Source: Wuchereria bancrofti
Taxonomy: Eukaryota > Nematoda > Chromadorea > Rhabditida > Onchocercidae
Length of the DNA stretch: 64,000 bases
Direction: 5' to 3'
Assembly: GCA_005281725.1 (NCBI GenBank)
Contig: SSBO01000009.1
Coordinates: 10,217,373 to 10,281,372 of the forward strand
Positions within the stretch are counted from its first letter, which is position 1. Every line of letters begins with the position of its first letter. The position numbers and the translations under genes were made by a program. Below, in pieces: positions 1 to 64,000 of the stretch. The notes under the pieces were generated by a model. It searched no databases. It had not been told where the DNA came from and saw nothing but the letters and a program-made list of their open reading frames with translations.

Positions 1-70
1 GAGTGCTAAACGAAGGAACGAATAAGAAATAAATATAGCACGATAAAGATATACTGTTAAGAATGCCGGG

Positions 71-143
71 TCGCATAGCTGAGTATGGTTCTAGTCATGA
101 ATCTGTTACATGTCACATGACTAAGAACCATGCTCAGCTACGA
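71..143 (-). ncRNA. pre-microRNA hairpin, miR-44/61 (GACUAGA seed) family
   Basis: The two arms pair almost perfectly: 71-100 against 113-143, with a loop of about a dozen bases. The minus-strand 3' arm at 97 down to 77 would give a 21-nt RNA starting UGACUAGA. That is the seed block of C. elegans miR-44/45/61/247 and of insect miR-279, and the sequence after the seed (ACCAUACUCAGC) also resembles miR-61. Read on the plus strand, the 3' arm carries an extra A (UGACUAAG) that breaks the seed, so the minus strand is the likely gene. The family link rests on remembered mature sequences. Processing would be by Drosha and Dicer. No host gene is visible. Confidence 0.72.
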
Positions 144-2788
144 ATGAACAGCATATTCAAAGAGATACCATTATTATATTTCCGGGAGCATATATTCAGA
201 AATATAAATTGTGGAAGGGAAAAAGACAAAGAAATGATGAGCACAAAAATCCTTCTAAAGATCCGTAAAATCAGGGAGAAGCAGTACAACTACAACGAAA
301 AGCAGTAGAACAGAGAAAATTAAGATTAAAAGATGTTAGGAAAAAGCCAATATATATCTTGCAAGAAAGAATTATAAAGCTGGAAACAAATACAATGATC
401 AAGAAATAACAAATCATGCAGAAATGAATGCGAAAATAAAGGAAAAAGAATGATAAAAAGTTGACAACAAGATTTAAATTCCGACAAATTCGAGTCATTC
501 GTTTAGCATTCTTTTCTCCGCTGTAACTCAGCTGAAAGGGCCTGAGATCATACAGCTCTTAAAAGAAGACAAAGAGATCAAATCATATGGATTGCACTAA
601 AGGTCACTTCAGCCACTCAAGAGAGAAAAAGCCCATCAATTGTGGTCTCCTCTTTAATGAAACAGTTCAGCTCTTATAACCCTGTGAATTAGGTAGGAAG
701 CAAGAGTATCATACCATTTGAATTCTTAGCTAAGGTCAAAGCTTCATGGAGAGACAAAGATGATACGAAACGAAAGAGAAAGAATGTTAACCTCCATTGT
801 AAATGGTATACGAACAAAAAGACAAAAAAAAAAAAATATATACAAATACGTCGCTAAATGAATACTTCATCATATAACACACCCATTTGCGAAGCGTAAT
901 GCCAAACACTAAAGGAAATAATCAACGATAATATTTTAAAAGAAAAATGAACCAACTACAATTAGAAACAAATCGTAACAGATCAGAATGAAAATCAAGA
1001 TATTCCACTATTTAATATCAACTCATAAATAGTAACATACTGCTAACATTTTACTCCTTATTAAGCCAAGAAAAAAATGCTAGTCATAAGCAGTTGTTGA
1101 TGTGATCACTTCCCACTAATTCAACTGATAGTTCTGTAAAAGTGATAGATAGCTAATGGTCAAACTATTACCATCCTATCGTTATCATTGCTTATCATTA
1201 CAGATATCACTCCCAATGAAGTCCATCACTAACAGCAGTCAACCATACCGATAGAAGAAGTGTTGAAGTAATCAGACTACAAAATGAGTAGATCATATCG
1301 CATCAATATCGATATCCCAATGAATCGTGCAAAAAAAAAAAGAAAAAAAAAAAACGTTCCTTTGTATATTGTATGCATGCAATCTGAATACTATTCCGAT
1401 GATTTGCGCCCAGCAAATCGTACATTTACAAAAAGGATTGATGCTGATAGTGGTATTAGTAGTGGTAGTAATAGTAGGAGTAGTGGCAGGAATAAGAGTA
1501 AAGGGCAAGAATAAGGGTAAGGGTAGGGTAAGAGTAAGAGTAAGAGTAAAAATAAGAGGTAGATGACGACGATGATAGGGTAATAGGGTGAAGAAGGTGT
1601 TTCTTCTTCCTTCCCTCCGTACTCCTTAAATCGCCCTCGTTGTTCTTCCTCAACGATACCCCCCCCTTTACCTCCTTTATCGGTTTGAATAGGACCAGAC
1701 CATTCGACCTCCATCTTCTATCTTCCTTCCTCTTTCCTTTCTTTAATACACAGTCATACATACACACACACATCCTACGGGAAGTGTCGGGTAAGATGCG
1801 CAATGCGCAATGTGCATATACATTATATATACCATCTATATATATACATATTAACAACAAAGACATTAAAGATAATGAGTAATTGAATGGAATGGGGAAG
1901 TAAGCAAGCTTATGTGCATAAAAATGGGTAAACTGTTAATATTGGGTGAATATATTACTACAAGAAATGACAACACTCATAGCAAAGCAAAATTAGAACG
2001 TAAAATTAAGATATACATCCTTGAATAATAGTAGTAATTCCAATTTAATTAATGAGTTATGAAATATTAATCTATACCAACCATCTACATTAATTTAAAA
2101 AGTAATCTTTTAAAAAAAAATGGAAATCTAGGACTTTTCTTATATTTCTTATTTCATACTACAACATTAACATATACTTCATATTTGGAAATACTTCTTT
2201 ACATCTCATTATTTCTTTTGTAAATTTTCAAATAATAATTGAATGTTTGAAAAAACGGAAAAAAAAACTTAGAAAATTAGAAAAGAATAAATCACTTAAT
2301 TAGCAATATACATCATTATATTGAATTAATTGAAAAATCACAATTACAATTGCAATTCGGTTCGTTCAATTCTACTAATATCGAATATCGGAAAAGAATA
2401 GGGAAAGAGAAGTAATAAATGAATTAATTACATTATCATAGATAAAACATTTCAAATAATCTAATCAAAAATAATTTGAAAGATGAAAAAAAAAAAAAAA
2501 AAGGAAATATAAACTAGCTGTAAAGCTTTTCTAATGTAACAGTAACACTAAGCAATCTAATCGAATGATCACTCATTCATTCCTTCATTCATTCGTTCAT
2601 AGACTGAATGACTCAATCGTTAACTACCACTGACCAAATTGAATGACCAGCCGAACCGATCAACAAATCCGTCTTTGCTCGTCTCGTCTATTTCGATGGA
2701 ATGCGCGAGACAACTGATGACAGACAGACAGATTCGATCACTGAGGTACAACAAATGGCATTCAGGTTAGCTAGTATAGATATGCTGG
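144..2788. other. intergenic, no gene recognised
   Basis: Only short unconvincing ORFs occur here. The stretch holds a purine-rich GTA/AGGGTAAG-type simple repeat at about 1445-1560, a homopolymer run near 2487, and ATTC-type repeats at about 2565-2600. No splice-linked coding block was seen on either strand. Confidence 0.5.
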
Positions 2789-3041
2789 TTGGCGCCAAAA
2801 TTATTTGGAAATTCTCAGGGGGTGTGCAAAAATGCAAATATCTAAATGATACATATACACATACATACATACACACATACATACATACACACACACATAC
2901 AGACATACACACAACACATATATACATACATTCTGTCCCATCCTGTCGCATCAAATTGTCCTCTTTTTACGGGCACCGCGTATTTTCCCGCTTCTCTTTT
3001 CGCCTAATTTTTGTTGCAAAAAGTTGAAGTTGCGCGGGAAA
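2789..3041. promoter_or_regulatory. cluster of three E2F-like motifs
   Basis: TTGGCGCCAAAA at 2789-2800 is a near-palindromic E2F-type site. TTTCCCGC at 2984-2991 and GCGCGGGAAA at 3032-3041 are canonical E2F sites in opposite orientation, about 40 bp apart. GC-rich words like these are rare in this AT-rich window. They lie downstream of psf-1, which is transcribed away from them. They may belong to an unseen transcript, possibly the minus-strand microRNA precursor. No function is shown. Confidence 0.4.
2851..2932. repeat. (ACAT/AC)n microsatellite
   Basis: Alternating ACAT and AC units. The ORFs crossing it on both strands are by-products of the repeat. Confidence 0.9.
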
Positions 3042-3810
3042 TATTTCAATTGAAAATTTAAAAAATGCACGTTGTCATTTTGTAAATGATTTCAAAATGA
3101 GCGGAGAAAATGTTTTAACGAAGTGGAGCTATTATGAAAAAATGTAAAGTTGTAACAATTTCTATTGGATAGCGTAATTCACGTAAATGTTAGAGGAATC
3201 AAATATGCATATATGCTATTTAAGCATAGAATTATACTAAAAATATTTTTCTTTATGATTTATTTTACTAACTGTTATTATAATTATAATTTTTAAAAAT
3301 GTGCTAAAATAGATAATTTTATTCCTTATTCATTTTTCTTATCTAATGAAATTAGAATATTTATTGAAATTAATTTCAAAATATTGACCTATAATTGATA
3401 ATTATTTCCCTAGAAGAATTATTGTCAATAGTTATGTTTTTTTTTTGCATATTTTGATAATAATATTTTATTGTTATGTTCATCTAAAAATCTTTTTCCC
3501 AATTTTGTATAATTTCGATTTATTTTCTTTTTCCTTCTTCAAAAAAAAAAAATCTATATTGATATATACAATATATAGCAAATACGTATCATTTTACAGG
3601 ATATAATCAATTCAATCCAATCTATTCAATTGAATCATTTAACAACTTAAGAAACTTGAAATTTTCAATATTTTTCTTGAAAAAAAAAGAAAGAAAAACT
3701 ATCAAATATATTGCACAAATGAACTATTCAAAAATATTTCAAGAAATATAATGAAAGAAAAAAAAGAGGAGAAAAAACAAATAGCAACACAACACATACG
3801 AATAAACACA

Positions 3811-3822
3811 CAATCACACATA

Positions 3823-3863
<41 letters not shown>

Positions 3864-3870
3864 ACACACA
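3811..3870. repeat. (CA)n microsatellite
   Basis: A nearly pure CA run with interspersed TACA, just downstream of the psf-1 stop codon. Confidence 0.9.
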
Positions 3871-3897
3871 AATATCACAGTAAAACTCCAAATCATT

Positions 3898-6267
3898 TTA
3901 TTCAACGAGCTCCAACATCCCTTGCCTAATCAACATCTCGCAATCGGCCACAGGTAACGAATGCTGTAAAAAGCAAAAAGAGAAATAACCATCGACCGCT
4001 TTTTTTTCTTTTTTAAATTACATTTTGAAAAATTAACCCATTTTGTTGTAAGTTTCCTAGGATATTTCTTAAATGATAATCCAATATCAGAAATTACACG
4101 TAAAAGATATAAATAAAATGCTATAAATAGGGAGTTAAATATGAAATTTTCAAAAACCCATTCAAATTTTTCTCTTAAATGGAAAGTTAAAATCCAACAG
4201 AAAAAAAAGTAAATTAAATTTTTGAAATAAAAAAAGAAGACTATACCAATGCATTTTCAGTGAGAGAAACGGTCGTTCCATCACTTAATTCAAAAGAACC
4301 AATGTTTTGTTTTGCCCGAACCTAGAAAAATAAACTAATGATTTCATTGATATGATAATTTGTTGCATGTGATTTTTCAGTATTTTAAACCACTAAATTA
4401 ATTCATTTTAACTTAATCCGTGTGAATAAAATTGCAAAAATGCAAAAGAAAAATTTGTGGTAAGGAAATTCACGAAAAAAAGGAAAAAGACACGATAAAG
4501 TGAAGTGCAAAAATCAGCCAGTAAAAAAAGAAAAAATGGGTAAATTAAAAGACGCTGACCTTGACAAATAAATTATGAGGCGGTTTCATATTCAACAATA
4601 AATTCACTCCGTTCTCACCAAGCGAACTTTGAAAATCGGCAAGAAGATTGTTGTATTCCTGTAACCATTTCAGTTCCGCTTCACACATACTTTCCTGAAA
4701 ACTAGTAATTCTGAAGCAGGAAAAGAAAAAAATAGGATATTGATTTTAATATTGGTGTGAAATAATTTCAATTATTTTATAGCTAGCAATCGATTGCTTA
4801 TAACATGTTATAATTTTATTTTTCGAATAACAAAATTATTCTTGCAGGTGAATTTGTCAGGACAAAAAAAAGAAAGAAAAAAACTCTGCTTCAAGTTCCT
4901 CTATACACGGGGCTATATTTTTAATATACTTTAACTTAATTTATGCGAATAAAATTGCAAAAGCACATATTTCTCAAGTATATATCATAGATTTGTTGGG
5001 TAACTTTGAGATAATATTTCTTGTGAATTTAAGTTTAATAGTTTCGCAACAATTTAAGCATTCTAAACCTTGTTTCATTTAGAATATTTGAAACTGAATT
5101 ATGTTAAATGCCATCTACAGCAGAAGGTTAATAATGAACGTAATTTTTAAGATAATTCACGAATCGAAACGTCAAAAAGTTTTTTCGTTCCGTTGCTTTC
5201 ATTGAAAAAGTTGATGCATGCGATACAATTTATAAAAATAAACAAGAATATAAATCCAAATCTTTTCTTTCATCCTTCTCTTTCCCCAAAAGAAAACCTC
5301 AAAGAAAGATTCCTTTATACAAAAATTTTAACATATTAGCGTATAAGTTGAATTATAATAAGCGAAAAGTTGCAGTAAGTCTAGTAAAAGATACCTTTAA
5401 TTTTTCAGGTATATGCCCACCATGTTTCCAGCGTAAATGCTTTATTCGTAACATACGTTCATTTAAATAAGTACAGCAGCATCGTTTGATATATTCAATA
5501 CAATTTTGCCTAGCTTGTACTGTTATTACTACCTCCTGTTTTCTGTTATTTTCCGATATGGAACCTGATTTTAAGATTATCCTGAAAATCCTCACTACTT
5601 CAGGATAATAAATAAATATATTTTTTTACCAGTAAATATATATTTTTATCAATAAATGTATATTTTTACCAGTTTCTCGTAAATTCAAAATTATTATAAT
5701 CTATAATCAACTGTCAATATTGGCTATTTTGTCGCCTTTTTTTTCCTTTACAATTATCAGTAAAATGTTGAAAAAAAAGATATTTTGGCTTGGATTACAG
5801 AAATTGTAATGTGCCTCAAAGTTCGATTAAATTACTTAGTTAATTACTCACAAATCATCGGCATTTTTCTTGTACAGTTTGTTAATGTTAGTGATACATT
5901 TTTTCATCGCATCAACCTGAAATTTGAAGATATTCCAAAACTGTACCAACACTAATATTACCTTCCCCTCTCCTCCCCTTTAATTACAAAGTAAAGTATT
6001 CTTAGTGTTTTCAACTCTTACATTTCAATTCTTTTTCCAAAAGTGAATTTAGACCAGTTTAGGTATTGCAAACTAACTAATTTGGCGTATGAAAATACAC
6101 GACCTACTTTTACTTTGTAATTAATCCTTTTCTCTAACTTTCCAAAATTTAAAATTAATTAAAGAAAAGACACCAACATTATACGGAGGGATGGAATCGG
6201 GTGAAGAATTCAATGAGCTGATTAGTGCAATGGCATCATCAATTACCGACTCGATGTCACGGTTCAT
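3898..6267 (-). CDS. psf-1: DNA replication complex GINS subunit PSF1
   Basis: Psf1 is one of four GINS subunits of the nuclear CMG replicative helicase (Cdc45-MCM-GINS). Six exons join in phase: 6267-6178, 5916-5852, 5581-5395, 4694-4560, 4321-4247 and 3963-3898. They give about 205 residues, against 196 in human. Recognisable blocks are the helical A-domain with ERMLRIKHLRWKHGG (family LLRIRALRWEYG), then LKWLQEYNNLLADF, then the MKPPHNLFVKV linker before the B-domain GSFELSDGTTVSL, and the C-terminal LIRQGMLELVE. The start MNRDIES follows an acceptor (exon edge 6303) by 36 nt, as expected for SL trans-splicing. The apparent stop in exon 5 is avoided by a GTATAG donor. AATAAA overlaps the true stop. 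A GCGGGATTTT near 6595 is a weak E2F-like candidate upstream. Family assignment is firm; exact exon edges are inferred. Confidence 0.92.
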
Positions 6268-6303
6268 ATGGGGTGAGACTTGTTGGTATGTTAAAGCGTA
6301 CTT

Positions 6304-9250
6304 CTGAAATTTCAAGTTTTGTTAAAAATTATTGCAAAAGAAAATAAAAGAAGGAAGTAAACGCAATAGGCGCAACGTGATGAAAATTACTGATAATCAA
6401 AACTCTTTGCCATAGTGTCTTTTGAAAATTTTCACAAAAACTTCACATAAACTAAGATGAAAAAAAAAAAGAAAAAAAGTATATATGGGGCAGATATTAC
6501 CATTTCATTGCATATAAGCAAACAATGAAATATATATGTAAGTATATAAAAATTTTTTTATTTTCTTAAGTAAGCAATGTAAATTTTATTTTGAAAATCC
6601 CGCGTGTCATTTTCCCAATTCTTAATTTTAATTTCCAAATTCTAATATTCCCTACAATAAGTTTATTTGAAATCAATTATAATAAAATGAAATACGATTA
6701 ACCAAATAAAAAATTCATATCAAAAAAAAAAGCAAAAAAAGCAAAATACGAAAAAAGACCAATAAATCTTATTATCCTCCCATCTTCATCCTTCTTCCTA
6801 GGATTTTCATTTTACTCTCTATGATAAATCACCAAATGATTGAAAATTCTATTCGAGGAAATCCTCAAGTCCAATTTGAAAAGACAAGTGAGAGGAAATT
6901 AAAATCAAACAAAAGACAAAGATCAACAGTTGTGTGTGTGTGTGTGTAATGGACAGATCGGGGAAATATAGGAGATAAAAGACTAGCGCACTTTCATCAT
7001 TTATATTATAAATTCGTTCCTCTTATCGAAAATGAAAAATTTTTGAAATTTAAATGGAAGAAGATCGACAAAAATGATGACATATATACATATATTATCA
7101 CTTATTAACCATCATATTTATAAATCACAGCTGCTTTCATAAGTTAATTATTTGATCAAATTGAACAATATCATGTCAACTCAAAATTTAAATCGAATCA
7201 AAAAAACGAAATAAAGAAAATCGTTTTGTAAATAATTAAAAGCTCACCTCCTTTTTCCTCGTTTCTGTTATAAAAAAAAAAACCTGAGCTTAACTATATT
7301 ATAAATATTGAACTTAATTATCAATAAGATAAAGTACATAAAGCAATTTCAACAGATCATTTCATAAAACATGATTAAAATTACCGTACAATATATGATA
7401 CTGTATGCACAGTATGCATACAGTATCCTTTGACAGTTTATTCTTACAGAGACACCTAACTTAGGTTTTATAACTTGTCACAGAGTTGAGTACAATCCAA
7501 ATATCAATTATACCAAGAATAAGAATAAAAGGGTTTATTATTCCTTACAAAAAATTCTATTCCTTACAAAACAACAAATTTATAAGCTTGTGGCCAAACA
7601 TTGAGAAAATTGAATTCTTGATTACTAATTATGAGGTATGATGAGTTTTAATTAATCCAATCAACTGATAATTACTAACTGATGTTTCAAATACGATCAA
7701 ATAAGACCTGAAATACAACTCGTACTTTACAAATGATAATCTAATATACAAGCAAAGTCTTCCTAATATTCATCATCGTTATCAAATATATCTTTCTTAT
7801 CAGAAAAAAAATATTTAGGAAAATATTTTGACCTCATCAGATTGTATGAAAATTGTTTCGGACAAGAATTTCTCACATCAAAGGCCTTTGATACCATCGC
7901 TTTCAGACGCTGATAATTTATGCACGATTTTGGTAGTTTTTCTTTCTTTTTTTTTTGCTATTTTTTACCTGCAAAGGAATATTTTTTACCATGTCAAGAA
8001 ATCTCTTTTGTTACCGTTACTATAAGCTATATGAATGAGGAAAGAATGGATGATAAATATGCAACATATTTCTAGTGATGAATCAGAAAATTGAAAGATC
8101 TTTATAAAGCATATGCCAAAAGCAGAAATAACCTACTTCACTTGGCAAAAAAAATATACAAAAATGTTATGATTTCAATTCTTCAAAAATAAATGAGCAA
8201 AAAACATAAGTTTTTTTTCTACACCTATCCATATTTGTTCTTCCAACATTCAATATGAAAAATTCCATTTCCACATTCTTCCATCTCATCAATTTGTCCC
8301 AAATTTTGTATATCAGAATAGAACAAAACTTCTATTTGATTTTATTCATCATCTGAACTAGCTTTATTTCCACTTCTAATTCTTAATCATTATGCTTTTG
8401 TTATTGGTTATGGTTTTTGTTATAAAAGATGCATGTATAATTATCACTCAAATCCTCCTTTTTATCACTTATATCTATTCATTAACCATTACTAGTAAAG
8501 TTATATATAGCAAAGTTTTTGCTTTCTCACTCCATCTTAAGCTTCCTGGGAAAAAGTAGCAGATATTTACAACTTTCTTTTTGAAAGAATAATATTTGCA
8601 AATTAAATTTTGAGAACAACAAACTGAAGGAAAAGGAGCAAATGATAGATTTAGACACATATTAATTAGATCGGAGATAACAAGAACAACTGGTAATAGA
8701 ATAATCGTTCTAATGATTGTTCTGCAATTGGAGAAGTTAGTTTAATTTTGATCTTTTAGTCTGTAAAAGTCATATCTGATGCCAATCTGAGAAAAGTGTT
8801 CGAATATATTGAGAAATGAATTCAAAAGTTATGTTAATTGAAATATATGAAACTTTACTTCCTAATTAAAAAGTCATGCACCGAGGTGTAAAGAATCATC
8901 CACTTACAGATTACTATTAACAATCAAAAGGCATAATGAAATTGACATAGTCCAATTGAAAAGTCTTGAAACTTACTAAAATTTAAAAATTATTTCCTAA
9001 TTACAATGATCGCCTCACTCTAAATACATAGCTTTCGAAATCATCCAAAATTTTAAGCACATTAACTAAAAAATGTGCATTAAATTAGCATGATTTGAAC
9101 AAATAAATAGATTGGACAAGAAAAGAATCCGATTTTCAAATCCTAATGAAGAAGCAGATAGCAGTAACAAACAACAGTTACTGGATGCAATAATTATTAC
9201 ATACAACCTGTGCCATGAAATCCAATATAATTACTGATTTCAAATTCGAA
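6304..9250. other. intergenic between the kinase and psf-1
   Basis: No coding exon was recognised. The stretch has poly-A/T runs, a short (GT)n at about 6934-6948 and the 12-bp dyad listed separately. The ORFs present are short and have no family resemblance. It is probably 3' flank of the kinase gene and promoter region of psf-1. Confidence 0.5.
7397..7427. repeat. 12-bp perfect inverted repeat
   Basis: GATACTGTATGC at 7397-7408 and its reverse complement at 7416-7427 are separated by 7 bases. The repeat is symmetric and isolated, about 1.1 kb upstream of the psf-1 start. It could be a protein-binding dyad or a chance palindrome. Confidence 0.5.
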
Positions 9251-12200
9251 TTATTTCGAATAAACAGCTTCATAAACTGCTCGTAACCATATAGACACAG
9301 CAACTGCACCAGCATCTGGTTCTTTTTGCACCATTGCAGAAGTGTAACTTGCACGGCCAACCTGTGCAATCATATTACTGGTTGATTTTGCACTTTTTTC
9401 AGCTTCCTGCAAACAGTTCATGCAAAAAAAAAAAAAAAAAAAAAACTCAGCTCGATTTGCAACCTCTTCTTTTGATCAGTTAAAGTTGGACAGCTAAATT
9501 GTCATAAATAATTGCTAATCTGCTAGGTGAAAAAAAAAAAGCAATACAATCGATAACTTCTCAACGAAATTTGTGAACTTGGATGTTAATGGTAAAGTTA
9601 GAAAGAAAAATAATTTCATACCAAAATAATACAGAAGAATTAAGAATAAAAAAGAATAAACTGGAACATTACCTTCACAGCATTTTCCCATTGTACCTTT
9701 TCGGGATTATCACATGATATTGCTGTTACGGCAGCATGTAAAGGATCTACCTGTAATTATCAGTTATCAGTTGCATCGAAAAACACTGGATAAAGTTCTT
9801 GGTGCAAAATATAAATGCAACTGTGCTATATAACCTTCAGCGGTTATATACTTTTGCCAAGAATCAAAAAGAACATTTGAGATCTTCCCAATTTCTTTAC
9901 AGAACTTTGCATTCCAATTTTAAGATTAAATTAGCTTTAAAAAAAAAATCAAACAGCACTTCTTGAGCAAATGCTATAAAACACTGTAAAAAATGAACAA
10001 AACCTCTCCAAACAGCGAATGACCAGTACCGGAATCTAACATGCTTGAGTAGCTGGATTACGCAGTATGATTCCGGATTTAAAGAGAAAAGCTTGCGCTT
10101 AATGTCTTAATGTTCAAAATGATACATTCCAATTTCTGACATAAAGGTAAAACATATACATAAATGTTTATAAACTGGTATCATAGTTGATGGGAAACAT
10201 ATGTCATTAATATCTCGGTCAACCTAAATGTTAGATATTTCCTGTCATTTGAATTAAATCTACGATTTTGAAAATGAAAAAAAAAACAAAAACAAAACCA
10301 TAGATCTAAAACCCGGTTTAGCTTGCCCATATTTCATAATTGCCTCTAGGCCATTTTTCAACGCTACATGCCATTCTTTTGCAGTTGCTGATTCGATAAA
10401 TGCCTGAGCTGCTGAGCTGAACATCAATGCATACAACTGAAAAGCATAAATGATTGTTATCAATTTTTATTTTCAAAAAATACAATAACTTCTTTCGCTT
10501 CAAATATCTTGTCAACATTGTTAGTTCAATGTAGCGAAGAAACAAAACAGCTGTAGGATGACATATGCCAATAATCTCTTATAATTTGTTTTTTTAATTG
10601 TTGATGATTAAAATCAAATTATCCGGATCATTATATCAAAATCAAAGCGAAAAAATTTTTGAAGAAGTCAAGAGAAGAATTGAAAACTCAACAGCTCCAG
10701 CTGTGCCACCAACTTCATTTTCAAACATTTGTGAAATTTCATTAAATAACGATTGCGGCATGTCACATCTAAGCTTTTCTTCATCCAAACATTTCAGAAT
10801 TTCTGCAAAACAACAGTGGAAAATGAGTTAGATATTTAAATTACTTAACTATTAAAATCATTTAACTTAAAAATACAAACAATAACCACTATGATGATAA
10901 AAATGAGATTGCTAATTTACAACTGTTCTGTAGTAATTGTTTTCTTCTTTCAAGCATGATAATTAGAATAATACTTACTATTAGCACCAATTTTAAGCGT
11001 ATTTCCACAATCGCCATCTCCTGCACTACCGTCTAAAGTATTCAATAAATCTGCAGCTTCATGGATTGCTATACATGCTTTTTTTATAGCTGCTTCTACA
11101 CATTTTGCACTTTCTGCAAGTTTTATTTGTATTCAAGTATAACTGCTTCAAGTTAATGTTTCAAAAATCCTAGTTATTCGTTATAATAGCGTTGTGAATT
11201 AATTTGCAAGTAATTTAATAAAAAATCATTTTTGTTTTTCCACACCAGTAGAAGTAAATTGCATAAAATTGACAAACTTGAAAGAAACATCCAATAAATG
11301 GTTGAACAGTAGAGCAAAAAATAGGGTTCTTATACTCAAAGTAGAAGTATCAATATTACAAAAAAAAAAAAAAAATCAAAATTAGAAAAAAAAACTACAC
11401 TCATAGGATCGGAAGATTCAGTAATGTACTCTTGATTTTATCCTGAGTTGAAAACTTTTTGTTATGACAAGTTTTTAAATTTTATTTTGATGTTGAAGCA
11501 TCTGAACCATATTACAATATTATACTATCGCAATTCACAATTAATAGAGAAAATTACCTAAAATTAATGAATAAAAAAAAATTATACCTTTGGAAAGTAT
11601 TGCTCCAACATATTTATCAATTCCCTGTTTATTTACCGCTGATTTGATTTCGTTTGCATTAGATGAAAGTTTCGGAGGCAAATGTGTCATTCGCCATGCA
11701 GGTGCATCTGTTACCACATCTTGAATTATTATTTTCTATTAGTCGTATTTTAATACTAACTGTAAAATCGTAATTCATTTTATGAGAGAGACAGAAAAAG
11801 TCGCACATATGAGAGAGCAAAATAGATTTGTTAAGCTCAGTTTTTTGCATTCATTTGAATATTCTTTTTGGAATCTCATTCAATCTCTACTTAGGGAATT
11901 TTAGCATTATATACCCAAATATCGTAACCAATCATCTGATACCAATCGTAAAATAGTAATACTAATGCCGTGACCATTCAATGATGTCATCACATTATCC
12001 GAATAGAAACGTTGAAGACAGTAATTCCTTTTACCTTAACATATAATATCATAAATTTTCAAATAAGCCAGATTGAATGTATTAGCTTGAAATGAATGTT
12101 CTGATAAATATGCCAATCTAATGTTTCTTTTTCGTCGTATGAAAACTGAACTTTTAACCATAGAACCAAAATTTACAGTAGATCCAATTCCAGTAACTAG

Positions 12201-14702
12201 GTCAAATTATCTACTTATCTGATATATTCAAGCGCAAATGATAAAATTACTGAGAGTAGAACTTACGCAGCCATGAACAGATTTCTCCAGATAGGATATT
12301 AAGTTCAATTTGTGATGTTCCACCAAGATTGTTTAACAAAACAACCAGCTTCTCACCTGAAAATGTAAAAAATGTAAATTTCATCAGTTTAAAATTCCAA
12401 GATTCACATTTCAATTATTCCGAAGAGTGAAATTTCAGATAAATCACATTTTCAGAAAATTACACATTTTTTTAATAGTCCAACTTCTACGCCTCTACGT
12501 ATTAGAAAGCAAACTAAGAGTTTTTCAAATATTTGCCACTTCACCTTTTTGAAGATTCAGTTTTTGGCTGCCTTCAAGTTTCTCCAGTAGCAGTTTTGCC
12601 ACTTCTTTTGCTGTCCTGTACTGACTCCTTTCAAAACCAGGCTCACCATGAATACCGAGACCAAATTCTATCTGATCAGCTTCCAGCTCAAACATTGGGC
12701 CTTTCCCAGGTAAACTGCATGCAGAAAGACTAACGCCAATAGTGCCTGAAAATGATTATCACTAAAATTATTCTCTACTAAATAATCCTAAAACACAGAA
12801 TTAGATGTTGAAATTACTAATTTCAAAATTGCAAAATTATATTAGATCAGCTTTCGTCTTACAATGATTCCACTTTCCTTTATAACTTATTAACCACAAC
12901 TGCCAAACTGTTTTTGAACAAAAATACCAATCGAAATATTATGCTTTCTTTTACTTCTATTTAACTAGGATTCCTTTTGACCAACCTAAATTATCATTTA
13001 TAGTTTTGGATGTTGTCGTTATCGTTTTCAGATCTTTACCTTCTTCAGCCATTGCGCCAACAATCTAAAGATAGAAAATCGATTACTAAGAAAAATACAC
13101 AAATCAATTGGAAAATTTGTATATAGAAATTGATTTTGAAAACTTACTTTTAATAACAGTACAGCACCTGCCAAACCACGACGTCCAACACCTCGTCCAG
13201 CAACGCTACCTTCCAGGGCTACATCATCACCAATCATTACCATTTCTGCTTCACCATCCTGAACATTCGCATGATGAAGAACATTTCAATATGTATAACT
13301 TGCATCAAATTTTGCTTTGTATTATTTAAAAACAGTTCGCTAACCATAATCAGATCAAACTTAGAACAAATTGCGTTCATTCAGACCTATTTAATGACAT
13401 TTTCATTTTTGTGTTAAATACAACATTAATTTCTATGTTCGTTAAAAAGGAGAAAAAAACCTACTAGTTACTTAGTTCTCTCTCACAGAACTATGCTCAC
13501 AGCGCATTAAATTTTGAGATAAAACTTAAGAACCTAACCTATATTTTCAATCATTAACAGTAGCTGACACCATATCATGCCTAGCAAAATATTATTACAT
13601 ATCTACAAACCTCTTTTCCTCGACTCGCATTGAATCGTTCCACAGCTAAACCAAAATTAAGTCGATCACCAGTATAATTAATAACAAATACGCCTATCCC
13701 AGCTGAAAAAATAAAGTAAGGATGAGTTTATAATATGAAATTAAAATTCACCACAAAAAACAAAATGAAAACTGAATCAACTACTCATAAACAGTGCACT
13801 TGAATTCCGAGCAATCATTTATAAAACTTTATAAATTATTTGCTTACAGCTGTTGCGAATAGCATTCAAGCCAGCAGTAATATGAGAAGTAGGTGGTGAT
13901 GCAAAAATATTTCCACAAACGGCGGCCGACAGTAAACCTTTTCCAACGAAACCTACAAAATTAGATTTAAATAAAAGTCTCAAGTCTTTTCACTTCTTTT
14001 TTTTTATTGCATTTGAAGTTCTCACAAAGAATTTGGGAAAGATTTCTTCTCATCAAATATATCAGTTATATTACAACTAAAACTATGTTAGTTTTTTAGT
14101 GAATGTAAAATTTCCAGAGTATTACCTGCTGCAAATGGTTCATGTCCAGAACCTCCACCAGCAAGTAACGTGACCTGTTTTCCTCCTTTCAGCTTATCAA
14201 TATCAGCTCGAATAACCACACGATGGCAACACTGAAATTTAGAAAAAAGAAAAAAAAATGCGTTTATAACAACCTAAAAACATATAGAATGCAGAAAAAG
14301 GAATTATTTACAAATAAAGTTAAGCATGTCTAATGAAAACTTAACTATAGTTTCTATGTGGAGTTTTTTTAAAACATGGTTTTAAATATGCAAAGCTTAC
14401 AAAAATACAAAATTATTTAGTTCTAGATTCAGATTCCACCTATACTATACACATAAAGTAGTGTTTGTTACAAGGTAGTGAAACCCGAAATAATATTTAG
14501 CATTTCAATCTTCTCAACTGTTAACAGAGTTGCATTTTTGATTGGTCAAAATTTAACTGAAGAAGAAGAATAAAAAAGAAGAAAACATAAGCTTTACATC
14601 TAAAGTTGCCAAATTGTCGTGCGAAAGAATTAACCCATTGATACTATCGTCCACGGCACTGTCTGCACTATTTATGAATTTATTCGTCTTTTTTACTACC
14701 AT
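9251..14702 (-). CDS. TKFC: triokinase/dihydroxyacetone kinase (FMN cyclase family)
   Basis: Phosphorylates dihydroxyacetone and glyceraldehyde with ATP in the cytosol; animal members also cyclise FAD. Fifteen exons join in phase: 14702-14598, 14231-14126, 13952-13848, 13702-13611, 13258-13148, 13064-12986, 12745-12545, 12356-12267, 12034-11915, 11719-11588, 11113-10979, 10802-10693, 10436-10299, 9750-9673 and 9406-9251. They give about 585 residues, against 575 in human. The DhaK half has [54 protein letters not shown], and the substrate-binding His in GLGIHGEPG. The DhaL half has the metal/ATP motif GDGDCGNT, then [19 protein letters not shown] and a C-terminal GRASYTSA...PDAGAVAV block. 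Exon 11915-12034 lies in no long ORF and was found because its product fills the family gap before DAPAW. All key residues seen are intact. The 5' end upstream of the ATG is unresolved. Confidence 0.92.
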
Positions 14703-15167
14703 TGTCGTTATAGTTTGGACTGTTGCTTTTCTTGATGATAACAAAAAATTTTGCCAAAATAAGCAATAGATTTTGGTATAAATATTTTGTCTAAAAACGC
14801 GAACTTTAACAAAATTAATGCAAAGAAAAAGTTGAACATGCAAAAAAAGATGCAGAAATAGGAAAGAAAAAAAAAATAATAGTTTTTAAAAGAAATCTTC
14901 CATCTAAAACAACAGATAAAAATAGGTGACATAAACGTTCAAAAAGCCTAATCACATAATCTTTACTGTGCTTAACTTTTGTACACTCCAATGAAATCAA
15001 ATAAATTACTTAATGAATTGAGTCTTAATTAATTGAAACATTCGTAATTCAATCAATCGCGTACAGAAAACTTTCCGGAATTCGATAACACCACAAACTA
15101 ATCGATATGCTATAACTGAATTTTGCTTCTTATTTCACGGATACATTCGTGAATGAAATAGAATCAT

Positions 15168-15478
15168 CACGTGATCACAGCAGTATAAGATTGTAATATC
15201 GTACAAATCATGTAAACGTAAAATATCATACAAGTCATGTACACGTAAAATGTTACACAAGTCATGTATACGTAAAATATTAATTTCGACACAGACCACG
15301 TGAAATATTACCTAATTATAAGAGTACAAAAAAAAAAATGTGTTATCATGGATATGCGAAATATTATACAACTTTGGAAAAAAAAGCTGAACTGTCAGCA
15401 TGAACGATAACACGTAACCTGTACACGCATATAAAATACTATATAGCCATACACACGCGACATCACGTGACTCACGTG
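15168..15478. promoter_or_regulatory. four CACGTG E-boxes upstream of the kinase gene
   Basis: CACGTG occurs at 15168-15173 (in TCACGTGA), 15297-15302, 15464-15469 and 15473-15478; the last two are 9 bp apart. They lie about 470-780 bp upstream of the kinase ATG at 14702. CACGTG is bound by bHLH factors of the HLH-30/TFEB and MML/MXL types; TCACGTGA matches the CLEAR-type core. Regulation of the kinase is inferred from position only. Confidence 0.45.
15200..15280. repeat. 27-bp tandem repeat, three copies
   Basis: Units share the core CATGTANACGTAAAAT, beginning at 15209, 15236 and 15263, a 27-bp period. It sits between the E-boxes. Confidence 0.8.
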
Positions 15479-15671
15479 CAAAATTCAACGCATCAACGAA
15501 TAGATAAATCAAAGAACAACATAAAAACAGGTAACCGAAACGCATAAATCTATTCCCTCACTTTCCCTCCCTTTTCGCATCCCTCTTTTTCGCACTCTCT
15601 CTCCCTCTCTTCTCCTTTCTCTTTTTCTCTTCCTCAAAAAAAAAAATTGAGGAACTGTTGGAGGCGCTTAG

Positions 15672-15819
15672 TTTCATTTTTTTTTTTAAATTCCTTTTCT
15701 TAATTTTATTGAAATAGTTTAAAATTGGAAAAAGTAGTATTTATTTCTTACAACATAAATATATCAAATTAATATAATTTTATCTCAAAATATTTCTAAC
15801 TAATAATTAATAATGATAA
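15672..15819. repeat. direct repeat, copy 1 of 2 (~148 bp)
   Basis: Nearly identical to 16187-16332: poly-T, then an AT-rich unique block ending in TAATAATGATAA. The copies are 515 bp apart in the same orientation. It contains no coding signal. Confidence 0.85.
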
Positions 15820-16186
15820 TAATATGTTTAATAAAAATAAAAATAATGATAACATGTTTTATTAAATAATTTCAATTTAAAAAAAAAAAATAAATCATGA
15901 TAATAACCATTCTCCTAGTAATAAAGAAATTATAAATTACAATTGTAAATAGTTTTATCAGTTTATCAAATATTTCCTTGCTGTATTTTATCAACGAATA
16001 CACTTGGTTGAGCATTAAAATTTTGATAAGTTTTTCCACTAACTTTTTACAAATTATGTTGTTTTTAACTATTTTATTATGTATGTTAGAGAAAAAAAAA
16101 TGTGTAAACAACGTTAGATTAGACGTAAACATAGGGAAAAAAAATCTAATGCATTATCTTATCAGCATAATTATTGAGCTATATGT

Positions 16187-16332
16187 TTTCATTTTTTTTT
16201 TAAATTCCTTCTCTTAATTTTATTGAAATAGTTTAAAATTGGAAGAAGTAATATTTATTTCTTACAACATAAATATATCAAATTAATATAATTTTATTTC
16301 AAACATTTCTAACTAATAATTAATAATGATAA
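16187..16332. repeat. direct repeat, copy 2 of 2
   Basis: Second copy of the 15672-15819 block with a few substitutions. No terminal inverted repeat was noted. The spacer between the copies has no recognisable gene. Confidence 0.85.
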
Positions 16333-16616
16333 GGAGGGGGAGAGAGTTTGTTAACTATTTCCTAATTATATTTTGTCATAAAAGGCAGTTATAGTTATTC
16401 AAAATTAATTAAATGCTAATTAAATAATATAAAATGGAGCGAACATTTATGTTTTACTTCTCCTTTATATCTATGTGATAAACATTTTGATTTTTTTTTA
16501 AAATTATTTAATCAATTTCGTTTTTAATTTTTTTTTTTCGATTAGCATAGCATAGCAATCAAATTGTCAAAGGAATAACCGATCGTAACTTCTTTCCATT
16601 TATTCTTGCCAATTCC

Positions 16617-17045
16617 TTTCTCGCACCTTTTATCAATCTCTGCTACTTTGTTTCTCACACTTTTTATCAATCTCTGCCACCTTGTTTCTCACACCTTTTA
16701 TCAATCTCTGCTACTTTGTTTCTCACACCTTTTATCAATCTCTGCTACTTTGTCTCTTACACTTTTTATCAATCTCTGCCACCTTGTTTCTCACACCTTT
16801 TATCAATCTCTGCCACTTTGTCTCTCACACTTTTTATCAATCTCTGCCACCTTGTTTCTCACACCTTCTATCAATCTCTGCTACTTTGCTTCTCATACTT
16901 TTTATCAATCTCTGCCACCTTGTTTCTCACACCTTTTATCAATCTCTGCTACCTTGTTTCTCACACCTTTTATCAATCTCTGCCACCTTGTTTCTCACAC
17001 TTCTTATCAAACTCTACTATTTTGTTTCTTGTATCTCTTATCAAT
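16617..17045. repeat. 34-bp minisatellite, about 12-13 copies
   Basis: Head-to-tail 34-bp units built on TTTCTCACACCTTTTATCAA plus TCTCTGCTACTTTG, with C/T variants. Because 34 is not a multiple of 3 and the unit has no stop in any plus-strand frame, the array opens three overlapping long ORFs with Leu/Ser/Phe-rich repeats. These are artefacts. Units decay at the right edge near 17030. Confidence 0.95.
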
Positions 17046-17464
17046 CTGTATATTGTTGTTAATACCTTACCAATGTTATTTTTATCATTCCCTACAAATT
17101 TCTGCTATGATCTTTTTTTTTTAAAAAAAATTAATGGCTAATACTTTAAATAAAGAATAAATTCGACCGAAGCGAAAGTTTTATTATGAAGCATAAACAG
17201 ATTTAAAAAATAATTGAAACAACAGTTTTACCACATAATTTATGCTCTTTCACACAAACACAAACAAAAGTATTAATTTGATTTTGCAAACAATAACATT
17301 AAATATCAGATCTAATCATTTCCGGTGTAAAACTGAATTTGATAACATTGATAACAAAAGCCCGAATCCAACATTTTGAACCGAGCTATTGTTATTCTCA
17401 CTCATTATTATCTTCACCTTTGATCATTATTATATCATGATTTTCGTTACCATATTAAACTGTC

Positions 17465-17615
17465 ATGTTTATTATTATTATTATTATTATTGTTATCATC
17501 ATCATTTCATCATCATTATTATTATTATGTTCATCATCACCAGTAATTGTTATCATTGTCATTATTATCATCATAATAGCTACTATTGTTATTATTATCA
17601 TCATCATAATCTAGT
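17465..17615. repeat. (TTA/ATC)n microsatellite tract
   Basis: Imperfect ATT/TTA and ATC trinucleotide runs. Flanking sequence from 17050 to 18033 shows no recognisable gene. Confidence 0.85.
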
Positions 17616-18033
17616 ATTTCCTTGCTTTCTTTAAAATTCAACCATAAATTTTTTCCAGCTATTCTTCTTTTTTTTTTTTGCTTCAGTGATTGATAATTGT
17701 ATTGGGAAAGAAAAATTTCCAACAAATTCCAAACATTTTGAATGATAAACGGAACATGTTTTTTTCTTATTAATTGATCGATAACAGATAGTGTTGAGAA
17801 TGTTTCATTTATATAATCAAGACTTTTCGGAAGATACCTTCCATTAGATAAGATACTTTTCTTTCATCTTTTCTTCATTTAATTTATTCAAATTTCATCA
17901 TTATGTGAAATTAAAATTTAAATTCTATTTAATCAAATACAGTATTTCCCTTCATTCTGTTCTCTTTTAATTGTATATTAAAAATATGCGTTAGCAATAA
18001 ATGAGAGTTATAAATTAATACAATATGGAATGT

Positions 18034-18122
18034 TTATGAATTGTTGGGACAAAATGGCGATGGTATCGTCGAACTGACAGATATTTTCTTCACATTATTG
18101 CAATAAAATGTTGTACTACCTG
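18034..18122 (-). CDS. possible alternative last exon of the four-pass membrane protein gene
   Basis: An ATTTTCAG acceptor opens a frame of 28 residues plus stop beginning GSTTFYCNNV and ending PFCPNNS. It needs a phase-1 donor, which the exon ending at 19754 provides. Joining them would replace the tail encoded at 19202-19033. The reading is Ser/Thr/Cys-rich and unlike the surrounding AT-rich noise. No homology is recognised; this rests on phase and signal quality only. Confidence 0.3.
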
Positions 18123-19032
18123 CTGAAAATCTGCAACAAAAGAAGTAATCAAATATGAAATCACTCAAAATGGCCAATAATTTTGAAATTGTAAATAAAC
18201 AAGTATCAAGAAAAGACAAAAATAAATTGAAATTGTAAATTAAATTATTTATTACAGCAAAGATATATTAGACAGAAATTAAACAAATAAATTTAATTTA
18301 CACAAAATTTTAATGAAATATTTTAAAATTAAAATATTTCACTAAAAAACACACAACAAATTTCAGTTAAAAAAAAATTTCATTTAAATTAAATCTGATG
18401 AAAAACACAACAACTTTTAAATTTAATTATAAAATGTTTTATTATGAAATTACTGATTCCTTTTGTAATTTAATTTTTCATCTCTCATTTTTTCTCAGCT
18501 AATCGATAACAACCGTAATCTAAGCAGTAGTGGTTGTTTACTGATATGTGTTTCATTGATAAGAGAATAAATTTTGGAATAATTGAGCATCTTATTGTAA
18601 TAAATCCTGTTACTATCATTTATTATTATTATTATTCCTTGTATTCAATACAATTTCAATATTAATTGCATAATTTATTTATTTTGCATTTTTGTTGCAT
18701 TTAATTTAATTAACTCTCGTATTTCAATAAATTTATGTTCTTCAATGAAATACTTTATTTACAACTATGTTGTCAATATTTTCTCATATGATAATTCATC
18801 TTCCTTTTGATGAAAAATCAAATTTTCTGTTCAAATTTTCCATCGTAATAAATGTATAATAAAGTACAAAATAATAACTTAAAATTAAATAACAAATACA
18901 ATTAATAACATTTAAATAGCTCTCTGATTGCAAAACATAAATAAACTTTTTTATTTTTTGCAATTGAATTTGTAAATTATTTATTAAAATTCATAAAAAG
19001 TATATGAAGAAGAAAACAACAAAACAAATGAA

Positions 19033-22000
19033 TCAGTATCCGTCATACTTTTTTTCCATATTTCCTGATTGCCGTTCCGTAATATTAGATATTTCCCGGC
19101 TAATATCACCTGGTGATTCTTTCGCTTTTGGAGTGGTAATGGCAGCTTTCATTGTTGCAGAAATAGTTGTAACAATAGGCTTTACTGATTGAACCGGCAC
19201 AACTGAATAATAATTCTTTTTAGTTAATTAATTTCAAATATTCCAATACAGAAAGAAAGAATAAAAACTGATTTAATTTAAATAAAATTTAAATTTAACA
19301 AATTTTTCTCAACTTCTGGAACTATTACTTACTTTTCATATCAAATTTATTGTACTTTATTTTTTTTTTATTTTATTTTCTTTATTGTTATAATGCCCAC
19401 CACTGTTTTGCCTAATTTTTTGAAATTTTTTCGAAAGGTGAAAATTTTAGAATATGAAGGCAAAGGTAGTTTAAAAAAGAAATAATAATGTTACTTACTG
19501 CAAAGCAAATATCAATAAAATAAATATTTTTATTAAATAATTTCCTAAATAATTTATTAAATTTAATCATTCGTCATACTTTATTGTTACTTATTTCACC
19601 GAATATTATTGGAAAAATTTTGTTTAAACAATAAATTTTTGATATCATTGATTTATACTGGCATATTATTCATTTCTGTACATTTTAAGTTATTAGTCTG
19701 ATAGTCATAATTAAGTAATTAACTTATGATTAAGGCAAAAAATTAAAAGTAACCTTTTGGGAATTGTTTGTCAACTTTTTCCTTGTTTAATGAAGGTTTA
19801 ATCATATAATCGTTATCATTATGATAATAATTAGATTCATTATCATCTGCACTAGTAGTTCGAATAATATTAGTTAGCCTATTCTCGACATCATTTCTTG
19901 CCTGCAAAAGAAAACTAATAATTCATCATTTCATTTGTAAATGATTTCTATGCAAATAGCTTTTCATCTACAAATAAAACACAATAAATATTTATTAAAA
20001 AATTAAAAAAAATAAAAAAACAAATATTATATACAGAACTATCATAAAAAAGCAATTAATAAAATGATTAAGTAAATTATTGCATTACTTTTGCTTTTTT
20101 GGTATCCTTTTAAACCCAATTCATATTTCAAATACAATTTAGCAGAAATAATTTAAAATGAATAAATAAAATTGATACAGAAATTTATTTTAGCAAAACC
20201 TCTTTCAATTGTTGAGATGCTTCAATAGGACAACTAAATGAAGATTTTGATTCATCCATTTCAATATTTGCTTGTAAATTCCATTGCACATGTCCTGGTG
20301 GCTTGTCACGTTTTTTCAATTTAGGATTAATACTATCATGTTGACCGACATACTGTAATATATCATGATATTATTATAAGTAATTATAATAATTGTAAAT
20401 AATAATTTTACAAATGAAATACACAAATGAAATTACAAATGAAATAATTCATCCTATAACATACTATTATAAGTAATTATTTTGAATGATAAATAATTAT
20501 TATAAGAAGTAATACTATTGTAAGTAATACTATTTATTAAATTAAGTTTCAAAAAATTGATTAATTACAAATGAAATAATTCATCCTATAACATACTATT
20601 ATAAGTAATTATTTTGAATGATAAATAATTATTTTAAATGATATTTTCATATTTCTATTTGATAGTATTTGAAATTATTTGAAAATTATAATGATAATAA
20701 CCTGTTGAAAGCTACCACCCCAACTAGTATATCGCCAAAGACCATTTTGTTTTGCATTTTGCACTCTTTTCCTGCATTCCTCAAATTGCCTAATTCGTCG
20801 TAATCGTTCATTTTGATATTCCTACAAAGTTACATCGTCCAGAAAAGAAAAAAAAAGTGAAATTTTTTAAATTAAACAATTTTAAAACCAAAATTACTTT
20901 TTTTTGTTTCAATTTCTGGCATAAATCATAACAACAATTAAAATATAAAATACCATAATATAGCTAATTTCAATTTTATTACTAAATACCATATTCTTAT
21001 CTATTATAATTGAAAAGATTATTCTTATCAAAATTTCCAATAATTTTCTTTTTATCAGCCAAAACAAACAATATAGTTAAGTTATATATGCTTTAAGTTA
21101 ATTGACAAATACAAATTTTGTCTTAAATTTATTTTGATAAATCGCTTTGCTTTAAAATTTCGAATAAACACTTGCATTCGTTTCATCATTCAAATGAAAA
21201 AGAAAAAGCAAAGAAAAAAGAAAAATCTATGGAAAAGCTAAGAAATTGACGTAAATCGGAAGAGAGAAGGGAAGGGAGAAAAAAAAAATACGAATAAAAC
21301 AAAACAATCAATCAATTGGTAAGGTCAATAATAATTGTTGAAGATAAGCAAAATCATTAAACATATGACTCGAGAAAATATGAAGTTAAAATGAACAGAG
21401 CAATATTAATTATAAAGTTAATTCTTTTTTTTTTTTTGTATTAAATTTTTCAAATTTGTATGAAAAAAGTACAAAATTTTTTTAAGCCATAATTTTAATA
21501 ATTTTGAAGTCGAACTAAAAGTTTATTTTGTTCACTTCGAGTATTTTTTTAATACGTTTTACTTTTATAATGTAAGAATAAGTATAAATGATTATTTTGA
21601 AACGTTTCATACATGCTATTAGATGTTAAATTTGTTTGATAATATTTAAATTGCACTTTTTTTTTTTTTGCTTTTTTATTTTGAAAAAATTTATGAATTC
21701 TATTTTTATGCGGTATACTAAAATTGCATAATTAAACTTTGCATAAGTAAAATCACTGAATTCATTTTGTGATAAATTTACTACTACACTTTCTATAATT
21801 GAGTAATTTATACTTAATTACTTTGCTATCTGCAATGATTTTATTGCATATTTTCATTCCATTTTATAATTTCTACTAATGTTTTCTCCTAATTAGTACT
21901 AAAATTAATTTAATATTTATTACTTAAAAAAAAATAGGTAGGAAAATAAAAATTACCTTCAAGTATAGGCAACATTTAATAACGGTAAAAAAAATGTAAA

Positions 22001-24902
22001 GTTGAAATGCAGCAAGAATAAGTAACAATGTAGCTAACCACATTCGTTCCAATAAAGCAGTAAGCTGTAAGTAAAACAAAATTACTTTTTTTTTTGATTT
22101 AAAAGGATTTTTTTTAGAAAAGCACTTTTTTACGCACCAAGAAAAAAAAATCTTATTAAACAACACAATTATTGATTAGAACCAGTTTTACTCAATTACT
22201 GTTTATACTGTAAAAATCTATTGAAAATTAAATTGCACCAAATGATATGGGTGACAAATGATATCAAAAAAAAATTGGTAGTCTTAATTTTTTCTTTTTT
22301 GAAAAAATTGCTAAAATTTTCAACTTTCAGTAGTAAAATATAAGATTTATGTTATACAAATTGCTCAAAGCTTTATTTTTGTTCTTTCTTCGTTTCTTCG
22401 TTTTTTTTTTCTTGAAATTAGACTGCTACACAATTAATTATCATCTACTTTTCTTATTAAAGTACAAAAAATAAGAGTGAGGAGAAAATTTTTGAAAAAT
22501 TCAAGTTAAAAGTTTTTTTTTTAAGACTTTACAAGTTTCAAATATATGCATTTTTAAGCATTCAAACTGTCAAATAATTTTTAAACATTGAAGAATTCAG
22601 TGTACAAATTAATATCAATGCTTACAGCAGTAATGATAGCAGTACTTTTGTAAGTGTTGTTATCTTGTTTAATTAATTTTTAATTTTGAATAGTAAAAAT
22701 GTTATAATGAAATTAATTAGCATTACAACTAATATATTGCATCTTTTGAGTGTAAAAGGAATAGAGAAACTTTGTTTGCATACATAAAAGAAAAATTAAG
22801 TATTATATTATATAATCCATATATAAAACTGAATTTTTTAGGTTTAAAAAACAAACGTAGAAAAGAAAGTGACAAAATAATTAGAAATAGAAATATTTAT
22901 TGCCTTTTTCATTTATAGTACTATTTCCAATTATAGTACTATTATTATATGATTTGATAAGGCGTAAAAGCTTAACAATGACTTTAAAAATAACTAAAAA
23001 TTTTTAAAAATGCTAATAAGGTACCGAGATTTTTTAACCAAAGCAAAATTTAGAGTAGTTTAAAAAAAAAAAGAAAGAAAAGAAAGAACTAACGTCGAAA
23101 GTTTTTCTTTGTTTGTACAAATCGATATAGAAATAACTGCGCGCATAAAGAACGAAATAAGCAAGAGATGAAATTAAAAAAATGCCTTGAATTAGCAAAT
23201 GGGGTAATAATAGAAACGGGGATTTCATTAAAATTCCCAGAAATAATAGTAAAACCTAAAATAAATATACATATGTTATGTGTTCTTAAAAATTTGCAAA
23301 TTCCAAAATAATAAAAAACGAAAAGCAAAAATAAAAATTTCAATTATCATATAAAAATTTAAAAATAAACAATCAAATTTTTTTTATTTTGATTACCTAT
23401 TATTTAATGTACGTTATCAGTAAAAAAGGAAAAAAATTCAATTGTTATATAAAAATTTAAAAAAAAGAATGAAAACAGTTTATACTGAAAAACAACAAAA
23501 CAATTTGCATTTAATCGACTTAGATTAGACTAATCATAAATGATAAGTTGTATAATTTGTTTGTTAAAAAATAACAAATTAAAACAAATAATTATTGAAA
23601 TGAACATACGCATATTGCAACGGTGAACAATAGCAAGGCAATAAAATAATCACCAGCAAGTGTCCAATCAAGCGCTAAAGCATTGCAATCTCGGAATAAT
23701 CTTCAATATTATATATTTCAAAATTCTGATTAAATCATTATTGCATTTTTTGAAAATGTCATTTTAATTAAAATTCCATTTAAATTTCATCGAAACATTA
23801 ATTATATCATTTAAAAAAAAATGCATAAATTGTCTTACTGTAGCAAATTTATGAATACAGTACTATCACGAAGTTGAATTCATTTTTGAATGAATTAAAC
23901 TTCAGAAAATTTGATTGATATTTTCAGATCACTGCAATGACCCACTCAAAGGATAAATCCTTTTTCATTTACTTTTTATTCATATCGAGAATGTTCTGCT
24001 TTGTCATAGGTTTCCTACTGTATCAAATCTATAAATACAGTACTCTCATGAAATTATACTCACTTTTGCATGAATTAAACTTTCAAAAATTTGATTAGTA
24101 TTTTCAGATCTCCGCAATGTTTCACTGAATGGATGAATCCTCTTTCATTCACTTTTTATTCATATCAAGAATGTTCTATTTTGTCATAGGTTTCCTACTG
24201 TATCAAATCTATGAATACAGTATTCTCATGAAATTATATTCACTTTTGAATGAATTAAACTTTCAAAAATTTGATTAATATTTTCAGGTCACTGCAATGA
24301 TCAATGAATGGATTCGTATTGAAAATACTCTATTTTGGTTTTTTTTCTATGATTGCCAATGAATCAGAATTGGCACATTTTCTGCTAAGCATACCAACAT
24401 CATTCATCTATGTAAAATTCTCTTTTTTTTCTCTTTCAAACAAAATTTAGGAGATTCGTTCTTTCTGCAAAAAAAGTCAAAATTTTTTATCCTTATTCAG
24501 AAAACAAATTGAAATAAAAAAAAAAGAAATGAAAACTAATCTCGATTTTACTAACAATCCATTCATCAATAATCTCTAACTGCCTTTAGTTTTATATGGT
24601 GTAAATTTATGATTGTTATTTCAATTTAAATATAAAAACTTCGGTTTGTAATTTATGTTTCTATCTGTAATACACAAACATATTGTTTACCTGAGTGTTA
24701 ATTTCTCATCACAATTGAATTTTCGACTTTTGTTGATTATTTGTGTAAACATGCCGCTCAGAATCAGCGCAACAGCGATAAGCTCTATTAAGCCCAAAGT
24801 AATAATACCGAATTTGATATGCCAGCAGTTGCAACATGTTTTCACTTCTTTTGCTTTTGCAGCTGCAACTGCAGCACGCTGCGTTGTTGACATTTTCATC
24901 AT
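19033..24902 (-). CDS. four-pass membrane protein, LAPTM-like, with long cytosolic tail
   Basis: Eight exons join in phase: 24902-24691, 23700-23610, 23255-23094, 22064-21957, 20821-20702, 20352-20200, 19901-19754 and 19202-19033. They give about 387 residues. A short N-terminus ends in a Cys-pair motif (KTCCNCWHIKFG) directly before TM1 (IITLGLIELIAVALILSG). TM2 lies in DYFIALLLFTVAIC plus VLLLFLGIL, TM3 in LIQGIFLISSLAYFVLY, and TM4 in WLATLLLILAAFQLYIFF. About 190 polar residues follow, with a basic stretch (NERLRRIRQFEECRKR), an Asn/Asp-rich part and a Lys/Thr-rich end. The CCxC-before-TM1 layout with four TMs resembles LAPTM4 and nematode relatives, which are lysosomal or endosomal. That family call is tentative. 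The first Met could also be the one at 24893. Introns are long and hold tandem repeats (20431-20633, 23836-24310). Confidence 0.75.
20431..20633. repeat. 71-bp direct repeat in an intron
   Basis: The block 20431-20501 is repeated at 20563-20633, a 132-bp period, essentially identical. It lies between two exons of the four-pass membrane protein gene. Confidence 0.85.
23836..24310. repeat. 180-bp tandem repeat, about 2.6 copies, intronic
   Basis: Units start with TACTGTANCAAAT at 23836, 24016 and 24196, an exact 180-bp period, with the third truncated near 24310. Copies 2 and 3 are closest to each other. The array fills much of the first intron of the four-pass membrane protein gene. Each unit contains a TTTTCAG, which could act as a decoy acceptor. 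Confidence 0.9.
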
Positions 24903-26978
24903 TGTAAATGCAATTGCAACGATTGCATGAAGCTGTTGACACTACATATCAGTATTCATGTAATTAATTAATAAGATCTGAAATAATGAAATAGAAATGA
25001 AAACGAATATCTTTGATAGTACTAAATATTGAAATTAAAATATTGAAATCTTTAACCAAAATTATAATCTATCATTTATTCGCTATAAACTTTATCCGTC
25101 TAATCAATTATTTGTTAAAAACATATTCAGAAGTTTAATCTTAATTCATCCGAAGAAAATTGAATTTGAATATCTAAAATATATCAAATCGACTCATGTT
25201 TTTCTTATACTACATCAATTATATACTCATTCAATAAATATGAATTTTTTCATTCCTATTAAATAATAATAAATTTCTTTTTTCTGTTGAAATTTTTGTG
25301 CTCTAAAGGCCTGAAAATATACTTAGAAAACAAATGCCAGAATAAATAATAAATAAAAAAGAAATTGAAGAAATTTCACAAAATTACAAGTATTTAAATT
25401 CCTTTTTCGAGTTTAAACAACCATATATAAGTTATGGTTAAAAATGATAAAAGTTCGAAAGTCTATCAAAAAGAAATAAATTTTTGAAATGAATAATTTA
25501 CACAATAAATAGGAACAATTCTGTTAAAGTTATTTTGCAATTATAAAGTGAAAAATGCTAAATTAGTTGAGGGCAAAACAAAATGTTTCATGAAATATTG
25601 TACAGCAATACAAATTCTGAAATTGTTAATTAATCTTTGATCTTTTGTTTGAAAAAAAAAGGCAAAATGTTATAATTTAAATAAAACTCAATATGATTCA
25701 TTAAAAAACATTAAATGAATATTTTAACTTATTAAAATTTATCCATAAAATTGATATTTCCTATACAAAAATGCTCGGTATCTTTATAAAATTTATCAAG
25801 TAGCTCTCAAATTATTGATGTATAAAAATCAATTCTATTTTACTTTCAAAATAGTAATGATAAATTTACAATTTTTGTAAAATTTAAAAAGAAAAATTAA
25901 AAATGACGACTTCAAATTATTGATTTACACTATGAATGAACGAAAATACGAGCAAAACTTTGTACATTAACAATTTATTTATCTTTATGTGATAAAAATA
26001 AAAATAAAGACAAAACAACAACAAATTAATTGACAAATTAATGTCGTTTAGATGGAAACTTTACAAAAGTGAGGAAGAAAAACGAAAAAGAAACACGTCA
26101 ACTTCACATTTTCATCTTTGCTTTTCTTCCTCTTCTTCCTCTCATCTCCCTTATTTTTAATTACTTAATCATCAAGAACAGCTGTTTAATTGGCATCAGA
26201 TGAACTTTATATTGCTGTTGCTTGCAAAACAAAAAAAAAAAGATTTTTAATAGCAAGATTGTGAAGTGAAAAAATAAACAAAAATCAAATCAATTCATGT
26301 TAAGTTATTCATTTCCATTTTTCTCTTAATATTTAAAGAAGATAGAGATGAGGAATGGATGGATAAAGAGGTGACAAGAGGAAGAAATTAAAAAAGAAGC
26401 TTTGATAGCCATAATTATGTGATATATTAAATTATATTTTGAAAATATATGTATATATTAAAGAAAAAGTTTGACTTTATGATAATACTGATAATGTAAT
26501 TTTTTTTTGATATTATCATATTTGATAATAATTAAATTTGTTTTATTCAATTTATCATGTTTATACTTAATTAGATCTAATTTTTTTTCAAGATAAACTT
26601 GTTAGCAATCATATATAATTGATTAAGATAACGAGGGGAAAAAATAACATAGTATTATCTTATCAGTGTATGAGTTATCAGTGACAAATGAAACTGATGG
26701 TGGTGATAATGATAAATTTTGACTGACTAAAGAGTTAATATGAAAAAAAAAAGGAAAGAAAAATGCTAAGTGAACATAAATTGTGCAAAACTTAAAATAA
26801 TTGATTAACACTGATATTTCTATGGATTACTTAAAAAATATATATTATTGATATTAAAGTGATAGCTATCATTTAAACAAAATGAAAATATATCATTTTC
26901 TTTTTGCTACTTTTGTTTGGATTTTAAAATCGATTTTTGTTGAACAAAAAAATCATAAATAAGAAAAGTGGGAAGACA

Positions 26979-27020
26979 GAGAGAAGAGAGAGAGAGGGAG
27001 AGAGAGGGAGAGAGAGAGGA
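26979..27020. repeat. (GA)n microsatellite
   Basis: GAGAGAG runs broken by GGGAG; any Arg/Glu-rich reading here is an artefact. Confidence 0.9.
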
Positions 27021-28865
27021 AAACGGAAATAGGAAGTGCAACAAAATCAATTCTTATCCATTATCCATTGTGGTTATTATTATTATTATTGCTATTATAA
27101 TCATCATCCTTATCACTACAATGATTATGATTGCTCATTATCAGTTCTAGCATTATTATCGCTTCCTTATCATCTAACTTTATTTATTACAACTATTATT
27201 TTTTTCAATGTGCTTTTGGCTTTCTTATCTAACTTCTCTTCGTACTAGTTATCATCAAAGAATCGTATTCGACTTTTAATAAATAATTCTTTACTATTAT
27301 AATCATTATCCTTATCACTGCAATAATTGATATGATAAATATATTTCATTATATTCTTTTCAATAAAAAATCAAAGGAAATTGAAATTGAGATATTTCAT
27401 AAATAACCGGAAATACAGTATAATTTAATAACTTTATTTACTGATAGTTCATTAAGAAAGAGATAATTATGCAAATTTCTTCTACTCAAGAAAACATATA
27501 ATGAAAAAATAAATGACAAATACACAACGATGATTATCTGTTGATGGTTTTTATTGTGTATTTATTATTTATTTTATTTAATCTCTTTTTGAATTACTGA
27601 TAAGTAAATGAGAAATGCTAATTTTAGGAAAGCTATTTCTTTCATTTTATTCCGTTTCCTGATAAAAAATTAGAAAAAGTAATTTTTAATTGTATTAAAA
27701 AATGAGAGAAAGCTTCCTAAAATCTTAGATATCCGATAGTAAAAAAAATTGAAAATTTTAGGAACTGTTGAAAAATAAAAAACAACTTATATATGAGGAA
27801 GTGCAATCAAAGTGTGATAATGATAATAATGATAACAGTCATATTAGTAACCTGAGGAAGAAGAAAGGAGAAATTGAAAGATGAATAAATGATAATGAAA
27901 TTTATAAGACGTGAAAGTTGGACTAAAATTCAGTTAAATAAAAATTTCTTATATTTTATTATATATATTTACTTTCAATCTCAATTTACTTCATTTTTCA
28001 TCTCAAAATTTATTCCCTGCTTTATACAAGCAATTATTTAAATTATTTCAGGTTCTAAATTTTGAGCAAAAATTGGAAATGGAATTGAAAAAGTAAGCCT
28101 TCAGCTAAATAAATCATAAAATGTTATGAAAACCTCTAAGATTATTCATTAAAATTTTAGATTTTTTAAGGATTACTAAACACTTAGTAATATTACTTAA
28201 TGTTGACAAATTTTCAAATTTTCAATGAATTAAAAGTATTATAGTTGAACTGTTGAATATTTCGATTATTAAACACAAATGAAAAGTTTGTGATGAGATA
28301 TAGCTTAGTGTCAGTTCATTTGAGCGAAATGAAGTTTAGGATTGTAAATTGAAATCTTTAAATAGTTGATGGAGAGATTCTGTTCCAGTTCTTCCCCAAA
28401 TCATCGATCAAATCTAAAGTTCGTTCATTTCTTCTTCATCATCGCCGTATAACTTCAATAATTATTTCAAATATTAATCAACTGCTGCTCTGCTTCTTTC
28501 GGATTAAATGAATAATTTTTGGTATACATAAATAAAATTTTGATTAAAATTTTACATCCATCAAGTTTAATTAATTAAATTGTTTTACAAGATAATGTAA
28601 ACTTTAATTTAGTTATAGCAAAATGTATGCATTTTATCAGTTTAACATTTTAACATTATTTTTTTATAAAAAGTCTGAATGAACAGTAATATTGTGAGCA
28701 GCTTGTAGTAATAGGAAGATGAATAATCTCTCCTATTTAAGTATTATTATTTTAAAAAAAAACTTATGTATTATTAAATTGTTCAAGCTATAGAATTTTA
28801 ATATTATAAAAAATATCAGGGTCATAAATGAATGAGTTTTTCTAGAATATAATTACATATGTTCT

Positions 28866-28905
28866 CGACAAAGTAAATTTCATAAATATGAAATTTACTT
28901 TGTCG
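28866..28905. repeat. perfect 18-bp hairpin with 4-nt loop
   Basis: CGACAAAGTAAATTTCAT at 28866-28883 is followed after four bases by its exact reverse complement at 28888-28905. The stem is perfect, unlike a typical microRNA precursor, and too short for one. Confidence 0.85.
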
Positions 28906-31900
28906 TTTATTGCCATTAACAAAACAATTTATGATTAATTTAATTCTGTTCAATCTTAATTAATTAAATTTCGGGTTTTATTAAACATAACTGAATCAAA
29001 ATTTATGTGCAATAATAATTTACGAAATGAAGAAATCAATGCAATACATAGGAATTATTTGTGATACTTAGAATTTTAAGCAAATTTATATTAAAAGTTA
29101 AAAAATACAAAATTATAGATACTGTAATCGATGATAGAGCTAGGACAATGTAGATATTCAAAAATTGATTCATATGAAACTACTGTACATTTGCTTTTTA
29201 TGAGCACATTATGAAATAGATTTGAACAAATTTAAATTTTGTTCAAATTAGTTTATACATGTATTTTAATGGTTAAAGATAAATTACACTTAATTAAACT
29301 AATTAACAGATGACGCTAATAATTTAGCAATTTACTCAATTCTATTTTAATTAGTTTAATCAAAGATCGAAGTATGGAAATTTGCCATTCCTTTCAATTC
29401 ATCTCTTTCTTATTACATAAAATTATTTATTCATTAAATTCGTCTTCCATTGAAGTTTTTATTTTCTTCTTGAAGTGAAAAACTAGAATTTATCTTGAAA
29501 AATTAAAATAACAAGAATTTTCTTTTTTTCACCTCTAAAATAAAAAGTTTAAATCTAATCTTGAAATATATGACTGAATAGAACACAATCTGGAATTGTT
29601 GATCATTTATTACATTTTTTTTTATAATTAGCATTATATTACTTTATGGAATTATCATTCTTTGTTATCACTTTACGAGATATATGCTAATGAATCTTGC
29701 AATAATACCTGAAAGATTTTAAAAATAACAGTGAAAGTCAACTTCTTTTATCAGGCATAGCGTGATAGAAGTAAAAAAAAAAATAAATATCATTTTTTTA
29801 GCGAGAGGAATACTAAAAGTGAAAAATGAAGGAGAAGATATGAAATTTTAAGTTAAATTAAAAGTAATTGCTGAATTTTAAATTGTTGCAGTTAAATTGA
29901 AGATATCATTGCTTCAATTTGACCTTCATTTTTTACAAGTATCATTTTTTGCAAAAAATAGAAAAGTTCACCTTTCTTTGCTAGTCACCAGTAACAGTTC
30001 AAAGTTTTATGACTTTTAGTGCATTTCAATAATTTACTAGGCATATTTCTCAAATACAACATTTGGCCATAATTCATTAAGTCCTAGGTACAACATATCA
30101 GTAAACAGTGATTGCTAGTCCATTTTTTTTTAGCCTTAAAACTTTTTCTCTGTTCGATCAATGAATGATAAAATCGTCCCTTTGGTGATCGCATATGAAT
30201 CAATTATTGTCGCAGAAGATCAATTGTTATTTTAGGGGTCAATGTTATTGATTGCATTGACAAGGTCAACTTCCTGATAACTGATCATTATATCCATCCT
30301 CTTCAAGACTTATTGTATCTTCCGCAACACTTCTCAAATATTTGTTGCCGAAATGTCTTTTTAATACTTCGACTTATATTCATCATTTAATGAATCATTT
30401 TGAACTTAGATTACTGAAAAAAAAAAGAAAGCATTCCAATTTGCTAATATAATTTTTTTTTTTTTACTGATTGAACTTCTGATAACTGGTCAATATCATT
30501 TTTTTTTTCATTCTAAAAAGAAATATATTTTGACAACACTGCTAATAAAAAAAGATGCAAAAAGCATTGAAATAATGGACAATTTTATTTTAAACTAAAA
30601 TTTAATATGTAATAGAAAAATTTGAATAATTTCAAAAATCCATATGTATACTTTAAGTACGAATTAGTTAGATAAAGAAAATTGTTTAGAGAAATGCTCA
30701 TATTATCTTATCATAAAGATTAAATTAAATTCAAATTGTATCAATGAATAAGAGAAAATTAAATTGAACTACTACGAGCAATGTTTTTTTTTGAATTCTA
30801 TTTCAAAGCATACATAAAAATTTGACAACATTTTTTTGATTGATTTTTTTTTTCAACATTCTTACATCTTCTACATTGTTACTTCATTACTCTAAGGAAA
30901 ATTTTAATCAGACAAGCATAAGATCCTTTTTGTATGATTTTCTTTTTTCATTTTTTTTCAGTCAGAATTTTTATGATTTTCTTTTTTCAATGTACTTTAT
31001 TGAAAGTCATCTTACAATATTTCTAATTTCCGGCAGTTCTTTTTTCTTCTTTTTTTCTTTCTTTTTTTTTTTTTAAAAAATCTTTAAAACACATTTGTCT
31101 TACTATTTTAGGTGATGATATGATGCTCAAAAATTTTTCCTTATCATCAATCTTTCATGCAATAGCCTAAAATTACTGTATTTTGCGCAAGACGTAAAAT
31201 AGAAAAAAATGATTTTTTCCCATGCTATTTTATTTTACAATTTATTTTTCACATATACTATCTGTTATCCATTGATATATTTGTATAATTTTAGAATTTA
31301 CTAACATTTTCAAATATTTTAATTAATTTTCTCGCTAATTTACCTGTCAAAATTATATTAGCATAGCAAATTTTTTGTTCCATTAATGTTCTTTATAGTT
31401 TATTTAGTCTATGAGCTGTATACAATTATAACATCGTTCTAATATTTCGAAATTTTGAGCTCAATAGTAAAGGAATGAAAATGTCAGTGAAGAGATCATA
31501 TTACTGAAATATGAAGAACGAACCGATAATGTCAAAGATAGTTAAAAGTTGTTTGAAAATTTTAAAAAGCGATTTTTTTTTGAATCTTTTTTAAAAAAAA
31601 CATATCATTCCTATTTTTTATTTCTAAAAATTGTCAAAGATAATTTTGACAATTTTGAGAAGTGGTTTTTAAATATTTTTTTCTTTAAAACATATCATTT
31701 TTGCTTTTCAATCTAAAAATAATTTGACATTTCGGTTTTTTTTTTTTGCTTGCAAACTCACTCCTATAGTTTCTTTTAGTTTCATCCCTTTATATATTTT
31801 TTTTACTTCATTTCGAAATTCTGCCTTATTTTTTCTAAAAATTTAAAAGCCAATTTATATATGTGAACAAAAGATTGAAGCAATGAGTTCTCGTCCTCGA

Positions 31901-32090
31901 ATCTATTTTTAAATTTAGCAAATTTTAAAACTTAGTTGATCTGATCTCTTAAAAGAATACAATGAATTTGTTAAAATTCTGATTATATTTATCCAATGAA
32001 ACCGTCTCCCAATTCAAGCTTTTTCATTGATATCTTTCTAAATTCTTTCTCACTAATATCATTATTTTCAAGAGTTGCCGATACAATTTT

Positions 32091-32561
32091 AATTTCTTAA
32101 TTTCAGATTTCTAAATTATCAATGTGTCAAAAGCCATCTCTAATTAATTAATTCAAAAGACAAACAAAAAAACTAGACGATTTCAAGTGGGAAAAGAGGA
32201 TAAATGGAGGACTAGTTAGGGAACCAAAAAATAATTGACCCGTTTGAGGAATCCAGGAAAAATCCGCTTGATGTACATGATTACAGGATAGAACAACATC
32301 GAAATATTTCGTGATAAATTTTATTTGACAAGCAAAAAAAGTAGTTGTTAAAGTAAGGTAGGAAGTGATTAATTTCTTAATTTCAGTTAAAATTTCTAAA
32401 TTATCAATATATCAAAAGCTGTCTCTAATTCAAAAAACAAACCGAAAACTAGAGATTTCAAATAGGAAAAGAAAATAAATGGAAGAATAGTTAGGGAACC
32501 AAAAAATAATTGACCCTTTTTGTAATTTTGCTCTGATATGAAGAACTCTTTTTTTCCAGAT
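32091..32561. repeat. tandem/dispersed repeat left of the retrotransposon
   Basis: A block at 32091-32245 recurs at 32371-32521 as a direct, diverged copy. The segment 32251-32561 recurs as an inverted copy at 42126-42432, with few differences. The frame ending FDILII, seen on opposite strands at both sites, is part of the repeat and is not shown to be a gene. Confidence 0.85.
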
Positions 32562-34317
32562 AGCATCATCATTGGCACAAAAATATCAAAAATTTGCATC
32601 CCCATAATCAGTCCTAACAAACCTTTTAATTCTTAAACTTGTTATATTTTTTAAAAAAATTCATACAATTAAAACTCATACAATTAAGAGATACATATAA
32701 TTAACGAGTGATTTGGAAAAAGGTAGAGTAGATTTTGCTGAAGAAAAGGATAGGAAAAGAAATATTCTCTCAAAATTTTCGATGCATGAAATTAGTTAAA
32801 TAGATATTTTGAAATTGAAAAACTCATTACCAGCAATTTATTGTTAATAGACTAATTTTAATCTCAAATTAACTGAGTCTATCTAAAAAAATGAAAAATT
32901 TTTACAAACATAAAGTTCTAAGATCATTAAATAAACAAATTATTTATGGGAGAAAACAAACATTTCGCTGACAATTTATGAGTGTTGTCATATTGTTTGA
33001 GAGCGGTAATATGTTGTTTTGCTTTGATGTGTAAATCACAGTGACACCCTTCGACTATCGATTTCAATTCATCATAAATATTCTAAAAAAGTAATCAATC
33101 ATTTAATTTATCATTGAACACTGCAAACAATTTTAATTGCTATGCTAATTTTAATCTAGTTTTGCGGCTAAAAGCAAAGCTAAATCAAAATAAAAATTAA
33201 ATTACAATCGACAATTTTACATATTGGAGTGGAATTATTGTAATTTTCCTGGTTTAACTATCTAGTGAATTAAGTTGATTGTATAATTAAATATGCAAAT
33301 TTATAGATTTATCAAGTAATCCAGGGAATTTCTAATCAAATCGATCTATTAAACAATATTGAAATAATTAGGAGGAATTTTGCTGATATGTACTGCACTT
33401 ATGAATTAAATAATTTTTAAATTCCATCATGAAAGAAAGTGCAAATAGTTTCCTATCTTTTCTATCCAAATTTTCAATGCATTTTTTTATTTTTGATTTC
33501 CGTTTTTCACTTCCTCAAATTCATTCACAGTAACAATGATTTCAGTGAAAGAAATTATTATTAGAATTTAGTTTTGCTAAAAAAAATTTTTTTTTTGAAA
33601 CTAAAATGCAGATAATTCATATCGAATTATATCATTCATACAACTATTTCACTAAAAAAAAATGAATTTTACTTGATTACTCCATCTCTAATTTTTTTCT
33701 TTTGTCAAAATGATAGAAGATTTTTTGAATTGCAACTGAGTGTATTCGTTACTAATTTTCTTGTTTAATGAGCTATTTAATTTATTTCTTACGTAATATT
33801 CAAATGATATTCATAGTGTGAGCCATCATCAAAAGTTATTTCTGATAAATTTATAAATTACTTGAGCTTATCAATGTGCAGCATCACTCATTGTAACATT
33901 TTTTTTTAGCAAGTACCGGTGATATTTTTGCTATAATAAACTTTTCAAATTGTTTTTAGAATATACTATGACAAGAAAATATTTTTAACTAATTTGCTTC
34001 AAAAGTTATAGTAGTTTATAAATTATCCTTTATTATTTTTCCAATTATAAAATTTGTTCAGATGAATTAAAGTATTTTTAATTATTATTAATTTTTTTTG
34101 CTACTTCAAAAAGCGTATGCAATTTCTATAATAAATAAGTTACAATAATAAATAAATCATGGTAATAATATAATAAATAAATCATCTAGATAATAAATAA
34201 ATCATCTAAAAAATTTAATTTCGATAAATTAAGCACTGCTTCAGAAAAATTATGGACATAAAAATGATATTGGTTGTAATTTAATTTAGTTTTGCTTACA
34301 GTGTTCAATGATAAACT
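32562..34317. other. AT-rich flank of the retrotransposon, no gene
   Basis: No coding signal. The last 200 bp before the LTR hold short AATAAATAAATCATCTA-type repeats (about 34135-34210). Confidence 0.5.
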
Positions 34318-34750
34318 TGTCGCTGGAAAGCGAGGAGAAGCTGTAAATGAATGATCTCTTTGTTCATAAATTGACCTCGCTTTACACACATTATACTGTA
34401 TGAGATATGTGAGAATTAAATGCATGTAATAGATATTGTAACAAAGAAATGTCTATCCTTAAACAAATTCCCTTTATTCCCAAATTCACATTTATCCAAC
34501 ACCATCTCTTAATTACAATTAATCATTGCTTTACAATTGTCCATTTATAGTGCGGTTGGGGTTTCAGCTCTCTTGTAATGATCAGCGTTTTATAACTGTG
34601 TAGCATCCGTGCAATATGTATAATGCGTTATTATGATGTTGATTAGTTTTATGTTAAATAAAGGTTTAATTACCCAAGTTTGAGGTGTCTACAATCAAAG
34701 AAACAGAAAGAACAGTCAAATTTTGTCACGGTTCTAGAAAAGCGACGACA
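34318..34750 (+). repeat. 5' LTR of the BEL/Pao element
   Basis: 433 bp, TGTCGC...GACGACA. Features are AATAAA at 34657-34662, SL1 at 34663-34684, and a 66-nt segment after SL1 that would be U5. It matches the 3' LTR base for base by eye. Confidence 0.95.
34663..34684 (+). promoter_or_regulatory. exact 22-nt SL1 spliced-leader sequence in the 5' LTR
   Basis: Begins GGTTTAATTACCC and ends AAGTTTGAG, identical to the conserved nematode SL1 exon (22 of 22). The AATAAA signal abuts it on the left, and GTGTCT follows on the right. It is not an SL RNA gene: the donor, Sm site and stem-loops are absent. It probably marks the RNA 5' end (U3/R boundary) of the element. Confidence 0.9.
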
Positions 34751-34758
34751 AAATTTTT

Positions 34759-34772
34759 TGGTCCAACCAGCC
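34759..34772 (+). promoter_or_regulatory. candidate primer-binding site
   Basis: TGGTCCAACCAGCC begins 8 nt after the LTR end. TGG is the complement of a tRNA CCA tail. The matching tRNA was not identified, so this is a positional call. Confidence 0.4.
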
Positions 34773-34859
34773 AGATCCGAACTACCGCGACCTAAGGATA
34801 CAATCAAACGAGAAGACGAAACACGTAGGTTTCATTCAGTTCAACTTAAAAGAAAGAAA

Positions 34860-36125
34860 ATGAGTGTAGAGGAGACAAGAAAGAAAAGTTCTCCATCCTA
34901 TCTCATCAGAAGAAATTTGCAATATCTTGAGAATACTGCAAAAAAGGCTGTTGAACAAGGAATAGAGCTGTGTGGAAAGAAACCGCCAGTGGAATTAAAT
35001 TATGAAGAAACAACAGAATGGTTAAAACAACAAAAATCTGATGTTGGGAAGCAAATAATAGTACTGGACGGGATAATTTCCAAGGCGAATAAATTAGAAG
35101 AAGAATGGAAGGAATTGTTACGTTCATTAGAGAATGGTGAATGGGAGAATGATGTTACATTATACGAAGAATATTGGTATGAAGAAGAATGTCTTTTTAA
35201 TTCAGGAAACAAGCTTTATAATGAAAGAGCGGCACTTCTAACAGAATTAAATAGGATAAATGAGGCACTAGTAGAAATGAAAATGAAGTGTGAAATTATT
35301 GAATCTACGCCAAAAGAAAAGAAGAGCCTAGAAGATTTAATTGAGAAGTTGGTCACTACCAGTAAGCCACCGACTTTAAATCCGGTAGAATTTGATGGCA
35401 ATATGAGAATGTGGGGTCAGTACATTAGTCAGTTCGAAGAATCAATTCACAAAAGAACTGATTTAACGCCCACACAGAAATTTATGCATCTATTAAGTAC
35501 TCTGAAAGGCGAAGCTAGAGAACATATAAGTGACCTCATGGTGAATGATGAAAATTATCCGCTGGCTATAAAGAATTTATATGAACGTTATGGAGATAAA
35601 AACCAAAGAATAAAAGAATTATATAAAAGTTTAGAAAAGGTTCGATATTCAAAGAAAGAACCGCACAGAATGATAAGAGAGCTTTTGAATTTATTGTCCC
35701 AGCTAAAAGGAATGGGGGAAAATATAGAAACGACACAACTGGACGTAATGGTAACCGATAGATTACCAGAAAGCATGGCCAAAGGCTTGAGAAGAATGAA
35801 ACTCAGAGATCCAGAATGGACAATGGAAAACACTATCAAATACCTGAAAGAAGAGATGAAAATCGAAGAAGAATATGAAGAGAAATCACAGGAGAGAATA
35901 AAAGACCTAATGTACAAGACAAATTTGCAACGGACAAAGCCAAGATTCACAAAATGGGAAAATAACATCAGACGTACGACAGTCTGCTCGACAGTAAAAC
36001 AAGTACCAACAATGTTTCCTAACAGAGCAACTCAAAAGAGTGAGTGGAATGGATTACCGCGCATCTTCTGTAAAAATAATCACTGGAATGACAAATGTGA
36101 TATATACCCTACCGTAGAAAAATGA
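34860..36125 (+). CDS. BEL/Pao gag segment, ends at in-frame TGA
   Basis: A 421-residue structural polyprotein segment. The first in-frame ATG is at 34860; the frame is open back into the LTR but has no earlier ATG. An N-terminal basic, coiled-coil-prone half (about 1-170) is followed by the Pao-type gag core (PVEFDGNMRMWGQYISQFEES, then a LKGEAREHISDL block), then a basic region. It ends with the start of the zinc-finger region (FCKNNHWNDKC) and VEK before TGA at 36123. The downstream segment continues in the same frame. It may form particle shells if translated. The TGA interrupts the nucleocapsid region, not an expected gag/pol junction, so it looks like a nonsense change, although readthrough cannot be excluded. 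Confidence 0.85.
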   Translation: MSVEETRKKSSPSYLIRRNLQYLENTAKKAVEQGIELCGKKPPVELNYEETTEWLKQQKSDVGKQIIVLDGIISKANKLEEEWKELLRSLENGEWENDVTLYEEYWYEEECLFNSGNKLYNERAALLTELNRINEALVEMKMKCEIIESTPKEKKSLEDLIEKLVTTSKPPTLNPVEFDGNMRMWGQYISQFEESIHKRTDLTPTQKFMHLLSTLKGEAREHISDLMVNDENYPLAIKNLYERYGDKNQRIKELYKSLEKVRYSKKEPHRMIRELLNLLSQLKGMGENIETTQLDVMVTDRLPESMAKGLRRMKLRDPEWTMENTIKYLKEEMKIEEEYEEKSQERIKDLMYKTNLQRTKPRFTKWENNIRRTTVCSTVKQVPTMFPNRATQKSEWNGLPRIFCKNNHWNDKCDIYPTVEK

Positions 36126-38591
36126 TTGGAGAAGTTGAAGAAATTGAGACTTTGTGAATTATGTTTAAAAAACGGCCACTTTCAAGAAGCTTGCATGAGA
36201 AAGATAAAATGTTTTTATTGTGGATCAAACCACAACAGTGCTTTATGTATGAAACGCGACGAAGTGGAAAAGCAAGACAAAATTTCCAAAGATAGTGAAA
36301 GGACAAACAGAACATCGAAGATAGTGGCGGCTACGGTTGCCAATGATGTGATTGGAGATAATAATACTCAAGAAACGTACATGATGTGTAAAGAAGTAAG
36401 GTTAATTAATCCAGAGGAACCAGAAAAAACATCAAATGCCTTATTTTTCTTTGATACAGGAAGTGATTGTAATTATATTACGGAATCAATGGTAAACAAA
36501 ATAGAATTGAAACAAACATCTGCGAGTGTGGGAATGTTAATAACAGGTTTAGTAGGCACAAAGAAATACGAAAGCCGAAAGATAACCTTCGGAGTTCAAA
36601 CGTTATCCGGAAAAAAGAGGAACATCCAAGCGTACGTTGTTGAATCAATACTCGAACGCGTACCATATCTAATAAACCATGATAACGAGAAATTAGTAGA
36701 AGGAAGATGGGGGAAGCCAGATGTACTATTAGGTGTGGAGGGAATTGCGAATTTACTCATTCGGAATTCCACAAAGCACCCACCAGGATGGGTGGTTATA
36801 GAAACAGAATTAGGAATGATCAAAGGCGGCAGGCAAAAGGTGGTACAAGATGAAGAGATAGGATATAGAAACAACAAATCTTATGAACTTCAAACCATTA
36901 CAAACATGTCAAAGAAGGAGTCGCAAATTTATATGGATCAGATAGAACAAACATGGAAATTCGAAGCAATCGGAATCAAAGACTTAATAACGGATTATCA
37001 GGAAGAAAAGGCGCTTGAGGCTTTTCAAAAATTGCTCGCTATAGACGAAGAAGGTAGATGTGTAGTGGGTTGGCCATGGAAAAACGAAGAAATCGTACCA
37101 GCAAAGGGATATGGATTGGCATGGGGACGACTACGATCTACAATACGGAAATTAAGGAAGTCTCCAGAATTATTGGAATATTACGACGAATATTTTAAAA
37201 ATTTACTGAATGAAGGAATCATAGAAAAGATAAAGAATCAGGATGAAACGGGGCGAGTATCATACCTTCCTCATCAGGCTGTAATATCACCTCAGAAATC
37301 CACTACCAAACTTAGAGTAGTGTTTGATGCATCAGCAAAGACAAATGAGGGCCCATCATTAAATGAATGCTTATATAAAGGACCAGTAATGATGCCATCA
37401 CTAATAGGAATTCTATTACGAGCCAGACAAGGACGTTACCTAGTGATAGCTGATGTAGAGAAAGCCTTTTTGCAAGTAAGCTTGTATCAGGAAGATAGAG
37501 ACGTCACTAGGTTTTTATGGCTTAAAGACAAATCAAAAGAAGTAACTCAGGAGAACCTAGTTACTTATCGCTTTAAACGAGTTCCCTTCGGCGTAATATC
37601 ATCGCCTTTTCTGTTAGCTGCTGTTATTAGACATCTACTGAATAAAGAAAACACTGAATTATCAGTAGAAATAGCAAAGAATCTCTATGTTGATAATATT
37701 GCAATAACCTCAGAAAGTGAGTTGGAATGTAACAGAAAAGCAAAGGAAGCAAAGGATATCTTTAAAAAGGCCAAGATGCACTTAAGAGAATTCCATGCAA
37801 ACTATAACATTAATATGGACTATGAACAAGAAATTCCAAGAAATACAACGATAAAACTGTTAGGGATCGAATGGAACAACAGCAAAGATGAATTCATTTG
37901 GAACTGGAAGATTCCAGAAGATGGCCTAAATAATAAACGTCAGATATTACAATTCTATGCTGCTATTTACGACCCACTGGGACTATTATGTCCACTCATA
38001 CTTCCATGGAAATTGTTAGTTCAAGACTTATGGAAGAAGGGTATGTCTTGGGACGAAAATTTAGAACCTGAAGAAATGAGACGCTGCATGGAATTAGAAA
38101 AGGCGTTCCGGCAACAGAAAATCATAAAGGTATCGAGATGGACACCACAAGAATGTTCCGAGATACATATATTTGTAGACGCATCTCAAAGAGCTGTTGG
38201 ATTAGCAGTATACTCACGTAGAAGCAATAGCACTCCAGGTGAACCAAAACTAATATACGGGAAGACAAGGTTAGTTCCAAAAAGAGAAAGTAGGAATAAG
38301 TCAGCCAGTATTCCTAGATTAGAGCTACTTGCTGTAACAATTGGGGTAAGAGTACTGGAATTCATCAAGCAAGAAATTTGTGTAGAAAAAACATATTTAT
38401 GGACAGATAGCGCTTGTGTCCTACATTGGTTAAGAAAACCGCCGATAGGATCCAAGTATATCTCAAACACAATTGACGAGATAAAACGAAGTAAAGATAT
38501 CGAATTCCGTCATGTAAGATCAGTCTGTAATCCAGCAGACCTAGCGTCACGAGGACTTCTCCCAGAAAAGTTGATAGAAAAATCGTTATGA
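36126..38591 (+). CDS. BEL/Pao pol segment: zinc knuckles, protease, RT, RNase H
   Basis: About 821 residues, open between two TGA codons. Counting from 36126: two zinc knuckles (C10-C13-H18-C23 and C29-C32-H36-C41); aspartic protease DTGS at 110-113; reverse transcriptase with catalytic Asp 443 (IADVEKAF) and YVDN at 521-524, a variant common in Pao elements; RNase H with Asp 685 (IFVDAS), then RLELLAV and LWTDSACVLHWL. It ends NPADLASRGL...EKSL before TGA at 38589-38591. The stop falls just before the WNGPSWL-type spacer typical of BEL/Pao pol. There is no ATG at the segment start, so expression would need readthrough of the upstream TGA. Domains are otherwise uninterrupted. Confidence 0.85.
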   Translation: MEKLKKLRLCELCLKNGHFQEACMRKIKCFYCGSNHNSALCMKRDEVEKQDKISKDSERTNRTSKIVAATVANDVIGDNNTQETYMMCKEVRLINPEEPEKTSNALFFFDTGSDCNYITESMVNKIELKQTSASVGMLITGLVGTKKYESRKITFGVQTLSGKKRNIQAYVVESILERVPYLINHDNEKLVEGRWGKPDVLLGVEGIANLLIRNSTKHPPGWVVIETELGMIKGGRQKVVQDEEIGYRNNKSYELQTITNMSKKESQIYMDQIEQTWKFEAIGIKDLITDYQEEKALEAFQKLLAIDEEGRCVVGWPWKNEEIVPAKGYGLAWGRLRSTIRKLRKSPELLEYYDEYFKNLLNEGIIEKIKNQDETGRVSYLPHQAVISPQKSTTKLRVVFDASAKTNEGPSLNECLYKGPVMMPSLIGILLRARQGRYLVIADVEKAFLQVSLYQEDRDVTRFLWLKDKSKEVTQENLVTYRFKRVPFGVISSPFLLAAVIRHLLNKENTELSVEIAKNLYVDNIAITSESELECNRKAKEAKDIFKKAKMHLREFHANYNINMDYEQEIPRNTTIKLLGIEWNNSKDEFIWNWKIPEDGLNNKRQILQFYAAIYDPLGLLCPLILPWKLLVQDLWKKGMSWDENLEPEEMRRCMELEKAFRQQKIIKVSRWTPQECSEIHIFVDASQRAVGLAVYSRRSNSTPGEPKLIYGKTRLVPKRESRNKSASIPRLELLAVTIGVRVLEFIKQEICVEKTYLWTDSACVLHWLRKPPIGSKYISNTIDEIKRSKDIEFRHVRSVCNPADLASRGLLPEKLIEKSL

Positions 38592-40187
38592 TGGAATGGC
38601 CCATCATGGTTGTCGAAACCAAAGGAAAGATGGCCAGAGGATGAAATCATGAAAGAAAACATCATGAGTGTGTGTATGGCTATGGGACTGATGGAGGAAG
38701 AAACAATACAATCAGAACAAGTTTGTACAACCTTAATAGATGTGGCCCGGTTCTCATCCTTACGCAAATTGATGAGAACAATATTGTACGTCCTCCGGTT
38801 CATCGCGAAGGTGTCAAAAGAAAAGATACGAAGTTTGATAGGATTTTCAAAAGAGAATTTTACTTCTAAAGAATATGATAGAGCAACGAAAATAATAGTT
38901 AAAATGGCACAGTTAAACATAACTCGAAAGGAAATTGAACACTGGGGTTTAAAAAAGGACCAGAATGGAATCTGGAGATGTGTTGGAAGGCTTAGAAGAA
39001 CTATGCCCGAAATTGAAGACTTCCCATGTTTTATCAATAAAGGAAAGTTTGCAGAATTAATAGTGAAGCATTATCATGAAAATTCATTCCATGCAAGTGT
39101 ACACTACACTTGGAGCAAGATGAGAGAGCGGTATTGGATCCCACATGGACGATCATATATTAAGAAAATCCTGCGAAAGATTTGCAAAGGTTGTACTATG
39201 TGGATAGCTAAGCCATTTGAACAACCAGACTTCCCTCCTTATCCCATCGCTAGAGTCGCAGGAACAAGACCGTTCGATACAGTCGGTTTAGACTTGTTTG
39301 GACCGATTATAATAAAAGAGAATCATGTGATTACCAAACGATGGGTGGCTTTATTTACATGTCTCACGATTCGAGCAGTGCATCTCGAAGTAATAGAAAA
39401 TATGTCTACTGAACAATGCATACAAGCATTTAGAAGATTCATAAGCAGAAGGAAACAACCGAAATGCATAATTTCGGATAATGCCAAGAATTTTATAGCA
39501 GCTTCCAAAATACTTATAGAACTAAGCACTGTAGAGTGCGAAACAATGGAGTGGGAATTTATTACGCCAGGCGCCCCTTGGCAAGGTGGCGTTTATGAAA
39601 GAATGGTAGGTGTAGTTAAAGGAACTTTAAGAAAGGCCATAGGTAAAAAGTTTCTTAACAATGGAGAACTAATAACTCTCATCGCTGAACTTGAAGCTAT
39701 CATCAACGAAAGACCTTTGGTAGATATTGAAGAAATAGGTCTAGTATTGAAACCTGGAGATTTTCTGAATCCAGGCTCAGCTAAAGGAGAACATTTAACG
39801 GAAGACAACGTTTATCGTAAAGATAAAACGATATGTAGAAAAGAAAATTTACAAATAGATGCATTAGCGCATCAGTACAAGAATACATGCAAAAGAATTG
39901 ACCATCTATGGAAAATATGGAGAGAAGAATACTTAGAAGAATTAAGGAAACGGGCTCAACGTAAACACCGAGGACCTCGAAGCAAAATTCGAAGAGAACC
40001 CGAAATAAATGAGTTGGTATTATTGAAAGGAGATTGTCCCAGAAATAGTTGGAGAATGGGAAGAGTCGCCAGACTCATTAGGGGCAAAGACAGTATTTGT
40101 CGATCAGCGGTTGTAAAATTAGCTAACAGAAAGGAGTTGGTGAGAGCAGTAGGACATCTCTATCCCTTAGAGGTCTCCGACAAATAA
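38592..40187 (+). CDS. BEL/Pao pol segment: integrase
   Basis: 531 residues after the second TGA, in the same frame, ending with TAA 30 bp before the 3' LTR. It opens with the WNGPSWL spacer. A zinc-binding HHCC-type region follows (HYHENSFHASVHYTWSKMR, then ICKGC). The DDE core has Asp at 39291 (GLDLFGP), Asp at 39477 (ISDNAKNF) and Glu at 39597 (GGVYERMV). The C-terminus ends with the small beta domain typical of BEL/Pao (WRMGRV...VVKLANRK...LYPLE). Catalytic residues are present. Without readthrough it cannot be made from the genomic frame as one polyprotein. Confidence 0.85.
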   Translation, partial: WNGPSWLSKPKERWPEDEIMKENIMSVCMAMGLMEEETIQSEQVCTTLIDVARFSSLRKLMRTILYVLRFIAKVSKEKIRSLIGFSKENFTSKEYDRATKIIVKMAQLNITRKEIEHWGLKKDQNGIWRCVGRLRRTMPEIEDFPCFINKGKFAELIVKHYHENSFHASVHYTWSKMRERYWIPHGRSYIKKILRKICKGCTMWIAKPFEQPDFPPYPIARVAGTRPFDTVGLDLFGPIIIKENHVITKRWVALFTCLTIRAVHLEVIENMSTEQCIQAFRRFISRRKQPKCIISDNAKNFIAASKILIELSTVECETMEWEFITPGAPWQGGVYERMVGVVKGTLRKAIGKKFLNNGELITLIAELEAIINERPLVDIEEIGLVLKPGDFLNPGSAKGEHLTEDNVYRKDKTICRKENLQIDALAHQYKNTCKRIDHLWKIWREEYLEELRKRAQRKHRGPRSKIRREPEINELVLLKGDCPRNSWRMGRVARLIRGKDSICRSAVVKLANRKELVRAVGHLYPLEVSDK

Positions 40188-40210
40188 AGAAGTTGAAACA
40201 ATAGCTCGCC

Positions 40211-40217
40211 TCGGGAG
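40211..40217 (+). promoter_or_regulatory. candidate polypurine tract
   Basis: A short purine-rich run ending CGGGAG sits immediately before the 3' LTR. That is the position where plus-strand synthesis would be primed. The run is short, so the call is tentative. Confidence 0.35.
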
Positions 40218-40650
40218 TGTCGCTGGAAAGCGAGGAGAAGCTGTAAATGAATGATCTCTTTGTTCATAAATTGACCTCGCTTTACACACATTATACTGTA
40301 TGAGATATGTGAGAATTAAATGCATGTAATAGATATTGTAACAAAGAAATGTCTATCCTTAAACAAATTCCCTTTATTCCCAAATTCACATTTATCCAAC
40401 ACCATCTCTTAATTACAATTAATCATTGCTTTACAATTGTCCATTTATAGTGCGGTTGGGGTTTCAGCTCTCTTGTAATGATCAGCGTTTTATAACTGTG
40501 TAGCATCCGTGCAATATGTATAATGCGTTATTATGATGTTGATTAGTTTTATGTTAAATAAAGGTTTAATTACCCAAGTTTGAGGTGTCTACAATCAAAG
40601 AAACAGAAAGAACAGTCAAATTTTGTCACGGTTCTAGAAAAGCGACGACA
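40218..40650 (+). repeat. 3' LTR of the BEL/Pao element
   Basis: 433 bp, apparently identical to the 5' LTR, at an offset of exactly 5900 bp. It carries AATAAA at 40557-40562 and SL1 at 40563-40584. RNA 3' ends directed by this signal would fall at or just past the SL1 copy. Confidence 0.95.
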
Positions 40651-42124
40651 AATATCATAATTAACATCACAAATTATCACAAGTAAAGGTTCATTTGTAA
40701 TAAGTAATTAACAGATAAAGTTTTAAAAAAAAAATTCAAAATTAAATTACTCAATGTAAGGAATTGTTAATCATTCAATAATATTAGTTAATATTAAAGA
40801 TCAAATAGAATAATGAAAACAAATTGCAACAGAACTATATTTTAAATCATTTTCAAAATAGCACTATATTATAATTGCCAACAAAAAAATTATTACGTCT
40901 TGGCCAGTATTTGCAATTTAATTCTTTCATAAATCATTTTTAAATTATTCATATAAAATGGGTGAAAAAAATAAGAAAGAACGAAAAAATTATTCGAATT
41001 TTAGAAAATTTCATAATTTTATTTTTATTGACTTGATACTTATTACGCTTACTTATACTTAATCTATTTTATTTTACTAGGCGAAATATTTATTATTATG
41101 CATAATCATTTCCAATTAAAATAGGTTTCTAAATTTAGATAATTTCATATATTTTTATATTTTGTAACTATACGTGCGTGAAGTACCGTAAAGCGACGTT
41201 TCAAATGAGATTATCAAATTTTAAATGAGATTTTTTTTTTTAAATGACTTTATTACATTCTGATTTAATGTGTCAACAATTTATTTTAGAAAGATAATCG
41301 ATAATGATAAGCAAAATGATCATTTAATATAATCTCAAATATTCAATGAGATAAGATTCAAATTGAAAGTAATCAAAATAGCTGAATAGTTGGGATGCAG
41401 AAATATTCTTTTATAAAATTAACCTAAAAATTTTGTTATCTATTAAAAAATATTCAATTCTAACTTTCTTTTTCTCATTTTAAAATATGCTATCAAAATC
41501 AAAAGTATATCATTCATTCTTATCTTTACAGAGAATTGAATTAATAATTTGAAATTTTTACACGAATAGTAATTTGTATTAATAAATTTGGATTCAAATA
41601 CCATCCAGTGTTTGACATTAATTGAAAATAACCGTGCCAACTACACTATCAACAAGTAAGTCGAATATTTCAATTTTAAAATTTTTAATTCAGTAATTTT
41701 GCCGTATAGTAATTGTTAAATTATCATTTATTAAATTCATCAGCCAAAAAAATTATTATTATTATAATTTCATTTCATTCAAAAAATGAGCAAAAAAATT
41801 TGTTCAATATTAGCATTTGCTTCTTTTTCAAATTTTTCTACAAATTTGATATTTCTTCAAATGATATTTTTTTCGAAAAGTGACAAAATTTTGAAATTAT
41901 TAAATATCATTTTTTAGCTTTTTTTTGTTCTCTTAAAGCATATCAAATTAATGGCTTCAAGTAATGGAACATTTTATTCTTATTTTAATTACTTCTTATT
42001 TTAATTTTAGTATATTTATTTAATTAGTAAACTTAGTAAATTACTTGAAACATTCTTTTTTGTTATATTTTTGCATGAATTTTTGCAATGAATCATATTT
42101 TAAATGTACCAAAATATCACACAA
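40651..42124. other. AT-rich, no gene
   Basis: No coding or structural signal recognised between the 3' LTR and the ambiguous base at 42125. Confidence 0.5.
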
Positions 42125-42125
42125 N

Positions 42126-42432
42126 GAAAAAAAGAGTTCTTCATATCAGAGCAAAATTACAAAAAGGGTCAATTATTTTTTGGTTCCCTAACTATTCTTC
42201 CATTTATTTTCTTTTCCTATTTGAAATCTCTAGTTTTCGGTTTGTTTTTTGAATTAGAGACAGCTTTTGATATATTGATAATTTAGAAATTTTAACTGAA
42301 ATTAAGAAATTAATCACTTCCTACCTTACTTTAACAACTACTTTTTTTGCTTGTCAAATAAAATTTATCACGAAATATTTCGATGTTATTCTATCCTGTA
42401 ACTATGTACATCAAACGGATTTTTCCTGGATC
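42126..42432. repeat. inverted copy of 32251-32561
   Basis: Reverse complement of the repeat left of the retrotransposon, with only scattered differences. It starts directly after the single N at 42125. It ends near TTTTTCCTGGAT. Confidence 0.85.
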
Positions 42433-43857
42433 AACAGAAAAAAAAAACCGGCTATGATTGGTAAATCATTTGCGATTGTCCTATAATGTCTAAGAAGAAA
42501 CAAAGCTCTCCCAAAACAAAATAAACCACTCATTTTTCTTCCTACTAAACAAACGAAAAGTTTTTGGAGTATAATGACTGGTTTCCGTTAATTAATTGAA
42601 CCGACAGTAAACCACCAATTAATAATAATTATTATTATTCTCGACAATTAACAAAAAATACACATTAGAAGAATACTACTTGTTGGAACATACAATAATA
42701 AAAAGATCAAGATCATTAAAGATTATCTAACTAATAAGGCTTATTCAAGAATGTTTAGACTCATTCATAACAATTTCAAATCTATAAATAAAAATATTCG
42801 ATTAACTGAGATATTTTTTGGTAAAAAATAAAATTACTGATTGCGAAAGAAATTTCGATAATACTACAAATGTTTCTGCAGAGTAAAAAAAAAGGTTTAT
42901 ACAATGCTAGTATAATCATTGCTGCTTTGCAGTGGGTTTCTAAAATCTTTCCAAGGAATAGTTTAAAAATATTGAATCATTTAGATTATTTTGAAGATTT
43001 CAATTCAAAATATGGAATCGTACAAAATTAAAAATAATGGATCGCAATAAGAAACTTACTTTGATAACTGTTTACAACAAATAATAATGTGAGGCAATTG
43101 TAGCAATTTAAAATCAAATAGCAATAAAAATTAAGCAATTTCAAGTAGCAATTAACAAACATTTGTATTTCACAATCGATGAACTGTCAAAACTAGCAGA
43201 AAGTGACAACTCTTGATCTTTTGAAAAACGAGATTTGAAAAAAAAATGAAGATTTAAAAAAAATGAAATTTGGAAAACTAAGGAGAAGACATGACTCTGG
43301 ATAAAGAAAATAATGGCGAAGTCATTTCATCGCTTCATACAAGAATTAATAGCCTAATATGATATTAAAAAAAAGTATACTTAGTGGAATCGATTTAGGA
43401 TGAAATTTAAAAAAGTTCTATTGATCATAACCAAAAGTATTTATAGACTAATAGTAACAGAATATATTTTTCAAAAAGAGATAAAAAAATGTCCATTTGT
43501 GAACATGAACAGATAAATTCATAATGTTCAATTTGTGTTTTATATAAATTTCATTCAAAATGGAAATAATAAGATATTTACATGCTTTCGTTACGTATCG
43601 ATTATAACCAAAAGCATTTATAGACTAATATTTCAAATTTTCGTAATTTCTGCATTCTATTATAAATTATAACATTTTTAAAGCATATTTCAAACTTTTA
43701 AAAATGTTCTAAATCATTTAGCAACTTTTAACATTTACAGCCAATAAGAAGACTCAAAATTTTGTGGATTTTGTGGAAGAAGGCATTTTCAGAAGTTACA
43801 AACAACTAAAAAGTTTAATTTATTTCCGGAATATAAAGGCTTTGTCGTGAAATTTGC
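42433..43857. other. AT-rich, no gene
   Basis: No coding block recognised before the outer edge of the palindrome. Confidence 0.5.
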
Positions 43858-45236
43858 GGTTCAGTCTGAATATAACTTTCGTATGCTCAAAGGCCTTCCT
43901 TGTTTGTTATTGCAGTTGGTGTAGATGAATGCGTTGAATGATAGGTCTGTTGTAACGATTTTATTCGCTAACAACCACAATATATAGGTATTAATCTATA
44001 GCAAAAATATAATTTCATAGAATATTTACGAATAAGATGAAAATGGATAAATTGGTGGGAAAATGGACAGAATTGTGAGAGAGGGAGAGCAGCTGAATTG
44101 TAGCTTACTGGTAAGGAAAAAAACTGTTAGAACTGATTGAGACAAAGGATTTAAGTCCTTATATAGTGGGCATTGACTTGCAACAAGAGCATGATTATTA
44201 AGTGAGAGCTATCAAATGATCTTTGCTCTTCTATATAGTAAGAGATGGGTTTTAATATTGTAGCTTCCCAAAGGATGACTATTAGCTTAAAAGATTTTTA
44301 CCAAAGGAGTAATTTTTAACGTATTAAACAATGTGCATACCCTTTGTTAACAAGATGAAAATGTCGAGACAAGCAGATAAGCTCAAGTACAGTGGAAAGA
44401 TGAGCGTTGAAATAGTGATTGCTTCATGATGTATAATTTGAAACATTTTACATTTCTAATATTCAATTAAGGCGAATTTTAGTATTATGGATTAATACAA
44501 TTTTGTCGATATATTTTGTTATTTGGAGGTTAGCGAGATTATTTCGAGTTTCGCGACAGATTTTTCTTTGACAAACCAAAGGTTGAAAAAACATAAATAG
44601 AGTAAAAATTTTTCTGAATATCCTAAGCAGTTTGTCGGAAAAGCTTTCCAGTAGTAAATGTGTCCTTATTGTTGTACAGTAGTAGGAAAGAAATGAATAA
44701 AGTAAATTTTAAATTATACCAACAGTACATTAAATTTTCACTTATTGTCATACTTTCACTCTACTACACCGTATCACCGTTTCCTGAAGTGAATTGAGCT
44801 TGTACCGAAACGAACCGAATAAATTTGTATCGGAGAAATTGAACAGACAACGGTTTTAACTTCCTTTTACAAGTGCACAAAGCGCATTATTGCAGTGAGT
44901 AAAGAGCTGTCACTGCTAGATTATCTCATTCCTTTGTATAGTACGGTAGGCGTATACAGTATTACGTGAATTGCTTGTGAGAGTCTGTCAGATTAGAAAA
45001 GCTCTGTAATATTTTGGTATTGCAAGTAGAATTATTTCACAACAAAGTTAAATGAATGAAGATTTTACCACCTTTTAACGATGAAACAGAAATTTGACTG
45101 TCAGACTGGAAAAGAACAAGTAAATTGGTAGCAATTTTTACATATATGTAAGCAATGCACATAGCTTAGCTATAAATGGGAGATGAAAATTGGATAAATA
45201 GTTTCTCTCTCACTTGAGATATAAAACTGAAAGTTA

Positions 45237-45812
45237 GTGCGGAATCCAAAGACAAAATATCAGTTGCTATTTGCTAATCTTAAAATCATTTTATCAGCTA
45301 GTAGGAAAATGGTTTTGCTGATTATAATTGAGGTTTTTTTAACAGTTCATCCTCAGGAATTAAACAAAAACTTCAATTGCTACACTATTTGGTTCGATCA
45401 AGCTGTTAGTGTATTTCCTGCAAACAGTTTCTGAATCCTTTTCCAAAAATAGAAATAGTACAAAAGTGGATGAAAGCGTCATTTTCACTGCTTTCAGTTA
45501 GAGTACACGAAGTAATATACATTATTTTATTTTTCATTATTTGCCTATCACATATTACAATTTCATCCTATTTTATTAGATCAAGAACGTTCCTTGCGAG
45601 AATCATTAAAGGTTCGTTTCTTGCATCGCTTATTCCATATTCCATTGCTGCAATAAACGTATTATCATTGTCTTTAGAATTTACAAAGTCTTTGTATGTA
45701 ACTTTTGAAAAACTAATAAATTAAGAATTAAACAAAATTTTCCAGAAGTTACTGAAGAGAGATGCAGTTCCTGCATGAATACCAGCAGTGACGACAGTTT
45801 TTCTTCAACTAC
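45237..45812 (-). other. protein-like downstream frame, left copy
   Basis: Mirror of 50438-50900. On the gene strand, a single reading frame runs with TVVTAGIHAGTASLFSNFW, then YKDFVNSKDNDNTF...MEYGISDARNEPLMILARN, then MYITSCTLTESSEND, interrupted by a TAA and a TAG. It carries six bases (GCTTTC) that the right copy lacks, which is an in-frame difference. These may be further exons or decayed coding sequence of the repeat-protein gene; phases do not connect to the second exon. Confidence 0.35.
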
Positions 45813-46781
45813 CTAAGAACGCACATTACAAAATGATAAAGGATTTTTTAAATTTGTAACACCAAATTCAACATCAAATCCATCCCTATTACCTTCTGAA
45901 TTTTGGATTTTGTATGAATTAAGCGGTTCCAATTTTGCCATCACTACTTCGCTTTCAATCTCCAAAAAGTCTGGTTTACACTGACCATTCACCCAAATCT
46001 TGTCTCGATTACAATCTATGCTATCAACCGCACCTAAAACTTTTATAATCTCTACGAATAAAATTACCGAGCCAGAAAAAAAATTGATTCAATCTTTTAA
46101 GAAAAAATTATTCCTACATTCACAATTAACTGATTTGAAACAACTTAAAAACTTACTGATTTTTTTAATACTATTCTCAGTCTGTAAAATTTCATACAGA
46201 TAATATTTGGCAGAAAAATTGAATTGAAAAACGGCGAGAAAAACGGAAAACTTACCCTTCATTACGAAATCTGCAGCAACGGCCACAACGCCACCACCCA
46301 TACCATCATCCCCACCACCCATCATACCACCACCATCACCACCCATCATACCATCACCCCCACCACCCATCATACCATCACCCCCACCACCCATCATACC
46401 ACCCCCATCACCACCGTTCATACCACCACCATTCATACCACCGTTCATCATACCACCACCGTTCATACCGCCACCGTTCATACCACCACCACCGTTCATC
46501 ATATCACCACCACCGTTCATCATACCACCATCACCACCGTTCATCATGCCACCACCACCGTTCATCATACCATCACCACCACCGTTCATCATACCACCAC
46601 CACCGTTCATCATACCATCACCACCACCGTTCATCATACCACCACCACCGTTCATCATACTACCACCACTATCGTTCATCATACCACCACCGCCATCCAT
46701 CATACGATTAGCAGGTTGCATTGGTGCATTACTGCTGGTGCAGAAAATAATATAAACAAAGAGTAAATGTCTTCTTGCCAT
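45813..46781 (-). CDS. secreted Gly/Met/Asn-repeat protein, left copy
   Basis: Two exons, 46781-46256 and 46051-45813, give about 254 residues. The start MARRHLLFVYIIFC is a signal peptide. A repeat domain of GGGMMN/GGDGMMGG units (about residues 30-150) follows, then VVAVAADFVMK and a 79-residue non-repetitive C-terminal domain (GAVDSIDCNRDKIWVNGQC...SEGNRDGFDVEFGV) with three cysteines. A TTCTTCAG acceptor lies 35 nt upstream of the ATG, fitting SL trans-splicing. The intron (about 204 bp) has GTAAG and TCGTAG ends. The family is not recognised. The right copy is the head-to-head partner, with the same C-terminal exon but a different repeat number. The His/Thr-rich antisense reading is an artefact. 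Confidence 0.72.
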
Positions 46782-47535
46782 GATCGTATTTGGTCAGCAG
46801 AATATCATATTTCTTTACTCTGAAGAAACTCATTTATTTGAGTTCACATCAGTATTATAGGCAGATAGTTAAAAAGTTTCAGTCAATCAAAAATATTACC
46901 TAGTGGAGAAAATAGATACTGTCTAAAATGAATTTTTCAGGCAATGATTTTTTTTTTTTCGCTTTCTGATATTATAAGTAATGTGTTGTTTTATTTTAAT
47001 CAAATTAAATTATTGTAAGTCAAAGAATTCATTGGAAAAAATTGAAGCCAAACATAGTAGATTTCTTTATCATTGATCCTCGATATACCTATAGTACATG
47101 TTATGTTCTTGGATTACCTATTGTCCTACGATTTATTTTCCTAATTAGTTACTTCGCAGAATTGTAAAAGTAAAAAAGAGCCTAGTGAAAGGTTTACCAT
47201 ATGATTTTTACAAACAGTTATGTGATGGATTGGAGTGCATAAAATGTAATAGTAAAAGAAAATTAATGATAGATAAATCAAAAATTTCACTTTTTATATT
47301 TCGGCAATGGCCTGTTTTGGAGTGAATTTTATCCTGCATAGTAGACATGTTTGAGCGATACACGTTTTTTTGTTCTACGATTTAATTATTTGTCGCATGT
47401 TTAAAAGAGAAAGGAGGAAGAATGAGTGGATGGATTGTATAGAATGGATAGAAAAAGGCTGATATTAACGGAAGCAAATACTACCCTTTGAATTGGTTAA
47501 ACTTTTCCTTCCCACTGGAATTTGTAAATTGTTTG

Positions 47536-48407
47536 CAAATTTATCTCTCTATAGTGACAGTTTATCAACAAATATCCTTTCTTTCAATTAATTTAATGAT
47601 GTTAACATTTGCTTTTCCATACTCTTTTTATTAACGACATGCAAACAGAAAATAACTTTCATAAAGATTCTGCGTTTACAAAAAAATTTTAGAAAAAAGC
47701 AAAGTTGTTTAAAATTCCTTTACTTTAAATTTGTTGCTTGTTTAAAATTTTCAACCACGCTGAAGAAGAATGAAATTTTATATGTGAAGCAGCGTAGTTT
47801 GCATAAAAAAACTAATTGTGTTTAATTAAACTGATACGATCGGTTACATACTATTACAGAAACGAACTTGTCCTAATGAACTTGTCACCAGCAACACAGA
47901 AATGACAAATCTCACTTTCTCCTAAAATTTTGTTTAGAAGATAAATTTATAATATAAATGTTGAAAGAATTGGATGTGCTATAATGCATTTATTAAATAT
48001 GCTTGAAAAATCATCACAATATGGAAATTAATTAGCTAACTGATAGAAGCCTTGGCAAAAAAAAGAACACAGTTATAAAGCGGTGGACTTTTCGATAAAA
48101 TCCATAAATATTACTGGAAATCGAAGACATTGACGAAAACATTGAATTCGAGAATGCAAACCCTTGTTACCTAAAAGTATATAATACTTACACATTCTCG
48201 ATCAACTTTTAAAAAGAATTATTAAAATGATCAAAAAATAATCAAAAAAAAAGTAAAGCATATGTAAAAGCAATTACAAAATTAAAAAAAATACGGTTAA
48301 AAGAAATCCATAATGACAGGAAACAATTAGTAATAACATAGACAGAAAGAATTCCTATTTAGAACGAAGCCGAATATTGTGAATCATATAATTTTCAAAC
48401 AAAAAAT
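47536..48407. other. central spacer of the palindrome
   Basis: About 870 bp with no partner by eye, AT-rich, no gene. It lies between the two divergent gene copies. Confidence 0.5.
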
Positions 48408-49303
48408 AATCTGTAAATTTCATCGAGAAGGAAATGTTTAACCAATTCAAAATTGAAATATTTGCTTCCGTTTATACAAATCTCTTTCTATCCCTTCTAT
48501 CAGCTCAATAACTTAACAGCTCATTCTTCCTCCTTTTTCTTTTAAACATGCGACAAATAATTAAATTGTAGAACAAAAAGACATGTATCGATCAAATATG
48601 TCTACTATACGAGACAATAATCACTTCAAAAGAGGCCACTGCCGAAATATAAAAGGCGCAATTTTTAAATTATTTACCATTTATTTCTTGACAGTTACAT
48701 CTTTTACATTTTAATCTATCACAACCACTTGTAAAAACCGTGAATTAATCTTTCATTGAGCTCTTCAATTTCACTTTTCCAATTCTACGATCAGAAAATT
48801 TCGGCGCAGGATTGTAAGTAATTCGAAAACAAAGTACTCCTTATCGATGTGTTGGGTTTCAATGTTAGGATAATCTAGAATGTTTTCTCTTAGGATCGGA
48901 AAGAATGATTCGACATTTAGTACCATAAGTAGATTCGTTATCATAGATCAACTTAAATTCATTCAGCTCTACTCCCACTTAAATTTCCTTCAATAGATCT
49001 TTGACTATATCAATTTACACCAATAGATTCTGGACTTACATCGATGTCGCACAATCTTCCATGTTTACTTTGTTGTTATCGGAAACATTTCCACATTTAT
49101 GTAGTGTTTATAAAATCAAAAAGTGAACGAAAAAATCATTGGCTGAAAAATTCATTTTAGGCAGTATCTGTTTCTTTCTTTTAAATAACATTTTTAATTG
49201 ACTGAAACATTTCAACTGTCTGCCTCTGATACTGAATGCGAATTCAAATAAATGAGTATCTTCAGAGTAACGAAATATGATATTTTGCTGACCAGATACG
49301 ATC

Positions 49304-50437
49304 ATGGCAAGAAGACATTTACTCTTTGTTTATATTATTTTCTGCACCAGCAATAATGCACCAATGCAACCTGCTGCTGTCAGGGATGAAGGTGGTGCGG
49401 TAGAGGATGGTGATATGGACGGTGGTATGATGGATGGTGATGGTGGTGGCGATGGTGGTGGTATGATGAACGGTGGTGGTATGATGAACGGTAGTGGTGG
49501 TGATATGATGAACGGTGGTGGAGGTATGATGAACGGTGGTGGTGGTGGAGGTATGATGAACGGTGGTGGTGGTGGAGGTATGATGAACGGTGGTGGTGGT
49601 GGAGGCGATGGTGGTGGTATGATGGGTGGTGATGGTGGTGGTGGTGGCGGCGATGGTGGTGGTGGTGGCGATGGTGGTGGTGGTATGATGGGTGGTGATG
49701 GTGGTGGTATGATGGGTGGTGATGGTGGTGGTGGCGATGGTGGTGGTGGTATGATGGGTGGTGATGGTGGTGGTGGCGATGGTGGTGGTGGTATGATGGG
49801 TGGTGATGGTGGTGGTATGATGGGTGGTGATGGTGGTGGTATGATGGGTGGTGATGGTGGTGGTATGATGGGTGGTGATGGTGGTGGTGGCGATGGTGGT
49901 GGTGGTGATGGTGGTGGTATGATGGGTGGTGATGGTGGTGGTGGCGATGGTGGTGGTGGTGATGGTGGTGGTGTTGTGGCCGTTGCTGCAGATTTCGTAA
50001 TGAAGGGTAAGTTTTCTGTTTTTCAATTCAATTTTTCTGCCAAATATTATCTCTATGAAATGTTACAGACTGAGAATAGTATTAAAAAAATCAGTAAGTT
50101 TTTAAGTTGTTTCAAATCAGTTAATTGTGAATGTAGGAATAATTTTTTCTTAAAAGATTGAATCAATTTTTTTTCTGGCTCGGTAATTTTATTCGTAGAG
50201 ATTATAAAAGTTTTAGGTGCGGTTGATAGCATAGATTGTAATCGAGACAAGATTTGGGTGAATGGTCAGTGTAAACCAGACTTTTTGGAGATTGAAAGCG
50301 AAGTAGTGATGGCAAAATTGGAACCGCTTAATTCATACAAAATCCAAAATTCAGAAGGTAATAGGGATGGATTTGATGTTGAATTTGGTGTTACAAATTT
50401 AAAAAATCCTTTATCATTTTGTAATGTGCGTTCTTAG
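49304..50437 (+). CDS. secreted Gly/Met/Asp-repeat protein, right copy
   Basis: Two exons, 49304-50006 and 50199-50437, give about 313 residues: 234 codons in exon 1 against 175 in the left copy. Signal peptide MARRHLLFVYIIFC, an acidic start (RDEGGAVEDGDMDGG), then a longer array of GGDGGGMMGG and MMNGGGG units, then VVAVAADFVMK. The second exon has the same 239-nt length as in the left copy. The intron is 192 bp (GT...TAG). An acceptor (TATCTTCAG) precedes the ATG by a few tens of bases. Low-complexity Gly/Met sequence suggests a structural or matrix role outside the cell, but no family was recognised. Repeat-length change with preserved frame implies that the protein is still translated, or that the duplication is very young. 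Confidence 0.72.
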
Positions 50438-50900
50438 GTAGTTGAAGAAAAACTGTCGTCACTGCTGGTATTCATGCAGGAACTGCATCTCTCTTCAGTA
50501 ACTTCTGGAAAATTTTGTTTAATTCTTAATTTATTAGTTTTTCAAAAGTTACATACAAAGACTTTGTAAATTCTAAAGACAATGATAATACGTTTATTGC
50601 AGCAATGGAATATGGAATAAGCGATGCAAGAAACGAACCTTTAATGATTCTCGCAAGGAACGTTCTTGATCTAATAAAATAGGATGAAATTGTAATATGT
50701 GATAGGCAAATAATGAAAAATAAAATAATGTATATTACTTCGTGTACTCTAACTGAAAGCAGTGAAAATGACATCCACTTTTGTACTATTTCTATTTTTG
50801 GAAAAAGATTCAGAAACTGTTTGCAGGAAATACACTAACAGCTTGATCGAACCAAATAGTGTAGCAATTGAAGTTTTTGTTTAATTCCTGAGGATGAACT
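50438..50900 (+). other. protein-like downstream frame, right copy
   Basis: Directly after the second exon, one frame reads TVVTAGIHAGTASLFSNFW, then FSKVTYKDFVNSKDNDNTF, then SDARNEPLMILARNVLDLIK, then MYITSCTLTESSEND, with a TAA and a TAG between blocks. A second short block (KYTNSLIEPNSVAIEVFV) follows a GTTTGCAG acceptor at about 50826. It could be 3' exons, an overlapping relic, or a decayed domain. No family was recognised. Confidence 0.35.
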
Positions 50901-51754
50901 GTTAAAAAAATCTCAATTATATTCAGCAAAACCATTTTCCTACTAGCTGATAAAATGATTTTAAGATTAGCAAATAGCAACTGATATTTTGTCTTTGGAT
51001 TCCACACTTGATTTTTGTTTGAAGAAAATAAGTTAGTCTTCAGGAAACAATTTCTTTATTAATACGTGAATGACTTAGACGGTTGCAAACTGTGTCGGAA
51101 AAAAACCGAGCAGATTGATAATTACAGACTGTAAAAATAGAAATTTGCAGACTAGAAATTATCCTATTTTGAATATTTCTTAGATAAATAACTTTCAGTT
51201 TTACATCTGAAGTGAGAAACTATTTATCCAGTTTTCATCTTCCATTTATAGTTAGGCTCTGTGCATTGTTTATAATTTTGCAATCAATAAACAAAAAATA
51301 TGTGTGTTACTTTCCTTCAAATTTTTAATATCGATGTGAAATTCATTTCAATTCATTAGCATACAATTTTTGAACAAAATCTATAACTTTCTTTTTTTTA
51401 AAACTATATGCTGAATGACGAGCAAATTCAAAGATATATGAAACATTCATAAATAATCATTTGCTCTTACAAAGTGGAAATGAGAGAAGTTACTTTTAAA
51501 ATATTCCTTTAATGATAATTTCATTTATCATTAAATTATTATTTGTGACAATAAACAATTATTACACATTCCAAAAAGCTCAATTATTGCTACAACATCA
51601 TATAATGATCCTTATTCGAAGCAAATAGTTATTGAGGAATTGAAAAAAAAATGAAATTTCAAAAAAGCATGAAAACTGATACTATTCTTTGGGAATTTAT
51701 TTGAAAAAAAATATGTAAAACATTTATCAAAGAAGAATTAAAGAGGAATTTCAA

Positions 51755-54700
51755 CTAATTGCTACGAATATCCATCTCACAAACAAATCCTTGATCTGGA
51801 TACTGTAAGTCAGAGCAATCAGTTACTAACCATTTTCCGCTATGTATTACCGTATTGATAATCACACAACCTATCCGTGGTTCCGGTTCTCCTTTATTCC
51901 AGTTAGTGTAAATCACAGATTCACCACTTTGCCATTTCAAAATACCATTAATATCTTTAATTAAACCAATCCAATATGTACCATTACCGCCTATATCATA
52001 GATATCTGAAATAGGAAGTTTTTTATTGAATAAAACTTTAAATAATTTCACTCAGCTTTTAATTCTGAAATTTTGATCTAAAAAAAAGTAATGAAAGGGC
52101 AAAAATGCAAAAATAATTGTTGGGTAAATAGTTTATTCACGGGCAATGTAAATGGTGTTAATATTTTGTTTATTAGTATTAGTATTTCAGGTTATGTGGC
52201 CTGATATTGCAATTTATATATTGAAATTGCTCACAATTCACATAATTTGCTTGTTGAGTGTCTCTAATTGTAACCAAATGAGCACCCGCTTTTGCGCAAT
52301 AATCAGATCCGTCAAAATGAGTGAAACGACCGTGAACCTTAAATGATCAGATGAAGTAGAATTTAAACGTTCTCCAAAGTATAAATGGATGAATTTATTT
52401 GAAGTAGGAAGAGTAAAATTATTTGTTAAAAATGAAAAGAATACCGGAAGATAACACTTCTGCCTAAATTGCCACCATGGATTGTCACAGAGTTCTGAAA
52501 TAAATGTTTTTTATTACTAATTTATAAAAAATTTTATCCATGGAAATATCTAAAAGATGCAAAGTATGGATGATAGATAATGCTTCAAATTTGAATTACA
52601 TTATAAGAAATCAGAAATCTTCTAATTATCAGGTTTAAATAATAAAGAATCAGTAAGAAGTTTTTAACTAAGGCATATCTGTCACAATCCTAGCGGATCG
52701 TAACCTCCTGCGCGATCCAGTAGGTACTATAACAGAGAAGATTTCTTTCTATAAGTAAGCCTACAAGTATGAAGAATAATTTTACTATTTCTACCATTTA
52801 ACTATTTTACATTGCGATCAATGCCATTCTAATACTGAGCTTATTTTTATAGAAAAATTAATTGAACTCCAAGCCAAAAACAGTGCTTTTTATTAAAATC
52901 AGGCTTCCTGCTTCATACTGCTTAGAATGTGTGTTCCGAAACACTGCTGCGAAACTCCAAATAACTTACAAATATATCAACAAAATTGTATTAATCCATA
53001 ATACTAAATTTCGTTTTAATTGAACATTAGAAATGTAAAATGTTTCAAATTATACATCATGTAACTAATCATTATTTCAACGCTCATCTTTCCACTGTAC
53101 TTGAGCTTATCTGCTTGTCTCGACATTTTCATCTTGTTAACAAAGGGTATGCACATTGTTTAATATGTTAAAAATTACTCCTTTGGTAAAAATCTTTTAA
53201 GCTAATAGTCATCCTTTGGGAAGCTACAATATTAAAACCCATCTCTTACTATATAGAAGAGCAAAGATCATTTGATAGCTCTCACTTAATAATCATGCTC
53301 TTGTTGCAAGTCAATGCCCACTATATAAGGACTTAAATCCTTTGTCTCAATCAGTTCTAACAGTTTTTCCCTTACCAGTAAGCTACAATTCAGCTGCTCT
53401 CCCTCTCTCACAATTCTGTCCATTTTCCCACCAATTTGTCCATTTATCCATTTTCATCTTATCCGTAAATATTCTATGAAATTATATTTTTGCTATAGAT
53501 TAATACCTATATATTGTGGTTGTTAGCGAATAAAATCGTTACAACAGACCTATCATTCAACGCATTCATCTACACTAACTACAAAAACAAACAAGGAAGG
53601 CCTTTGAGCATACGAAAGTTATGTTCAAACTGAACCCCAACTTTCATAACAAACACATTAAAACCATCTGTACCGTACCGTACCGCACCGTACTAAACCG
53701 TAATCTCTATCTCGTCATTTGCACATTACTTATTGGTTTTGCACTCCAGAATGCCTTACTCATTCATTTACTGTAAATTCATTTATTTCATTTACTCTAA
53801 TTTACTCTAAACTGAAAGAATCAGAATTGCTTTTTCATTCCTCATGTTCGTAAATTTGATTAATTTCTTACCTGTATAAGATTGAGAAATATGGCAGAGT
53901 CCATCCCGGCAAATTTCTGATTTTTTGCAATCTGCACTACTAGCACATCCTGAAATACCCCAAATTTTAGCCAGATTTTAACTAATGAAACAGAGAAAGT
54001 TTAATCAATAGTGCGCTTCTCTCCGATACAATTTCATAATTTTTAACAAACTTAAAAAAAAATCGATCAATACCATAAAGACCAAATTAGGGACAAATTT
54101 TGGCCAAATTTTGGCAATAATATATGCACAACAAAATATTCATCAATTGCGCATAGCTATTGAAGATTACATTGTCTATTCGTATAGAATCAAAGTTAGA
54201 ATTGGAATAATATTGAAATGATAATTTATTGATAAATAAGAAAGTAATATATAGATGAGATAGCTTAAAATTATCAAAAAAAAAAAAAAAAATACAACAA
54301 TAATCAATTGATCTAACAAACTACTAATCTTATTTCATAAAATATTACTTTCTAAAGTCCAAGAATTTGTTTCCGAGTTTGATGTGAGATAATTAGGTAC
54401 AGTTCCTGTTTCAATAAATGTCTCAGATTCTGTCACATTTATAACATCAGTTATTTCCTCATTTGGTATCTGCGATACTGTCACATCTATTGTTTGTGCC
54501 ACTGTCTCACTTGATTCTTCAGTTTCGGTTTCTTCTAATTCCTCAGATTCAGATCGTTCATCAGATTTTGTCATCTTCATTGGTTGATGTTTTATCTTTT
54601 CTTTTGCATCAAATTTTATTGGTTTTAATCCGAATGGTGGTACAATCAATGTTTCGAGATTATCCGTAGTTGCTAAATGCTCAAAACTTTGCAAACATAT

Positions 54701-56047
54701 ACCATTCATACATTTTTGCCATGATTTACAGTGATAATTAGTATTACAGTCTGAAATAATTTACTTCCTTTAAATGTTTAATTGAAATAATTTGCTTAAT
54801 TTAAATGCTTAAAATACTTAATTTAAAGCATAAGGACATTACTTAGACATAGCTTCATGTGTATATTGATTATATTAATATATGGAAATAAATCTTTTCC
54901 TCAAAGTTGATAAAAAATAAAATTTAAGTGTAAAAAGACTACCTCAAACTATCTTATTTGAGTAAAAAAAGATGAAAATTTCAAACATATTTTACAAAAA
55001 TTTTTTTTATGAATTGTTAAGAATGAAATGTAAAAGTTTGTAACAAAATCATTTCGACTGATTCCAATCAAACAAAAAAGTATAATTTGATTATATTATG
55101 AATTTTTAAGAGTTATACATAAATGCTGTTTGCTTATTTTTTTCATTGCTAATATCGGCAGCAAATCCGGAATGCACTTCTCTTCTTCACAAATTTGATC
55201 AATGCGACAATCTCGATGTACTTTGCAACCTGAAAAAAGCATTAAATCTTTAAGAAATAAAATAAAATCTTAAACTAAATATAAATTTTTAGCCAATATA
55301 AATATTTGCTAAATATAAATGTTTTGATAATACAATTATCAAATCTCAAATGAAATAATTCATTAAAAATGAACTTAAAATTTGAACATTCAGCGCATTT
55401 TAAGTGATACAATGTCCGTGTCGTGCAGTTGCTATGACATTAGCATTTGAAGGAATAATGAAATTTCATCTTTTAATTGGAAAATGTATGAAAAATCCTT
55501 TAATGATAATGAAGTTTATTTTCTGTTTTCTGAAGCTTTTTTGTTGTACCGTTAAATTGTCGTAAAATCTATCGATTTTAGTTATGGTTGAAAATCGATC
55601 AATTGGTAACACTTCGAGCATTGTAATTTATTGGTGATTCTTTGGATCACCGATCAGACAATACTTTTTCGCAGTAAGGAAAAAATAAATTTCCATTTTA
55701 TTTTTTTTCTTTGCGCTATCAATCATTAAATTTACTTAAAGAGAAACTAAAAGTAATCACATCTATGAAAAGTTTTAAAGATTCCCAGTAATACTAAGTT
55801 ACAGAAATTCCTTATCAGTAATAGAAAAGAAACAAAAGAATTTGCAAAAGTATTATTACATTGATAAAATTTTTAGCTTAAAAAAGGAAATGAAAATTAA
55901 TTCGTAACCGAAAAGCTGCAATAGGAAATTTGAAGAAAATCATCATTCAAAATGATAAAATTAACAGCAATTAATTATAAACTTACTTTTGCTATCAGTG
56001 CCAACAATAAAATCGCAAAAGATAAGAGATAGCATTAATATTTTCAT
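51755..56047 (-). CDS. secreted Cys-rich modules plus C-type lectin domain, long isoform
   Basis: Seven exons join in phase: 56047-55987, 55229-55119, 54750-54511, 53949-53872, 52494-52445, 52337-52235 and 52005-51755. They give about 297 residues. The signal peptide is MKILMLSLIFCDFIVG. Three short Cys modules follow, with spacing like EB-type repeats: CKVHRDCRIDQICEEEKC, CNTNYHCKSWQKCMNGIC and CASSADCKKSEICRDGLC. The second and third are separated by an acidic Glu/Ser linker. The C-terminal lectin-like domain has PWWQFRQKCY, AGAHLVTIRDTQQA, TYWIGLIKD and GKWLVTDCSDLQYPDQGFVC. The canonical EPN/QPD sugar-binding triplet is not evident; EPE is nearest. An acceptor (TTTGCAG, exon edge 56083) lies 36 nt upstream of the ATG. 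Domain calls are solid. That all seven exons form one gene is inferred from matching phases. Confidence 0.72.
54335..56047 (-). CDS. short isoform without lectin domain
   Basis: The same first two exons, but the third exon is read through (54750-54335) to TGA. This gives about 195 residues: signal peptide, two Cys modules and an acidic Ser/Thr/Glu-rich tail ending TNSWTLESNIL. The long form instead uses a strong GTGAGA donor inside this exon (after 54511). Both are supported only by sequence signals. If the short form is real, a soluble protein without the lectin domain would be made from the same promoter. Confidence 0.5.
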
Positions 56048-56083
56048 TTTAAATTTTATTCGCAAAAGAATCAAATGAAATTT

Positions 56084-58538
56084 CTGCAAATGTACAAATA
56101 TTTAAACCAATGAATTGGTTTTAAATCAATTCAGTTATTTCAAAATATCATTTTCTGTAATGATGAAAGGATGAATTGAACAGAATATGTGTTTGAATTT
56201 TAGGTTTAAACATTTCAGGAAAAAGATTTTAGTATTAGTTAAATGACAAATGGATGAGGGAAAGTTAAAAGAATCTTTATTGTTTAATCACAAATGAAAA
56301 CATACCTGCCTGTCACAGTAAAGAATTTTTGAGAGTTAAATTTCTTTTCTTTCATTTAAATACAAAGGAAAGATCGAAATGAGTGAGTAATCCAAAAATA
56401 TGTCATTAAAATGGCATTCATCTAAAAATTTAATGTTTGCAATTAAATTTTGTTTCGTCAAATGTTTGATTAAAAAAGAATATTGTTGAATGAACCAGTT
56501 ACATTGTGATGATTTTGTAGTTCAAATCCAAACTTATCAATCAACTCATTTTTTTTCTCACTTTTGAAATATTTGAAATTTTGGTATATTGCAGGAAATA
56601 AGTTCAAACAGAGGAAAAGAATAACTAAACAAATTTCAGTGAAATAGACAGGTGTAAATGGATAAACAATTTATATAGTACTATACTTTTAGTTAATTAA
56701 GTTTCTTTACACCATTTCAAAAATATATTAACTTGAATCTTTTTTTCGAGTCCGTTAAATTTTTAAAGCTTTAAAATAATTTTTAATTGTAAAAGATAAC
56801 ATAATGATAGGTAATTTACTTATCATTTATTTGAAGTAAAATAATCAATAGTTTGGGAAGTAAATAAATGACAATTCTAAATGTTTAATAGATAAAATTT
56901 CATATGCTAAAATTTTAGGTATTTATTTTTAGTTAGATGTAAATATTCAAAAATGCAACAAAATAAATGAAGCATTTATGTTATTGAAATCAAATTTTAT
57001 CTAAGTAAAGTTATAAATTATAATATTTTGTTTTGTTTACAAAACATCTTTCCCACTTACTTATTTATTATTCAAAATAAGATATGATAAATTATAAAAT
57101 AATAGTTTTAATAAACACCGATACATTCATATTTTATTGTTATCCTAAAATAAACATTTTCGTTGAATGAAAAATCTATGTACCTAAGCTTAGGCAAGAA
57201 AATGTTTCCATTAAAATGTTTCCGCTTACTTCTTTACATGCCAATTTTTAAAATGTTTTCATTTCATTAAAAATTAAAATTTTGTAAAAATTAAAATCAA
57301 AAAATTTTTACTAATAAGTTTACTTCGCTACATGCAAACCTTTGAAATGTTTATTTCACTACATGATAAGTAAAACTTGAGAAAATATAATTTTCTTATG
57401 TCAAATACCACAAGCTCAAAATTATTTATATATTTACAAAATAAAAAAAATTAGTTTCGATTTTAATACTGTATGGCTGAATTACACTGATGCAATTCAT
57501 TTTTTTTTAATTTTCTCATAAATTTTGCAACTGATTAATTTTATTTTTTCCTTTCTTTTTTTTTTTTTTTCATCCATCACTTTAATCACGTACAATAATT
57601 TATTTTATCGAAATCAAATATGGTCGTTTGTTCTTCAATTGATGAAATATAATAGAATGTAACAGATATCAGCAAAAATAAATAATTCGTAAAACCGTAA
57701 AATAAAAGAAGAACTGGCAATTAGAGTAATTAAGTGGAATAAATATTATAAAAGATAAAAAAACAGTTTTTTTTAAAGGAAATGCCAATTTGAAAATTTG
57801 AGTTGCCATTGTTTTTTTTTGCAATCTTAATTTTAAGATTAATTTGAGATTTATTCAAAATGGTATGTTTTGTAATTATTATTTCTTTTCTCTCTCTCTC
57901 CAAATCTTCTACCTAAATTGTGATTTGAATATATTTTGATTTCTTTGAAAATGAACAAAGATTTTTGTTGTAGAAATAAAATTAGTATAATTAACAGGAA
58001 ATAAAAAATAAAAACGGAAAAATCTAATACAATAATTAGAAAAAAGAAAACACGAAAAGAAAATTTTAGGTCAATCGTTAAATTTTTAAATGCGAAATTT
58101 TAAATTTAATTTTGCAGAAAGCATAAAGTAATATTCGCTACAAAATCAAATATAATTGTCACAAAAGTGATAGCATAAAATATACAAAATGACAGATCAA
58201 TACAAATAAAAAATGATAAATACTAACAATTCATTTTACATTTTTCACAAAATAACTTATTGCATTTAGAATGTAATTTTGATAACTTCAAATATGTGTG
58301 ATAATTGTTATCAAATATTACTTAAAAAAGAAAAGTAAACATTCTGTAGTAGCAAACACAGAAATTTAAAATTGATAGCAAAGATATGAGTGAGAAGCAA
58401 AAGATTATAAAAAAAAATTAAATTAAAAAAAAGAAAACTGATTAATAAACACAAGCAAACCAAGTGATTATAATTAATTGCTATGTTCATGTAATTACAT
58501 TAATTAAATTTAAATATAAAATCTTTTTTTTTTCTATG
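56084..58538. other. intergenic, no gene recognised
   Basis: AT-rich, between the lectin gene's 5' end and the Notch-ligand 3' end. No splice-linked coding block. It probably contains the lectin promoter and the Notch-ligand 3' UTR. Confidence 0.5.
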
Positions 58539-61500
58539 TCAATAATTTTTTGAGGCATATAATTGTACATTATTACCAGTCAATTGTAACCGTATTGGAT
58601 TTAAAATTGAATTATCAAATTGTGAATCATGTAAAATGCGTAATTTTGATTTCATTCGTCGTTGTTCCAAAATCCTTGCATTATGTTCATTTTCTTCCAA
58701 TTCACGATCAGTAATTCCTGAATGAAGTGATTCGGTTATAGAATAATGTCCTGAAAAAAAAAATTCCGGTAATTTTTTTTCTCCTCCAAATTAACAATTT
58801 TTTTAGCTATTATTTCATTGAATTTAAAATAGAAATTAAAATTGCTAAAATGTATTTGAAAAATGAAATAGAGATAGGATAAAATTAATATCATTTAATA
58901 ATTCTAAATGAGAAACAAATTTTTAATACAAAATTAATATCATTTAATAAATATGAATAAGAGAAAATAGATCTTTAATACAGCGATAGGATAAAATTCA
59001 TATCATTTAGTAATTAAAAGTATAAGAAATAATTTTACAAAATTAATATATGATATTATTTTTATTCATAATTAAAATTTACAAACACACACAAAAAAAA
59101 GAAAAGAAAAGAAAACTTTACGTTTTAAATTGTTTAAAAATAATGGTTGATGACATATTTCACGTATACCATCTAATAATGATTTGTTCTGTTCCATTTT
59201 TTTAGATTTAATTAATGTTTGTGTAGTATAAACATTTGTAGGTTGTTTCAATTGTAATTCTAATAAATTATCACTGCATCGTGAATTATCATAGCGTTTA
59301 CCAATACATAAATGTGCATTTTTCATGATAGAAATATTTAGAAGGATAAGAATTATCAGTAACATTAGACAAATAATTATGATAAGCATTTGTTTCGTTG
59401 TTAACACTGTAAAATCAGTTGTTGGTGATAGTGCTGAAATAATATATCATAAAATATGTAAAAATTATCAAAAAAGAAGAAAAAAAAAATGGAATAAAAT
59501 TATAGATTGAGTAAAAAGTAATGTTAAATAACAAATTATGTTAGTTAAGAAAATTAAATAAATGATATAAAAACATTTAAATTTTAATTTGAAATTTGGT
59601 TTTTGAAAAAAAAATAATAAATAAATCTGTTATTTCTACGAGTATACTGCATAATTTCATTTAAGTTGAATGCAAACCAGAATCTTGAAGTGTTAAAATA
59701 GCATTGAACATAGGATGTTTGCTATTATCATGATTATCATTATCACTAATTTGAATAACTGAAGCAAGTATTTCACTGGCTGTTAAATGATCACGAATAC
59801 GATTCTTCAGCAAATCTTTTATCATCATAACATCCGTTACAAGTTGTAATGATATCTAAAGCAGTTTACTTTCAAAGAATACAAAATTAAATTTTTAAAT
59901 TAATTTTTGACTAATTCTTGAATATATCATCCTATAAGTATAAGTTTAAAATTTCTAAATCATTTCAAAAAAAATGCGAGTTTTTTTCAAGTAGCGTTAA
60001 ATAATAATTATGTTACCAAGCGTAAACAAATCATACAAACATTTAAATTTCACTTTGAAATTTAGTTTAAAAAAAATTGGTTTAACAAAAAAAAAAAGTT
60101 ACATACACTAAATTTCAATTTCATCTATTTAAAGAAAAAGTGCAAAGAAAAAAAATGAGATGAAAATTTGAAAAAAAATGTTATTTGGATAATCTAAATC
60201 TGAATAAATGCATTAAATATCAAATTTTGCCCGATGGAATGAAAATAATTTGCAAAAAACAATTGAAATAAAATAATTTTGACAATATTTAATAAATTAT
60301 AAAAATAAAAAATTGAAATAAAATTATAAAAATAAAAAATTGAAATAACTTACAATATCAACTTGCACTGTATTAGTTAATATTAATTTGCAATTGAATC
60401 CAACATGTGTAATATTTGCTGTGTTTACATCTAATAGCAAATGAAAACAAACATCACCTGATGTTGTTCCCTGTAAAAAAAAACAAAATTTGAAAATAAA
60501 AATATTTACATGAAGTTATTAGTAAAATTATTGAAATTATTAGTAAAAATAAAAATATTTACATGAAGTTATTAGTAAAATTATTGAAATTATTAGTAAA
60601 ATGATTTATTTATTCATTTATCACCTTTTAAAAGTTTTTTTTGATTAAATTTTTTATCATATTCAATTTACAGTGTAATGAAGGATGTGAGATACAAAAA
60701 AAAAAAACAAAAATTTGCAGATTTTTTTAAAAGCTGAAAAAGGAGAAGAACAAAAACTTTTAATAGCTATGATATTTTGCTTTTTTTTTTTAAAAAATTT
60801 TTTTAAAATGATTTATTTATTCGTTTTTATTTTTATTATATATATTAAATATTATTTAGTTTATTAACAATAATTTTGCAGTTTAATTTATAAAATTTCA
60901 AAAATTTTATTAATAGAAATAATTTTTGCATAACAATTCAAATTACCGATAATAAATTATTGATGTCAAATTCAAGATACATTCGTGCACATCCACGTGT
61001 ATTTTTGTTATCAGCATTTAAACGTTCATGACAAATGCGCCGCGCTGTTTCACTATTTATTTGCAACCATGAAAGACATCGTCCACGTGAATATTCGCAT
61101 TTTCCTTTGAGACATTCATCTTCTGTGACAATAACACAATGCTGAAAAATAAAAATAAAAATTTATTATATCAGAAAAAAAAAAACGACGCTGCAATATT
61201 CCGAAATTAGAAAAAAAAAACGACGCGTAGTATACGTAATATTACGCCTATTGCAACGTCAATTTTTTGTCATATAAAAAAAAATTATTCTTTAAATTCT
61301 ATTTAGCATATACAAAGTTAACTATTTTCAGTAATAAACAATAAATAGTAATATTTCACGTATGACGTAGTAAATAATAGTTCACGTCTGGAAACATGCC
61401 TGATCTTTTGGACATATAAGAGAATTTTCTAAATTAGAATCATTATGAGAGCAATCACGTGATTCGCATCTTTTCTCTGAACAAACAATATCACTCTGAA

Positions 61501-63922
61501 ATATTTTAAAATTATTGAAATCCAAGAAATTTTATGAAAAAAAAAAAAAAGAAAACAAAATAACTATATATGAATGTTTTTTTTTAAACCTTTTGACATA
61601 CACATTGTCGACAATCAACCGTAGTCCAGGTAAATCCAGGTGGCATATATTCTGAATTTGATAATTTGCAACTTCCTGGTTGAAATGCTCGTTGAAAATG
61701 AACTACAATTGAGAAATATTTTAATTTTATGATGATATCAAATATGCGCATTTAAAATACTCAAATTTTTTAAGTTTAAAAATGCAAATACATAGTAGTT
61801 TCATTTTAGAAATCAGAATGTGATAATTATTTTCATAAAGCAGCTAACATCTAATGATTGCGATCCAATCTTATTTTGAACCAGTTTAAATTTCAATTTA
61901 ATTATTAAACAAGTAACTAGATGCTACATTTCACTAATTATAAATTTTAAAAATCACTTTTTTTAAACATAAATTTAAAAACACCTAAATTTTTAAGTCT
62001 ACGAATATGAATTTAGATATATTTATATATATATTCATTTATTTATTTAAATCTAAAAATTACTGAACATCATAAAATTCTGTAGCATCTGTTTAGTTTC
62101 ATCAATTTTTTTTTTTTTAAATTTTATTAAATAAAATTGTAAATTTAGGAATATAGGAACACATACCATCATCTGTTGGATGATTTTGATCCAAATTCAA
62201 GCGATATTGACAATGATCACCGTAATGTGTCACATCACAATAGCATAAATATTTACTTTCAGAATTCCACAAAGCTTTACATCGACCATATTTGCCACAA
62301 TTTACTTCAGCACATGGATCTACCTATAAAATTATATTTTAAACATTTTTATGTTTCTTCTTTTTTAGCTATTTGTTAGAGAAATAATTTTTTTTAAAAA
62401 TTCTACTTTTACTTTTTTTTTTCATTCATTCATTCATTTCTAAAATTATTTCATAACACATTTACACACAGAAAAAAAATTTGCATATAATATTATTATC
62501 ATAATATCAAATGTAATATTTATAAATTAAAGAATTATACTAATTTTTTTTTGTCCTAAAAATATTAATAATCACTTTAAAAAAAAAAAAAAAAACCAAA
62601 AGTATACTTTAATTTCACAATTTTGTCCGCTAAAACCATTGGTACAATTGCAGTAATAATAATTTTGTAAACCACCACTTGAACATTTCCCACCATTTAA
62701 ACATGGTGAATGATGAAAACAATAGTCTAAATCTCTAAAATTTATAATATATAATAATCATTTATAACACTTCAATAAATTAATTTTCTTTTTTGAAAGA
62801 AATTTATAATAAATATTTGAATAAAGTCATCAATTTTATTAATTCCAAAAAGAAAGACAAAGAAAAAAAAGAAAGAAAGAAAGAAACGAATTATTTTTTC
62901 TTTTTTCAAAAATTCACTTTTAATGAATTAAATTTTTCTTTTTTTTTTTTAAACAAACGATAAAGTTTAAAATGAATAATGTAACAAAAGAGAAAAACAA
63001 ACAAAAACAAAAATGAAAATTAAAATTTTAAAAAAAATGAAAATTAAAATTTTAAAATGAAAAAATTAAACCTATCGCAATATGTTCCACCCCAATTTTT
63101 CTCGCAAATACATTCATTAGGTTTATTACAATAACCATGTTTACAACCAAATTGTGGTTTACAACGATCACAACTATCACCTTGCCACCCATTACGACAT
63201 CTTAATTAATTAATTAATTGATTAATTAACTTTCTTTTTAAAATCGAAAAAACATGATTTTTTAAGAATACATCTTAATTAATTAGTCTTCAGTTATAAT
63301 AATGCAATCTTTTCTTTTTTTAATTTGTGTTTTCTTCCCTTTTTGTATTGATTATCTAATAGATTTAAAAATGTATTGATAATTTTTAATTTTCCTTTTT
63401 TTAAAAAAACCATTCAAAAAATATAATTTTTTAAAAATATATCTTAATTAATTAACCTTTAGTTATAATAATGTAATCGATACCATTTTTTCCCTTCTTC
63501 CTTTTTTTGTAAAGATTATCTAGTAAATTTGAAAATGTATTTTGATAATTTGAAAGAATTAACTAATTGTTTTTCTTTTATCATTGATAAATGCAATCTT
63601 ATAATTCTCAAATAAATTAATTTTATTCATTGCTATGGAATAAAAACAATTGATAAAAGATATTATTATGTGATAAAACTCTAAGAAATAATCATTTTTT
63701 TTTCTTTTAATTTCATACAAATTAATTTATTATTTCTCAGTAAAATTTTTGTTTCATTTCTAAAATGCGTAAAAAAAGAAAAATTATATTTACTTGCATA
63801 TTCCCGGTGAAACACAATATCCATTAATACAACCATTAGCGCAAATTGGGTCATCACAATTTTGTCCACTCCAACCATCTTCGCATAAACGTCGTCCATC
63901 TGATGAACATTTGAAATGAAAA
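58539..63922 (-). CDS. Notch ligand, Jagged/Serrate class (DSL-EGF-Cys-rich-TM), 5' end off window
   Basis: A membrane ligand for Notch-type receptors. Eleven exons in the window join in phase: 63922-63794, 63200-63072, 62734-62608, 62323-62167, 61702-61590, 61495-61400, 61141-60947, 60470-60354, 59855-59678, 59433-59122 and 58750-58539, about 587 residues. Order: the end of the DSL domain ([20 protein letters not shown]); two atypical EGFs ([12 protein letters not shown]..., [30 protein letters not shown]); EGF3 (CLNGGKC); an EGF-like repeat (CGKYGRC); a VWC-like block ([12 protein letters not shown]); a further Cys-rich region and a juxtamembrane alpha/beta region as in Jagged; [22 protein letters not shown]; and a cytosolic tail of about 135 residues. 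One intron (donor 61399) appears to start GC rather than GT. EGF number is much lower than vertebrate Jagged (16). The signal peptide, C2 domain and most of DSL lie beyond the right edge. Confidence 0.9.
60493..60601. repeat. 53-bp tandem duplication, intronic
   Basis: Two essentially identical 53-bp units with the core AATATTTACATGAAGTTATT, starting at 60501 and 60554. It lies upstream of the Notch-ligand exon 60470-60354 in transcript order. Confidence 0.85.
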
Positions 63923-64000
63923 CTGTAATTTAAAATGATTAATCAATTATCAAAAAATGAATAAATTTAAATAAATCAAAAAAACAAAGCGGAAAAAAAA

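Follow-up and report, generated by a model that had tools for sequence, protein, structure and literature searches.

The SL1 spliced leader exon in LTRs of BEL/Pao retrotransposons of Wuchereria bancrofti, at the junctions of unlike U3 and U5

In Brugia malayi, 316 SL1 signatures have been reported, of which 196 were counted as SL1 genes and 120 lie outside them (PMC7181701). Sixty SL1s are no more than 1 kb away from a PAO element, and now and then an element is flanked by two SL1s on the same strand; the authors propose that the leader is added to expressed elements, which then integrate (PMC7181701). Some transcripts of Cer1, a Ty3-like element of C. elegans, receive SL1 by trans-splicing (PMC3315495), and 30.9% and 29.7% of the transposon long reads from two strains of Hydra begin with a spliced leader (PMC12220107). 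The term "spliced leader" is absent from the main texts of two papers on BEL/Pao and Tas elements (PMC3118150 and PMC554778). Within the open-licence literature searched, no report of SL1 inside LTRs was found.

Here we describe an element of Wuchereria bancrofti that carries the exact SL1 exon in both of its LTRs. It lies in a 64-kb window, by which we mean the whole stretch of DNA that was analysed. The locus is like the PAO-flanking SL1s of B. malayi, as the main text of PMC7181701 presents them, in having the same exon, the same element class and what is there sometimes a same-strand pair. The first-pass annotation of this DNA could not say whether SL1 had been described in other nematode LTR elements; the Brugia report partly supplies the answer, since it places SL1 near PAO elements and its main text does not mention a position in the LTR.

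A BEL/Pao element with SL1 in both LTRs

The window contains two direct repeats (34318-34752 and 40218-40652) that are identical over 435 nt, namely the LTRs and two common bases past their ends. The features of the element are as follows.

34318..34750, + strand: 5' LTR of 433 bp (TGTCGC...ACGACA), the same as the 3' LTR; its ends are backed by target duplications
34318..34662, + strand: putative U3, with 13 ATGs
34657..34662, + strand: AATAAA directly before SL1, a putative poly(A) signal judged by sequence
34663..34684, + strand: exact SL1 exon in the 5' LTR, putative start of R
34685..34750, + strand: rest of R and U5, type a, beginning GTGTCTACAATC
34759..34776, + strand: candidate primer binding site, judged from the sequence alone, beginning TGGTCCAACCAGCC
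34833..34839, + strand: CATTCAG, a possible splice acceptor 20 nt 5' of the first ATG
34860..36122, + strand: gag-like frame (DUF1759), opening at the first ATG after SL1 (34860); TGA at 36123
36126..38588, + strand: protease/RT part (DUF1758, RVT_1, Peptidase_A17); TGA at 38589
38592..40184, + strand: integrase part (Integrase_H2C2, DUF5641), of which 38610-40184 was scanned for domains; TAA at 40185
40212..40217, + strand: purine-rich CGGGAG before the 3' LTR, a putative polypurine tract; the same letters stand directly 5' of the 3' LTR of another element, L047
40218..40650, + strand: 3' LTR of 433 bp, identical to the 5' LTR
40563..40584, + strand: exact SL1 exon in the 3' LTR

The element is a BEL/Pao LTR retrotransposon, as the annotation had named it, because its internal pieces match the Pfam domains DUF1759, DUF1758, RVT_1 (E-value 3.7e-12), Peptidase_A17 of the Pao type (PF05380, 3.9e-38), Integrase_H2C2 (9.2e-8) and DUF5641; rve is matched only below its Pfam cut-off. 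Paired direct LTRs with TG...CA ends are present. Both stops that interrupt the frames (36123 and 38589) are TGA. The element has no env gene, as just 30 nt (40188-40217) separate the integrase stop from the 3' LTR. A tRNA scan of the 64-kb window found no tRNA. Two further frames of the window, 46089-46781 (230 aa) and 49304-50161 (285 aa), are unconnected with the element.

A 5-bp target duplication surrounds 11 of 19 LTRs of the same type (type a) that have long flanks, a set that includes the window's own two, and all 11 are single LTRs. The window copy has no target duplication (its flanks read AAACT and AATAT) despite its identical LTRs, and given this combination it is possibly a recombinant copy.

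In each 433-bp LTR the SL1 exon occupies positions 346-367. A sequence scan finds both copies without a mismatch, in agreement with the annotation, and, even at a tolerance of 3 mismatches, no other SL1 match in the window. The annotation had also regarded a chance 22-mer as essentially excluded. The same tolerance gave a mean of 0.01 matches in 100 shuffles of the window, and in the genome (86.5 Mb, 108 contigs) the exact 22-mer occurs 243 times and the reversed control pattern not once; a chance origin is accordingly rejected.

SL1 sites across the genome

Sites with at most one mismatch to SL1 number 330 genome-wide. Two further sets of sequences, viral_contigs and genome_contigs, contain no exact copy of the 22-mer. 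The GTAA that follows the exon in SL RNA stands directly 3' of SL1 at just 11 of the 243 exact sites; six of these were examined, and four are SL RNA genes and two are LTR-like. The four genes (L009-L012) score 112-123 bits against the SL1 RNA family of Rfam (RF00198), and SL1 RNA genes were found beside 5S rRNA. The window itself has no match to RF00198 at the gathering score, and the presence of an SL RNA gene in it is rejected on that ground.

Flanks were examined at 141 of the 243 exact sites. Apart from the four SL RNA genes, all of them (137) are in LTR-like repeats, so that further copies bearing SL1, on which the annotation had made its reading depend, do exist. These 141 are a non-random sample (a listed 100, matches of the LTR search, all 20 c-type places and 34 of the 49 b-type places), and as sites were mostly picked by exact SL1, the census cannot tell how many LTRs are without it. 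Nine types of U5 (a to i) account for 135 of the 137 LTR-like sites; the other two are unclassified downstream and both have the common U3. Paired LTRs that enclose Pao-type proteins were observed for three types only: type a in the window, type c in L047 and type e at C8:556246 and 560624. The other types are probably LTRs too, judging from the common U3, CGACA ends or a primer-site-like stretch.

Neither the base preceding SL1 nor those following it are constant among the types, so that the common unit is the 22-nt exon itself. A conserved splice donor 3' of SL1 was considered and rejected, as GT opens the downstream side, in its common form, in just five of the nine types (a, b, c, e and h). 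ATAAA occurs shortly after SL1 in types e, f, g and h, and AATAAA stands directly before it in the U3 called U3A; types with the U3 called U3_3 have neither AATAAA before SL1 nor ATAAA after it. In c-type LTRs just 11 nt lie between SL1 and the likely LTR end. Inverted pairs of SL1 about 3 kb apart were also seen (C2:945138/948264, C3:9164250/9167133 and C3:9175886/9178769), and their flanks are identical or nearly so as far as shown.

The association with BEL/Pao elements was counted over about 59 Mb, where all exact SL1 places were listed. Pao-peptidase matches number 116 in all, many of them weak or broken, and the 19 with at least 75 bits were counted. SL1 lies within 6 kb on the same strand at 10 of the 19 and on the opposite strand at 2, against a chance expectation of 0.01 per match. 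The other nine have no same-strand SL1 within 6 kb. At two of these nine loci, whose sequence was examined, there is neither SL1 with up to 3 mismatches nor a repeat pair flanking the match; each has one short direct repeat, of 126 and 90 nt.

Conservation was measured in the family of the window's LTR. A whole-LTR similarity search gave 27 diverged copies, in 24 of which SL1 could be scored, and it is exact in 16 of the 24. The mismatch rate is 2.8% in SL1, 7.2% in the preceding 22 nt and 3.2% in the following 22 nt, compared with a median of 5.1% over 22-nt windows; as 90 of 411 such windows are lower than SL1, strong conservation within the family is rejected, and the family gives no clear indication that SL1 is under selection. 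Among 30 LTR loci examined, SL1 is exact in 19 and changed in 8, and the remaining 3 have alignments that break off within it. Retention of SL1 across families is suggested by sites that were themselves chosen for exact SL1.

Mosaic LTRs with junctions at SL1

The LTRs are mosaics of unlike U3 and U5, with their junctions at SL1. One U3 cluster is joined to U5 of types a, b, c, d and f, and also to type h, whose LTRs have two SL1s; U3_3 is joined to types b and i, and U3_4 to types c and g. In 36 pairs of a-type and b-type LTRs, drawn from 6 sites each of 23 and 38, U3 is 87% identical and U5 46%, which is the level of shuffled U5. The U3 identity is weaker in a-c pairs (65%) and a-d pairs (57%); the shuffled control belongs to the U5 comparison.

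From the start of the LTR through SL1, the window element and L047 have 87% DNA identity, which also takes in about 30 nt before the 3' LTR. Their internal DNA gives no blastn match at 1e-4, and their proteins, compared piece by piece, are 25-54% identical, the 54% spanning 35 residues. The two LTRs of L047 do not differ in U3 or in the short U5, which is what LTR formation by reverse transcription would be expected to give. In L047 an N follows the 5' LTR, and the primer site is not seen.

The reverse arrangement, a shared downstream side under unlike U3s, occurs as well. L129, L137 and L133 are 95-96% identical over the 130 nt 3' of SL1 (U5, primer site and leader), and the U3 of L133 is 54% identical to that of L129 or L137, which are 65% identical to each other. 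L131 compared with L129 and L137 is less sharp (84-85% downstream, 55-63% in U3). In 8 pairs, which are not independent, the ten bases 5' of SL1 never match and the first six 3' of it match in 8 of 8; some likeness persists further upstream. L130 and L103 differ downstream as well (0.55-0.64). In L130 the end of U5, the primer site and the start of the leader form a tandem repeat 3' of SL1, and in L103 the leader runs into an inverted piece of LTR.

Alignments between types behave similarly. Among the blast alignments listed, at most nine per site, those between types often end between +21 and +26, with SL1 base 0 as the origin of the count, or start at 0. Some start at the first base of SL1 or stop at its last; many either end 2-4 bases past SL1 or set in 3 to about 120 bases upstream of it, and not all junctions therefore fall at SL1. 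Three sites on C12, 7 to 9 kb apart (L041, L042 and L043), have a 93% likeness to the window LTR that ends inside SL1. On these comparisons SL1 appears to be the hinge that joins U3 and U5 of different BEL/Pao families, which is a stronger finding than capture alone.

Several LTRs contain SL1 twice. The copies are 54 nt apart in L076, L109, L150 and L152, 124 nt apart in L061 and 121 nt apart in L068, and L082 and L142 are altered forms of such an LTR. In the double-SL1 LTRs the second SL1 starts at base 1 and adjoins unrelated sequence, which would fit a cDNA end at the 5' end of an RNA.

An extra TTTGAG follows SL1, or an SL1-like stretch, in type e (L126), in the window family (L036, where it coexists with another insertion) and in an older family (L122, L123, where it occurs twice, and L124). 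A search for SL1 followed by TTTGAG with at most one mismatch gave 14 matches, of which 3 are exact, 2 are changed elsewhere and 9 read ATTGAG; these nine resemble type d (5 are d sites already examined) and are not a TTTGAG duplication. No other tandem duplication of at least 4 nt was found in 30 aligned LTR copies by a scan that missed the one in L036 and is thus insensitive. The duplications may be scars of trans-splicing, and replication slippage is a possible source as well. The older family (L122, L123 and L124) is a separate LTR-like one that has AATAAA as well as its SL1-like stretch and the extra TTTGAG; its downstream side faintly resembles type a. In the type e element L125/L126 (C8:555900-560900), a duplication of about 80 bp and the TTTGAG distinguish the two LTRs from each other; on the element's 5' side, U5 leads past an N into protease-like sequence, and it is a mosaic or a deleted copy.

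Origin and role of SL1 in the LTRs

To our knowledge, distant LTR retroelement families do not readily trade U3 and U5, their R regions being unlike. First-strand transfer between two co-packaged RNAs is an established retroviral mechanism, and a common R would give rise to mosaics through it in the ordinary way. We consider it probable, with some reserve, that SL1 was captured from trans-spliced RNA, came to serve as a common R and permitted the exchange of U3 and U5 during first-strand transfer. The capture would have taken place when an SL1-trans-spliced RNA of an element was reverse transcribed, so that the 22-nt exon entered an element. The exact 22-nt edges on both sides argue for a spliced exon and against an SL RNA gene as its source. 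The annotation had proposed capture from a trans-spliced copy of the element's own RNA; the edges agree with a spliced exon, and the event is not this element's alone.

The captured SL1 would then form the 5' part of R, perhaps nearly all of it, and SL1 would mark the boundary between U3 and R. R is likely to be short and to include SL1, because AATAAA stands directly before SL1 and so little follows it in c-type LTRs. The genomic RNA would begin with SL1, and its end would lie a short way past a second SL1. The ATGs, like the preceding signs, bear on this indirectly: the window element has no other ATG from SL1 to that of gag, compared with the 13 in U3. If first-strand transfer needs only SL1, minus-strand strong-stop DNA could jump to the RNA 3' end of another element, and the product would be an LTR with the U3 of one family and the U5 of the other. 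U3s, the would-be carriers of promoters, may have moved in this way between distantly related BEL/Pao lineages. That R is SL1 is the most likely reason for the U3/U5 junctions at SL1; paired LTRs were observed for types a, c and e only. Junctions at SL1 would, if so, record RNA 5' ends in DNA.

Other readings account for parts of this evidence. As the 22 nt are identical, SL1 could have come from insertion into, or a copy of, an SL RNA gene; we give this practically no chance, since the window has no RF00198 match where the four genes reach 112-123 bits, and none of the 137 LTR-like contexts has evident SL RNA sequence past the exon. The exon could instead be a passive fossil, left when an SL1-bearing RNA was reverse transcribed once and copied along since then without a role, a reading close to that in PMC7181701 as far as its main text sets it out. 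SL1 decays in old copies much as the rest of the LTR does, as this would have it, but it is also exact in LTRs that have become unalignable in U3 and U5, and junctions gather at it (the alignment ends, L047, and L129/L137 compared with L133), and we regard a fossil as quite unlikely. The chimeras might also have been made by DNA recombination between SL1-bearing LTRs rather than by strand transfer, for which SL1 offers a 22-bp stretch common to many places. This we think decidedly unlikely, as the two LTRs of L047 have the same make-up, which one exchange would not give, although L047 is one element only.

Two further readings give SL1 a lasting function. In one, SL1 is retained for a core promoter or initiator function like that in SL RNA genes, whose promoter has been reported to include the 22 nt (in Ascaris). 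Transcription of LTRs and SL RNA genes alike would begin at base 1 of SL1, which fits an R that is SL1, but U3 and the upstream sequence of the four SL RNA genes have no likeness by eye; we judge this reading unlikely. In the other, SL1 is rewritten in each cycle: transcription begins further upstream, in U3, and the primary transcript is trans-spliced, with the encoded SL1 as landing site. Splicing at the last AG of SL1 would be silent, and splicing at its inner AG (CCCAAG/TTTGAG) would give the TTTGAG duplication, which is seen in three settings (L126; L036; L122/L123/L124). Perfect SL1 on unlike LTRs would also follow. However, GAG and AAG are poor splice acceptors in nematodes, slippage yields the same duplication and the settings are only three, and we hold rewriting to be unlikely.

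A broader form of the common-R reading is that the BEL/Pao community as a whole uses the host's SL1 as a universal R, kept exact because host trans-splicing rewrites the element RNA, with the families pooling exchangeable U3 promoters. We offer it as speculation with a low probability. Were it true, any SL1-bearing RNA in a particle would be a legal partner in first-strand transfer, and the same 22 nt could even admit trans-spliced host mRNAs to reverse transcription. If a host-supplied exon does serve as common R, promoters would spread among retroelements independently of the coding genes, and trans-splicing would become a part of retroelement evolution.

The known systems resemble this one in different respects. 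The Tas subfamily (Ascaris Tas and Cer7 of C. elegans) is like the window element in its Gag-PR-RT-IN order, its Pao peptidase family and its LTRs; Tas and Cer7 have a reported env and the window element has none, though not every member need have one. The SL1 of Cer1 is joined by trans-splicing to a spliced subgenomic RNA, at an internal acceptor, and the text of that report does not describe an SL1 encoded in the LTR, such as the window element has (PMC3315495). In Hydra the trans-splicing is at the RNA level only, and the account of it does not mention an LTR-encoded leader (PMC12220107). In B. malayi the share of SL1 genes differs, with 196 of 316 signatures counted as genes compared with only 11 of 243 exact sites followed by GTAA here (PMC7181701). 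Its main text describes the SL1s as flanking the elements and does not mention a position in the LTR, R, exact edges, mosaics or swapping (PMC7181701). Measured against that text, the present analysis adds the position of SL1 inside the LTR, the exact exon edges, the many types of LTR that carry it and the exchange at SL1.
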